From NCBI GenBank assembly GCA_026398695.1, contig JAPLSJ010000082.1, positions 1 to 57,934 of the forward strand: a stretch of 57,934 nt of DNA. Direction: 5' to 3'. The notes below the pieces were generated by a model. That model saw only the letters and a list, made by a program, of their open reading frames with translations. It made no database searches and was not told where the DNA came from. The translations under genes were made by a program, and so were the position numbers. This DNA comes from Arenimonas sp. Lineage in GTDB: Bacteria; Pseudomonadota; Gammaproteobacteria; Xanthomonadales; Xanthomonadaceae. Positions 1 to 57,934 of this stretch are shown piece by piece; the stretch's first letter is position 1, and every line of letters begins with the position of its first letter.

Positions 1-1
1 C

Positions 2-333
<332 letters not shown>

Positions 334-337
<4 letters not shown>

Positions 338-741
338 ACCCCATCGTCTACACGCTGGACATCGAGTCGCGCTGGCGCGACATGGATGCCTTCAACCACA
401 TCAACAACGCCAGCTACCTGGGCTACATCGAAGAGGCGCGCGTGCGCTGGTTCAAGTCGCTGTCCACCGACTGGGCCGGCGAAACCTCGGCGCCGGTGAT
501 GGCATCGGTAACGGTGAACTACAAGCGCCCGGCGCACTGGCCCGAGACGCTGCGCATCGAGCTGTTCGCCGAGCGCGTGGGCAGCAAGAGCCTCACGCTG
601 GGCCACCGCATCGCTTCGGCTTCGGACCCGTCGATCCTCTATTGCGACGGCCACACGGTGCTGGTCTGGATCAACCGCGACGGCCAGTCGGTGCTGCTCC
701 CCGACCAGGTCCGCGCCGCCTGCACGCCAGCCGGCGCCTGA
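334..741 (+). CDS. YbgC/FadM-type acyl-CoA thioesterase (hot-dog fold)
   Basis: This 135-residue protein has the length and motif of the 4-hydroxybenzoyl-CoA thioesterase-like family, which hydrolyses acyl-CoA thioesters in the cytosol. The family signature is near the N-terminus: Asp18 of DAFNH followed by [14 protein letters not shown], where Asp is the usual catalytic residue. A central VNYKRPAHW strand and a SLTLGHRI segment follow the fold. The ATG overlaps the stop of uvrA by four bases, so it is translationally coupled to it. The exact acyl substrate cannot be read from the sequence. Confidence 0.85.
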
Positions 742-760
742 GCCGGCCTGGCGCCGCGAT

Positions 761-1204
761 TCAGGGCGCTTCGCGGCGTACCGGGAAGACGGCGAAGAGG
801 CGGCGACCGTCCGCGAGCACAAGGCGCACGCTGGCCTGGTCGCCTTCGGCGAGCGGGCGCAGCGGCTTCATCAGCATCAGGTGCAGGCCGCCTGGCTCGA
901 AGCGCAGCGCGCCGCCCGGCGGCACCACCAGCTTGCCGGCGGGGCGCATGCGGCTGACGCCGTCCACCACCTCCGAGCGATGGATCATCGGCATGCCGAA
1001 GTCACGGCTCTCGACGTCGCTGACCTCGATCGCGGTCGCGCAGGGATTTCGCAGCACCAGGTAGCCCGCGAGCGAAGCCGCCCCCGGCGGCGCGGCGCGC
1101 ACCCACGGCTTCTCGATGACCGGCACGCAGGCCGCTTCCGCCCCAACCGCAGCTGAAGCGAAGCAGGCCAGCGCGAACCCCAACAAAAGGCGTGATGCGT
1201 TCAT
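761..1204 (-). CDS. Periplasmic copper chaperone PCu(A)C (DUF461)
   Basis: A 147-residue secreted protein with an N-terminal signal peptide (hydrophobic residues 5-20, cleavage near GAEA). It contains the exact PCu(A)C copper-binding pattern: His75, ten residues, Met86, 21 residues, His108, one residue, Met110. Members carry Cu(I) in the periplasm and feed the CuA or CuB sites of cytochrome oxidase. Extra methionines (71, 73, 112) flank the ligands. It converges with the thioesterase gene and is divergent from the DUF4139 gene, with about 40 bases between starts. No senC/sco neighbour is present. Confidence 0.88.
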   Translation of the reverse strand: MNASRLLLGFALACFASAAVGAEAACVPVIEKPWVRAAPPGAASLAGYLVLRNPCATAIEVSDVESRDFGMPMIHRSEVVDGVSRMRPAGKLVVPPGGALRFEPGGLHLMLMKPLRPLAEGDQASVRLVLADGRRLFAVFPVRREAP

Positions 1205-1243
1205 GGGCCTATGATAATCCCACGCGCCCCCAAGGAGTTCCCG

Positions 1244-2713
1244 ATGAATCGTTCACTGCTTGCGGCCGCCACGGCCACCGCCCTTTTGGGCATGGCGCCC
1301 GTGCACGCCGCCACCCCCACCCTTACCGTCTACAGCGGCGACTACGACGCCGTCGTGCAGTCCGACGCAACGCCCGGCGGCCCGGGCTTCGCACTGTTCC
1401 ATTCCACCCTTGGCTTCGACCTCGCGAGCGGCGACAACGCCGAGCGGCTGGGCGGCCTTCCGGCGGCGCTGGACGCCAGCTCGGTGCGCCTGCGCCCGCG
1501 CGGCGAGGCCAGCGTGCGCGGCCAGCGCTTTGATTTCGCCCTCGCCGGCCAGGACGCGCTGCTGGCGCGCGCCATCGGCCAGTCCATCACCGTCGAGCAG
1601 GCCGTCGGCGACAGCCGCCAGGCCTACACCGGCGTGCTGCTGGCGGCGGGCAACGGCCTGACGCTGCGCCTGCCGGACGGCCGGGTGAAGATGCTGGCCA
1701 ACTACGCCAGCTTCGAACTGTCCGCGCTGCCCGAGGGCATGGTGGTCGAACCCACCCTGGCCTGGGACATTGGCGCCGCCCGCGCCGGTCGCCAGGACTT
1801 CGAGCTCGACTACGCCACCGCCGGCCTGGCCTGGCGCGCCGAATACCAGGCCGACCTGTCCGGCGGCGCCAAGGCCTGCCGCATGGACCTGGAGGGCGCG
1901 GCGATGGTGGTGAACCGCTCGGGCGCCGACTTCAGCGGCGTCGCGCTGACGCTGGTGGCCGGCGCGCCCAACCGCGTGGCTTCGGCCGGGCCGGAAATGA
2001 TGGCCAAGGACATGATGATGGTCCGCGCGCAGGCCGCGCCTGCGCCCGCGCCGCAGGCATCCGGCGAATACCATGCCTACCGGCTGCCCGGCACCAGCAC
2101 CCTGCCCCAGGGCAGCGTGCAGCGGCTGCCGCTGGTGGATCGCGCCGAAGGCGTGGCCTGCGAGCGCCGCTACGAAACCCGCGCCGAATTCGGCGACTGG
2201 CGCCCGCCGCAGCCGATGATCGACGCGAACTTCAACAGCCCCGCAGGCCAGCAGCCGGTCATCGCCAGCCTGCGCTTCCGCAACGCGTCGCAGGCCGGCC
2301 TGGGCGTGCCGCTGCCCGCGGGCCGCGTGCGCGTGTTCGACGGCGGCGAACTGCTGGGCGAAGCCAACCTCGGCCACACCCCGGCCAATGCCGACGTGTC
2401 GCTGGCGCTGGGCACCGTGTTCGACCTCACCGCCGAGCGCACCCGCGAGGCCTTCAGCGTCGACCGCGCCGGCCGCCAGATGGAAGAGCGCATCAGCGTG
2501 CTGGTGCGCAACGCCAAGCCCGAAGCCGCCACGGTGCGGGTGGTTGAGCCGCTGCCGCGCTGGTCGGATTGGGACATCGTCTCGAGCAGCGTGCCGGCGG
2601 CGGTGAAGGACGCCCAGTCCGCGGGCTTCGACCTGGCCGTGCCGGCCGGCGGCGAGGCGCGGATCACCTACACGGTGCGCTATCGTTGGGCCCCAGACGT
2701 CCCGGTCAACTGA
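1244..2713 (+). CDS. Secreted DUF4139 domain protein
   Basis: The 489-residue product begins with a signal peptide (MNRSLLAAATATALLG...VHA). The start at 1244 is chosen over an in-frame ATG at 1211 because AAGGAG lies just upstream of it and the signal peptide begins there. The middle and C-terminal parts match DUF4139: WRAEYQADL, GVALTLVAG, a late EERISVLVRNAK stretch and a closing TYTVRYRW beta strand. A Met-rich patch, MMAKDMMM, sits mid-protein. The family is widespread in proteobacterial periplasms with no settled biochemical role. A copper link through the divergent PCu(A)C gene is only a guess. Confidence 0.75.
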   Translation: MNRSLLAAATATALLGMAPVHAATPTLTVYSGDYDAVVQSDATPGGPGFALFHSTLGFDLASGDNAERLGGLPAALDASSVRLRPRGEASVRGQRFDFALAGQDALLARAIGQSITVEQAVGDSRQAYTGVLLAAGNGLTLRLPDGRVKMLANYASFELSALPEGMVVEPTLAWDIGAARAGRQDFELDYATAGLAWRAEYQADLSGGAKACRMDLEGAAMVVNRSGADFSGVALTLVAGAPNRVASAGPEMMAKDMMMVRAQAAPAPAPQASGEYHAYRLPGTSTLPQGSVQRLPLVDRAEGVACERRYETRAEFGDWRPPQPMIDANFNSPAGQQPVIASLRFRNASQAGLGVPLPAGRVRVFDGGELLGEANLGHTPANADVSLALGTVFDLTAERTREAFSVDRAGRQMEERISVLVRNAKPEAATVRVVEPLPRWSDWDIVSSSVPAAVKDAQSAGFDLAVPAGGEARITYTVRYRWAPDVPVN

Positions 2714-2721
2714 GGCCCCCG

Positions 2722-3468
2722 ATGAGCATCGAACTGCACCGCCACGGCTCCATCCAGGAAATCCGCCTCGCCCGCCCGCCGGTGAATGCGCTCACGCCCG
2801 AGCTGCTGGCCGCGCTGCGCACGGCGGTGAAGGCGGCGCCGTCGGAAGGCGCGCGCGGCATCATCCTCACCGGCGGCGCCAAGGTGTTTTCCGCGGGCAT
2901 GGACGTGCCGCACCTGATGGCGCTGGACCGGGCCGGCCTGAAGGCCGGCTGGTCGTCGCTGTTCGCCGCGGCGCGCACCATCGCCAATTCGCCCATTCCG
3001 GTGGTGGCCGCGATCGGTGGCCACAGCCCCGCCGGCGGCTGCGTGCTGGCGCTTTGCTGCGACTACCGCATCATGGCGCGCGGCCCGTTCCGCATCGGCC
3101 TGAACGAAGTGCAGGTGGGCCTGGTGGCCCCCGACGCCATCCAGCACCTGCTGCGCCGCGTGGTGGGCACCTACCGCGCCGAGCGCCTGCTGGTGGCGGG
3201 CGCACTGGTGGACTCCGATCGCGCGCTGGCCATCGGCCTGGTGGACGAACTCACCGACGACGTGCTCACGCGCGCCCAGCATTGGCTGGAAGAACTCCTG
3301 GCGCTGCCGCTGGCGGCCATGCAGGCCACGCGCCGCATCGCCCGCGCCGACATGGTGGACGCGCTCAAGGGCTTCAGCGACACCGAACTCGACGGATTCC
3401 TCGACGACTGGTATGCGCCGGCCACGCAGGCCGCGCTGCAGCTGCTGCTCGACCGCCTGAAGAAGTGA
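2722..3468 (+). CDS. Delta3,Delta2-enoyl-CoA isomerase-like crotonase
   Basis: A 248-residue crotonase-fold enzyme. The oxyanion-hole segment FSAGMD (56-61) and a second one, GHSPAGGC (100-107), are present. The position that is Glu in hydratases is not acidic here. A single Glu129 in the segment IGLNEVQVGLVAP matches the catalytic glutamate of mitochondrial-type Delta3,Delta2-enoyl-CoA isomerase (ECI1), which has nearly the same SPAGGC and GLNE motifs. This suggests double-bond isomerisation in unsaturated fatty acid oxidation rather than hydration. It starts nine bases after the upstream stop, and its stop overlaps the GTG start of the next gene. Confidence 0.8.
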   Translation: MSIELHRHGSIQEIRLARPPVNALTPELLAALRTAVKAAPSEGARGIILTGGAKVFSAGMDVPHLMALDRAGLKAGWSSLFAAARTIANSPIPVVAAIGGHSPAGGCVLALCCDYRIMARGPFRIGLNEVQVGLVAPDAIQHLLRRVVGTYRAERLLVAGALVDSDRALAIGLVDELTDDVLTRAQHWLEELLALPLAAMQATRRIARADMVDALKGFSDTELDGFLDDWYAPATQAALQLLLDRLKK

Positions 3469-3851
3469 ACCGCCAGGCCGCCCTGCGCCAAGCCTTCGCG
3501 CTGCTGTTGCTGCTGGCCCTCGCGGCCTGCACCCAGCCTCTGCCGGTGGACCGGCGCGACTTCATCGGGCACTGGCAGGGCGACGGCGTGCTGCTGGTGA
3601 TCCAGGCCGACGGCCAAGCCCGGTATGCACGGGTGAAGGACGGCCGGCGCACCACCATCAACGGCCCCGCGCATTCCTTCAGCACGGACGGCTTCCGTAT
3701 CGGCATCGGCCCGATCAGCGCGCGCTTCAAGGTGCAGTCGCCGCCCACCGAAACCGACGGCACCTGGCGCATGACCGTGGACGGCCAGGTGCTGTCCCGC
3801 GTTGATCTGGGCGAGCTTGGGCAAAAGGCCCAACCCACGATCGACCTGTGA
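3465..3851 (+). CDS. Small lipoprotein of unknown function
   Basis: A 128-residue product from a GTG start overlapping the upstream stop (GTGA). The N-terminus is a textbook lipoprotein signal, VNRQAALRQ then a run of Leu/Ala ending in the lipobox LAAC at about residue 23. The mature part begins TQPLPVDRRDFIGHWQGDG and contains alternating strands with Gly and Asp turns, resembling a small beta-rich lipocalin-like fold, but no family is recognised. The final codon immediately abuts the stop of the convergent sulfurtransferase gene. Function is unknown. Confidence 0.65.
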   Translation: MNRQAALRQAFALLLLLALAACTQPLPVDRRDFIGHWQGDGVLLVIQADGQARYARVKDGRRTTINGPAHSFSTDGFRIGIGPISARFKVQSPPTETDGTWRMTVDGQVLSRVDLGELGQKAQPTIDL

Positions 3852-4706
3852 TCAGTCGCCGCGCGCCACCGGCCGCGCGGGATCGCTGACCCAGCCGCTC
3901 CACGAACCGGCGTAAAGCCGCGCACCGTCCAGCCCCGCGTGCGCCATCGCCAGCAGGTTGTGGCAGGCAGTGACGCCCGACCCGCAGGACAGCACCACTT
4001 CTTCGGGCCGGCGATGGCCGATCAGAGCCAGGAACCCCGCGCGCAGGTCTTCCGGCGAACGCATCCGGCCGTCCTGCAGGTTGGCCGACAGCGGCCGGTT
4101 GAGTGCGCCGGGAATGTGGCCGGCCACGGGATCGAGCGGCTCGACTTCGCCGCGGAAGCGCTCGGGCGCACGGGCGTCGAGCAGCCAGCCCGGCGGCTCG
4201 CGCAATCGTGCGGCCACGTCGTCGGTCGACGCGATGCGCGCCGGGTCGAAGGCGCCGGCGTAGTGCCCGGGCACGATCACGGGCGCGGTGGCTTCCATCG
4301 GCAGGCCCAGCGCCTGCCAGGCCGCCACGCCGCCGTCGAGCACCGCCACGCGGCCATGCCCCATCAGGCGCAGCAGCCACCAGAACCTGGCGGCGGCCAT
4401 CGAGCCATCGCCGGCGTCGTAGGCCACCACCTGCGACTGCGGCGTCACGCCCAGGCGCGCCAGCGTGCGGTTGAAATCGTCCGCGTCCGGCAGCGGGTGC
4501 CGCCCCAGCGAGCGCGGCTTGCGGTGGTCGGACAGGTCGCGGTCGAGATGCGCATGGCCGGCGCCCGGCAGGTGCGATTGGCGCCAGGCGCGCTCGCCCG
4601 CATCTGCGTCGGCCAGGGCGTGGCGGCAGTCGACCAGCACCAGGCCGGGCTGGCCCAGCGCGGCGGCCAGCGCTCCGGGCGGGACGATCGTGGTCCAGGA
4701 GGTCAT
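3852..4706 (-). CDS. Sulfurtransferase (tandem rhodanese; SseA/TST family)
   Basis: A 284-residue protein with two rhodanese domains. The N-terminal inactive domain shows LVDCRHALAD and YDAGDGSMAAARFWWLL. The C-terminal active domain carries the catalytic loop CGSGVTA with Cys241, which accepts the sulfane sulfur. The CGSGVTA loop is the type found in 3-mercaptopyruvate sulfurtransferases, although thiosulfate activity is also possible. The ATG overlaps the stop of the Nudix gene (ATGA), giving an operon of DUF1289, Nudix and sulfurtransferase genes. Confidence 0.86.
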   Translation of the reverse strand: MTSWTTIVPPGALAAALGQPGLVLVDCRHALADADAGERAWRQSHLPGAGHAHLDRDLSDHRKPRSLGRHPLPDADDFNRTLARLGVTPQSQVVAYDAGDGSMAAARFWWLLRLMGHGRVAVLDGGVAAWQALGLPMEATAPVIVPGHYAGAFDPARIASTDDVAARLREPPGWLLDARAPERFRGEVEPLDPVAGHIPGALNRPLSANLQDGRMRSPEDLRAGFLALIGHRRPEEVVLSCGSGVTACHNLLAMAHAGLDGARLYAGSWSGWVSDPARPVARGD

Positions 4707-5323
4707 GGCGCCTGCTCCAGGCGGTGGCGGAAATTCACCAGCATCGCGGCGGTGGCACCCCAGATGCGATGGCCTTCGTAGCGGTATTCCAGCAGGCGGC
4801 GGCGCCGTCCCTGCCAGTCCACCTCCAGCTCGTGCACGTTGGCCGGATCAAGCAGGAAGCCCAGCGGCACTTCGATCACCTCGGCCACTTCGGAGGGATC
4901 CAGGCGCGGCACGTAGTGGCGCGACACCGTCGCCACCACCGGGAACACGTGGAAACCGGTGATGGTGACGAACGGATCGAGGTAGCCCAGCGGCAGCGAC
5001 AGGCCCGCCGTGAGGCCCACTTCTTCGTCCGCCTCGCGCAGGGCGGCGGCCACCGGGTCGGCGTCGCCGGCGTCGATGCTGCCGCCCGGGAAACTGATCT
5101 GGCCGGCGTGGTGGCGCAGCGCCTCGGTGCGGCGGGTAAGCAGCACGCGCGGGCCATCGGCACGGTCGATCAGGGCCAGCAGCACGGCGGCCGGGCGAAG
5201 CTCGGATTCCTGCGGCAGCAGGTCGGACAGTTCGGCGTGGTTCCAGCCCGGCCCGGCGGGCGCGTGGGCCAGCGGGTGCAGGGCGCGCGGCAGTCGTTCG
5301 AACGGATCGAACGGCAGGCTCAC
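4703..5323 (-). CDS. Nudix hydrolase, CoA pyrophosphatase-like (NudL)
   Basis: The 206-residue protein carries a Nudix box at about residues 77-99: GGSIDAGDADP then AALREADEEVGL, with the metal-binding READEE core. The preceding VLLTRRTEALRHHAGQISF is characteristic of the CoA pyrophosphatase (NudL/PCD1) branch, which splits CoA to 4'-phosphopantetheine and 3',5'-ADP. The start is GTG and overlaps the stop of the DUF1289 gene as GTGA. The stop overlaps the sulfurtransferase ATG. The family call is firm; substrate specificity is inferred from the branch motif. Confidence 0.85.
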   Translation of the reverse strand: MSLPFDPFERLPRALHPLAHAPAGPGWNHAELSDLLPQESELRPAAVLLALIDRADGPRVLLTRRTEALRHHAGQISFPGGSIDAGDADPVAAALREADEEVGLTAGLSLPLGYLDPFVTITGFHVFPVVATVSRHYVPRLDPSEVAEVIEVPLGFLLDPANVHELEVDWQGRRRRLLEYRYEGHRIWGATAAMLVNFRHRLEQAP

Positions 5324-5505
5324 ACCCGGCTCGCCTCACGGACGGGAAGCACCACGTCCATCACGTGCTGGCGCTCGGCGTCGCTCATCTGCGACCAGCC
5401 GGCGATTTCCGTGGTGGTGCGGTGGCAGCCTTCGCACAGGCCCTGGCCATCGAGCGAACAGATGCCGATGCAGGGGCTGAGGATGGCGCGCAGCGGGGTA
5501 TTCAT
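5320..5505 (-). CDS. DUF1289 family small cysteine-rich protein
   Basis: A 61-residue protein starting MNTPLRAILSPCIGIC, with the DUF1289 pattern SPCIGICSLD, then CEGC followed by R-T-T-x-E-I-x-x-W. The four cysteines could bind a metal, but the family has no proven biochemical activity. The ATG at 5505 is preferred over an upstream in-frame GTG. It is the first gene of a tight three-gene minus-strand operon with the Nudix hydrolase and sulfurtransferase. The terminator of the FKBP gene lies just upstream, so it probably has its own promoter or relies on read-through. Confidence 0.8.
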   Translation of the reverse strand: MNTPLRAILSPCIGICSLDGQGLCEGCHRTTTEIAGWSQMSDAERQHVMDVVLPVREASRV

Positions 5506-5517
5506 CGGGCCTCGCAC

Positions 5518-5554
5518 AAAAAAAAACGCCGCGCCGGGAAACCCGGCGCGGCGG
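5518..5554 (-). terminator. Rho-independent terminator of the FKBP gene
   Basis: On the minus strand a GC-rich stem CCGCGCCGGG, loop TTT and CCCGGCGCGG is followed by a run of nine T residues. It begins 11 bases after the stop of the FKBP isomerase gene and separates it from the DUF1289 operon. Confidence 0.9.
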
Positions 5555-5564
5555 CATGGCGTTG

Positions 5565-6293
5565 TTACTGGACGCTGACCAGCTTGATGTCGAACACCAG
5601 CGCCTGGCCCGGGCCAACCGGCGAACGCGGGTCGTTGCCGAAGGCCTTGTCGGCCGGCAGGAACACTTCCCAGCGCGAACCGGCGGGCATCATCAGCAGG
5701 GCTTCCTGCACGCCCTTGATCGGGAACTCGCTGACCTTGAAGGTGGCCGGGGTCGGGTTCTGCTGGGCGTAGGTGTTGGCGAACTCCTGGCCGGTCGAAA
5801 CCGAGCCGCGGTAGTGCATCGCCACGGTGCTGGCCTGGGTCGGCTTGGCGCCGGTGCCGGGCTCGATCACGCGGTACTGCACGCCGGTGGGCAGGGTGGT
5901 GACGCCCGGCTTGGAGCGGTTGGCGGCCAGGAACGCGTCGGACTTGGACTTGTTCTCGTTGGCCACGCGCTCGAACTCGGAGCGCGCCTTGTTCATCATG
6001 CGCTGCTGCAGGCCCGTGAGCTGGGCGTCCATCTGCGGCTGCGGGTACTGCGCGGCGCGCTTGGCGAAGCCGTCCTGCAGCGCCTTGATGACGGCATTGA
6101 GGTCGACGTCAACGCCCTGCTGGGCGAGGTCCTTGCCCAGGTCGTAACCAATGGCGTAGCTCAGGACGGGCTTGTTGACCGCGACCGGGGCTTGCGCCGC
6201 CTGCGGGGCGGGAGCCGGGGCGGTCTGCGCCACGGCAACGCCGGCGCTCAGACCAAGGGCCGCCAGACTGGCAGCCAACAGACGCAACTTCAT
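5565..6293 (-). CDS. FKBP-type peptidyl-prolyl cis-trans isomerase, periplasmic
   Basis: A 242-residue protein with a signal peptide (MKLRLLAASLAALGLSAGVAVA) and an Ala/Pro/Gln-rich linker. It then has an FKBP N-terminal dimerisation domain (SYAIGYDLGKDLAQQGVDVD to about residue 130) and a C-terminal FKBP catalytic domain (TGVQYRVIEPGTG, VAMHYRGSVSTGQEF, MMPAGSRWEVFLP, ALVFDIKL). This layout is that of FkpA/Mip-like foldases that assist outer-membrane and periplasmic protein folding. The start at the MKLRL methionine is chosen for the signal peptide and an upstream GGAG. It is monocistronic, with a strong terminator after it. Confidence 0.9.
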   Translation of the reverse strand: MKLRLLAASLAALGLSAGVAVAQTAPAPAPQAAQAPVAVNKPVLSYAIGYDLGKDLAQQGVDVDLNAVIKALQDGFAKRAAQYPQPQMDAQLTGLQQRMMNKARSEFERVANENKSKSDAFLAANRSKPGVTTLPTGVQYRVIEPGTGAKPTQASTVAMHYRGSVSTGQEFANTYAQQNPTPATFKVSEFPIKGVQEALLMMPAGSRWEVFLPADKAFGNDPRSPVGPGQALVFDIKLVSVQ

Positions 6294-6456
6294 CGGGAAA
6301 TCTCCAGTTGTGGATGCCGGGGCGATGTGGGGCCCCAGAGGCCGCGCTAGGATAGCCCCCACACGGCTGAACCGCTACTGACACGAGGTCCCCTACCCCG
6401 TGCAGGCCCCGGCGCCACGCCCTCTCCCTTCCCCTCGCCTGCCCCTCGGAGCCGCC

Positions 6457-7239
<783 letters not shown>

Positions 7240-7255
7240 GGCGCCGGCCCCCGGC

Positions 7256-8761
7256 ATGCCGCTGCACGAATTCCACGGCGGGCTGGTGCTCGCCGGCCAC
7301 AAGGCCGAGTCCACCGGGCGCGGCCTGCAGGCCTGCGCCCTGCCGGCGCTGCTGCGCGTGTCGCTGCTGCAGCACGCAGGCACGCCGGCCGGCGCCTGCG
7401 TGGCCGCGGGCGACACCGTGGCCGCCGGCCAGCGCATCGGCATCGCGCAGGGCGAGCTGAGCGCCGACGTGCATTCGCCCTGCGCCGGTCGCGTGGTGGC
7501 GGTGGAGGCGCATGCGCTGGCGCGGTTCCCCGGCCTGGAGGCCGGGCACGTGGTGATCGAGCCCGGCGCCGCGCTGTCGCCGCAGGCGCTGCCGGCGATG
7601 GACTGGCAGGCCAGCGACCCGGCGGCCCTGCGCGAGCGCATCCGTGCGGCGGGCGTGGTGGGCCTGGGCGGCGCGGGCTTCCCCACGGCCGGGAAACTGT
7701 CGGTGGCGCGCGACCTGCTGGTGCTCAACGGCGCCGAGTGCGAGCCCTGGATCGCCTGCGACGACGCCCTGCTGCGCGAGCATGCCGATGAAGTGGTGCT
7801 GGGCGGCCGGCTGATGGCGCGCGTGGTGGGCGCGGGCCGCGTGCTGCTGGCCATCGAGGACACCATGCCAGAAGCCCTGGCCGCGGCCCGCGCCGCCGCC
7901 GCGGCGGCGGGCGACGGCCTGGTGGAGGTCGTGGCCGTGCCCACGATCTACCCCGAGGGCGGCGAGCGCCAGCTGATCCAGGTGCTCACCGGCCTGGAGG
8001 TGCCGCGCGGCGGCCTGCCGCGCGACATCGGCGTGATCGTCCAGAACGTGGCCACGGCCCGCGCCGCATGGCGCGCCGTGGCGCTGGGCGAGCCGCTGTC
8101 GGCTCGGGTGGTCACGGTGACGGGCCGCGGCGTGGCGCGCCCGGGCAACTTCATCGTGCCCATCGGCACGTCGGTGGCGCACTTGGTCGAACAGGCCGGC
8201 GGCTACACCGACAGCGCCGCGCGCCTGCTGCTGGGCGGGCCAATGATGGGCCAGGCACTGCCGCACGACGACTTCCCGATCGGCAAGCAGGACAACTGCG
8301 TGCTGGTGCTGTCGGCCGACGAGTGCGGCGAGCGGGCGCCGGAAATGCCCTGCATCCGCTGCGGCGACTGCGCCAGCGCCTGCCCCGCGCAGCTGCTGCC
8401 GCAGCAGCTGCTCTGGCACGTGCGTGCCGACAATGCCGCGCGCGCGCAGGACCAGGGCCTGTTCGACTGCATCGAATGCGGCTGCTGCGACCTGGCCTGC
8501 CCCAGCCACATCCCGCTGACGCAGGCCTTCCGCCGCGCCAAGTTCGAAATCCGCGTACGCGCGGTCGAAACCGAACGTGCACTGGCCGCGCGTGATCGCC
8601 ACGACGCCCGCAAGCTGCGCCACGAACGCGAATCGGCCGAACTCGCCCAGCGGCACGAGGCGCGCAGGGCCGGCACCGCGGGCGCCGACGCCGTGGCCGC
8701 GGCGCTGGAGCGCGCACGTGTGAAACGGGCGCCTGGCCACGACACGGATGCCTCGCCATGA
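7256..8761 (+). CDS. rsxC: Ion-translocating electron transport complex subunit C
   Basis: A 501-residue protein matching RnfC/RsxC. It has an N-terminal barrel-sandwich segment (residues 1-80), a central NADH/FMN-binding domain (GLGGAGFPTAGKL, NGAECEPWI, PTIYPEGGERQL) and two 4Fe-4S clusters with CIRCGDCASACP from Cys366 and CIECGCCDLACP from Cys405. The complex moves electrons between NADH and ferredoxin coupled to ion transport, and as Rsx it also reduces SoxR. The tail is charged and short, without the long repeats of E. coli RsxC. Its stop overlaps the ATG of rsxD. Confidence 0.93.
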   Translation: MPLHEFHGGLVLAGHKAESTGRGLQACALPALLRVSLLQHAGTPAGACVAAGDTVAAGQRIGIAQGELSADVHSPCAGRVVAVEAHALARFPGLEAGHVVIEPGAALSPQALPAMDWQASDPAALRERIRAAGVVGLGGAGFPTAGKLSVARDLLVLNGAECEPWIACDDALLREHADEVVLGGRLMARVVGAGRVLLAIEDTMPEALAAARAAAAAAGDGLVEVVAVPTIYPEGGERQLIQVLTGLEVPRGGLPRDIGVIVQNVATARAAWRAVALGEPLSARVVTVTGRGVARPGNFIVPIGTSVAHLVEQAGGYTDSAARLLLGGPMMGQALPHDDFPIGKQDNCVLVLSADECGERAPEMPCIRCGDCASACPAQLLPQQLLWHVRADNAARAQDQGLFDCIECGCCDLACPSHIPLTQAFRRAKFEIRVRAVETERALAARDRHDARKLRHERESAELAQRHEARRAGTAGADAVAAALERARVKRAPGHDTDASP

Positions 8762-9804
8762 AAACCTTCGCCACCGCCGACGCGCCGCACCTGCCGGCCA
8801 AGCGCAGCGTGCGCGACGTGATGGGCCTGGTGCTGCTTGCACTGGTGCCGGGCGTGCTGGCGCATGCGTGGTTCTTCGGGCCCGGCATCGCCATCCAGAT
8901 CGCCCTGGCCACCGCGTTCGCCCTGGGCTTCGAGGCCGCGATGCTGCGGCTGCGCGGCCGGCCGCTGCGGCCCTTCCTCACCGACCTCAGCGCGCCGCTC
9001 ACCGCCGTGCTGTTCGCGCTGTCGATCCCGCCGCTGGCGCCGTGGTGGCTGTCGGCGATCGGCATGGCGTCGGCCATCGTGCTGGCCAAGCATCTCTACG
9101 GCGGCCTGGGCCAGAACCTGTTCAACCCGGCGATGGTGGGCGTGGCGGTGGTGCTGCTGTGCTTCCCGCGCGAGTTCACCCAGTGGCTGCCGCCCACCGG
9201 CCTTCCCGAAGGGGCCGCCATGCCCGGGCTGGCCGCGAGCCTGCGCGCCGTGTTCACGGGCGAGCTGCCGGCGCCCTGGCGCTGGGACATGCTGGCGCAG
9301 GCCACGCCGCTGGACACCGTGCGCACGCTGGGCAATGCCGGCGCCACCCTGGCCGAGATCCGCGACAACCCGCTGTTCGGCGATTTCGGCGGCCGCGGCT
9401 GGGAATGGGTGGCGAACTTCTTCGCGCTCGGCGGCGCGTTTCTGCTCTGGAAAAAAGTGATCCCGTGGCAGGTGCCGGTGGCGACGCTGGGCACGGTGGT
9501 GCTGGTGACGCTGCCGTTCTGGCTGTCCGACCCCGACCTGCATCCGTTCCCGCTGCAGCACGTGTTTTCGGGGGCGCTGGTGCTGGGCGCGTTCTTCATC
9601 GCCACCGATCCGGTCAGCGGCTGCACCACGCCGCGCGGGCGGCTGCTGTTCGGCGCGGGCGTGGCGCTGCTCACGCTGGCCATCCGGCGCTGGGGAGCCT
9701 TTCCCGACGGCGTGGCGTTCGCGGTGCTGCTGATGAACTGCGTGGCGCCCTGGCTGGACCTGCACACCCGCCCGCGCATCCTGGGCGAAGGCCGGGCGCC
9801 ATGA
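8758..9804 (+). CDS. rsxD: Ion-translocating electron transport complex subunit D
   Basis: A 348-residue polytopic inner-membrane protein of the RnfD/NqrB family. Hydrophobic helices include those at about residues 20-60, 75-120 and 235-340. The covalent flavin motif is seen as DPVSGCTTPRGRLLFG, with Thr290/Thr291 in the position of the FMN-bearing threonine; the usual alanine before the threonines is Cys here. The gene overlaps rsxC by four bases and rsxG by four bases, so the cluster is a tightly coupled operon. Confidence 0.92.
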   Translation: MKTFATADAPHLPAKRSVRDVMGLVLLALVPGVLAHAWFFGPGIAIQIALATAFALGFEAAMLRLRGRPLRPFLTDLSAPLTAVLFALSIPPLAPWWLSAIGMASAIVLAKHLYGGLGQNLFNPAMVGVAVVLLCFPREFTQWLPPTGLPEGAAMPGLAASLRAVFTGELPAPWRWDMLAQATPLDTVRTLGNAGATLAEIRDNPLFGDFGGRGWEWVANFFALGGAFLLWKKVIPWQVPVATLGTVVLVTLPFWLSDPDLHPFPLQHVFSGALVLGAFFIATDPVSGCTTPRGRLLFGAGVALLTLAIRRWGAFPDGVAFAVLLMNCVAPWLDLHTRPRILGEGRAP

Positions 9805-10472
9805 ACGAAGCCCTGCGCGAATCGCTGCGCTCGGGCGTGCAGCTGGCGCTGGCGGCGCTGCTGGCCACCGGCCTGCTAGCCGCCACCTGGGTGCTGACGC
9901 GCGAGCGCATCACCGATGCCGAACATCGCCTGCAGATGGACGCGCTGGCCATCGTCATTCCCGCCGACCGCTACGACAACGACCTGGTCGCGGACAGCGT
10001 CACCGTGGCGGCCGGGCCGTGGCTGGGCCAACCGCAGTCCACCGTGCACCGTGCCCGACTGCGCGGCCAGGACGCGGCGCTGGTGCTGTCGGTGGTGGCA
10101 CCCGACGGCTATTCGGGCGACATCGGCCTGCTGGTGGCGGTGGACCGCGGCGGGCGCGTGCTGGGCGTGCGCGTCAGCCGCCACCGCGAAACGCCCGGCC
10201 TGGGCGACGACATCGAGGCCGCGCGCAGCGACTGGATCACGCGGTTCACCGGCCGCTCGCTGGGCAACCCGGACGCCGCGCGCTGGGCCGTGCGCAAGGA
10301 CGGCGGCGACTTCGACCAGTTCGCCGGCGCCACGGTGACGCCGCGCGCGGTGGTGGCGGCGGTGAAGCGCTGCCTGGAGTTCGTCGCGCGCCACCGCGAT
10401 GCGCTTTACGCCGCGCCGCCCGGCGATACACTCCGCATCGATTCCGCCCCCGACGACTATCGCCCGCAGTGA
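9801..10472 (+). CDS. rsxG: Ion-translocating electron transport complex subunit G
   Basis: A 223-residue RnfG-type flavoprotein with one N-terminal membrane helix (residues 12-33) and a periplasmic FMN-binding domain. Seen motifs are VSRHRETPGLGDDIE and the flavinylation site FAGATVTPRAV with Thr178/Thr180; FMN is normally attached by a phosphoester to the last Thr of S/TGATxT. The first residue of that motif is Ala rather than Ser. The ATG overlaps the rsxD stop, and its own stop overlaps the GTG of rsxE. Confidence 0.9.
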   Translation: MNEALRESLRSGVQLALAALLATGLLAATWVLTRERITDAEHRLQMDALAIVIPADRYDNDLVADSVTVAAGPWLGQPQSTVHRARLRGQDAALVLSVVAPDGYSGDIGLLVAVDRGGRVLGVRVSRHRETPGLGDDIEAARSDWITRFTGRSLGNPDAARWAVRKDGGDFDQFAGATVTPRAVVAAVKRCLEFVARHRDALYAAPPGDTLRIDSAPDDYRPQ

Positions 10473-11113
10473 GCGCCGCCACGCCCCGCGCCATCCTCGA
10501 ATACGGCCTGGCCAGCGGCAACGTCGGCCTGGTGCAGCTGCTGGGCCTGTGCCCGCTGCTGGCGGTGAGCAACAACGCGGTGAACGCGCTCGGGCTGGGC
10601 CTGGCCACCGTGCTGGCGCTCACGCTCACCAACCTCGCCGTCGCCAGCATCCGCAGGCTCACCCGCCGCGACGTGCGCATCCCCGCTTTCGTGATGGTCA
10701 TCGCCGCCGTGGTCACGTCCATCGAGCTGGCCATCCGCGCCTGGCTGCCGGAACTGCATGCGGTGCTGGGCCTGTTCATCCCGCTGATCGTCACCAACTG
10801 CGCGCTGATGGGCCGCGCCGAGGCCTTCGCTTCGCGCAACAGCCCGGCGCGCGCCGCGCTGGACGGGTTCGCGATCGGCCTGGGCTTCCTGTGGGTGCTG
10901 CTGGTGATCGGCGCGGTGCGCGAACTGATCGGCGAAGGCAGCCTGTTCGCCGGCGCCGGGCAGCTGCTGGGCCTGCCGGGCCTGGAGCTCGCGGCGGAAG
11001 GCTACCCGGGCTTCCTGCTGGCGGTGCTGCCGGTGGGCGCGTTCCTGGTGCTGGCCTGCCTGATCGCCCTGCGCCAGGGCTGGCGCCTGCGCCACCCGGG
11101 GCCGCCCGCATGA
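10469..11113 (+). CDS. rsxE: Ion-translocating electron transport complex subunit E
   Basis: A 214-residue membrane protein starting at GTG, overlapping the rsxG stop as GTGA. RnfE features are clear: NVGLVQLLGLCPLLAVSN, IPAFVMVIAAVVTSIEL and IPLIVTNCALMGRAEAFA, containing the conserved cysteines thought to hold a membrane Fe-S cluster with RnfA. About six helices are predicted. The stop overlaps the ATG of nth. RsxA, its paralogue and cluster partner, is not in the window. Confidence 0.92.
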   Translation: MSAATPRAILEYGLASGNVGLVQLLGLCPLLAVSNNAVNALGLGLATVLALTLTNLAVASIRRLTRRDVRIPAFVMVIAAVVTSIELAIRAWLPELHAVLGLFIPLIVTNCALMGRAEAFASRNSPARAALDGFAIGLGFLWVLLVIGAVRELIGEGSLFAGAGQLLGLPGLELAAEGYPGFLLAVLPVGAFLVLACLIALRQGWRLRHPGPPA

Positions 11114-11745
11114 AGCCCGACCAGCGCCGTGAACTGTTCGCCCGCCTGGCCGAACTCAACCCCAAGCCCACCACCGAGCTCGAATACACCACGCCCTACG
11201 AGCTGCTGGTGGCCGTGGCCCTGTCCGCGCAGGCCACCGACGTGGGCGTGAACAAGGCCACCCGGCGGCTGTTCCCGGTGGCCAACACGCCCGCGGCCAT
11301 GCTGGCCCTGGGCGAAGAGGGCCTGAAGCGTTACATCGCCACCATCGGCCTGTTCAACACCAAAGCGGCCAACGTCATTGCCGCGGCGCGCAGGCTGGTG
11401 GACCAGCACGGCGGCGAAGTGCCGCGCGACCGCGCCGCGCTCGAGGCGCTGCCGGGCGTGGGCCGCAAGACCGCCAACGTGGTCCTCAACACCGCCTTCG
11501 GCGAGCCCACCATCGCGGTGGACACCCACATTTTCAGGGTCTCGAACCGCACGGGCCTGGCGCCGGGAAAGACGGTGCGGGCCGTCGAAGACAAGCTGGT
11601 CAAGGCCGTGCCGCCCGAATTCCGCCTGGACGCGCACCACTGGCTGATCCTGCACGGCCGCTACGTGTGCAAGGCGCGCAAGCCGGACTGTCCCAATTGT
11701 GTCATCCGCGATCTTTGCCGCTACAAGGCCAAAACCACGGAGTAA
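11110..11745 (+). CDS. nth: Endonuclease III
   Basis: A 211-residue DNA glycosylase/AP lyase of base excision repair that removes oxidised pyrimidines. Lys120 in GVGRKTANVV and Asp138 in VDTHIFRV are at exactly the numbering of the E. coli catalytic residues. The C-terminal 4Fe-4S cluster is C-x6-C-x2-C-x5-C in CKARKPDCPNCVIRDLC. The gene overlaps rsxE by four bases, which conserves the common rsx-nth linkage. Confidence 0.96.
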   Translation: MKPDQRRELFARLAELNPKPTTELEYTTPYELLVAVALSAQATDVGVNKATRRLFPVANTPAAMLALGEEGLKRYIATIGLFNTKAANVIAAARRLVDQHGGEVPRDRAALEALPGVGRKTANVVLNTAFGEPTIAVDTHIFRVSNRTGLAPGKTVRAVEDKLVKAVPPEFRLDAHHWLILHGRYVCKARKPDCPNCVIRDLCRYKAKTTE

Positions 11746-11778
11746 ACCCGCGCCGCATGGCGCTGCCGCGACGCCACC

Positions 11779-11802
11779 GTGTCAGCCGCTGTCACAATAA
11801 CG
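11779..11802 (+). promoter_or_regulatory. Possible Pho box before the phosphate porin gene
   Basis: GTGTCAG at 11779 and CTGTCAC at 11789 form a direct repeat of the PhoB half-site core. The spacing is 10 bp instead of the usual 11, and the downstream half ACGAAAC is weak. The site sits about 60 bases before the porin ATG. PhoB control is inferred from this and from the stronger site before pstS. Confidence 0.5.
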
Positions 11803-11860
11803 AAACCTTCACGACCTAATCTGCGCCGGTCCCTCCTCTCCCAACCCGCAGGGTTCCGCC

Positions 11861-13009
11861 ATGAAGCTCGCTCCGAAGCTGCTCGCCGCCGCCGTCCTGG
11901 CCGCGCTCTCCACCCCGGCCCTGGCCGAAATCACCATCGACGTCGTCGGCGGTTCCGAAGTGTCGTTCGAAGGCATGATGCAGGCCGACGGCAACTGGTT
12001 CGACAACGACATCACCGACCTCAACGGCACCTCGATCAACGGCAAGGACAGCGAGTTCGAGCTGCGCCGCGCCGAACTCGTGCTCAAGGGCAAGGGCCCT
12101 GGCAACTGGAACTGGGTCGTCGGCTACGACGCCAAGGCCGACAAGTTCCTGGACACCAACGTGCAGTACCGCTTCAACGCCCAGACCTTCCTGACCGTGG
12201 GCCAGTACAAGCAGCCCAACAGCCTGGAAGAGCTGTCGAGCACCAAGAACAACGACTTCATCTCCAAGGCCATGACCACCAACCTGCAGGCCGTCGCCCG
12301 CCGCATGGGTGTGCAGCTGGCTTACCTGCAGCCGAACTGGGGCATCACCGGCAGCATCTACGGCGACGAACTGACCCGCAACCTGGCGCAGGGCGAGGGC
12401 TACGGCATCCGCGGCTACTTCGCGCCGATCAACGAGGCCAACAACTTCCTGCACCTGGGCCTGTCCTACAACGACTTCAAGGCCGAAGACGCCAACGGCA
12501 ACCCGTCGGCCCGCTTCCGCGTCCGCCCGAACGCCGACCTGGCCACCGTGCGCCTCGTGGACACCGGCAACTTCGCCGACGCCGACTCCATCGCCACCAC
12601 GGGCCTGGAAGCGGCCTACGTGAACGGCCCGATCAAGGTCCAGGCCGAATACATGACCTCGGACATCAACCGGGACGTGGCGGCGGACTTCACCGGCACC
12701 AGCGGCTACATCTACGGCGTCTACAACCTCACCGGCGAGTCGTGGGGCTACAAGAACGGCGTCATCACCACCGTGCTGCCCGACAACCCGGCCGGCGGCA
12801 TGTGGCAGCTGGGCCTGCGCTACGACACCGTCGACCTCAACGACGGCCTGGTCCAGGGCGGCACCGAGGACAACTGGACGGTCGGCGTGAACTGGTACTG
12901 GCGCTCGAACTACAAGTTCTCGGCCAACTACGTCTTCATCGAATCCGACCGCCAGGGCCTGGAACAGAGCCCGAACGTGTTCGAGCTGCGCGCCCAGTTC
13001 TACTGGTAA
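11861..13009 (+). CDS. Phosphate-selective porin (OprP/OprO family)
   Basis: A 382-residue outer-membrane protein with a signal peptide cut at ALA-EITID and a C-terminal strand ending in FYW, the recognition signature for outer-membrane insertion. Motifs typical of PF07396 are ELRRAELVLKGKG, GYDAKADKFLD, VGQYKQPNSLEELSS and RRMGVQLAY. It should allow anion, mainly phosphate, diffusion under starvation. It is followed by a strong terminator and then by the pst operon, which fits a PhoB-controlled phosphate-uptake region. Confidence 0.88.
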   Translation: MKLAPKLLAAAVLAALSTPALAEITIDVVGGSEVSFEGMMQADGNWFDNDITDLNGTSINGKDSEFELRRAELVLKGKGPGNWNWVVGYDAKADKFLDTNVQYRFNAQTFLTVGQYKQPNSLEELSSTKNNDFISKAMTTNLQAVARRMGVQLAYLQPNWGITGSIYGDELTRNLAQGEGYGIRGYFAPINEANNFLHLGLSYNDFKAEDANGNPSARFRVRPNADLATVRLVDTGNFADADSIATTGLEAAYVNGPIKVQAEYMTSDINRDVAADFTGTSGYIYGVYNLTGESWGYKNGVITTVLPDNPAGGMWQLGLRYDTVDLNDGLVQGGTEDNWTVGVNWYWRSNYKFSANYVFIESDRQGLEQSPNVFELRAQFYW

Positions 13010-13018
13010 TGAACCTGA

Positions 13019-13050
13019 ACGGCGCCCCGGATTCCGGGGCGCCGTTTTCG
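13019..13050 (+). terminator. Rho-independent terminator after the porin gene
   Basis: A perfect ten-pair stem GGCGCCCCGG (13021-13030), loop ATT and CCGGGGCGCC (13034-13043) is followed by GTTTTCG. It begins 11 bases after the porin stop and precedes the pst Pho box. Confidence 0.85.
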
Positions 13051-13063
13051 TGTCCGCGCCTGC

Positions 13064-13091
13064 GTGTCATGTCGCTGTCACATTCGTCATA
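13064..13091 (+). promoter_or_regulatory. Pho box before pstS
   Basis: GTGTCAT at 13064 and CTGTCAC at 13075 are spaced exactly 11 bp, as in the PhoB half-site array. A further GTCAT core lies at 13086, spaced 9 bp. The following AT-rich ATAAATCATAC would suit the -10 region, as expected for a PhoB-activated promoter lacking a good -35. The pstS start is about 75 bases downstream. Confidence 0.75.
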
Positions 13092-13165
13092 AATCATACC
13101 CATGCCCGCTGCACCGCCCCCTCCCCCGCGGTGGCGGCAGGCCCCACTCTTCCAAGGAGTCGACC

Positions 13166-14188
13166 GTGTTCAGCTCGATCAAGATGAATTCCCGCATTGC
13201 CGTCCTCGCCATCGCGGCGGTGCTCGGCACCAGCGCCCAGGCCGCCGAGATCACCGGCGCCGGCGCGTCCTTCGTGTTCCCGGTCATGTCCAAGTGGTCG
13301 GCCGACTACAACGCCGCCACCCAGCACCGGGTGAACTACCAGTCCATCGGTTCGGGCGGCGGCATCGCCCAGATCAAGGCGGCCACCGTGGACTTCGGTT
13401 CGTCCGACGCCCCGCTCAAGGCCGAGGACCTGGCCGCCAGCGGCCTGTACCAGTTCCCGTCGGTGTCCGGCGGCATCGTGCCGGTGGTGAACATCCCGGG
13501 CCTGGAAATGGGCAAGATCCGCTTCACCGGCCCGATCCTGGCCGACATCTTCCTGGGCAAGCTGACCAACTGGAACGACCCGGTGATCGCCGCGGTGAAC
13601 CCGGGCGTCACCCTGCCGGACCTGCGCATCACCGTCGTGCACCGCTCGGACGGCTCGGGCACCACCTTCAACTGGGTGAACTACCTGTCCAAGGTCAGCG
13701 TTGACTGGCGCACCAAGGTCGGCGAAGGCACCGCGGTGCGCTGGCCGGTGGGCGTGGGCGGCAAGGGCAACGAAGGCGTGGCCGCTTACACCAAGCAGAT
13801 CAAGGGCGCCATCGGCTACGTCGAACTGTCGTACGCGCTGGTGAACAAGCTCAACTACGCCGCGGTGCGCAACCGCTCCGGCAACTTCATCGTGCCGTCC
13901 AACGAGTCGATCGCCGCCGCGGCCGCCAGCGCCGACTGGGCCAACGCCAAGGACTTCTCGCTGGTGATCACCGACGCCCCGGGCGCCGACGCGTACCCGA
14001 TCTCGGCCACCAACTTCATCCTGATGCACAAGAAGCCGAAGAACCCGACCAGCAGCAAGCAGGCCATCGACTTCTTCACCTGGGTCTACGCCAACGGTGA
14101 CGAAGCGGCCACCAAGCTCGGCTACGTGCCGCTGCCGGACGCCCTGGTGACGCAGATCGAGGCCTACTGGGCTCAGAACGCCAAGTAA
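13166..14188 (+). CDS. pstS: Phosphate ABC transporter, periplasmic phosphate-binding protein
   Basis: A 340-residue high-affinity phosphate-binding protein. The GTG at 13166 is preferred because AAGGAG lies seven bases before it; an in-frame ATG at 13184 is the alternative. The signal peptide ends near QAA-EITGAG. Family motifs are GAGASFVFPVMSKWSADY, YQSIGSGGGIAQIKA, DFGSSDAPL and HRSDGSGTTFNWVNYLS, whose Ser/Thr/Asp residues bind phosphate. It leads the pst operon and is followed by a strong stem-loop that probably keeps PstS in excess over the membrane subunits. Confidence 0.95.
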   Translation: MFSSIKMNSRIAVLAIAAVLGTSAQAAEITGAGASFVFPVMSKWSADYNAATQHRVNYQSIGSGGGIAQIKAATVDFGSSDAPLKAEDLAASGLYQFPSVSGGIVPVVNIPGLEMGKIRFTGPILADIFLGKLTNWNDPVIAAVNPGVTLPDLRITVVHRSDGSGTTFNWVNYLSKVSVDWRTKVGEGTAVRWPVGVGGKGNEGVAAYTKQIKGAIGYVELSYALVNKLNYAAVRNRSGNFIVPSNESIAAAAASADWANAKDFSLVITDAPGADAYPISATNFILMHKKPKNPTSSKQAIDFFTWVYANGDEAATKLGYVPLPDALVTQIEAYWAQNAK

Positions 14189-14205
14189 CATTATAGTGGC
14201 ACCTG

Positions 14206-14236
14206 CCGCGCGCGCCCTCCGGCGCGCGCGGTTGTG
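14206..14236 (+). other. Perfect 11-bp stem-loop between pstS and pstC
   Basis: CCGCGCGCGCC (14206-14216), loop CTCC and GGCGCGCGCGG (14221-14231) form an uninterrupted 11-pair stem followed by TTGTGT. The weak U tract suggests partial termination or a 3' mRNA-stabilising structure for pstS, giving less pstCAB than pstS message. Confidence 0.65.
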
Positions 14237-14279
14237 TCCGGGCCCCGGCCCGTTGGTTCCCCCAGAGAGTACGCACTGA

Positions 14280-15245
14280 ATGCACGCTCCCGCCGCTCAA
14301 AATCCCGCTGCACCGCGCTGGCTCGACAACATCGGCGACTGGCTGTTCCGCAACATCGTCGCAGTGGCCGGCTGGTTCGTGCTGATCACGCTGGTCCTGG
14401 CCGCGTTCTCGATGTACTGGGGCGGCCGCGAGGCGTTCTCGGAATTCGGCTTCGGCTTCCTGGTGTCCACCGAATGGGACCCGGTGCGCGAGCGCTACGG
14501 CGCGCTGGTGGCCATCTACGGCACCCTGGTAACCACGGCGATCGCGATGATCATCGCGGTACCCGTCAGCTTCGGCATCGCCCTGTTCCTCACCGAAGTG
14601 GCTCCCGCCTGGATCCGCCAGCCCCTGGGCTCGGCAATCGAACTGCTGGCCGGCATCCCTTCCATCATCTACGGCATGTGGGGCCTGTTCGTACTGGCGC
14701 CGCTGCTGGGCAACCACGTCTACCCCTGGGTGGACGAGCACATGGGCCCCTGGCCGGTGCTCGGCGCGCTGTTCCGCGGCCCGCCGCTGGGCATCGGCAT
14801 GCTCACCGCCGGCATCGTGCTGGCCATCATGGTCATCCCCTTCATTTCCTCGGTGATGCGCGAAGTCTTCCTCACCGTGCCCACCCGCCTGAAGGAGTCG
14901 GCCTACGCGCTGGGCTCCACCACCACCGAAGTGGTCTGGGACATCGTGCTGCCCTACACCCGCTCGGCGGTGATCGGCGGCATCTTCCTGGGCATGGGCC
15001 GCGCCCTGGGCGAAACCATGGCGGTCACCTTCGTGCTGGGCAACGCCCACCGCATCAGCGCCTCGCTGCTCGAGCCGGGCAACTCCATCGCCGCCAGCGT
15101 GGCCAATGAGTTCGCCGAGGCCACCACGCCGATGTACCAGTCGGCCCTGCTCGCCCTGGGCTTCCTGCTGTTCGTGGTCACCTTCATCGTGCTGTCCATC
15201 GCCAAGCTCATGCTGATGCAGCTCAAGAAGCGGGAGGGCAACTGA
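14280..15245 (+). CDS. pstC: Phosphate ABC transporter permease PstC
   Basis: A 321-residue inner-membrane permease with about six helices, the first at residues 25-50 (FRNIVAVAGWFVLITLVLAA). The ABC permease coupling motif EAA is represented by LKESAYALGSTTTEVVWDIVLPYTRSAVIGG, and GRALGETMAVTFVLGN is characteristic of PstC. It pairs with PstA to form the phosphate channel. The stop TGA and the pstA ATG share one base (TGATG). Confidence 0.94.
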   Translation: MHAPAAQNPAAPRWLDNIGDWLFRNIVAVAGWFVLITLVLAAFSMYWGGREAFSEFGFGFLVSTEWDPVRERYGALVAIYGTLVTTAIAMIIAVPVSFGIALFLTEVAPAWIRQPLGSAIELLAGIPSIIYGMWGLFVLAPLLGNHVYPWVDEHMGPWPVLGALFRGPPLGIGMLTAGIVLAIMVIPFISSVMREVFLTVPTRLKESAYALGSTTTEVVWDIVLPYTRSAVIGGIFLGMGRALGETMAVTFVLGNAHRISASLLEPGNSIAASVANEFAEATTPMYQSALLALGFLLFVVTFIVLSIAKLMLMQLKKREGN

Positions 15246-16108
15246 TGGCCACCGTCGCTGAACGACTTTTCCTGCGCCGCCGCATCGTCAACGGCGTCTC
15301 GCTGGTGCTTTCGGGCCTGGCCACGCTGTTCGGCATGTTCTGGCTGGTGTGGATCCTCTGGACCACGTTCACCAAGGGCGTGGACGCGATGAGCCTGGAC
15401 CTGTTCACGCAGATGACCCCGCCCCCGGGCCAGGACACCGGCGGCCTGCTCAACGCCATCGCCGGCAGCCTGATGATCAGCGGCCTGGCGGTACTGATGG
15501 GCGCGCCCATCGGCGTGGCCGCCGGCACCTACCTGGCCGAGTACGTCAACCACCGCAAGCTGGGCGAAGTGATCCGCTTCGTCAACGACATCCTGCTGTC
15601 GGCGCCGTCCATCGTGCTGGGCCTGTTCGTCTACACGGTGGTGGTGCGCACGACGGGCGGCTTCTCCGGCTTCGCCGGCGCCATCGCCCTGGCCTTCATC
15701 GTGCTGCCGGTGGTGGTGCGCACCACCGACGAGATGCTGCAGCTGGTGCCGACCCAGATGCGCGAAGCGGCGCTTTCCCTGGGCATCCCGCAGTGGAAGG
15801 TCACCACCCAGATCCTCTACCGCGCCGCGGCACCGGGCATCCTCACCGGCGTCCTGCTGGCACTGGCGCGCATCAGCGGCGAAACCGCGCCGCTGCTGTT
15901 CACCGCCTTCAACAACCAGTACTGGAGCACCGACATGACCGGTGCAGTGGCCAACCTGCCGGTCACCATCTTCCAGTTCGCACTCAGCCCCTTCGAGTAC
16001 TGGAACAAGCTGGCCTGGGCTGGCGCCTTCATCATCACGGTGTTCGTGCTGCTGGTCAGCCTCACCGCCCGCTTTTTCCTGCTGCGCAAGAAGATGAGCC
16101 ATGACTGA
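15245..16108 (+). CDS. pstA: Phosphate ABC transporter permease PstA
   Basis: A 287-residue polytopic permease. PstA features are [36 protein letters not shown] and the coupling segment [27 protein letters not shown], then [15 protein letters not shown]. It forms the transmembrane pathway with PstC and docks on PstB. The coding region overlaps pstC by one base and pstB by eight. Confidence 0.94.
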
Positions 16109-16916
16109 CCTCTCGATCGCCATCAACACGTCCGTGCCGGCCGCCGCCGCGCTGGCACCCCGCGCCGCGAAGGTCTCGGCGCGCAACCTCGCCTTCCACT
16201 ATGGTGACTTCACGGCGCTCAAGGACATCAACCTGGACGTGCCCGAGAAGCGCGTCACCGCGCTGATCGGCCCGTCGGGCTGCGGCAAGTCCACGCTGCT
16301 GCGCGTCTTCAACCGCATCTACTCGATCTACCCGGGCCAGCGCGCCAGCGGCGAAGTGATCCTGGACGGCGAGAACATCCTCGACCCCAAGTACCCGCTC
16401 AACAAGCTGCGCAGCAAGATCGGCATGGTGTTCCAGAAGCCGGTGCCGTTCCCGATGTCCATCCACGACAACATCGCCTACGGCATCGGCCACTACGAGA
16501 AACTGTCCAAGGCCGACATGGCCGTGCGCGTCGAAGGGGCGCTGCGCCAGGCCGCGCTGTGGGACGAAGTGAAGGACAAGCTCAAGCAAAATGCGCTGGG
16601 CCTGTCCGGCGGCCAGCAGCAGCGCCTGTGCATCGCCCGCGCGGTGGCCCTGAAACCCGAGGTGATCCTGTTCGACGAACCGACCTCGGCGCTCGACCCG
16701 ATCGCCACCGGCAAGATCGAGCAACTGATCGCCGAGCTCAAGCAGCAGTTCACCATCCTGATCGTGACCCACAACCTGCAGCAGGCGGCGCGCTGCTCGG
16801 ACTACACCGCCTTCATGTACCTGGGCGAGCTGGTCGAGCACGGCGTCACGTCCACCATCTTCACCAAGCCGACCAAGCAGCAGACCGAAGACTACATCAC
16901 CGGCCGCTTCGGCTAA
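16101..16916 (+). CDS. pstB: Phosphate ABC transporter ATP-binding protein
   Basis: A 271-residue ABC ATPase. The Walker A loop is GPSGCGKST (about 57-65), followed by the PstB-typical [19 protein letters not shown], the Q-loop [12 protein letters not shown], the signature [14 protein letters not shown], Walker [13 protein letters not shown] and the switch His in [19 protein letters not shown]. The 30-residue N-terminal extension before [11 protein letters not shown] is slightly longer than in E. coli. It energises phosphate import and sits between pstA and phoU. Confidence 0.96.
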
Positions 16917-16930
16917 CCCAGGACACTCGA

Positions 16931-17620
16931 ATGACCGACCATATCGTCAAGAGCTTCGACAGCGAGCTCAAGCGCCTCGACGGCGAGATCCAGCGCATGG
17001 GCGAACTGGCCATCAGCCAGCTCGACGCCGCCATCGACGTCCTGCAGCGCCGCGACAGCGCGGCCGCGATGCGGGTGGTGGCCAACGACGACGCCATCGA
17101 CGCGATGGAGCACCAGATCAGCCACGACGTGCTGCGCCTGCTGGCGCTGCGCCAGCCGATGGCGCGCGACCTGCGCGAGGTGTACGCGTCGCTGCGCATT
17201 TCCTCCGACATCGAGCGCATCGGCGACTACGCGGCCAACGTCGCCAAGCGCTCGATGGTGCTCAACCAGACCGCGCCGGTCTCGGCCGCGCGCGGCCTGC
17301 CGGCGCTGGCCAAGCTGGCCAACACCCTGGTGCGCGACGCGCTGGACGCCTACCGCACCCGCGACGCCGACCGCGCCATGGCCGTGCGCGGCCGCGACGC
17401 CGAAGTGGACGCCGAATACACCGGCCTGTTCCGCGAGCTGCTGACCTACATGGCCGAGGACCCGCGCCAGATCACGGCCTGCACGCACCTGCTGTTCATC
17501 GCCAAGAACATCGAGCGCATCGGCGACCACGCCACCAACATCGCCGAGAACACCTGGTTCCTGGTGCATGGCGAACAGCCCTCCGGCGAGCGCGAGAAGC
17601 GCGACACCACCGCCGAGTAA
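16931..17620 (+). CDS. phoU: Phosphate signalling regulator PhoU
   Basis: A 229-residue all-helical protein with the two PhoU repeats. The metal-binding motif appears twice as SSDIERIGDYAANVAKR (about 95-111) and AKNIERIGDHATNIAEN (about 194-210). PhoU links the Pst transporter to the PhoR/PhoB two-component system and represses it when phosphate is plentiful. It is the last gene of the operon, 14 bases after pstB. phoB and phoR are not in the window. It converges with the downstream regulator with only six bases between stops. Confidence 0.95.
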   Translation: MTDHIVKSFDSELKRLDGEIQRMGELAISQLDAAIDVLQRRDSAAAMRVVANDDAIDAMEHQISHDVLRLLALRQPMARDLREVYASLRISSDIERIGDYAANVAKRSMVLNQTAPVSAARGLPALAKLANTLVRDALDAYRTRDADRAMAVRGRDAEVDAEYTGLFRELLTYMAEDPRQITACTHLLFIAKNIERIGDHATNIAENTWFLVHGEQPSGEREKRDTTAE

Positions 17621-17626
17621 CGCCGG

Positions 17627-19249
17627 CTACGCGGGAGCGCGGAAACCGAGCTCCCGGAACGACCGCTCGATCCTCTCCCGCCCTTCCGAGGGCGCGAACG
17701 GAAACGACCGGAAGAACGAGGCGGGCGTCACGCCCGCATCCATCTGCCTTGCCCGGGCGAGCCACTGCGCCGCCTGCGCCGAGCGTCCGTCCGCGTGCGT
17801 GGTGATCGCCGCGATCACCGCGATGTGCTTGTGGGCGCCCGGCGACCGGGCCGCCGTCTCGCCCAGGTCGGCCGCCGTGCCGCTGTCGCCCTGGAACAGG
17901 GCACTGACCGAGCGCACGGCCAGCATCGCGTAACGCAGCGGGTCCAGCGGACTCAGGCGCAGGGCCAGCGCCGCGTGGGCGTCGCTGTTGGCCGCATCGC
18001 CCTGGGTCATCTCCGCCCAGGCCCTGGAGTAGATCGCCTGGGCGTAGTTGGGGCTCAGCGCGATGCACTGCGCCAGCCGCTCGAGGCTCTCGGGCACGGC
18101 CTTTTCGAACCACAGGGAACGCCCCAGGTTCAGGTGCGCGAACGGATCCAGCGGGTCGCAGGCCAGGGCCTGCTCGGCCAGCGCCCTGGCGCGCCGCGCC
18201 ATGTCCTCGCCGCTGCCCGAGTACTGCAGGAAGCTGTCCTGGAAACAGGTGAAGGACAGCCCGGAAAGCGCGCGGGAAAAATTCTGGTTCAGCGCCAGCG
18301 CCCGCTCGAACAGGGCCGCCGCGTGGCCGTTGTCGGCCTGGTTGAAGCGGAACATGTGGTCGAGCCCGAGATGGTAGGACGACCAGGCATCGAGCCCGGA
18401 CAGCGGCACCCGGCGCGCCAGGTCCACTTCCTGCTGCACGATGCGGACCTCGAGCTTGGCCACCAGGCTGGCCAGTATTTCCTGCTGCAGCAGCGGCAGT
18501 TCGTCCAGGCCCGCGGTGAACTGTTCGGCCCAGACCACGGCGCTGTCGCGGGTGCGCGCCAGCTCCACCGACAGCGTCACGCGGTCGGCGCGGCTGCGCA
18601 GCGTGCCCGTCAGGCAGTAGCGGACGTTGAACGCGGCGCCGATCTCGCCGCAGTCCGTGTCCTTGCCGCGGAAGCGGAACGTGGACGTGCGGGCGATGAC
18701 CAGCAGCCAGCGAAGCCGCGCCAGGTCGGTGATCAGCTCATCGGCCAGCGCATCGGCCACGACGTCCAGCGGCCCGGCCTCGCCGACCACGCGGAACGGC
18801 AGCACGGCGATCGACGGGCGGTCGTCGGTGGCCGGTTCAGGGCGGCCTGCCGCCGCTGTAGCGGCGGGCTCCGGCGCGCCGGCATAGCCGACGCTGCCGA
18901 CAAAGCGAAAACCCCGGCCGTGCACGGTGCGGATCAGCCGCTGCTGGTCGCCGTCATCGCCCAGGGCGCGGCGCGCCGACTTCACCCGCGAGGCGATGGT
19001 GGCGTCGGAGGTGCCGGGGTTGTTCCAGATCTTTTCGGCCACTTCGTCCTTGCTGACCAGGCGCTCGGCGTTGGCCACCAGCAGGATCAGCAGCGACAGC
19101 ACCTGCGGCTCCACCGCGATCGCCTGGCCGCCATGGCGCAGCTCGAACCGCCCGGGGTCGAGCTCGAAGGTCTCGAAGCGATAGATGATGCTCGGGCCGG
19201 CGGGCAAATCGGCGCTCCTCCATGAAATCTCCAGACGCCCTCCAAGCAT
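17627..19249 (-). CDS. Winged-helix (OmpR/CadC-type) regulator with TPR effector region
   Basis: About 540 residues from the ATG at 19249; the upstream-extended frame looks non-coding, but the exact start is uncertain. An OmpR-type DNA-binding domain lies at residues 20-105 (YRFETFELDPGRFELRHGG, VSKDEVAEKIW, RVKSARRALGDDG, LIRTVHGRGFRFVG). Next comes a TolB/FlgO-like alpha-beta segment beginning IAVLPFRVV, then TPR repeats (residues 330-530). No membrane helix is seen, unlike CadC, so it is probably cytosolic. It is divergent from a methyltransferase gene, a likely target. The ligand is unknown. Confidence 0.72.
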   Translation of the reverse strand: MLGGRLEISWRSADLPAGPSIIYRFETFELDPGRFELRHGGQAIAVEPQVLSLLILLVANAERLVSKDEVAEKIWNNPGTSDATIASRVKSARRALGDDGDQQRLIRTVHGRGFRFVGSVGYAGAPEPAATAAAGRPEPATDDRPSIAVLPFRVVGEAGPLDVVADALADELITDLARLRWLLVIARTSTFRFRGKDTDCGEIGAAFNVRYCLTGTLRSRADRVTLSVELARTRDSAVVWAEQFTAGLDELPLLQQEILASLVAKLEVRIVQQEVDLARRVPLSGLDAWSSYHLGLDHMFRFNQADNGHAAALFERALALNQNFSRALSGLSFTCFQDSFLQYSGSGEDMARRARALAEQALACDPLDPFAHLNLGRSLWFEKAVPESLERLAQCIALSPNYAQAIYSRAWAEMTQGDAANSDAHAALALRLSPLDPLRYAMLAVRSVSALFQGDSGTAADLGETAARSPGAHKHIAVIAAITTHADGRSAQAAQWLARARQMDAGVTPASFFRSFPFAPSEGRERIERSFRELGFRAPA

Positions 19250-19314
19250 CGCGATACGGAAGCGTGGACGCTGTGGCCACCACCGGACCGGAGTCCGGGA
19301 CAAGGAGCCGTGAC

Positions 19315-20193
19315 ATGCCAACCATCGAATCACAGGGCGCTGCCCACAGTGCGTCCGCACCGACCATAAGTCCAGCCGCCGCCATCAACCCCAACCGGGC
19401 ACTCTGGGAAAAGGGCGACTTCACCCGGCTTGCCGCGACGATGCGTGAAAGCGGCGACGAGGTGATCGACCGCCTCGGCGTAGGGCCCGGCATGGACGTG
19501 CTGGACCTGGGCTGTGGCGACGGCACCACGGCGCTGCCGGCGGCCCGGCGCGGCGCCCGGGTGCTGGGCGTGGACATCGCCTCGAACCTGGTGGCCGCCG
19601 GCAATGCCCGCGCGGCCGCCGCCGGCCTGGCCAACCTGGGCTTCGAGCAGGGCGACGCTTCGCGGCTCGACGCGATCACCGACGATCGCTTCGACCTGCT
19701 GGTGAGCATGTTCGGCGCCATGTTCGCGCCCCGGCCGCTCGACACCGCCCGGGAGATGGTGCGCGTGACCCGGCCCGGCGGCCGGATCGTGATGGGCAAC
19801 TGGATCCCGGGCGACCCCACGCTGATCGCGCGGGTGCTGCAGATCTGCGCCGGCTACAGCCCGCCGCCGCCCGAAGGCTTCGTGAGCCCGGTCACCTGGG
19901 GCAAGGAAGAGCTGGTGCGTGAACGCTTCGCGGCCGCCGGCATCGCCCAGGACCGCATCACCTGCGAAAGGGCCACCTACACCTTCCGCCACCCCGGGAC
20001 GCCGCTCGAGTTCCTGGCCATCTTCCGCGACTACTACGGCCCGACCATGAACGCCTTCGAGGCCGCCGCGAAGGCCGGCCGCCGCGACGAGCTCGAGGAC
20101 GAACTGGCCAGGCTGTTCGCGGCCGAAAACCGCGCGCAGGGCCCCGGCACAGAGATCCCCGCCACCTACCTGCGCGTCACCGTCCTCAAATAG
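19315..20193 (+). CDS. Class I SAM-dependent methyltransferase
   Basis: The 292-residue protein carries the SAM-binding motif I VLDLGCGDGTTALPAARRG at about residues 61-79, then the acidic motif II end LGVDIASNLV and motif FDLLVSMFGAMFAPRP. The C-terminal half (FVSPVTWGKEELVRERF, EFLAIFRDYYGPTMNAF) resembles ubiquinone/UbiE-like small-molecule methyltransferases with no assigned substrate. The ATG at 19315 is chosen for the AAGGAG eight bases upstream. It is divergent from a winged-helix/TPR regulator and followed by a REP-like repeat. Confidence 0.8.
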   Translation: MPTIESQGAAHSASAPTISPAAAINPNRALWEKGDFTRLAATMRESGDEVIDRLGVGPGMDVLDLGCGDGTTALPAARRGARVLGVDIASNLVAAGNARAAAAGLANLGFEQGDASRLDAITDDRFDLLVSMFGAMFAPRPLDTAREMVRVTRPGGRIVMGNWIPGDPTLIARVLQICAGYSPPPPEGFVSPVTWGKEELVRERFAAAGIAQDRITCERATYTFRHPGTPLEFLAIFRDYYGPTMNAFEAAAKAGRRDELEDELARLFAAENRAQGPGTEIPATYLRVTVLK

Positions 20194-20215
20194 CCCCCCC
20201 ACCGCCCAAAAACCC

Positions 20216-20279
20216 TGTGGGAGGGACTTAAGTCCCGAAGCCTTTCGCGGAAAGCGTCGGGACTGAAGTCCCTCCCACA
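20216..20279 (+). repeat. BIME/REP-like inverted repeat, copy 1
   Basis: A 64-bp element with arms TGTGGGAGGGACTTAAGTCCC and its near-perfect reverse complement, separated by about 20 bases. Each arm contains an internal palindrome, so it can fold as one long hairpin or two small ones. It lies between the methyltransferase stop and the glycine riboswitch and matches copies at 31570 and 47018. Confidence 0.85.
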
Positions 20280-20340
20280 AGCGCGGCGTGGGCACCCCAA
20301 ATTCACCTGGCCGGAGGGTAGAATGGCGGCGCTCAATGCG

Positions 20341-20537
20341 TGGTGCGGGAGAGACTGGCCTAGGCCAGCGCCGAAGGCGTAACGCCCGTAATCGCTCAGG
20401 AACCCGGAACCGTACCGCGCGAGCGACTCTGGAGAGACCGGAACCAACCGGCGCCGAAGGGGCATGGGACCGCAGGACGCGGCCCAAAACTCTCAGGCAA
20501 AAGGACAGAGGGGCACCCCGCGCATCCGTGCGCGGCC
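20341..20537 (+). promoter_or_regulatory. Tandem glycine riboswitch upstream of gcvP
   Basis: Two glycine aptamers in series. The first begins GGTGCGGGAGAGACTGG and contains GCGCCGAAGG and CTCAGG. The second begins at about 20424 with CTCTGGAGAGACCGG and contains GGCGCCGAAGGGGCA and, near its 3' end, CTCAGGCAAAAGGACAGAG. These are the conserved cores of the gcvT riboswitch. A GC hairpin (CCGCGCA/TGCGCGG, 20518-20535) follows and may be the expression platform. Binding of glycine normally turns the cleavage system on, which fits gcvP starting at 20561. Confidence 0.93.
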
Positions 20538-20560
20538 CTCCCCTATGTCCCGGACCGCCC

Positions 20561-23455
<2,895 letters not shown>

Positions 23456-23465
23456 GGCCGCAGGC

Positions 23466-23888
23466 ATGACCGACCCCAAACCCAAACTCAGCTTCCACGT
23501 CCAGGCGATCCGCATGGATGCACACGGCAGCGTCGCGCACTGCAAGGATGCCGACGTCGTCCTGGACACCGACCTCGCGGGCCGTCGTGATGCCTTCAAT
23601 CCGGCCGAGCTTTTACTGGCCGCGCTCTCGGCCTGCATGATCAAGGGCATCGAGCGGGTCGTTCCAATCCTGCGGTTCGGGCTGCGGGGCGTCGAGGTGC
23701 GGGTGGAGGGCGTCAGGCAGGACGTGCCGCCGCGCCTGGAGTCGATCCGCTACGAGATCGTGGTGGACACCGACGAGTCGGACCATCGCCTGGATCTGCT
23801 GCACGAGAACGTGCGCAAGTACGGCACGGTCTTCAACACCGTGGCCCCCGGAACCGACCTGAGCGGCAAGCTGGTCCGGAAAGGCTGA
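23466..23888 (+). CDS. OsmC-family protein
   Basis: A 140-residue protein with the OsmC/Ohr fold signature [23 protein letters not shown]. Members reduce organic peroxides with a cysteine pair. Here Cys57 aligns with the helix cysteine and the only other cysteine is Cys26, which is not the usual partner position, so peroxidase activity is uncertain. It begins ten bases after the gcvP stop and may be co-transcribed with it. The gene is followed by the arsR promoter. Confidence 0.78.
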
Positions 23889-23913
23889 CCGCTCTCCGGA
23901 GACTCGAAACTGT

Positions 23914-23941
23914 CATATGGTTCCACTATTCTGGAATCATG
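23914..23941 (+). promoter_or_regulatory. Probable ArsR operator overlapping the arsR start codon
   Basis: An imperfect palindrome ATGGTTCCA (23917-23925), CTATT, CTGGAATCAT (23931-23940) lies against the arsR ATG at 23939. A dyad in this place is typical for autorepression by ArsR-family dimers. Assignment is by position and symmetry only. Confidence 0.6.
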
Positions 23942-24277
23942 GACACAGACACCGCCGTCACCTCCCTCGCCGCCCTCGCCCAACCGCACCGCCTGGCCGT
24001 GTTCCGCCGCCTGGTGGAACTCGGCCCCGAGGGCGCCCTGGCAGGCGAGCTGGCCGAGCACCTGGCCATCCCCGCCAACACGCTCTCCTTCCACCTCAAG
24101 TCGCTGCAGCAGGCCGGCCTGATCGTGCCCGAGCCGCGCGGGCGCACCATCCGCTACCGGGCCGACTTCGCGGCCATGCGCGGGCTGGTGGGCTTCCTCA
24201 CCGACAACCGCTGCGGCGGCGACGCCTCGCTGTGCGCGCCCGCAGACACCCCGGCCCAGGCGTCGGGCTGCTGCTGA
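23939..24277 (+). CDS. arsR: ArsR-family metalloregulatory repressor
   Basis: A 112-residue winged-helix repressor: residues 10-85 carry [17 protein letters not shown], then the recognition region [19 protein letters not shown] and the wing GRTIRYR. The classical ELCVCDL arsenic site in helix alpha3 is absent (this segment reads LAGELAEHL). Cysteines instead cluster at the C-terminus (Cys92, Cys99, Cys111, Cys112), as in ArsR proteins that bind As(III) with C-terminal thiols. It is followed after 29 bases by the GAPDH-arsJ pair, supporting arsenic as inducer. Confidence 0.88.
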
Positions 24278-24306
24278 CTTCCTTTCCCCACCCACGGACC
24301 CCACCC

Positions 24307-25308
24307 ATGCAACTCAAGATCGGCATCAACGGCTTCGGCCGCATCGGACGCCTGGCCCTGCGCGCGGCCTGGGACTGGCCGGACGTGCGCTTCGTGCAGA
24401 TCAACGACCCGGGCGGCGACGCGGCCACGCTGGCCCACCTGCTGAACTTCGATTCGGTGCACGGCCGCTGGGCGCATGACGCCGGCCACGACGGCGACGT
24501 CATCACCGTCGGCGACCGGCGCATCGCCACCAGCCGCCACAAGGCCATCGGCGACACCGACTGGTCGGGCTGCGACGTGGTGATCGAGGCCTCGGGCAAG
24601 ATGAAGACCACCGCTGCCCTGAAGGCCTACCTCGACCAGGGCGTGGACCGCGTGGTGGTCACCGCGCCGGTGAAGGAGCCGGGCGTGCTGAACGTGGTGA
24701 TGGGCGTGAACGACCACCTGTTCGATCCCGCCGCGCACCGCATCGTCACCGCCGCTTCGTGCACCACCAACTGCCTCGCCCCCATCGTGAAGGTGGTGCA
24801 TGAAAGCCTCGGCATCCGCCACGGCAGCATCACCACGGTGCACGACCTCACCAACACCCAGTCCATCCTTGACCAGCCGCACAAGGACCTGCGCCGCGCG
24901 CGCGCCTGCGGCATGAGCCTGATCCCCACCACCACCGGCTCGGCCACCGCGATCACCGAAATCTTCCCGGAACTGAAGGGCCGCCTGAACGGCCACGCCG
25001 TGCGCGTTCCGCTGGCCAACGCCTCGCTCACCGACGCGGTGTTCGAACTCGAGCGCGCCACCACGGCCGAAGAGGTGAACGCGCTGTTCAAGGCCGCCGC
25101 CGAGGGCCCGCTCAAGGGCATCCTGGGCTACGAGACGCGGCCGCTGGTGTCCATCGACTACCGCTCCGACCCGCGCTCGGGCGTCGTCGATGGCCCGTTC
25201 ACGATGGTGGTGAACGGCACGCAGCTCAAGGTGTTCGCCTGGTACGACAACGAATGGGGCTACGCCAACCGCACCGTCGAACTGGCGCGCAAGGTGGGCC
25301 ACGCGTGA
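24307..25308 (+). CDS. ArsJ-associated glyceraldehyde-3-phosphate dehydrogenase
   Basis: A 333-residue GAPDH: Rossmann motif [17 protein letters not shown] at the N-terminus, active-site Cys152 in [13 protein letters not shown] and the C-terminal [11 protein letters not shown]. In ars operons this enzyme uses arsenate in place of phosphate to make unstable 1-arseno-3-phosphoglycerate, which ArsJ exports. Placement between arsR and arsJ, with its stop overlapping the arsJ GTG, supports that role rather than glycolysis. Confidence 0.92.
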
Positions 25309-26516
25309 CAGCCGCTTCGCCGGCGGTGCGCCAGTACCTGCTGGTCACCGGCAACTACTGGGCGTTCACCCTCACCGACGGCGCGCTGCGCATGCTGGTG
25401 GTGCTGCATTTCCACCAGCTGGGCTATTCGCCGCTGCAGGTGGCGATGCTGTTCCTGTTCTACGAAGTGTTCGGCGTCATCACCAACCTGGTGGGCGGCT
25501 GGCTGGGCGCGCGCCTGGGCCTGAACCGAACGATGAACCTGGGCCTGGCGCTGCAGGTGGGTGCGCTGGCGATGCTGGCCGTGCCTGCGGCGATGCTGAC
25601 GGTGCCTTGGGTGATGGCGGCGCAGGCGCTGAGCGGCATCGCCAAGGACCTCAACAAGATGAGCGCCAAGGGCAGCCTGAAAGCGCTGGTGCCAGGCGAC
25701 CAGCAGGCGAAGCTTTATCGCTGGGTGGCCCTGCTGACGGGTTCGAAGAACGCGCTCAAGGGCGTGGGATTCTTCCTGGGCGCGCTGCTGCTGGCGGCGC
25801 TGGGCTTCGACGGTGCGGTGCTGGCGATGGCCGGCGCGCTGGCGCTGGTGTGGCTGGGCAGCGTGCTGTTCCTGAAGGCCGACCTGGGCCGGGCCAAGGC
25901 CAAGCCGAAGTTCCGCGAGCTGCTGTCCAAGAGCCCGGCCATCAACCGGCTGTCGGCGGCGCGGCTGTTCCTGTTCGGGGCGCGCGACGTGTGGTTCGTG
26001 GTGGCGTTGCCCGTCTTCCTCGCTACCCGGCTGGGCTGGAGCCACCTGCAGATCGGTGGCTTCCTGGCGCTGTGGATCATCGGCTACGGCGCGGTGCAGG
26101 CGCTGGCGCCGGCCATCACCGGCCTGCGCACGCGCGCCACGCCCGACGGCCGCACGGCCTTGCGCTGGGCGCTGCCGCTGGCGCTGCTGCCGGCGGGCAT
26201 GGCCGTGGCGCTGGGCGCGGGCCTGCCCCCGGGCCCGGTGCTGGTGGGCGGCCTGCTGGCCTTCGGCGTGCTGTTCGCGCTCAATTCGGCCCTGCACAGT
26301 TTCCTGATCATCAGCTACGCCCGCGAAGACGGGGTGTCGCTGGACGTGGGCTTCTACTACATGGCCAACGCGGCCGGGCGCCTGCTGGGCACGGTGCTGT
26401 CGGGCTGGGTGTACCAGGCGGCCGGGCTGGAGGCCTGCCTGTGGATTTCGGCGGCCTTCGTGGCCGTTGCGGCGGCGGTGTCGCTGGCCCTGCCCCGGCA
26501 CGCCCGGCCCGCCTGA
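25305..26516 (+). CDS. arsJ: Organo-arsenical efflux permease ArsJ (MFS)
   Basis: A 403-residue major facilitator protein with about 12 helices, starting at GTG overlapping the GAPDH stop (GTGA). ArsJ-type segments are [21 protein letters not shown] at the start, [19 protein letters not shown] and [16 protein letters not shown]. It exports 1-arseno-3-phosphoglycerate made by the neighbouring GAPDH, together giving arsenate resistance. No arsC or acr3/arsB is in the window, so this module stands alone here. Confidence 0.9.
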
Positions 26517-26653
26517 GGCCGGTCCGATTTTCCTGAACGCGGGCTGACCGAAGCCGGCGGCCCGCGAACCTCCCCGCCCTGGGGCAGGCTCTTTGGAGTC
26601 ATGACAGCAGGATCATTCCGGTCCATGCTCATGCCGAAGATGCCCACGCACCC

Positions 26654-27169
26654 ATGAACAGCCTGGCCTGGACCACCGACCTGGAAGCCGCCCGCGCCGG
26701 CGACCGCCCGGCGCTGGAACGCGTGCTGGCCCGGTCGCGCCAGGACCTGCGGCGCTACGCCGAGCACCACTGCGTGATCAACGACGTCGAGGACGCGGTG
26801 CAGGAGTCGCTGTTCACCGCCTCGCGCCGCATGATGGACCTGCGCCAGCTCGAGTGCTTCGCGTCCTGGCTTTTCCGCATCGTCAAGCGCGAGTGCAACC
26901 GTCTCAAGCGTGCCGCGCGTACCTTCCTGCATGAACCGATCACCGACGACATCGCCGAAGTCTGCCAGGTCGAACACCGCGGCCTGGCCCGCGACCTGGC
27001 CGCGGCCCTGGAGTCGCTGCCGGCCCACTACCGCGAGATCGTGCTGCTGCGCGACCTGGAGGGCCTGGACATCAACGAACTGTCGCAACGCCTGGGCCTG
27101 ACGCGCGAAGCCACCAAGGCCCGCCTGCACCGTGCGCGTTCATTGGCCCGCGAGTATCTTTCCAGCTGA
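26654..27169 (+). CDS. ECF-type RNA polymerase sigma factor
   Basis: A 171-residue sigma-70 family protein with region 2 (INDVEDAVQESLFTASRRM, ASWLFRIVKRECNRLKR) and region 4 (LPAHYREIVLLRDLEGLDI, ELSQRLGLTREATKARLHRARS), and neither region 1 nor region 3. No anti-sigma factor gene is adjacent. It lies 53 bases upstream of the EGKCG peptide gene and in the same direction, so it very probably controls this metallophore operon. The signal it senses is not evident. Confidence 0.88.
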   Translation: MNSLAWTTDLEAARAGDRPALERVLARSRQDLRRYAEHHCVINDVEDAVQESLFTASRRMMDLRQLECFASWLFRIVKRECNRLKRAARTFLHEPITDDIAEVCQVEHRGLARDLAAALESLPAHYREIVLLRDLEGLDINELSQRLGLTREATKARLHRARSLAREYLSS

Positions 27170-27222
27170 ATCCCGAATCCACCCCGCGGGCCCGCCCGCA
27201 TCATCCAAAGAGAGCGAAGACC

Positions 27223-27618
27223 ATGTCCAACAAGTCGATCAAACCCGTTGTCCTGGCTGCCGGCGCGCTGATGCTGGGCAGCCTGGCCCTGGCCAACTCC
27301 GCCTTCGCCATGAGCAGCCTGGCCCAGGGTTACCAGGTGGCCGGCGCCGAAGCCAAGGCCGAAGAAGGCAAGTGTGGCGAAGGCAAGTGCGGCGAAGGCC
27401 ATTGCGGCGCCGAGAAGGGCGAGCACGAAGGCAAGTGCGGCGGCGACAAGGCCGGTGAGGAAGGCAAGTGCGGCGAAGGCAAGTGTGGCGAAGGCAAGTG
27501 CGGCGCCGACAAGGCCACCGGCGAAGGCAAGTGCGGCGAAGGCAAGTGCGGTGAAGACAAGGCCGCCGGCGCCGAGGGCAAGTGCGGCGAAGGCAAGTGC
27601 GGCGAAGACAAGCAGTAA
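27223..27618 (+). CDS. HvfA-like EGKCG-repeat RiPP metallophore precursor
   Basis: A 131-residue precursor with a signal peptide (residues 1-29, ending ANSAFA) and a conserved [11 protein letters not shown] segment. A cysteine region (48-127) follows with ten EGKCG motifs and one EGHCG. Its eleven cysteines are at 51, 56, 61, 72, 83, 88, 93, 104, 109, 121 and 126, mostly five residues apart, with Ala/Asp/Lys spacers. In Haemophilus HvfA the EGKCG cysteines are converted to copper-binding oxazolone/thioamide groups by HvfB/HvfC, and the MNIO and DUF2063 genes follow here. Product and metal are inferred. Confidence 0.88.
27364..27603 (+). repeat. 15-bp coding repeat array within the HvfA-like precursor gene
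   Basis: Repeated GAAGGCAAGTGCGGC units, sometimes back to back and sometimes spaced by 15-36 bases. They encode the EGKCG motifs. Nearly identical codon use among units (AAG, mostly TGC) suggests recent expansion by slippage or recombination. Confidence 0.85.
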
Positions 27619-27625
27619 TCCGCGC

Positions 27626-28483
27626 ATGACGGCCATCCCTCCCCTGTCACCGATGGCCGCCGGCCTCGGCCTGCGGCGGGCCCTGATGGGCCCGCTGCAG
27701 GCCGCAGCGCCGGGTGATTTCGATTTCCTCGAATGCGCGCCGGACAACTGGATCGGCGTGGGCGGACGCTTCGGCGAAGGCCTGCGCGAGCTCAGCCGCA
27801 GGCACCCGCTGGTCTGCCACGGGCTGTCGCTGTCGCTGGGCGCGGTGGAACCGTTCGACCAGACCTACCTGCTCAAGCTGCGCCGCTTCCTGGACGAGCA
27901 CCGCGTGCCGATCTTCAGCGAGCACCTCTCGTACTGCAGCGACGACGGCCAACTGTACGACCTGATGCCCATCCCCTTCACCGACGAAGCCGTGCACCAC
28001 GTGGCCGGCCGCATCCGCCAGGTGCAGGACGCGCTGGGCCGCCGCATCGCGGTGGAAAACATTTCCTACTACGCGGCGCCCTACCAGGGCATGCCCGAGA
28101 TCGATTTCCTGCGCGCGGTGCTGGCCGAGGCCGACTGCGACCTGCTGCTGGACGTGAACAACATCCACGTCAACGCCATCAACCACCGGTACGATCCGCA
28201 TCAATTCCTGCGCGCCATCCCTGGCGATCGCATCGCCTACTTCCACGTCGCCGGCCACTACGACGAGGCCGACGACCTGAAGGTGGACACCCACGCCGCG
28301 CCCGTCATCCCCGACGTGTGGGCGCTGCTGGACGAAGCCTGCCGCGTGTTCGGGCCGCGCCCGGCGCTGCTCGAGCGCGACTTCAACTTCCCGCCGTTCG
28401 CCGAACTGGTGGCCGAAGTGGCCACGGTGCGAAGCGTGCTGCAGCGCCACGCCACCCCGGAGGCGCGCCATGCCCGCGGCTGA
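27626..28483 (+). CDS. DUF692 multinuclear iron oxidative enzyme (HvfB/BufB-like MNIO)
   Basis: A 285-residue TIM-barrel MNIO. Likely metal ligands and neighbours seen in order are His65 (CHGLSLSLG), Glu99/His100 (FSEHLSY), Glu144 (VENISYY), Asp176/Asn178/His181 ([12 protein letters not shown]), the His of [12 protein letters not shown] and the late Glu in LERDFNFP. These enzymes use a di- or tri-iron site and oxygen to rearrange cysteine into thiooxazole or oxazolone/thioamide groups. It starts eight bases after the precursor stop, so the precursor is its expected substrate. It overlaps the DUF2063 gene by 14 bases. Confidence 0.92.
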
Positions 28484-29237
28484 GTCGCTGCGCGCGCAGC
28501 AGTTCCGGCTGGCGGCGCACATCCGCGACCCGGCGCACGCGCCACCGCCGCCGGGCATCGAGGAGCGCCGGCTGGCGATCTACCGCGACCTTTTCTACAA
28601 CAGCCTGCAGGGCCTGCTGGCGGGCAACTTCCCGGTCATCCGCAGGCTTCTGGGCGACGACGGCTGGCACGCGCTCGTGCGCGACTTCTACCGCGAGCAC
28701 CGCTGCGCCACGCCGCTGTTCCCCGAGCTGCCGCGCGAGTTCATCCAGTACCTGCAGGCGCGCGCCGAGGCCGGCCGCGGCGACAAGCCCTGGCTGCTCG
28801 AACTGGCGCACTACGAATGGGTCGAGCTCGCGCTGGACCTGAGCGAAGCCAGCCTGGCCGACGCGCCGCACGACGCCGGCGGCGACCTTCTTGCGGGCGT
28901 GCCGGTGCCTTCGCCGCTGGCCTGGCCGCTGGCCTACGCCTGGCCGGTGCATCGGCTGTCGCCGGACTTCCAGCCCGACCAGGCGCCGGCCACCGCCACT
29001 TTCCTGCTGGTGCAGCGCGATGCCGCGTTCAAGGTGCGCTTCAACGAACTCAGCGCGCTGAGCTTCCGGCTGCTGCAGCGGCTGTCGGACGAACCCGACC
29101 TGACGGGCCGCGAGCAGCTGCTGGCCCTGGCCACCGAAGCCGCCGCGCCCGACCCCGAGGCCTTCGTGGCGCTCGGCCACGACATGCTGCGGCAGTTCCT
29201 GGCCAGCGGCGTCATCCTCGGCACCCGCCTTTCCTGA
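28470..29237 (+). CDS. DUF2063 MNIO partner protein (HvfC/BufC-like)
   Basis: A 255-residue protein with the N-terminal DUF2063 domain ([65 protein letters not shown]) and a C-terminal helical/beta domain. In characterised systems this protein binds the precursor peptide and delivers it to the DUF692 enzyme as a heterodimer. The 14-base overlap with the MNIO gene supports stoichiometric production. Confidence 0.9.
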
Positions 29238-29248
29238 CGGAGTCATCC

Positions 29249-29908
29249 ATGCGAAACACCCTGAGCGAGCGCTGGACGGCGCTCACCGAACGGCTGGACG
29301 GCGTCGGCGCCTGGCTGGCCCCGCTGGGCCTGCGCCTGTTGCTGGCCTGGGAATTCTGGGAGGCCGGCATCGAGAAGTACCGCGGCGAAAACTGGTTCGC
29401 CAGCATCCAGTCCGACTTCCCCTTCCCGTTCAACGTGGTGCCGCCCGACATCAGCTGGACCCTCGCCACCTGGTTTGAACTGGGCGGCGCCGTGGCGCTG
29501 CTGCTCGGGCTGGGCACGCGCTTGTTCGCCTTCAACCTGTTCGTGCTGACCATGGTGGCCACGGCGTCGGTGCACTGGCCGATGGACTGGCAGACCCTGC
29601 AGGATCTGGCGATGGGCTACGCCATCAGCGACAAGGGCTTTGGCAACTTCAAGCTGCCGCTGATCTTCGCCGTGATGCTGCTGCCGCTGATCTTCCACGG
29701 CGCGGGCAAGTTCAGCCTCGATGCGCTGCTGTCGCGCTGGGCCGGCACCGGCGACAGCCAGGCGCGCGGCGTGCAGGACGTGGCGGCCTGGGGCCTGGCC
29801 CTGCTGGTGGTGGGCGCGCCGCTGGCCCTGCTGCTGCCGACGCTGGGCCTGGGCCTGGTGGTCGTCGGCGCCGTGCTGCTGGCGGCGGATCGCCTGCTGC
29901 TGGCCTGA
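29249..29908 (+). CDS. DoxX-like membrane protein of the HvfA-type operon (HvfE-like)
   Basis: A 219-residue inner-membrane protein with four to five helices and the DoxX signature [21 protein letters not shown], a later [20 protein letters not shown] and [24 protein letters not shown]. DoxX proteins are frequent partners in MNIO RiPP loci; their role there is unproven (redox supply or transport are possibilities). It starts 11 bases after the DUF2063 stop and is the last clear operon member. A C-terminal pair of extra hydrophobic stretches is present (residues 178-219). Confidence 0.85.
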
Positions 29909-29929
29909 CCCTCTGCTATCCTGCGAGGC

Positions 29930-30574
29930 ATGGAATCAACCTCCCTGCCGCGCATGTCGCAGCGCTTCCGCGGCTTCCTGCCCGTGGTGGTGGACGTGGA
30001 AACCGGCGGCTTCGACTGCACCCGCCACGCCCTGCTGGAAATCGCCGCGGTGCCGATCGAGCTCGACGGCGACGGCTTCTACGTGCTGGGCGAAACCGTC
30101 AGCGCCCACGTCGAACCCTTCGAGGGTTCCGAGATCGACCCGCGCTCGCTCGAGATCACCGGCATCCGGCTCGATTCGGCGCTGCGCGGCGCCATCGGCG
30201 AGCGTGCGGCGCTCGACCACATCTTTGCGCCCATCCGCGCCGCGGCCAAGCGCAACGGCTGCCAGCGCGCCATCCTGGTGGGGCACAACGCCCACTTCGA
30301 CCTGGGCTTCCTCAATGCGGCCGTGGCGCGCGTGGGGCACAAGCGCAATCCGTTCCATCCCTTCAGCACCTTCGACACCGTCACGCTGGCCGGCATGGCC
30401 TACGGGCAGACGGTGCTGAGCCGTGCCGTGCAGGCCGCCGGCCTGCCCTGGGACGGCGACCAGGCCCATTCGGCCGTGTACGACACCGAGCGCACCGCGC
30501 AGCTGTTCTGCGCGGTGCTCAACCGTTGGCGCCAGTTCTCCGAGAACGACCTCACGGCCGCGCACGAGGATTGA
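29930..30574 (+). CDS. rnt: Ribonuclease T
   Basis: A 214-residue DEDD exoribonuclease that trims tRNA and stable RNA 3' ends. Exo motifs are visible: [20 protein letters not shown] (Asp/Glu), [15 protein letters not shown] (Asp) and [17 protein letters not shown] (His/Asp). The Phe-rich segments typical of RNase T are present. It is 21 bases after the DoxX gene. A TATCCT element about 20 bases before the ATG (GCTATCCTGCGAGG) could be its own -10. Confidence 0.93.
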
Positions 30575-30602
30575 CCGCCGCCCCCACCCTCAAGGGCACG
30601 CC

Positions 30603-31559
30603 ATGATCCACGACAGCATCCTGGGCACCGTCGGCGACACGCCGATCGTCCGCATCAACCGCCTCGCCCCGCCGGGCGTGGCGATGTACGCCAAGCTCGA
30701 GTACTTCAACCCGATGTCGTCGGTGAAGGACCGCCTGGCGCTGGCGATCATCCTGGACGCCGAGCAGCGCGGCACGCTCAAGCCCGGCCAGATGGTGGTC
30801 GAGGCCACGTCGGGCAACACCGGCATCGCGCTGGCGATGGTGTGCGCGGCGCGCGGCTATCCCTTCGTGGCCTTCATGACCGAGACCTTCTCGGTCGAGC
30901 GTCGCAAGCTGATGCGCGCCCTGGGCGCGAAGGTGATCCTGACGCCGGCGGCCGAGCGCGGCAGCGGCATGGTCAAGCGCGCGCAGGAGTTCGCGGCCCG
31001 GCACGGCGGATTCCTGGCGCGGCAGTTCGAGAACGAGGCCAACCCGGCCTACCACCGCAGCACCACCGGCCCGGAAATACTGCGCGATTTCGCCGCCAGG
31101 CGGCTGGACTGGTTCGTGGCCGGCTACGGCACCGGCGGCACCATCACCGGCGCGGGCGAAATGCTGAAGCTGGCGCGCCCGGACATCAAGATCGCGGTAA
31201 CCGAACCCGACGGTGCCGCGCTGCTGTCGGGCAAGCCCTGGGCCCCGCACAAGATCCAGGGCTGGTCGCCCGACTTCATTCCCGACGTGCTCAACCGCGA
31301 CGTGTACGACCGGATCGTGCCGGTCACCGACGTGCAGGCGCGCGACACGGCGCGCGAGCTGGCGATGAAGGAAGGCATCTTCTGCGGCATCTCCGGCGGC
31401 GGCAGCTTCGCGGCGGCGCTGGAAGTGGCGAAAGCCCTGGAGCCCGGCAGCGTGGTGCTGGCCATGATCGCCGACACCGGCGAGCGCTACCTGAGCACCT
31501 TCCTGTTCGAAGGCATCAACGAAGGCAGCGACGAGGACTGGGCCGCCACGCTGCCCTGA
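30603..31559 (+). CDS. Cysteine synthase (O-acetylserine sulfhydrylase)
   Basis: A 318-residue fold-type II PLP enzyme: PLP Lys42 in NPMSSVKDRLAL, substrate loop TSGNTGIALA, the phosphate-binding loop GYGTGGTITGAG and GISGGGSFAAALEVA. It makes cysteine from O-acetylserine and sulfide and is closest in layout to CysK, though CysM cannot be excluded. The end of the gene is followed by a REP-like element. It could share transcription with rnt, 28 bases upstream. Confidence 0.88.
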   Translation: MIHDSILGTVGDTPIVRINRLAPPGVAMYAKLEYFNPMSSVKDRLALAIILDAEQRGTLKPGQMVVEATSGNTGIALAMVCAARGYPFVAFMTETFSVERRKLMRALGAKVILTPAAERGSGMVKRAQEFAARHGGFLARQFENEANPAYHRSTTGPEILRDFAARRLDWFVAGYGTGGTITGAGEMLKLARPDIKIAVTEPDGAALLSGKPWAPHKIQGWSPDFIPDVLNRDVYDRIVPVTDVQARDTARELAMKEGIFCGISGGGSFAAALEVAKALEPGSVVLAMIADTGERYLSTFLFEGINEGSDEDWAATLP

Positions 31560-31569
31560 CCGCTGCCAC

Positions 31570-31634
31570 TGTGGGAGGGACTTCAGTCCCGACGCTTCCT
31601 GGCGAAGGGCGTCGGGACTGAAGTCCCTCCCACA
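31570..31634 (+). repeat. BIME/REP-like inverted repeat, copy 2
   Basis: A 65-bp element with arms TGTGGGAGGGACTTCAGTCCC and the exact reverse complement around a short centre. It lies between the convergent cysteine synthase and CBU_0592-type genes, where it could act as a bidirectional terminator or mRNA end stabiliser. Confidence 0.87.
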
Positions 31635-31644
31635 GGTTCCATCC

Positions 31645-31944
31645 TTAGACTGAGGGCGGGTTCTTGCGGTTGCGGAACGCGGCGGCGCGCATCTTGATGC
31701 CGCGCCACATGCCGTACAGGCTGATCGCGATCCACGCGAACTGCATGATGGTGACGGAAATCACGTCGCGGAAATCCGGCGACGGCCCGAAGATGGAAAT
31801 CAGGAAAAAGATGGCGCCGAACAGGTTCGCCAGCTGGTAGCCGATGGCGTCGCTGGCCAGCTTGCCGGCCTGCAGCAGGTAGAACGAGCCCAGCACGAAG
31901 GCCACGCCGGCCAGGCCCACGAAATCGAACCACTGCAGGCTCAT
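31645..31944 (-). CDS. Small CBU_0592-type membrane protein
   Basis: A 99-residue protein with three to four hydrophobic stretches (WFDFVGLAGVAFVLGSFYLL, YQLANLFGAIFFLISIF, VISVTIMQFAWIAISLYGM) and a basic tail. The YQLANLxGA motif fits the CBU_0592 family of unknown function. Its ATG overlaps the rlmB stop (ATGA), so it is translationally coupled to that gene. Confidence 0.7.
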   Translation of the reverse strand: MSLQWFDFVGLAGVAFVLGSFYLLQAGKLASDAIGYQLANLFGAIFFLISIFGPSPDFRDVISVTIMQFAWIAISLYGMWRGIKMRAAAFRNRKNPPSV

Positions 31945-32693
31945 GCCTTCGCTCCGCGCTGGCGCACCACTTCGAACAGCGCCACGCCCGTGGCGACCGA
32001 GACGTTGAGGCTTTCCATCTCGCCTGGCATCGGGATCCTGACCAGGCCGTCGCAGTGCTCACGGGTGAGGCGGCGCATGCCCTCGCCTTCGCCGCCCATC
32101 ACGATGGCTACGTTGCCGGTGAAGTCGATGGCGTGGATGGCCTGGGTGGCGGCGCCGTCGAGGCCGTAGATCCACACGCCCATTTCCTGCAGCGCGCGCA
32201 GCGTGCGCGCCAGGTTGGTGACGCTGACCACCGGGATGCGGTCGGCGGCGCCGGCCGAGGTCTTGCGCACCGTGGCATTGATCGGCGCGGCCTTGTCCTT
32301 GGGAATCACCACCGCGGTGACGCCGGCGGCGGCGGCGCTGCGCAGGCAGGCGCCGAGGTTGTGCGGGTCCTGCACGCCGTCGAGCACCAGCACCAGGGCC
32401 TTGCCTTCGGCGGCTTCCACCAGCCCGGGCAGGTCCTTCTCTTCGGTGGGCTTGGCCGCTTCGTAGCGCGCGATCACGCCCTGGTGGCGCATCGCGCCGA
32501 CGATGCCTTCCAGCGACAGCAGCGGGATGCGGCGCACGGAGATGTCGCGGCGGCGCGCGGTTTCCTCGATCTCGGTGAGGCGCGCATTCTTGCCGCCCGC
32601 CTCGATCAGCACCTCGCGCACGTGCTCGACGTCGTGCTCGAGCGCCGAGGCCACGGCGTTGATGCCGGCGATCCAGTTGTCTTTCTTGCTCAT
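31941..32693 (-). CDS. rlmB: 23S rRNA (guanosine-2'-O)-methyltransferase RlmB
   Basis: A 250-residue SPOUT methyltransferase with an N-terminal substrate-binding domain (INAVASALEHDVEHVREVLIE) and the trefoil-knot SpoU motifs: LDGVQDPHNLGACLRSAAA, IVMGGEGEGMRRL and IPMPGEMESLNVSVATGVALFEV. It 2'-O-methylates G2251 in the ribosomal P-loop. It follows rnr by eight bases, the common rnr-rlmB order. Confidence 0.95.
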   Translation of the reverse strand: MSKKDNWIAGINAVASALEHDVEHVREVLIEAGGKNARLTEIEETARRRDISVRRIPLLSLEGIVGAMRHQGVIARYEAAKPTEEKDLPGLVEAAEGKALVLVLDGVQDPHNLGACLRSAAAAGVTAVVIPKDKAAPINATVRKTSAGAADRIPVVSVTNLARTLRALQEMGVWIYGLDGAATQAIHAIDFTGNVAIVMGGEGEGMRRLTREHCDGLVRIPMPGEMESLNVSVATGVALFEVVRQRGAKA

Positions 32694-32701
32694 GGCGTGG
32701 G

Positions 32702-35143
32702 TCAGGCCTTCTTCTTTTTCTTCGGGGCGCCGTCGGGCACCACCAGCTTGAAATCAATGCGCTTGTCCTCGACGCTGGCCTTGAGCACCAGCACCCGCAC
32801 CGGGTCGCCGAGGCGGAATTTCAGGCCCTGGCGCTCGCCCGCGAGCGAGCGGCGCAGCGGGTCGAAGTGGTAGAAGTCGTGCGGCAGCTGGGTGACGTGC
32901 ACCAGGCCGTTCACCTTCGAACCGGCCAGCTCCACGAACAGGCCGAAGTTGGTGACGCCGCTGATGACGCCGTCGAACTCGTCGCCGACGTGCTTTTCCA
33001 TCCACGCACCGCGGTAGCGCTCGTCCACCTCGCGCTCGACCTCGTCGGCGCGACGCTCCATCGCCGAGCAGTGCAGCGCCAGCGCCGACATTTCCTTGAG
33101 CGTGTAGCGGTAGCCGTCCGGGTCGCCCGACAGCAGCGCGTGCTTGATCGACCGGTGCAGCAGCAGGTCGGGGTAGCGGCGGATCGGCGAGGTGAAGTGG
33201 CCATAGGCCGCCAGCGCCAGGCCGAAGTGGCCCAGGTTCTCGGTCTGGTACACGGCCAGGCTCTGCGAGCGCAGCAGCACCGTCTCGAGCAGCGGCGCGT
33301 CGGGGCGCACGCGGATCTTGCGCAGCAGGTTGGTGAAGTCCTTGGGCTGGACCTTGCTCCACGGCGGCAGGCTCAGGCCGAACTCGGCCAGGTACTCCAG
33401 CAGGTCGGCGTACTTGGCTTCCGGCGGCCGCGGGTGCACGCGGAACGGTGCCGGCACCTGGCGTTCGGTGACGAACTTCGCCGCCTCCACGTTCGCCGCG
33501 ATCATGCATTCCTCGATCAGCTTGTGGGCGTCGTTGCGCTCGAGCATGCCGGCCTGGATGACCTCGCCGCTGTTGTCGAGCACGAAGCGCACTTCGCTGG
33601 ATTCGAACTCGATGGCGCCGCGGCGCGTGCGCGCCTTCGACAGCACCTTGTACAGCTGGTGCAGGCGCTGGACCTGCGGCATCAGCGAACCGACCTGGGC
33701 GATGGCTTCGGCGCCGGCCTCGGTATCGGCTTCGCCCACGGCCTTCCACACCTGGGTGTAGGTGAGGCGCGCGTGCGAGTTCATCACCGCCTCGTAGAAG
33801 CGCGAGGCGGTGACGTTGCCCTCGAAGTCCACCTGCATCTCGCAGGCGAAGCACATGCGCTCGACCTTGGGCATCAGCGAGCAGATGCCGTTGGACAGGC
33901 TCTCGGGCAGCATCGGCACCACGAAGCCGGGGAAGTAGACCGACGTGGCGCGCTTGATGGCCTCGTCGTCCAGCGCCGTGCCGGGCCGCACGTAGTGCGA
34001 CACGTCGGCGATGGCCACGATCAGGCGGAAGCCGTTGGCGTTGGGTTCGCACCAGACGGCGTCGTCGAAGTCCTTGGCGTCCTCGCCGTCGATCGTCACC
34101 AGCGGCACCTTGCGCAGGTCCACGCGGTCGACGATTTCCGACGCCGGCACGTCCACGGGCACCAGCGCGGCCTCGGCCAGCGCCTCGCGCGGGAACACGT
34201 GCGGCAGGTCATGGCCGTGGATGGCCGCTTCCACCACCAGCGACGGCGTGAGCTTGTCGCCCAGCACCAGCAGGATGCGGCCGATCGGCGGGCGGCCGTT
34301 CTCGGGCGGCGCGGTGACTTCCACCACCACCAGCTGGCCCTCGCGGGCCTCGTTGCGGTCTTCCGGCGGGATCAGCACTTCGGTGAGCACGCGGCGGTCG
34401 TCGGGGACCACCATGCCGATGCGCGAGCGCTCGCTGTAGCGGCCGGTGAGGCGCGTGAGGCGGTGCTCGAGCACTTCGACGATGGCGCCTTCGCGGCGGC
34501 CGCGGCGGTCGATGCTGGTGACGCTGGCCAGCACGCGGTCGCCGTGCAGCGCCTTGCGCATTTCGCCCGGCGGCAGGAACAGGTCTTCGCCGCCGTCCTC
34601 GGCCTTCAGGAAGCCGAAGCCGTCGGGGTTGGCGATGACGGTGCCGGCGATCAGGTCGAGCTTCTTGGCCGTGGCGTAGCCGCCGCGGCGGTTCATCAGC
34701 AGCTGGCCGTCGCGCACCATCGCGGCCAGGCGGCGGGTGAGCGCTTCGAAGCGGTCGGGCGCGGTGAGTTCGAGCGCCTTGGCGATGTCTTCGGCGGTCA
34801 GCGGGCCGTCGCTGTCGCTGATGAAGTCGCTGATGGCCTCGCGGCTGGTGATGGGCTGTTCATACTTGCGCGCTTCGCGGGCGGCGTGCGGATCCGCGCC
34901 GCCGGGGCGCGGGCCACGCGGCGGCTTGCCCGGGCGGCCGGCACCGGCGAACCCCGGCTTGCCGCCGGGCTTGGGGCCGGACTTGGGTCCGGACTTTGCG
35001 CCGGCCTTCGGGCCGGACTTGGATTTGGACTTCGAGGGACCAGCCGGCGAGGCCGGGCTGGCGGTACGTGCGCTTTCTGGCATCCACGGCGGCAGTTTGC
35101 CGCCGGTGCCACGCTTCTTGGGAGGTTGGGTCATGTTCGCCAT
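32702..35143 (-). CDS. rnr: Ribonuclease R
   Basis: An 813-residue 3'-5' exoribonuclease: helix-turn-helix (about 90-160), cold-shock domains, the RNB catalytic domain with the acidic cluster DGEDAKDFDDAV, and a C-terminal S1 domain (DEFDGVISGVTNFGLFVEL) followed by a lysine tail PKKKKKA. It degrades structured RNA and aids rRNA and tmRNA quality control. The N-terminus has a basic low-complexity stretch with repeats of SGPK. The start at MANMTQ is likely; M16 (35134) is an alternative. Confidence 0.95.
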   Translation of the reverse strand: MANMTQPPKKRGTGGKLPPWMPESARTASPASPAGPSKSKSKSGPKAGAKSGPKSGPKPGGKPGFAGAGRPGKPPRGPRPGGADPHAAREARKYEQPITSREAISDFISDSDGPLTAEDIAKALELTAPDRFEALTRRLAAMVRDGQLLMNRRGGYATAKKLDLIAGTVIANPDGFGFLKAEDGGEDLFLPPGEMRKALHGDRVLASVTSIDRRGRREGAIVEVLEHRLTRLTGRYSERSRIGMVVPDDRRVLTEVLIPPEDRNEAREGQLVVVEVTAPPENGRPPIGRILLVLGDKLTPSLVVEAAIHGHDLPHVFPREALAEAALVPVDVPASEIVDRVDLRKVPLVTIDGEDAKDFDDAVWCEPNANGFRLIVAIADVSHYVRPGTALDDEAIKRATSVYFPGFVVPMLPESLSNGICSLMPKVERMCFACEMQVDFEGNVTASRFYEAVMNSHARLTYTQVWKAVGEADTEAGAEAIAQVGSLMPQVQRLHQLYKVLSKARTRRGAIEFESSEVRFVLDNSGEVIQAGMLERNDAHKLIEECMIAANVEAAKFVTERQVPAPFRVHPRPPEAKYADLLEYLAEFGLSLPPWSKVQPKDFTNLLRKIRVRPDAPLLETVLLRSQSLAVYQTENLGHFGLALAAYGHFTSPIRRYPDLLLHRSIKHALLSGDPDGYRYTLKEMSALALHCSAMERRADEVEREVDERYRGAWMEKHVGDEFDGVISGVTNFGLFVELAGSKVNGLVHVTQLPHDFYHFDPLRRSLAGERQGLKFRLGDPVRVLVLKASVEDKRIDFKLVVPDGAPKKKKKA

Positions 35144-35188
35144 GGTACACCCGCGGCCGCGTCCGGCCGGCCGATGCAAGCGCAGGCG

Positions 35189-35217
35189 TTGACAAGACGG
35201 TCGGTCGCCATTAACTT
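35189..35217 (+). promoter_or_regulatory. Sigma-70 promoter of tRNA-Leu
   Basis: A consensus -35 TTGACA at 35189 is separated by 17 bases from -10 TAACTT at 35212. It is placed about 35 bases before the tRNA 5' end, as expected for a short leader. It reads away from rnr. Confidence 0.75.
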
Positions 35218-35251
35218 ATGCGGCTTCCCGGCGTTCGCGCAGGAAGCACCT

Positions 35252-35336
<85 letters not shown>

Positions 35337-35343
35337 ATCATTG

Positions 35344-35374
35344 AAAGGCCCGCTTCGGCGGGCCTTTCTTGTTT
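35344..35374 (+). terminator. Terminator after tRNA-Leu
   Basis: AAAGGCCCGC, loop TTCG, GCGGGCCTTT, then CTTGTTT. The stem of ten pairs starts eight bases after the tRNA CCA. Confidence 0.9.
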
Positions 35375-35443
35375 CCGGGCTTGGCCTGCCCCGGTGCAGC
35401 CAAGGCCTACAATCAGGGCTGGCGGCCCCCACGGACACCCACG

Positions 35444-37543
35444 ATGCCCTCCGATCCCAACCGCATCGACCATGCGCTGACGCTGGCCGCCGACGGCAAG
35501 CCCGACCAGGCCGACACCCTGCTGGAACACCTCGCCCGCCAGGACAACGACGCCACCGCCGCCTGGCACCTGGCCTGGCTGCGGCTGCGCGCCGGCAACG
35601 CCGAAGGCGCGCTGGCCGCGCTTTGCGCCTTCCCGGAAGATCCCGTCTGCAGCGAGCGCGCACGCGAGATGCTGGTCGGCGAGCGCCGGAACCAGCAGGC
35701 GCTGGCCTTGCTCAAGCACGCCCCCCGCCGCCCGGGCGACCCGCGCAGCCTGGTGTCGGATGCGGTCGAGAGGCACCTGGCGGGCGATTACGCAGGCGCC
35801 ATCTCCGCCTGCCGCCAGGCGCTGGCGCTGGCACCGGCGCACGCCCCGGCGCACAACCACCTGGCGCGCGCCCTGCACAACCTGGGCCAGTTCCGGGCGG
35901 CGCAGGCCGAGTTCGAACGCGCCGTGCATGCCGACCCTCGCTACCCCGAGGCTTGGCACAACCTGGCCCATTCGCTGCGCGCAGCCAACCAGCTCGAGCG
36001 CGCCTGCGAGGCGCTGGAGCAGGCGCTGGCCATTTCCCCTGGCTACCGTTCGGCGCGCCTGAACCTGGGCATCACGCTGTTCGAACAGGGCCAGCCGGTG
36101 CGCGCGCTGGAGTGTTTCGAAGCTTTGCTGGCGCGCGACCGGGACGACGTCGAGGCCATGGTGAATGCCGGCCTGTGCCTGCAGTTGACCGGCAAGCTGG
36201 GCAAGGCCCGCCAGCGCATGGAGCGCGCCCTGGAACTGGTTCCCGGGCACCAGTGGGCCCACTATTACCTGGGCGCGATCCTGCGCGAGCAGGGCGATAC
36301 GGTGGGCGCACGTGCGTCGCTGGACAAAGCGCTTGCACTTCGCCCCAGCGATGCCGACGCCTGGGCCCAGCTCCACGCGCTGCATGCGGACAACGGCGAC
36401 GACGCCGCAGCCGAAGCAGCCCTCTCGGCGGGACTGACCTTCGCGCCAGGCCACCCCGACCTCAATATCGAAGCGGCGCGGCGTGAGCGCCTGCGCGGCG
36501 ACGGCCTGGGTGCGGAAACGCGGCTGCGCCGCATCGAACCGGCCGCCCTGCCGACACCGGTGCGCGAGCGCTATTTCCACGAACTGGGCCGGGTTCTCGA
36601 CCGCAACTCCCGATGCGACGCAGCCTTCGACGCCTTCGTACAGGGCAACGCGCTGGCCGCCGAAGCCAGCCGCTGGCGCGGCAGCCAGCCCGACGCGATC
36701 TTCCACGACCTGCACGCCATCGACAGCTGGCTGGACGCCGGCGCGCCCGGCCTGGACGGCGTGGACGACGGCGACGGCGACCAGGGCGCCGACCTGTGCT
36801 TCGTGGTTGGCTTCCCGCGCTCGGAGCACCCGCAGTTCGAGCAGGTGATGGCCGCGCACCCCGGCGTGTCGCTGCTGCGCGAGCGCAACACGCTGGAAAC
36901 GATGGTGACCACGCTCAAGGGATTGCCCGGCGGGTATCCGTCGTCCATCGCCCGACTGGACCGCAGCGACCGGCTGGCGCTGCGGCGCATGTACCGCCTC
37001 GCGCTGGCCCGCGAAGGCGCGCAGGCCGGGCGCCTGGTGCTCGACCAGTCACCGCTGCGGCTGGTGCACGCCGGCCTGGTGCAGGCGCTGTTCCCGAAGG
37101 CGCGGCTGCTGCTGTCGCTGCGCCATCCCTGCGACGCGGTGCTCGACAACTTCATGCACGCGGCGCCTGGCGACGATGCGGCGAACTTCCACACCCTGGC
37201 CGGCGCCGTGCGCCTTTACGACGCCACGCTGGCGCTGTGGCACAAGCTGCAGCCGCGGCTTTCGCTTGCGGTGGCCGAGCTGCGCCGCGAAGAGGTCGCC
37301 ACGGCGCCCAGGACCGCACTGGCCGAAACCTGCCGCTTCCTGGGCATCGACTGGGACCCGGCGCTCCTGGAGGCCTCGACGGCCGACGCACCCGCGAACG
37401 CCACGCTGCGCAACCCCGCCTTCGCGGCGCGCCGCACCGTGCCGCACTGGGAGCGCTATCGCACGCCGCTGCAGCCCTTCCTGCGCACGCTGGGCGAACA
37501 CGCGCAGCTCCTGGGCTACGACATGGCGCACCCGCGCGATTGA
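35444..37543 (+). CDS. TPR protein with sulfotransferase-like domain (altered PAPS motifs)
   Basis: A 699-residue protein. Residues 1-400 are TPR repeats (for example AHNHLARALHNLGQFRAAQ and AWHNLAHSLRAANQLERAC). Residues 430-690 align by motif with the sulfotransferase family found behind TPRs. The 5'-phosphosulfate loop expected as PRSGTT reads PRSEHPQF, and the 3'-phosphate-binding RDP reads RHP (LLLSLRHPCDAVL), so PAPS-dependent catalysis is doubtful. No signal peptide is seen. The neighbours give no pathway. It could be a pseudo-enzyme or scaffold. Confidence 0.75.
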   Translation: MPSDPNRIDHALTLAADGKPDQADTLLEHLARQDNDATAAWHLAWLRLRAGNAEGALAALCAFPEDPVCSERAREMLVGERRNQQALALLKHAPRRPGDPRSLVSDAVERHLAGDYAGAISACRQALALAPAHAPAHNHLARALHNLGQFRAAQAEFERAVHADPRYPEAWHNLAHSLRAANQLERACEALEQALAISPGYRSARLNLGITLFEQGQPVRALECFEALLARDRDDVEAMVNAGLCLQLTGKLGKARQRMERALELVPGHQWAHYYLGAILREQGDTVGARASLDKALALRPSDADAWAQLHALHADNGDDAAAEAALSAGLTFAPGHPDLNIEAARRERLRGDGLGAETRLRRIEPAALPTPVRERYFHELGRVLDRNSRCDAAFDAFVQGNALAAEASRWRGSQPDAIFHDLHAIDSWLDAGAPGLDGVDDGDGDQGADLCFVVGFPRSEHPQFEQVMAAHPGVSLLRERNTLETMVTTLKGLPGGYPSSIARLDRSDRLALRRMYRLALAREGAQAGRLVLDQSPLRLVHAGLVQALFPKARLLLSLRHPCDAVLDNFMHAAPGDDAANFHTLAGAVRLYDATLALWHKLQPRLSLAVAELRREEVATAPRTALAETCRFLGIDWDPALLEASTADAPANATLRNPAFAARRTVPHWERYRTPLQPFLRTLGEHAQLLGYDMAHPRD

Positions 37544-37597
37544 CGCTGCGCGACCGCGGCACCTAGGATGCGGGCTCCCTTTGATACGGACGTCGCC

Positions 37598-38071
37598 ATG
37601 GCCCTCGGCAATTCCAAGCTCCGCCTGCTCGCCCTCGCCCTCGTGGTGTTCAGCGGCACGGCGCTGGCCAAGCGCGACGACCCGGCCCGCCTGGAGCTCG
37701 CCACCGACGCCACCACGGCCAGCCTGGCCGAGCAGCGCGTGGTGATCGAAGGCGCCATCAAGGACGCAGACGACTACGTCGAACTTCGTGCCGCCGACCG
37801 CAAGCAGTTGCGCGACGCGCTTGACGCCATGGCCGGCCGGCTCGAAGGCGCCGGCTCGCTGGCCGCGCTTCCAGACGCCGACCGCAAGTCCCTGCTCGCC
37901 CAGCAGGACGAAGTGAACGGCATCCTCAGGACCGCGCACGCCGACAGCCGCCTGGTCTGCAAGCGCGAAAAGGAAATCGGCAGCAACTTCCGCCGCAACG
38001 TCTGCATGACCGTGGCGCAGCGCCGCCGCATGTCCGAGCAGGCCAAGCAGTTCAGCCCGCCGCAGTCCTGA
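37598..38071 (+). CDS. Secreted hypothetical protein with conserved Cys pair
   Basis: A 157-residue protein with a signal peptide (MALGNSKLRLLALALVVFSGTALA), a helical charged middle region and a C-terminal segment SRLVCKREKEIGSNFRRNVC with two cysteines about 16 residues apart. That CxRE...GS...VC pattern recurs in small periplasmic proteins of Xanthomonadales with no known function. The start at 37598 is chosen because the signal peptide begins there. Confidence 0.65.
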   Translation: MALGNSKLRLLALALVVFSGTALAKRDDPARLELATDATTASLAEQRVVIEGAIKDADDYVELRAADRKQLRDALDAMAGRLEGAGSLAALPDADRKSLLAQQDEVNGILRTAHADSRLVCKREKEIGSNFRRNVCMTVAQRRRMSEQAKQFSPPQS

Positions 38072-38143
38072 CGCGCGGCGGCCGCACGGCCGCCAGGCTC
38101 ACGCCCTGCCCGGATGCGGCGCCACGAAGGCGCCGCGCTTGGC

Positions 38144-39538
<1,395 letters not shown>

Positions 39539-39603
39539 TTATCCTCGTTTTGTCCGGCCGGGGCTACCCCGGAACCGGCCCCCGCGGGGGCCGGCGCACA
39601 GGA

Positions 39604-40479
39604 TCAGCGCTTCTCGGTGCCGAAGTACTGCAGGAACTCCGAATCCGGGTCCAGCACCAGGGTGGTGCGGCCGTCTGCCATCGCGTTCCGGTAGGCCTCC
39701 AGGCTGCGGTAGAAGGCATAGAACTCCGCATCCTGGCCGTAGGCGGCCGCGGCCAGTTCGGCCGCCTTGGCGTCGCCGGCACCGCGCAGGCGCTGGGCGT
39801 CGCGCTCGGCTTCGGCCAGGATCACCTGCCGCTCGCGCTCGGCCTCGGAGCGGATCTCGTCGGACCCTTCCGAACCCTCGGCGCGCAGCTGGTTGGCCAC
39901 GCGCGTGCGCTCGGCGCGCATGCGCTCGAACACCGAGTCCAGGATGGTGCTGTCCTCGGGCAGGTTGATGCGCTTGATGCGGATGTCGACGATCTCAATG
40001 CCCAACGTGGCCGCACCGCCCTTGGTTTCGGTCAGCAGGCGCGCGGTGAGGTCCACGCGACCACCGGACACCACTTCCTGCAGGCTCAGGCGGTTGATCT
40101 GGTTGCGCAGGGCGTCCTTGATGATCGGCGTGAGGCGCTGCTTGGCCGCTTCCTCGTTGCCGCCGCTGGCGGCCCGGTAGAAGGTGGACACGTCGCTGAT
40201 GCGCCACTTCACGAAGAAGTCGACGCTGACGTCCTTCTTTTCCGAGGTGAGGTAGCGCTCGGGGGCATCGTCGAGGGTGAGGATGCGCTGGTCGAACTTG
40301 CGCACCTCTTCCACCAGCGGCCACTTGAAGTGCAGGCCCGGCTTGATGTCGCTGCGCACCACCTTGCCCAGGTTCAGCACGAGAGCGGTCTGGCCTTCGT
40401 TGACGATGAAGACCGAACCCATGGCGCCGAGCAGGCCCGCCACGGCGAGGAGGATGATCAGTGGGTAACCGCGCAGCAT
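39604..40479 (-). CDS. hflC: FtsH protease modulator HflC
   Basis: A 291-residue SPFH/band 7 protein with one N-terminal membrane anchor (YPLIILLAVAGLLGAMGSVFI) and a periplasmic SPFH domain (VNEGQTALVLNLGKVV, KPGLHFKWPLVEEVRKFDQR), then a coiled coil rich in Ala, Glu and Arg (about 200-260). With HflK it forms a large membrane cage around FtsH and limits its proteolysis. One base separates it from hflK. The ATG at 40479 gives the expected short cytoplasmic leader. Confidence 0.95.
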   Translation of the reverse strand: MLRGYPLIILLAVAGLLGAMGSVFIVNEGQTALVLNLGKVVRSDIKPGLHFKWPLVEEVRKFDQRILTLDDAPERYLTSEKKDVSVDFFVKWRISDVSTFYRAASGGNEEAAKQRLTPIIKDALRNQINRLSLQEVVSGGRVDLTARLLTETKGGAATLGIEIVDIRIKRINLPEDSTILDSVFERMRAERTRVANQLRAEGSEGSDEIRSEAERERQVILAEAERDAQRLRGAGDAKAAELAAAAYGQDAEFYAFYRSLEAYRNAMADGRTTLVLDPDSEFLQYFGTEKR

Positions 40480-40480
40480 G

Positions 40481-41599
40481 TCAGCGTCCTCCCGGTCGGC
40501 CGTCGGCGCGCGGGCGCTCGGCGGGGGCTGTGGTGGGTTCGGGGCCGGCCGCCTGGGTGGCGGGCAGGCGCAGCACGGGGGCTTCGGCCGGCGCACTGCT
40601 GCCGGCCGGCGTGCCGCCGACGGGCAGGTACAGAATGTTGCCGTCGCCCGACATCACCTTCTGGTTGGCCGACAGCACCGTCTGCATGGTTTCCAGGTAC
40701 AGGCGCTTGCGCGTCACTTCCGGGGCCTTGCGGTATTCGTCGGCGAGCAGGCGGAAGCGCTCGGTGTCACCCTCGGCGCGGGCGATGACCGAAGCCCGAT
40801 AACCTTCGGCCTGCGTGCGCACGGCGGCGGCGGTACCGCGGGCCTCGGGCACGATTTTGCTGGCGTAAGCCTTGGCCTCGCTCTCGATGCGGTTCTTGTC
40901 CTCGCGGGCGCTGATCGCGTCGTCGAAGGCCGGCTTCACTTCTTCCGGCGGGCGGGCGTCGGGAAGGTTGAACTCGGTGAGGACCAGGCCGGTCTGGTAG
41001 TCGTTGAGCGACTGCTGCAGGCGCTGGCGCGCCATCACCACCAGCTCGGCGCGCTCGAACAGCACCGTGTCCATCGTGCTCTGGCCCACGGCCTCGCGGA
41101 CCGCGCCTTCGGCGGCCTGCTGCAGCGTGGCCTCGGGATCGCGCGAGCCGAACAGGAACAGGCGCGGATCGGACTTGGTGTACTGGGCGTTGAACTTGAT
41201 GTCGACGATGTTCTCGTCCTTGGTCAGCACGCGCACCTGGTCGCTCAGCGTCAGCACCTGGGTGGCGTCCACCACGAACACCGACTCGATCGGCCAGGGC
41301 CACTTGAAGTTCGGGCCCGGGGTCATGATGCGGTTGAACTCACCGAAGCGCAGCACCACGCCGCGCTCGCGTTCGTCCATCAGCTTGAAGCTGTTGAACA
41401 CCAGCCAGACACCCACCAGGGCCAGTATCCATGGCAGCGGATTGAAGTTGCCGGCCGCCTGCGGGCCGCGGCCGCCGGCGCCGTTGCCGCCGCCGCCGAA
41501 CATGCCCTTGAGGCGGTTCACGAAGGCGTCCACCTCGTTGCCGGGGTCTTTGCCCTTCCAGGGATCTTGGTTGCCTTTTCCAGGCTGGTTCCAGGCCAT
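40481..41599 (-). CDS. hflK: FtsH protease modulator HflK
   Basis: A 372-residue SPFH protein starting MAWNQPGKGNQDPWKGKD, with a Gly-rich segment (MFGGGGNGAGG), a membrane helix (LPWILALVGVWLVFNSF) and the band 7 domain (DERERGVVLRFGEFNRIM, GPNFKWPWPIESVFVVDATQ). It partners HflC in the FtsH-associated complex. The C-terminal tail is Ala/Pro-rich. The true start lies well inside the longer frame, fitting the family N-terminus. Confidence 0.95.
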   Translation of the reverse strand: MAWNQPGKGNQDPWKGKDPGNEVDAFVNRLKGMFGGGGNGAGGRGPQAAGNFNPLPWILALVGVWLVFNSFKLMDERERGVVLRFGEFNRIMTPGPNFKWPWPIESVFVVDATQVLTLSDQVRVLTKDENIVDIKFNAQYTKSDPRLFLFGSRDPEATLQQAAEGAVREAVGQSTMDTVLFERAELVVMARQRLQQSLNDYQTGLVLTEFNLPDARPPEEVKPAFDDAISAREDKNRIESEAKAYASKIVPEARGTAAAVRTQAEGYRASVIARAEGDTERFRLLADEYRKAPEVTRKRLYLETMQTVLSANQKVMSGDGNILYLPVGGTPAGSSAPAEAPVLRLPATQAAGPEPTTAPAERPRADGRPGGR

Positions 41600-41660
41600 G
41601 CTTGCTCCGTCGCGCACTCCGTGCCGGCGTTCTGGCAGGGGCCAGGGCCGGAGGGGCGCT

Positions 41661-42977
41661 TTAGTCAGTGTCGGGATTGTAGGTAGGGGCGCCGGGGGCC
41701 ACAAGCAAGAGGGCGTGAAGCAAATGCCCGCCCGGCTCGTCGGCCAGCCGTTCGGCGGCGGCCAGCGGCAGGTCCAGCTGCAGGACCCAGCCGGTTTCGT
41801 CCACCTGCTCGGACGTGATGGCCCCCATTTCGTGCAGGCGCGCCCGCAGGCGGCCCTGGTCGGGGCCCAGGCGCAGCTCGGCCTTCAGGCGGCGGTCGAC
41901 GAAGCGGTTGGCCAGCAGCGTGCGCAGCAGGTCCACGCCCTGCCCGTCCCGGGCCGACAGCCAGATGCGCTCGCGGCCTTCGATTTCGGGGTCGTGGCGC
42001 GGCACGGCGCCCTCGATGCGGTCGATCTTGTTGAACACCAGCACCTGCGGGATGTCGCCGGCGCCGATTTCCTCCAGCACCTTGTCCACCTGGCCGATGC
42101 GCTCGTCGCGCAGTTCGTCGGCGGCGTCGATCACGTGCAGCAGCAGGTCGGCCTCGCGGGCTTCGGCCAGCGTGGACCGGAAGGCCGCCACCAGCTCGTG
42201 CGGCAGGTCGCGCACGAAGCCCACGGTGTCCGACAGCACCAGCGGCGCCACGCCGTCGACGCGGCGCACGGTGGGGTCGAGCGTGGCGAACAGGCGGTCG
42301 TCGGCGTACACGCCCGAGCCGGTGAGCGCGTTGAACAGGGTGGACTTGCCGGCGTTGGTGTAGCCCACCAGGGCCACGCGCGGCACTTCGTTGCGGATGC
42401 GGGCGCGGCGCATTTGGGTGCGCTGCACTTCCACTTTTTCCAGGCGCGCCTGCAGTGATTCCAGGCGCTTTTGCAGCATGCGCTTGTCGAGCTCGAGCTG
42501 GGTTTCGCCGGGGCCGCGCAGGCCGATCGAACCGCCGCGCTGGCGCTCGAGGTGGGTCCAGCCGCGCACCAGGCGCGTGGCCCAGTGCTTGAGCTGGGCC
42601 AGCTCGACCTGCAGCTTGCCTTCGTGCGTGGCCGCACGCTGGGCGAAGATGTCCAGGATCAGGCCGGTGCGGTCGACGACGCGGCGCTTGAGCACCTTCT
42701 CGAGGTTGCGCTCCTGGCCCGGGGTCAGCAGGTGGTTCACCAGCACCAGGTCGGCGCCGGTGGCTTCGCAGGCCGCCATCGCCTCGTCGAGCTTGCCGGT
42801 GCCGATGTAATAGGCGGCGTTGGGCTTCTCCACGCGCGCGGTGAGGGTGCCCACCACGGTGGCGCCGGCGGAGCGCGCCAGTTCGGAGAATTCCTCCAGC
42901 AGCGCCGGGTCCTGCTGGCCCGGCGCATACGGCTGGATCAGCAGGGCGCGTTCACCCTTGCGGGCGCGCTCAAACAT
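41661..42977 (-). CDS. hflX: Ribosome-associated GTPase HflX
   Basis: A 438-residue translational GTPase. The N-terminal HflX domain contains YYIGTGKLDE and NHLLTPGQERNLEKVL, then GGSIGLRGPGETQLELDKR and a coiled coil. G1 is GYTNAGKST, G3 DTVGF and G4 NKID. It splits stalled 70S or 100S ribosomes after heat stress. It follows hfq by 23 bases in the conserved order. Confidence 0.96.
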   Translation of the reverse strand: MFERARKGERALLIQPYAPGQQDPALLEEFSELARSAGATVVGTLTARVEKPNAAYYIGTGKLDEAMAACEATGADLVLVNHLLTPGQERNLEKVLKRRVVDRTGLILDIFAQRAATHEGKLQVELAQLKHWATRLVRGWTHLERQRGGSIGLRGPGETQLELDKRMLQKRLESLQARLEKVEVQRTQMRRARIRNEVPRVALVGYTNAGKSTLFNALTGSGVYADDRLFATLDPTVRRVDGVAPLVLSDTVGFVRDLPHELVAAFRSTLAEAREADLLLHVIDAADELRDERIGQVDKVLEEIGAGDIPQVLVFNKIDRIEGAVPRHDPEIEGRERIWLSARDGQGVDLLRTLLANRFVDRRLKAELRLGPDQGRLRARLHEMGAITSEQVDETGWVLQLDLPLAAAERLADEPGGHLLHALLLVAPGAPTYNPDTD

Positions 42978-43000
42978 CGCGGGACCTCAGCACGGGACGG

Positions 43001-43273
43001 TCAATCGTCCTGGCCCGCCTCGTCTTCGTCACCGCCGGAACCGGCCGTGCCGCCGCCCGGGCCGACGCGCACGTTGCGCGCAGGCACCACGGTGGAGATG
43101 GCGTGCTTGTAGACCATCTGGCTGACGGTGTTGCGCAGCAGGACGACGAACTGGTCGAAGCTCTCGATGGTGCCCTGCAGCTTGATGCCGTTGACCAGGT
43201 AGATCGAGACGGGGATGCGCTCGCGGCGCAGTGCATTCAGGAAAGGATCCTGGAGGGATTGGCCTTTGGACAT
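43001..43273 (-). CDS. hfq: RNA chaperone Hfq
   Basis: A 90-residue Sm-like protein: [21 protein letters not shown], the Sm1 [20 protein letters not shown] and Sm2 [12 protein letters not shown] motifs are all intact. It forms a hexameric ring pairing small RNAs with mRNAs. The C-terminal tail is short, Gly-rich and acidic ([11 protein letters not shown]). It sits between miaA and hflX. Confidence 0.97.
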
Positions 43274-43371
43274 ATGGACTCCGTTTTTCTTTTTGTGGCG
43301 CGCCAGCTGGCGCGATTTGCGGCCAAAAGGGTCCGAGGCCGCGAATGCCACGAGTCTACCAGCACCGCCCG

Positions 43372-44310
43372 TCAGCGGCGGGTAACGAAACCCTGCAGGG
43401 CCTGGGCCAGTTCAGCCCGGTCGGTGGCCGGGTCGAACCAGCGGGCGTCGGCCTGGGCCCGCAGCCAGGTGACCTGGCGCTTGGCCAGCTGGCGCGTGGC
43501 GGCGATGGCCTGTTCCCGGAAGGTGGCGGCGTCGGTGTCGCCGTCCAGGTGCTGCCAGGCCTGCCGGTAGCCCACCGCCCGCATGGACGGCAGGTCCGGG
43601 TGCAGGCGCGGGTCGGCGCGCAGGCGGTGCATTTCGTCGAGGAAGCCCTCGGCCAGCATCTGGTCGAAGCGCCGGGCGATGCGCTCGTGCAGCACGGCGC
43701 GGTCGGCCGGCGCCAGCACCAGGCGCAGCACGCGGAACGGGAACACGTGCCGCGGCGTTTCCTGCTGCCACTGGCTGATCGGCCGCCCGGTGGCGCGGAA
43801 CACCTCCAGCGCGCGGGTGATGCGCTGCTGGTCCTGCGGCTTGATGCGTTGGCCGGCGGCCGGGTCCACCGCGGCCAGCTCGGCGTGCAGGGCCGGCCAG
43901 CCGCGCTCGGCGGCCTGCGCGGCGATGACGGCGCGCAGCGCCGGGTCGGCCTCGGGCAGGTCGGACAGCCCGCGCAGCAGCGCGGTGAAATACAGCCCGG
44001 TGCCGCCCACCAGCAGCGGCACCCGGCCGCGCGCGGCCAGGGCCTGCATCGGCGGCAGCGCCTCGCGGGCGAAGTCGGCGGCGGAGAAGACCTCGTGCGG
44101 GTCGCGCACGTCCACCAGGTGGTGCGGCGCCAGCGCGCGGGTGGCGGCATCGGGCTTGGCGGCGCCGATGTCCAGGCCGCGGTAGACCAGGGCCGAATCC
44201 ACGCTGATCACTTCCGTGCCCAGCTGCTGCGCCCACTCCACCGCCAGCGCGGTCTTGCCCGACGCCGTCGGGCCCATCAGGGCGATGGCGAGGGGGCGCT
44301 GGTCGCGCAC
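43372..44310 (-). CDS. miaA: tRNA dimethylallyltransferase MiaA
   Basis: A 312-residue enzyme adding the dimethylallyl group to A37 of tRNAs reading UNN codons. The P-loop is [15 protein letters not shown], followed by [34 protein letters not shown] and [12 protein letters not shown]. The start is GTG, four bases after the putP stop. The usual mutL is not upstream; putP takes that place. Confidence 0.95.
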
Positions 44311-44314
44311 GGGT

Positions 44315-45811
44315 TCAGGCGCCGCTGCGGCGCAGCTCGCCCTGCACCGAGTCGAACAGGCCTTCCATCGCCGGCGACGGCGGCTTGCCCACGCGGGTGA
44401 CCAGGAGGATGGCGAGCGTCGCCAGCAGCACGCCCGGCACCATCGAATACAGGCCCGTCGCAGCCGAGAACCACACTTCCCAGGCGATCACGGTGGACGC
44501 ACCGACGACCATGCCGGCCAGCGCGCCGTTGCGGGTCATGCGCTTCCAGAACAGCGACAGCACCACCACCGGCCCGAAGGCGGAACCGAAGCCGGCCCAG
44601 GCGTAGCTCACCAGGCCCAGCACGCGGCTGTCGGGGTTGGACGCCAGCCAGATGGCCAGCACCGCCACCGCCAGCACCGCGAAGCGGCCGACCCACACCA
44701 GTTCGCCCTGCCCGGCCTTCGGGCGCAGGAAACCCTTGTAGAAGTCTTCGGTGATGGCGCTCGAGCACACCAGCAGCTGGCAGCTCAGGGTGCTCATCAC
44801 CGCCGCGAGGATGGCCGAGAGCAGGATGCCGGCGATCCACGGATTGAACAGCAGCGTGGAGAGTTCAATGAACACGCGCTCGGGGTTGGCGGTGACCGCG
44901 GCGGCCTGGCCGGGGTTGGCCGCGAAATACGCGATGCCGAAGAACCCGGTGGCCATCGCGCCCACCAGGCACAGCACCATCCAGGTCATGCCGATGCGGC
45001 GCGCGCCGCGCAGCGTGCGCACGTCCTTGGCCGCCATGAAGCGCGCCAGGATGTGCGGCTGGCCCACGTAGCCCAGGCCCCAGGCCAGCAGCGAAATGAT
45101 GCCGACCACGCTGGCACCCTTGAAGAAGTCGAGGTTCGCCGGGTTCACCTGCTCCACCAGCGCCAGGCTCTCGGCCGGGCCGCCAGTGCCCAGGATCACG
45201 AACACCGGCGTGAGGATCAGCGCGAAGATCATCAGGCTGGCCTGCACCGTATCGGTCCAGCTGACGGCCAGGAAACCGCCGACGAAGGTGTAGACGATGG
45301 TGGCGGCCGCGCCGTACCACATGGCCTGCGCGTACGGGATGCCGAACACGCTTTCGAACAGGCGCGCGCCGGTGACGATGCCCGAGGCGCAGTACACCGC
45401 GAAGAACACCAGGATCACCAGCGCCGAGAAGATGCGCAGCAGCTTGCCCTTGTCCTCGAAGCGATGGGTGAAGTAGTCGGGCAGCGTCAGCGCATTGTTG
45501 CTGCGCTCGGTGTAAAGCCGCAGCGGCGCGGCCACGTACCTCCAGTTGAACCAGGCGCCCAGCACCAGGCCGATGGCGATCCAGCTTTCCGACACGCCGC
45601 CCACGTACAGCGCGCCCGGCAGGCCCAGCAGCAGCCAGCCGCTCATGTCCGACGCGCCGGCCGACAGCGCAGTGACGAAGCTGCCCAGCGAACGGCCGCC
45701 CAGGATGTAGTCGTCGAAGCTGCGGGTGTAGAACCAGGCCGCGAAGCCAATGCCCACCATGCCCAGGATGTAGATCGCGAAGGTGATGTGCAGCGGCGAA
45801 AACTGGCTCAT
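44315..45811 (-). CDS. putP: Sodium/proline symporter PutP
   Basis: A 498-residue sodium:solute symporter with about 13 helices. PutP hallmarks are [28 protein letters not shown]-type sequence at residues 35-62, with Ser/Asp residues forming the sodium and proline sites, [18 protein letters not shown], and [15 protein letters not shown]. It imports proline with sodium for nutrition or osmoprotection. No putA is adjacent. A repeat-filled 290-base gap lies upstream. Confidence 0.92.
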
Positions 45812-45872
45812 GGCGTCTCGGCGGGTGGTCGGGGCCCGGCAAGCTTATCGCGATCGAGGTCGGCGGCAACCG

Positions 45873-46090
45873 CTATCCACACCCCCTGTGGACAGCCAGT
45901 GGGGAAAGCCTGTGGATGGAATGCGGAGCGCCAGGCCTGGCGTGGCCTGGAGCGGGTTTGGACAAGGAATGACCAGCACCGGCCGATAGTCCACAGCGCC
46001 TGTGGACAAGCCTGGGAGAAGTCCTGTGGACCGATTGCGCCCAGCCAGCAGGGGCGCGGGTGTCAATGGGGTTGGCCAAGGAATGACCAG
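45873..46090. repeat. Two-copy 92-nt repeat with DnaA-box-like hairpins (folP-putP gap)
   Basis: The 290-base noncoding gap between folP and putP holds two direct copies, 45885-45976 and 45999-46090, spaced 114 bp. They match at 63 of 92 positions without gaps, with identical ends CCTGTGGACA and AAGGAATGACCAG. Each is entered by a hairpin: TCCACA/TGTGGA at 45876-45892 and GTCCACAG/CTGTGGAC at 45989-46007. CTATCCACA (45873-45881) and TGTGGACAA (46001-46009, read in reverse) each differ from a DnaA box by one base. Confidence 0.7.
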
Positions 46091-46101
46091 GCCGTGGCGC
46101 G

Positions 46102-46990
46102 CTATTCGTCGTCGGGCCAGCGGATGGAAGGTTTCGCGGCGACGGCCTTGGGCGCGGGGAAGGCGGCGACGGCGGCCCATACCTTCATCGCATCCACGGT
46201 GGCGGCCACGTCGTGCACGCGCACCAGGCGCGCGCCATATTCGGCCGCGAGCACCGCGGCGGCCACCGAAGCGGACACGCGCTCGTCCACGGCGCGGCCG
46301 GTGATGTCGCCCAGGCTGCGCTTGCGCGAGATCCCGGCCAGCACCGGCACGCCCAGGTCGGTCAGGCGCGCCAGCTGGCGCAGCAGCAGCAGGTTGTGGT
46401 CCAGGGTCTTGCCGAAGCCGAAGCCCGGGTCCACGACGAGGTTCTTCTTCGGGATGCCGGCCATCTCGCAGGCGAACAGGCGCTCGGCCAGGAAGCGGTG
46501 CACGTCGCCCACCACGTCGTCGTACTGCGGCGCGTCCTGCATGCCGCGCGGCTCGCCCAGCATGTGCATCAGCACCACCGGCACGCCCAGCGACGCGGCG
46601 GCGTCCAGGGCGCCTTCGCGGCGCAGCGCGTAGACGTCGTTGATCATGCCGGCGCCGGCGGCCACGGCCGCGCGCATCACTTCGGGCTTGGAGGTGTCGA
46701 CCGAAATCGGCAGCGAGGTTTCGCGCGCCAGGCGCTCGATCACCGGGATGACCCGCGCCAGCTCGTCTTCCAGCGACACCGCGTCGGCGCCCGGGCGGGT
46801 GGACTCGCCGCCCACGTCCAGCAGGTCGGCGCCTTCAGCCGCCAGCTTCAGGCCATGGGCCACGGCGGCCTCCACGGTGTCGTGGTGGCCGCCGTCGGAG
46901 AACGAATCGGGCGTGACGTTGACGATGCCCATCACCCGCGGGCGATCGAGCTTCAGCACGCGGCCGGCGCAGTCGAGCTGCGGCGTCAAA

Positions 46991-46998
<8 letters not shown>
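46102..46998 (-). CDS. folP: Dihydropteroate synthase
   Basis: A 298-residue folate-pathway enzyme joining p-aminobenzoate to the pterin pyrophosphate, the sulfonamide target. Motifs are [58 protein letters not shown] and [15 protein letters not shown]. The ATG at 46998 has GGGGA six bases upstream and is preferred over a TTG at 47010. It follows ftsH, with a REP-like element between them; glmM, often next, is replaced by a repeat region and putP. Confidence 0.95.
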
Positions 46999-48849
<1,851 letters not shown>

Positions 48850-48850
<1 letters not shown>

Positions 48851-49479
48851 CAGTTCTTTCCTCGGCGCTTGCCCAATGCCAGCGCATAGACTTCATTCGA
48901 CCGGCGGCGCGATGCCGCCGGCTTGCGAACCACCACCTTGTCGTAGCGGGTCCTGAGGTCCTTGACGTAGTCGTCGAAACCTACGCCCTGGAACAGCTTG
49001 ATCAGGAAGTTGCCGCCCACCCTCAAGTGGTTGTCCGCGAAATCGCGGGCCAGCTCGGACAGGTACATCGCCCGGGCCTGGTCCACGGTATCCACGCCAG
49101 TCATATTGGGGGCCATGTCGGAAAGGACAAGGTCCACCGGTTTGCCGGCCAGCAGGGACTCCAGCTGGGACAATGGCCCGTCCTCTCTGAAATCGCCGTG
49201 AATGAACTCGACGCCGGCGATGGGAGGCATCTCCAGGATGTCCAGCGCCACCACCCGGCCGTGGTCGCCCATGTCCCGGCGCACCACCTGGGACCAGCCG
49301 CCCGGGGCGGCGCCCAGGTCCACCACCACCATGCCGGGCTTGAGCAGGCGGTCCTTTTCGATGAGCTCCTCGAGCTTGTAGGCCGCGCGCGAGCGCATGC
49401 CTTCGGCCTGGGCCTTCTTCACGAAGGGGTCGTCGAAGTGTTCCTTCAGCCAGCGGGGGCTGCTCTTGCTGCGGGCCAT
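48850..49479 (-). CDS. rlmE: 23S rRNA (uridine-2'-O)-methyltransferase RlmE
   Basis: A 209-residue FtsJ/RrmJ enzyme. Key parts are [17 protein letters not shown] with the catalytic Lys, SAM motif [26 protein letters not shown] with the catalytic Asp, and NFLIKLFQG with another catalytic Lys. It methylates U2552 of 23S rRNA. The start at MARSKSS fits the family; the longer open frame is not coding. It shares one base with the ftsH ATG, giving the classical rlmE-ftsH operon, and is divergent from yhbY. Confidence 0.96.
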
Positions 49480-49554
49480 GGTGGGCGGGGGCCGTGAAGG
49501 CGAAAGTGGCCGCCATGATACCCTACGGCCCCTCCCCGCCCAGCCCGGAACGCC

Positions 49555-49860
49555 ATGCCTGCCGCCCTCAGCAACCCCCAGAAGCGCTACCTGCGCGGCC
49601 TGGCCCATGACCTCAAGCCGGTGATCCTGGTGGGTGCGAAAGGCATCACCGACAGCCTGGTGGCCGAAACCGGCAACGCCATCGAGCGCCACGAGCTGAT
49701 CAAGGTGCGCGTGGCCGCCGGCGACCGCGAACTGCGCGACCTCTGGATCGCCGAGCTGTGCGAGCGCGCCGACGCCACCCTGGTGGCGCGCATCGGCAAC
49801 ATCGCGGTGCTCTACCGCCGCAGCCAGGACAACCCGCTGATCGTGCTGCCCAAGGCCTGA
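49555..49860 (+). CDS. yhbY: CRM-domain ribosome assembly RNA-binding protein YhbY
   Basis: A 101-residue CRM domain protein: [20 protein letters not shown], the GAKG loop of [13 protein letters not shown], then [12 protein letters not shown]-type sequence. It binds pre-50S particles. It is divergent from rlmE, the usual arrangement, and is followed 12 bases later by a DUF498 gene. Confidence 0.93.
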
Positions 49861-49872
49861 GGCCCCGGCCGC

Positions 49873-50250
49873 ATGCAGCTGGCGCAGGAAAACCCGGACT
49901 TCATCTACGTGCTGCGCGGCATCAGCGAGGCCGGCGTGCTGGTGAACCAGGAAACCCTCACCCGCAGCTTCCTGCTCACCCCCAACGTCATCGTCCAGGA
50001 CTGGCGCCCGACCTCGGCCGCCGACCTGCTGCCCGAAGACCTGCTGGCCGCGCTCGAACTCGAGCCCGCGCTGGTGCTGCTGGGTACCGGCCCGCGGCAG
50101 AAGTTCCCCTCGGCCGCGGCCATGGCCGCCCTGCTGACGCGCGGCATCGGCATCGAAGTGATGGACAGCGGCGCCGCCGCCCGCACGTTCAACGTGCTGG
50201 CCACCGAAGGCCGCAAGGTCGTCGCCGCCTTCCTGCTGCCAGGTTCTTAA
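49873..50250 (+). CDS. Mth938-like (DUF498) domain protein
   Basis: A 125-residue protein with the MTH938 fold pattern: an N-terminal strand region, [13 protein letters not shown], then [16 protein letters not shown], the family hallmark, and [29 protein letters not shown]. In mitochondria a relative (NDUFAF3) assists complex I assembly; bacterial members have no fixed role. It overlaps the convergent nlpD by four bases. Confidence 0.85.
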
Positions 50251-51176
50251 GGCGGGGGCAGGACGGTGAGCGGGTCCACGGGCTTGCCGTTGCGGCGCAC
50301 CTCGAAGTGCAGCATGTCGCGGCTGGTGCCGGTGCGGCCCAGCTCGGCGATCGGCTGGCCGGCGCGCACCGCCGTGCCCTCGGTGACCAGGCGCTTGCGG
50401 GAGTGGGCGTAGGCCGACAGCCACTCGTCGCTGTGCTTGACGATGATCAGCTCGCCGTAGCCCACCAGGCCCGCACCCGAATAGACCACCACGCCATCGG
50501 CGGCCGCGACCACGGCCTGTCCGGCGGTGCCGGCGATATCGATGCCCTGGCGCTTGGGATCACCGGCCGAGAAGCGGCCGATCAGCTGGCCCTGGGTGGG
50601 CCAGCGCCAGCCGCCGGCGCTCACCGCCGCAGGCACCACCGGTGCACTGGGCACCACGACGGGCGTACTGGCCACGGGCGCCGCGGTGCTGGGCGCGCTG
50701 GTGGGTGCAGGGGCGGGCACGGCGGGCAGCGGCGCGGCCTGGGCCGGGCCGGTTTCGGGCGGCAGCGGCGTGACCGGGGCCGGCCCGGAGCTGTTCGACA
50801 CCACGGGCGCGGCGCCCGGGCGCGTCAGCGGCGTGGGCGCCGGCATGCCGGTGACCGAACCGCGCGAGGTGTTGCGCGGCGCGGACGCCGTGCGCGCCGC
50901 GGCCAGGCGCAGCCGCTGGCCGGGGTAGATGGTGTACGGCGCCGGGATGCGGTTCCAGCCGGCCACTTCGCGGTAGTCCAGGCCGTGGCGGAAGGCGATG
51001 CCGTACAGCGTGTCGCCGGCACGCACCACGTACGCGCCGTCGCGCGGCGCCGAAGCCATGGCGCGCGAAGGCGCCGACGGGCGCGAGCCCTCGCGCTTGA
51101 CCACGCGCGAACTGCCGCAGGCCGCCAGCAGCACCGCCACCACGCACAGCACCACCAGCCGCTGCCAGTTCTTCAT
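50247..51176 (-). CDS. nlpD: Murein hydrolase activator NlpD (LysM + degenerate LytM)
   Basis: A 309-residue lipoprotein: signal with lipobox LLAAC at Cys20, a LysM domain (about 48-92: [20 protein letters not shown]...YPGQRL), a long Pro/Ala/Ser-rich linker and a C-terminal M23/LytM domain. The zinc ligands of active LytM enzymes are changed (RQGIDIAG lacks the first His and AHSRK lacks the second His of HxH), as in NlpD/EnvC, which activate amidases for daughter-cell separation. It follows yqaA, pcm and surE in the common order. Confidence 0.92.
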
Positions 51177-51763
51177 GAGCCACCCCTCATCACCAGCCAG
51201 GTGATCACGCCGGCCAGCAGCAGCAGCGCGATCCAACCCACCGGTTCAATGTACTTGTGCAGCGCGGCCTCGGCGCGCGCGCCGCCCAGGCGGATGGCGC
51301 CGGCCACCAGGTAAACGCGCTTGCCGCGACCAATCAGCGCGCCCAGGAAGAACGGCAGCAGCGGCATGCCCACCGCGCCCGAGGCGATGGTGAAGATCTT
51401 GAAGGGGATGGGCGTGAACCCGGCGATCACCAGCAGCAGGAAGCCGTTGTCGGCGGCCTGCGTCTTGATGCCTTCGAACGCTTCCAGGTAGCCCAGCTTC
51501 TCCACCAGCGGCATCGCCATCTCGATGGCGTAGTAGCCCAGCGCGTAGCCGATGAACATGCCCATCATCGAGCCGGCCAGGCTCAGCGTGGCGAACCACA
51601 GCGCGCGCTTGGGCTGGGCCAGGGACATCGGCGCCAGCATCATTTCCGGCGGCACCGGGAAGAAGATCGCCTCGACGAAACTGAGCAGGGTCAGCATGGC
51701 CGGCGCGTGCCGGTGCCGCGACCAGATCATCGCCTTGACGTAGAGCGGCCGGAAAACCTGCAT
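51173..51763 (-). CDS. yqaA: YqaA-family DedA-like membrane protein
   Basis: A 196-residue inner-membrane protein with the VTT (SNARE-associated) pattern: SFVEAIFFPVPPEMMLAPMSL, the re-entrant GSMMGMFIGYALGYY, and a conserved Arg/Gly-rich GALIGRGKRVYLVAG end. DedA-family proteins act in lipid scrambling or membrane homeostasis. Its ATG immediately follows the pcm stop and its stop overlaps the nlpD start. Confidence 0.87.
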   Translation of the reverse strand: MQVFRPLYVKAMIWSRHRHAPAMLTLLSFVEAIFFPVPPEMMLAPMSLAQPKRALWFATLSLAGSMMGMFIGYALGYYAIEMAMPLVEKLGYLEAFEGIKTQAADNGFLLLVIAGFTPIPFKIFTIASGAVGMPLLPFFLGALIGRGKRVYLVAGAIRLGGARAEAALHKYIEPVGWIALLLLAGVITWLVMRGGS

Positions 51764-52441
51764 TCAGAGGGTCCCGGGCAGCAAGGGCACGAACACCACG
51801 GCGCCCAGGTCTTCCTGCACCAGCGCGCCATCGATGCGGCGCAGGCGCAACAGGCGCTGGCCGTTCGAGGCGCCGATGGGCGCGACCAGGGTGCCGCCTT
51901 CGGGCAGCTGTTCGTACAGCGAGGCTTCCAGCGCCGCGGCGCCGGCGGTGACGATGATGCCGTCGAAGGGCGCGTACTCGGGCCAGCCGGCGCGGCCGTC
52001 GTCGTGGCGCGTGCGCACGTTCAGGCCGAGGTTGCGGAAGCGGCGGCGCGCCACGCGCAGCAGTTCTTCGATGCGCTCGACGCTGTAGGTTTCCAGGCCC
52101 AGCGTGGCCAGCACCGAGGCCTGGTAGCCCGAGCCGGTGCCCACTTCCAGCACCCGCTGCGGAATCCCGTTTTCAATCAGCGCGGCCGTCATGCGCGCCA
52201 CGACCCAGGGCTGGGAAATGGTCTGGCCGTTGCCGATCGGCAGCGCGGTGTCTTCGTAGGCGCGGCTGGCCAGCGCCTCGTCGATGAACAGGTGGCGCGG
52301 CACGGTGCGCATGGCGGTGAGCACGCGCTCGTCGCTGATGCCGCCCTCGGCGCGCAGGCGTTCGATCATGCGGTCGCGGGCGCGCTGCGAGGTCATGCCC
52401 TGGCCGCGCGCGGCCGGCTGGCTGTGGAAATGGGCCGTCAT
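51764..52441 (-). CDS. pcm: Protein-L-isoaspartate O-methyltransferase
   Basis: A 225-residue SAM enzyme repairing isoaspartyl residues. Family motifs are [52 protein letters not shown] (SAM motif I) and [15 protein letters not shown]. The ATG overlaps the surE stop (ATGA). An internal methionine 16 codons later ([10 protein letters not shown]) is an alternative start that matches the family's usual N-terminus. Confidence 0.95.
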
Positions 52442-53217
52442 GCGGGGTGCTTGAGCCCTTCGCCGAGGCCACCCACCCAGCTGGCGACCTTTTCCAGCGC
52501 CTGGTAGCGCGTGAGGTCGACATGGATCGGGGTGATGGAGATGAAGCCGGTGCGCACCGCGTGGAAGTCGGTGCCGGGGCCGGCGTCCTGCTCGGGACCG
52601 GCCGGGCCGATCCACCACAGCGGGCGGCCGCGCGGGTCGACCTGTTCGATGCAGGCTTCGGCGCGGTGGCGGTGGCCCAGGCGCGTGACTTCGTAGCCGC
52701 GCAGCTGGTCCCACGGCAGGTCGGGCACGTTGACGTTGAGGATGGTGTCGGCCGGCAGCGGGTCCACCAGCAGGCGCGCGGTGATTTCCAGCGCGGCGCG
52801 GGCGGCGGAGTCGTAGTGGCGGCCGGACTGTTCGCTGGTGACCAGGGACATGGCCACGGCGGGCAGGCCCAGGAAGCGCCCTTCCATCGCGGCGGCCACG
52901 GTGCCCGAGTAGATGACGTCGTCGCCCAGGTTGGCGGCGCTGTTGATGCCCGACACCACGATGTCCGGGTCGGCCGACAGCAGGCCGGTAAGGGCCAGGT
53001 GCACGCAGTCGGTGGGGGTGCCGCCGACGCGCCAGACCCGCTCGCCGATTTCCTTGGCGCGGATGGGCTGGTCGAGCGTGAGCGAATTGCTGGCGCCGGA
53101 GCGGTCGCGGTCGGGCGCCACCACGGTCACCTCGTGGCCGGCGGCCCGAAGTCCGTCGGCCAGGACGCGGATGCCGGGGGCTTCGACGCCATCATCATTG
53201 CTAACCAGTACGCGCAT
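52438..53217 (-). CDS. surE: 5'/3'-nucleotidase SurE
   Basis: A 259-residue survival protein [17 protein letters not shown] with the metal-binding Asp-Asp (residues 8-9), [49 protein letters not shown] with the Asn/Ser/Gly metal and phosphate sites. It dephosphorylates nucleoside monophosphates in stationary phase. It is the first gene of surE-pcm-yqaA-nlpD and is divergent from the Smr gene. Confidence 0.96.
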
Positions 53218-53307
53218 CGGTGGTCCCGCGGAAAGTGGACATGATAACGGATGCACCCGCCCACGCGGCCACTCCGCCGTCACCGCGCCTCGGGTTAACC
53301 TTTGCCG

Positions 53308-53889
53308 ATGAAACGCAAGCCGGCCGCGCCAGCCCCCGTGATCACGCCCGAGGACGCCGCCCTTTTCCGGGAGGCGATCGGCGAGGTGCGCGAGATGGCG
53401 CCGCCGCCAGCCACCCCCGAGCGCCCGCGGCCGGCGCCCGAGCCGCGCATGCAGGCCCGGGACGAAGCGCTGGCGCTGGTGCAGTCGCGCACCGCGTCCT
53501 ACCTGGCGGCCACGATCGACGCCGCCGAGACGCTGTCCTACCGCCGCGACGAAACGCCCGAGAAGGTGCTCAAGGCGCTCAAGCGCGGCCACTACAGCAT
53601 CGGCGGCGAGCTGGACCTGCACACCCTGCGCGCGCACGACGCCGAGCGCTGGCTGCGCGAGTTCCTGGCGCAGTCGCGCGCGGGCGGCCACGCCTGCGTG
53701 CGCATCATCCACGGCAAGGGGCCGCGCGCCGTCGACGGCGGTTCGGTGCTCAAGGCGCTGGTCGACCGCATGCTGCGCCAGCGCGCGGACGTGCTGGCCT
53801 TCGCGTCCGCGCCCGAAGCGATGGGCGGCACCGGTGCGGTCCTGGTGCTGCTCGCCCGCAAGCGGCCCGGCGAACGGGGACCGGCCTGA
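53308..53889 (+). CDS. Smr/MutS2-domain protein
   Basis: A 193-residue protein with a C-terminal Smr domain: [20 protein letters not shown] (the LDLHG-like motif), [19 protein letters not shown] (H-G-K-G catalytic-type loop) and [12 protein letters not shown]. The N-terminal 90 residues are charged and Pro-rich. Smr domains act as nickases or RNA endonucleases. No adjacent partner is on this strand. Confidence 0.88.
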
Positions 53890-53926
53890 CCCGGCCCAGT
53901 CCGTGCGGTCGCCCGGCCGGGGCCGA

Positions 53927-55009
53927 CTACTCCGCCGGTTCGTCGCTGCAAGTGCCGGGGTTTTCAGCCCCGGCCGCCGCCAGCGGGCCGCGGCCCGGCT
54001 CGGCCACGTCGCCCAGGGCCTCGAGCAGGCCGGTGGCGTAGGCGCCCGGCGGCAGGGTGAACTCCAGCAGCAGCTGGCCCGGCCCGGGCCACTGCCAGCG
54101 CAGGTCGGCCACGCGCACGCGCAGGGCGCGGCGCTCCTGTTTCAGCCCGGCGGCCTCCAGTCCGGCGCGAAGGTCTTCGAACGGCGCCAGCGCGGCTTCC
54201 TCGGCGGCGCGCACGTCGCCCTGCGGCCGCAGTTCGCCCAGGCCCCACATCGGGCCGGTGGGATGGATGTCCTGGCGGGCCGCACGCGCGCGGATCTCGT
54301 CGGTGGCGGGCTCGGGGCCGAACACGCTCTGGCTGCCGTCGAGCATCCACACTTCGCCCTCGCCGCCCGTGGCCCAGTCGCCGCGGGCAATTCGCGCAGC
54401 AAGCGCGGCGTTGAACATTTCCGAGCGCGCCGCCGACAGGTAGATCGAGCGCTGGTCGCGATGCACGCGCTGGCCGGCGAACATGCGGCGCGCCGCCTCG
54501 ACGTTGTCGCCCTCGCGGCCGAAGCGCTGGTTACCGAAATAGTTGGGCAGGCCGTGCGCGGCAATCGCTTCCAGCCGCGCCTCGATGGCGGCGTGGTCGC
54601 CCACCACGTCGCGCAGGCGCAGCACGAAGCGGTTGCCCTTGAGCGCGCCGCGCGGCAGCTTGCGGTTGTGCCAGGTGGACGCCAGCACGCGCAGGTCGTC
54701 CGACACCAGGCCCTCGAGGTCGGGCGCCATGCGCTTGGGGAAATGCACCGAGAAGCGCTGGCGCGTCACGGCGTGGCGGTCCTTCATGCCCGCGTAGCCC
54801 ACGCCCATCTCGGGGATGCCGGCCCAGCGGGCGATGCGCTTGGCGGCGAACGAGGTGTTCATGCCGCGCTTCTCGATCGTCAGCAGCAGGTGCTCGCCCT
54901 GCCCGGTCGGTTCGAAGCCGTCGATTTCCTCGACCTGGAAGTCCTCGGGCTCCACCCGGTAGCGCGCCTGCAGCACGGCCTGGCCGTGGGCGCGCGGCAG
55001 CGTGCTCAC
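53927..55009 (-). CDS. truD: tRNA pseudouridine(13) synthase TruD
   Basis: A 360-residue pseudouridine synthase: [20 protein letters not shown] at the N-terminus, catalytic Asp in [17 protein letters not shown], then [20 protein letters not shown] and PTGPMWG. The start is GTG, overlapping the ispF stop as GTGA, with a short STLPRAHG leader. It closes the eno-ftsB-ispD-ispF-truD run before surE. Confidence 0.95.
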
Positions 55010-55491
55010 GCGCGCACCAGCAGCGCCACGGCCATCGCCGCCAGGCCTTCGCCGCGGCCGGTGAAGCCCAGGCGCTCGGACGTGGTGGCCTTCACGCTGA
55101 TCTCGTCCACCGACACGCCCAGGTCGGCGGCGAGGTTGGCGCGCATGGCCGCCGCATGCGGCGACACCTTCGGCCGCTCGCACACCACCGTGATGTCGGC
55201 ATTGCCCAGCCGCCAGCCGCGCTCGGCCACCAGGGCCGCGCAGTGGCGCAGGAACAGGCGGCTGTCGGCGTCCTGCCAGCGCGCATCGGTGGGCGGGAAA
55301 TGCACGCCGATGTCGCCCAGCGCCAGCGCGCCCAGCAGCGCGTCGCACAGCGCATGGATGACGACGTCGCCGTCGGAGTGGGCCAGCACGCCGCAGTCGT
55401 GGGCGATGCGCACGCCGCCCAGCACCACGTGGTCGCCGTCGCCGTAGGCGTGCACGTCGTAGCCTTGGCCGATCCGGACATCAATGGTCAT
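55006..55491 (-). CDS. ispF: 2-C-methyl-D-erythritol 2,4-cyclodiphosphate synthase
   Basis: A 161-residue enzyme of the non-mevalonate isoprenoid pathway. Zinc ligands Asp10 and His12 are in [11 protein letters not shown]; the [19 protein letters not shown] segment contributes the third His. FPPTD and AHSDGD motifs are intact, as is the terminal [17 protein letters not shown]. It lies 30 bases after ispD. Confidence 0.97.
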
Positions 55492-55521
55492 GTGTTTTCC
55501 TTTTGCCGCGGCCGTGGGCCG

Positions 55522-56208
55522 TCAGTCCATGTTTCCGAGGATGAACTCCGCGAGCGGAAGATCGCCCTGCGTGGTCACCTTGATGTTGTCTTCGCTGCCT
55601 TCGACCAGGCAGGGGCGCAGGCCCAGCCGCTCCATGGCCATGGCTTCGTCGGTGATCTTCACCCCGGCGCGCAGCGCGGCCTTCAGGGCGCGGGTAAGGC
55701 CGCCGCGGCGGAACAGCTGCGGCGTCAGCGCGCGCCACAGCCAGTCGCGCGGCTCGGTGGCCTGGCTGTGGCCCAGGTGGTCGGCGCGCTTGAGCGTGTC
55801 GCGCACCGGCGCAGCCAGCAGCGCACCCACCGGGTCGGCCTGGCCCACGGCGAGCAGTCGCGCCAGGTCGAGCGCGCGCAGGCAGGGCCGCGCGGCGTCG
55901 TGCACCAGCACCCACTGGTCGTCGTCCACGGTGCCCGGCAGCGCCATCAGGCCGGCCAGCACGGAATCGGCGCGCTCGGTGCCGCCCACGCAGGTGATCA
56001 CCGGCTTGCCGCCGATCTCGCGCCAGCCCGGCCAGTAGCCGTCGTCGTTCGCCAGCGCCACCACCCCGCCGTCCACGCTGTCGTGGTTGAGCACCGCGCG
56101 CAGGCTGTGTTCGATCACGGTGCGGCCGAACAGCGGCGAATACTGCTTGGGCACCGCGCCACCGAAGCGCATGCCGCGGCCGGCGGCCGGCACCACGGCC
56201 CAGGTCAC
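55522..56208 (-). CDS. ispD: 2-C-methyl-D-erythritol 4-phosphate cytidylyltransferase
   Basis: A 228-residue nucleotidyltransferase: VPAAGRGMRFGGAVPKQYSPL with the CTP-binding Gly/Arg/Lys residues, VVALANDDGYW, CVGGTERADSVLAGLMAL, VLVHDAARPCL and DEAMAMERLGLRPCLVEG, including TTQGDLPLA-type residues at the end. It shares four bases with ftsB. It acts one step before IspE and two before IspF. Confidence 0.96.
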   Translation of the reverse strand: MTWAVVPAAGRGMRFGGAVPKQYSPLFGRTVIEHSLRAVLNHDSVDGGVVALANDDGYWPGWREIGGKPVITCVGGTERADSVLAGLMALPGTVDDDQWVLVHDAARPCLRALDLARLLAVGQADPVGALLAAPVRDTLKRADHLGHSQATEPRDWLWRALTPQLFRRGGLTRALKAALRAGVKITDEAMAMERLGLRPCLVEGSEDNIKVTTQGDLPLAEFILGNMD

Positions 56209-56546
56209 GGGCGGGGCTCCGGCGCGACGGCGTCCTGCGCCTGTTCAACGCGCGGCACGCTGGCCTTGGCCGGCTCCACCACGCGGTAGAAGGTTTCGCC
56301 GGGCTTGATCATGCCCAGCTCGCTGCGGGCGCGGTCTTCCACCGCGGCCTCGCCCGACTTGAGGTCTTCCACTTCCGCCGACAGCGCGTCGTTGCGCTGC
56401 TGCAGGCGCGCGTTCTCGGCGCGCTGGTCGCTCACCCGCAGGTCCAGCTCACGCGCCTCGCCCAGGCCGCCTTCGCCCCACCACAGCTTCGCCTGCAGGG
56501 CCACGAAGGCCAGCAGCAGCAGGGCAAGGACCCACCAGCGGCGCAA
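56205..56546 (-). CDS. ftsB: Cell division protein FtsB
   Basis: A 113-residue bitopic protein: one membrane helix (WVLALLLLAFVALQAKLWWGEGG) and a periplasmic coiled coil (LDLRVSDQRAENARLQQRNDA), then ERARSELGMIKPGETFYRVV-type family end. It forms the FtsQLB complex of the divisome. It starts ten bases after eno and overlaps ispD. Confidence 0.93.
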   Translation of the reverse strand: MRRWWVLALLLLAFVALQAKLWWGEGGLGEARELDLRVSDQRAENARLQQRNDALSAEVEDLKSGEAAVEDRARSELGMIKPGETFYRVVEPAKASVPRVEQAQDAVAPEPRP

Positions 56547-56555
56547 GGGCGTGGC

Positions 56556-57934
<1,379 letters not shown>

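Follow-up and report, generated by a model that had tools for sequence, protein, structure and literature searches.

The operon described here raised the question of what controls the synthesis of a predicted copper-binding peptide, and whether the sigma factor gene in front of it serves that synthesis only. The locus lies in a stretch of 57,934 nucleotides (the window) from a genome of Arenimonas (Lysobacteraceae), which agrees with the Xanthomonadales-type host proposed by a sequence-only reading of this DNA. That reading had also described an ECF sigma factor, a precursor, a DUF692 enzyme (multinuclear non-heme iron oxidative enzyme, MNIO), a DUF2063 partner and a DoxX protein, in this order and on one strand, and both the list of open reading frames (26654-29908) and the family models bear this out (Table 1). 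According to their coordinates, successive genes are joined by a 53-base gap, a 7-base gap, a 14-base overlap and an 11-base gap, the MNIO and DoxX starts being in-frame starts within longer listed frames. The five-gene arrangement is not a matter of chance, since the full order, from the ECF gene through hvfA, hvfB, hvfC and hvfX to RNase T, recurs in other loci (L042-L045, L046-L048, L051 and L052); the ECF gene is also present and the order kept, with HvfX undetected, in L037, L049, L050, L053, L054 and L075. Directly upstream of the operon, the window contains an organoarsenical cluster (ArsR, GAPDH named by eye, and ArsJ).

Table 1. Features of the captophorin-type locus; positions are those of the window.
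Feature	Position	Strand	Remarks
Promoter-like element GCGAACC-N18-CTCTT	26564..26593	+	60 bp upstream of ECF start
ECF sigma factor	26654..27169	+	171 aa; sigma-70 region 2 and region 4 models above cut-off
hvfA, captophorin (oxazolin-type) precursor	27223..27618	+	131 aa; NF050137, E 2.5e-26
Sec-type signal peptide of HvfA	27223..27309	+	29 residues, ends SAFA; by eye
HvfA repeat region, presumed modification sites	27364..27603	+	ten EGKCG and one EGHCG
hvfB, MNIO (DUF692)	27626..28483	+	285 aa
hvfC, partner protein (DUF2063, PME type 1)	28470..29237	+	255 aa
hvfX, DoxX family protein	29249..29908	+	219 aa; NF050144, 149.9 bits

The profile search that the earlier reading had proposed returned HvfA-family, HvfB, HvfC and HvfX models for the four proteins behind the ECF gene. 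The precursor possesses the ten EGKCG motifs and the signal peptide claimed for it, and one EGHCG motif besides, so that all of its 11 cysteines are located in these motifs downstream of the Sec-type signal. It is, by model scores, a member of the HvfA family and not an HvfA equivalog: the HvfA-family repeat model NF050137 matched it in five stretches, its score against the oxazolin HvfA equivalog NF050188 was 58.3 bits (cut-off 95), and no Pfam family, DUF2282 included, matched at E 0.001. HvfB scored 413.8 bits against NF003818 (cut-off 360), and its closest solved chain was 3bww (E 1.2e-68), in which DVNNIYVNAVNH and VDTH align with a 12-residue stretch and VDTH of HvfB. HvfC scored 312.2 against NF050145 (cut-off 142) and matched 3dee (E 2.2e-8), and the DoxX protein exceeded the cut-off of 80 for the HvfX model NF050144. 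Of the former label "HvfABC(E)/bufferin-type", the Hvf part is thus supported by the models as an EGKCG-type operon. The bufferin part (Buf1/Buf2) was rejected, with the MNIO at 263.3 against the bufferin maturase model NF050167 (cut-off 310) and DUF2282 missing, in a comparison that left aside the 6/12-Cys profile of Buf2; no HvfE was seen either, the DoxX protein being HvfX by NCBIfam. A methanobactin identity was likewise rejected, as the MNIO scored 51.2 against the MbnB-type model TIGR04159, far under its cut-off of 325, and the partner was HvfC rather than MbnC.

In Gram-negative bacteria, a Sec signal leads to the periplasm as the first destination. With the signal read by eye in HvfA, the "secreted" chelator proposed at first would have to be understood as periplasmic in the first place. 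The biosynthetic part is, as judged by sequence, a new member of the captophorins, a described class for which 5-thiooxazole is the current assignment of the modification, superseding the oxazolone/thioamide groups of the earlier reading (PMC13097082, PMC13419390). By analogy with this family, we infer both the thiooxazole chemistry and the copper binding in Arenimonas: in the cytoplasm, HvfB and HvfC would turn all or most of the eleven cysteines of HvfA into 5-thiooxazoles, after which the modified HvfA would be exported by its Sec signal and bind Cu(I) in the periplasm, with HvfX as an accessory membrane protein. A role in metal acquisition, or the handling of another soft metal (gold, arsenic or zinc) in place of copper detoxification, appeared quite improbable to us; related operons are reported to respond to gold (PMC5413113) and to chromium and cadmium (PMC3511200), and arsenic genes adjoin this operon, but captophorins that have been tested bind copper, excess copper is among the usual inducers (PMC13097082), and the arsenic genes do not always stand next to the operon, their place being taken by pstB-phoU (named by eye) in several ECF-free relatives.

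MNIO-PME1 gene clusters are reported in about half of the Pseudomonadota reference genomes (PMC13097082), and an EGKCG precursor, an HvfB-type MNIO and an HvfC-type partner are common to the Arenimonas operon, oxazolin of H. influenzae and fontiphorin (FonABC) of Fontimonas thermophila; oxazolin, too, is reported to have a signal peptide, along with the DoxX gene HvfX (PMC13419390, PMC13097082). As far as these descriptions go, the Arenimonas HvfA differs in having 11 cysteines instead of 6 or 7, and only here is an ECF gene found in front. By the locus tags in PMC7907618, RpoE2 of H. influenzae is encoded away from hvf, and doxX is beside hvfA rather than after hvfC. The Buf_EGKCG/oxazolin clusters of PMC12452194 share the precursor class and core genes with Arenimonas; the text of that study places sigma factor genes in Buf1 clusters, not in Buf2 ones, and mentions none in clusters of the EGKCG type. 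Compared with the biosynthetic genes, the regulator is the less described part of the operon.

We found 54 matches to this ECF in 198 genomes of the Lysobacteraceae; 47 of them shared their strand with HvfB and were located just upstream of it, at a distance of 438-884 bp. On the other hand, 92 of the 142 genomes having HvfB showed no such match, and one Arenimonas had an empty site at its hvf locus. Thus, the hvfABC-rnt locus is the more widespread unit, to which the ECF is added as an optional module. No association with the EF-hand type of HvfA was apparent, both types occurring with and without the ECF. Close relatives that differ in its presence offer a natural experiment, in environmental bacteria that can be cultured (Arenimonas and Lysobacter, for example).

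Approximately 60 bp upstream of the ECF gene lies an element of the form GCGMAYC-N18-CTCTT. Among 48 regions upstream of the ECF gene, 37 scored at least 10 of 12, where shuffled sequences would give 1.1, and among ten hvfA upstream regions in ECF-less loci one did, although the element was first spotted by eye in the same sequences that were later counted, and only the msrP and msrA analyses below use others. Over the 57.9 kb of the window, a matrix built from these sites scored highest (23.8) at the copy in front of the ECF gene, itself within the training set, with 10.4 for the second-best match; the background of this matrix at a score of 10 or more was five of 1208 windows, three of these five before hvfX. 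The strict pattern occurred only twofold more often than its backward control (60 vs 31) in nine Arenimonas genomes, two of which were without the ECF. The alternative promoter TGCAHC-N14-20-CGTV was found upstream of hvfA in none of 11 ECF-less loci, some of which were placed approximately. The element looks like an ECF-type promoter that is most likely read by the ECF itself; such autoregulation would mean that the sigma factor and the pathway are made together.

The same element was observed upstream of msrP, which encodes a methionine-sulfoxide reductase. With a matrix trained solely on the sites before the ECF gene, containing no msrP sequence, and a threshold score of 10, it was present in 30 of the 44 ECF-bearing genomes and in one of the 46 ECF-free ones (reverse-strand control, 0 of 90; clipped loci, none for msrP and one for msrA), and within-genus permutation over six mixed genera (38 genomes) gave p=5e-5. 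In the genome of the window, the element was found before both msrP (15.7) and msrA (21.9), and the msrP scores of Arenimonas ranged from 8.9 to 20.4 in seven genomes with the ECF vs -6.0 and -7.2 in two without it. Because the msrP element follows the presence of the ECF, captophorin synthesis appears to be linked with the repair of methionine sulfoxide through the optional ECF, and the predicted regulon joining MsrP with the MNIO operon rests on this promoter element. We consider it probable that a captophorin operon is autoregulated by its ECF and that the same factor also reads the msrP promoter and, in some genomes, the msrA promoter, in which case the regulon would join copper sequestration with the repair of oxidised methionine.

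The separation by msrP score was clean in genera g1, g4 and g100 and not clean in g10, g74 and g90, some matches were more than 100 bp ahead of the match start, and the msrA element occurred in only four of the 12 ECF-bearing genomes examined. Moreover, 14 of the 44 ECF-bearing genomes scored below 10 before msrP (below zero in G259, G171, G235, G211 and G274), and G106, which is ECF-free, scored 14.7. Such cases would be expected if the ECF were a bystander, or a driver of its own operon only, and the msrP element belonged to another regulator, possibly one co-inherited with the ECF; however, element and ECF remain associated when the mixed genera, for example Arenimonas, are pooled (p=5e-5), and this reading of an otherwise unchanged operon seems unlikely.

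The predicted joint control has counterparts elsewhere. In Caulobacter, sigmaF controls YedY (MsrP) together with DUF692/DUF2063 operons, one of them with DoxX (PMC3511200), so that one ECF is set over MNIO-DUF2063 operons plus MsrP, as is predicted from the element in Arenimonas; nevertheless, the promoter reported there is GTAACC-N16-CGAA, the precursors are of the DUF2282 type, and a membrane anti-sigma factor is present, for which none of 21 Arenimonas genomes had a counterpart. RpoE2 of H. influenzae controls msrAB, mtsZ and an hvf-type doxX operon, and this RpoE2-HrsE system and SigE of N. meningitidis resemble the arrangement predicted here in placing one ECF over methionine-sulfoxide reductases and a DoxX operon (PMC7907618); both have a small anti-sigma partner, co-transcribed in H. 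influenzae, unlike the Arenimonas ECF, which has none beside it. In addition, a few EGKCG clusters are reported to carry an oxidored_molybd gene, with the MsrP-type domain (PMC12452194). Since the Arenimonas ECF differs in promoter and neighbours from the systems of Caulobacter and Haemophilus, co-control of MNIO and MsrP, if true, arose or was retained with three or more ECF regulators that are themselves controlled in different ways, and would therefore point to one shared stress, perhaps copper-driven or hypochlorite-type oxidation of the envelope. The predicted shared control with a repair enzyme would thereby hint at the purpose of such peptides.

How the ECF might be activated was also considered. 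By the list of open reading frames and the family models, its neighbours in the window include no anti-sigma gene, nor a small zinc-binding one of the RpoE2/SigE (ZAS) type. NrsF matched in the Caulobacter positive control and in 0 of 21 Arenimonas genomes. Restraint by an unlinked, unrecognised anti-sigma factor is possible, if somewhat unlikely; the genome search covered NrsF, leaving zinc-binding (ZAS) and other types as candidates, but nothing of the kind accompanies the ECF, whose close neighbour is HvfB in most of its matches. CorE and EcfQ (class 33) also are without an adjacent anti-sigma gene (PMC8999054, PMC3420878). A CorE-type copper ECF was rejected, as CorE has a C-terminal Cys-rich extension and the Arenimonas protein, which stops at residue 171, has none, and EcfQ, likened to it by the absent anti-sigma gene alone, was set aside as a model.

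Alternatively, the ECF could be its own sensor: Cys40 with Cys81, both in sigma region 2, might bind Cu(I) or be oxidised, and the factor thus switched on would start captophorin synthesis and methionine-sulfoxide repair together, a proposal that we regard as rather doubtful. Cys40 was found in the window protein, in 45 of 45 scanned relatives at E <=2e-19 and in two of 35 weaker ones, and it is not unique to the clade: L127, a different sigma factor encoded by the same genome, has a cysteine at the aligned position. Cys81 was rejected as a special feature, since it was present in 73 of 81 rows, distant ECFs included, and was also part of one of the two scan patterns. If self-sensing were true, the neighbours at non-hvf loci would make this a general clade of thiol- or metal-sensing ECFs. 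Outside hvf loci, a YgaP-like membrane gene immediately precedes some ECFs of the clade, two of these ECFs have thioredoxin and DsbD or rhodanese genes nearby, and an MNIO gene was located within the flank of five of 35 non-hvf ECF loci.

The five open reading frames that the sequence-only reading had placed consecutively on one strand of the window were borne out by their positions on the forward strand, and Pfam and NCBIfam models named them as an ECF sigma factor, an HvfA-family precursor, HvfB, HvfC and HvfX, with matches above the curated cut-offs for the last three. The precursor carries 11 cysteines, in ten EGKCG motifs and one EGHCG, behind a Sec-type signal of 29 residues (read by eye); the repeat model NF050137 matched well above its cut-off (91 bits against 19.5), whereas the full-length HvfA model NF050188 stayed below its own (58.3 against 95). 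As precursors of the family loci read here span 3 to 12 cysteines, some of the lowest counts coming from a start read too late, the number in the window is high but not exceptional. The closest solved chain to HvfB was 3bww (E 1.2e-68), and HvfC matched structure 3dee. A 12-residue stretch and the VDTH of HvfB aligned with DVNNIYVNAVNH and VDTH of 3bww, and these stretches probably carry the counterparts of N175, D242 and H244, whose alanine variants in Haemophilus influenzae HvfB were all inactive according to a part of PMC13419390. Excerpts of PMC13097082 and PMC13419390 state that MNIO-PME1 pairs make the 5-thiooxazoles of captophorins, that captophorins bind Cu and that the oxazolin structure has been revised, and a section of PMC12452194 describes about 2,000 EGKCG precursors of 31-506 residues with up to 58 Cys. 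Since the class has already been described, the window peptide and its enzymes would be another captophorin-class member rather than a new kind.

Features of the window and of related loci (matrix scores refer to the element GCGMAYC-N18-CTCTT)
Sequence	Feature	Position	Strand	Matrix score
Window	ArsR-type regulator, GAPDH (by eye) and ArsJ, forming an organoarsenical efflux cluster immediately ahead of the ECF	23939-26516		
Window	Element before the ECF	26564-26593	+	23.8
Window	ECF and hvfABCX, five open reading frames	26654-29908	+	
L051	Element before hvfX	10659		23.0
L052	Element before hvfX	10674		22.8
L045	Element before hvfX	5635	-	15.2
L256 (Arenimonas G309)	Strict element copy some 70 bp upstream of a start codon	639		
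G185:C213	Partial ECF with two in-frame stops beside the HvfB gene	2487-2762		
L088 (Roseiarcus MAG)	ECF-clade member, DUF2282 (Buf1-type) precursor, MNIO, partner-like gene	7899-10712		

The ECF is linked to the hvf locus but optional. In a sample of 151 genomes from the order, 127 held MNIO and 10 the ECF (E<=1e-15). In a sample of 198 genomes from the window genome's family, Lysobacteraceae, the ECF (E<=1e-25) occurred in 53 (54 matches, 18 of 54 genera) and HvfB (E<=1e-60) in 142; because only 50 of the 53 ECF-bearing genomes hold HvfB, 92 of the 142 HvfB genomes had no ECF match, some of which drafts may have missed. The window itself (G000:C128) belongs to a draft of 2.76 Mb in 137 contigs, 89% complete. 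A same-strand HvfB gene lay 438-884 bp downstream of 47 of the 54 ECF matches, one of them the partial ECF of G185, which looks as if it were decaying. Among the seven others, the ECF adjoined hvfA at a contig end in two (G265, G269), had no hvf gene found beside it in G172, whose HvfB is on a separate contig, and fell in a single genus (g84) in the remaining four (G221, G246, G270 twice). Three ECFs of this genus (loci L209, L211 and L212) were near DoxX and a distant MNIO, 35-41% identical to HvfB, in arrangements that differed from the hvf order and in genomes lacking an HvfB match at E 1e-60; the fourth (L210) followed a YgaP-like membrane gene, with a gene for RND-type efflux (by eye) in its vicinity. 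Outside hvf loci, a YgaP-like gene directly preceded the ECF in L056, L060, L069, L070 and L210, and some members of the ECF clade had genes for thioredoxin and DsbD (L061) or for a rhodanese (L060) nearby.

An empty site was found in Arenimonas G293 (L216), where ArsR-GAPDH-ArsJ is followed by hvfABC-rnt with no ECF between them; in the window, too, an RNase T gene sits downstream of the hvf locus, and ArsJ scored 615.5 bits (NCBIfam). ArsR and ArsJ hold the same place in L043, L044, L047 and L048, and also in L216 without the ECF, while pstB-phoU (names by eye) precede hvfA in several ECF-free relatives.

A promoter-like element, GCGMAYC-N18-CTCTT, stands at a fixed spacing about 60 bp before the ECF start. 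Of 48 regions upstream of the ECF, 37 scored at least 10 of 12, against 1.1 expected by mononucleotide shuffling; of 10 regions upstream of hvfA in ECF-free loci, one did. Taken alone the 37/48 count is weak, because the element was picked after viewing the counted sequences, which are related and not independent. A matrix trained on 35 distinct ECF-upstream sites only gave its best score in the window to this element, a member of the training set, and 10.4 to the next site; 5 of 1208 background windows in ECF-bearing loci reached 10. Three of these five precede hvfX, as if it were separately driven in these loci, and L051 has an additional copy (16.4) between ECF and hvfA. The gene behind the L256 copy is a guessed frame without an NCBIfam match.

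A strict-pattern search of nine Arenimonas genomes (seven ECF-bearing) returned 60 matches against 31 for the backward control, and among nine inspected sites, promoter-like copies stood upstream of msrA (window genome) and of msrP (G075 and G116); msrP and msrA were then scored with the matrix. In the 415 bases upstream of msrP, scores of at least 10 were found in 30 of 44 ECF-bearing genomes (all those with an msrP match) but in only 1 of 46 ECF-free genomes (G106; 17 from the search and 29 of a random 40, out of 84), and in none of the 90 reverse strands; the medians were 14.4 with the ECF and -2.2 without it. Permuting labels inside six mixed genera (38 genomes) gave p=5e-5, the smallest value that this test can yield, with clean separation in g1, g4 and g100 but not in g10, g74 and g90. 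Upstream of msrA, 4 of 12 ECF-bearing and 0 of 18 ECF-free genomes reached 10, the latter set including G178 from a clipped locus. Against ECF control of msrP, 14 of the 44 ECF-bearing genomes scored below 10 and some sites were more than 100 bp from the match start.

According to passages of PMC3511200, Caulobacter sigmaF controls YedY (MsrP) and a pair of DUF692-DUF2063 operons, of which one includes DoxX, whereas msrA homologs are not affected; RpoE2 of H. influenzae controls msrAB, mtsZ and a DoxX (hvf-type) operon (PMC7907618, in part). The Lysobacteraceae ECF appears, from its promoter sites, to govern these two functions as well, the MNIO operon and methionine-sulfoxide repair, from a different promoter and with no recognised anti-sigma gene. 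Open reading frames and family models gave no anti-sigma gene adjoining the ECF in the window, and NrsF, the partner in Caulobacter, was found in none of 21 Arenimonas genomes, although the Caulobacter control matched. An oxidored_molybd gene has been noted, in small numbers, inside EGKCG clusters themselves (PMC12452194, in part). This apparent shared control with methionine-sulfoxide repair, parallel to that by sigmaF and RpoE2, is taken as the best clue so far to what captophorins do, and it hints at envelope protection against metal-driven or chlorine-type oxidation. Among the top-ranked full-text matches, judged by titles, the start of abstracts or passages and with most subscription journals, figures and supplements outside the search, none described EGKCG clusters that carry an ECF but no anti-sigma gene, nor an ECF of such clusters in Lysobacteraceae; the linkage may in part be on record already, since a portion of PMC13097082 mentions transcriptional regulators near MNIO-PME1 clusters, in a supplementary table.

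Direct sensing by cysteines of the ECF is a lead and not a result. Eight orthologs (that of the window and seven from a protein search) all share Cys40 and Cys81. In a wider scan Cys40 occurred in 48 of 81 rows. Besides the window protein, these were every one of the 45 relatives matching at E 2e-19 or below and 2 of the 35 that matched less well; local identity in some of the 35 exceeded that of the weakest of the 45. All 48 also carry Cys81, which was present in 73 of the 81 rows, distant ECFs included, one scan pattern itself having contained it. Among 12 other sigma factors of the window genome, a cysteine stood at column 40 in one (two were unreadable there) and at column 81 in none. In L088, judging from its gene order, the same sigma type would stand ahead of another precursor class, the Buf1 type.
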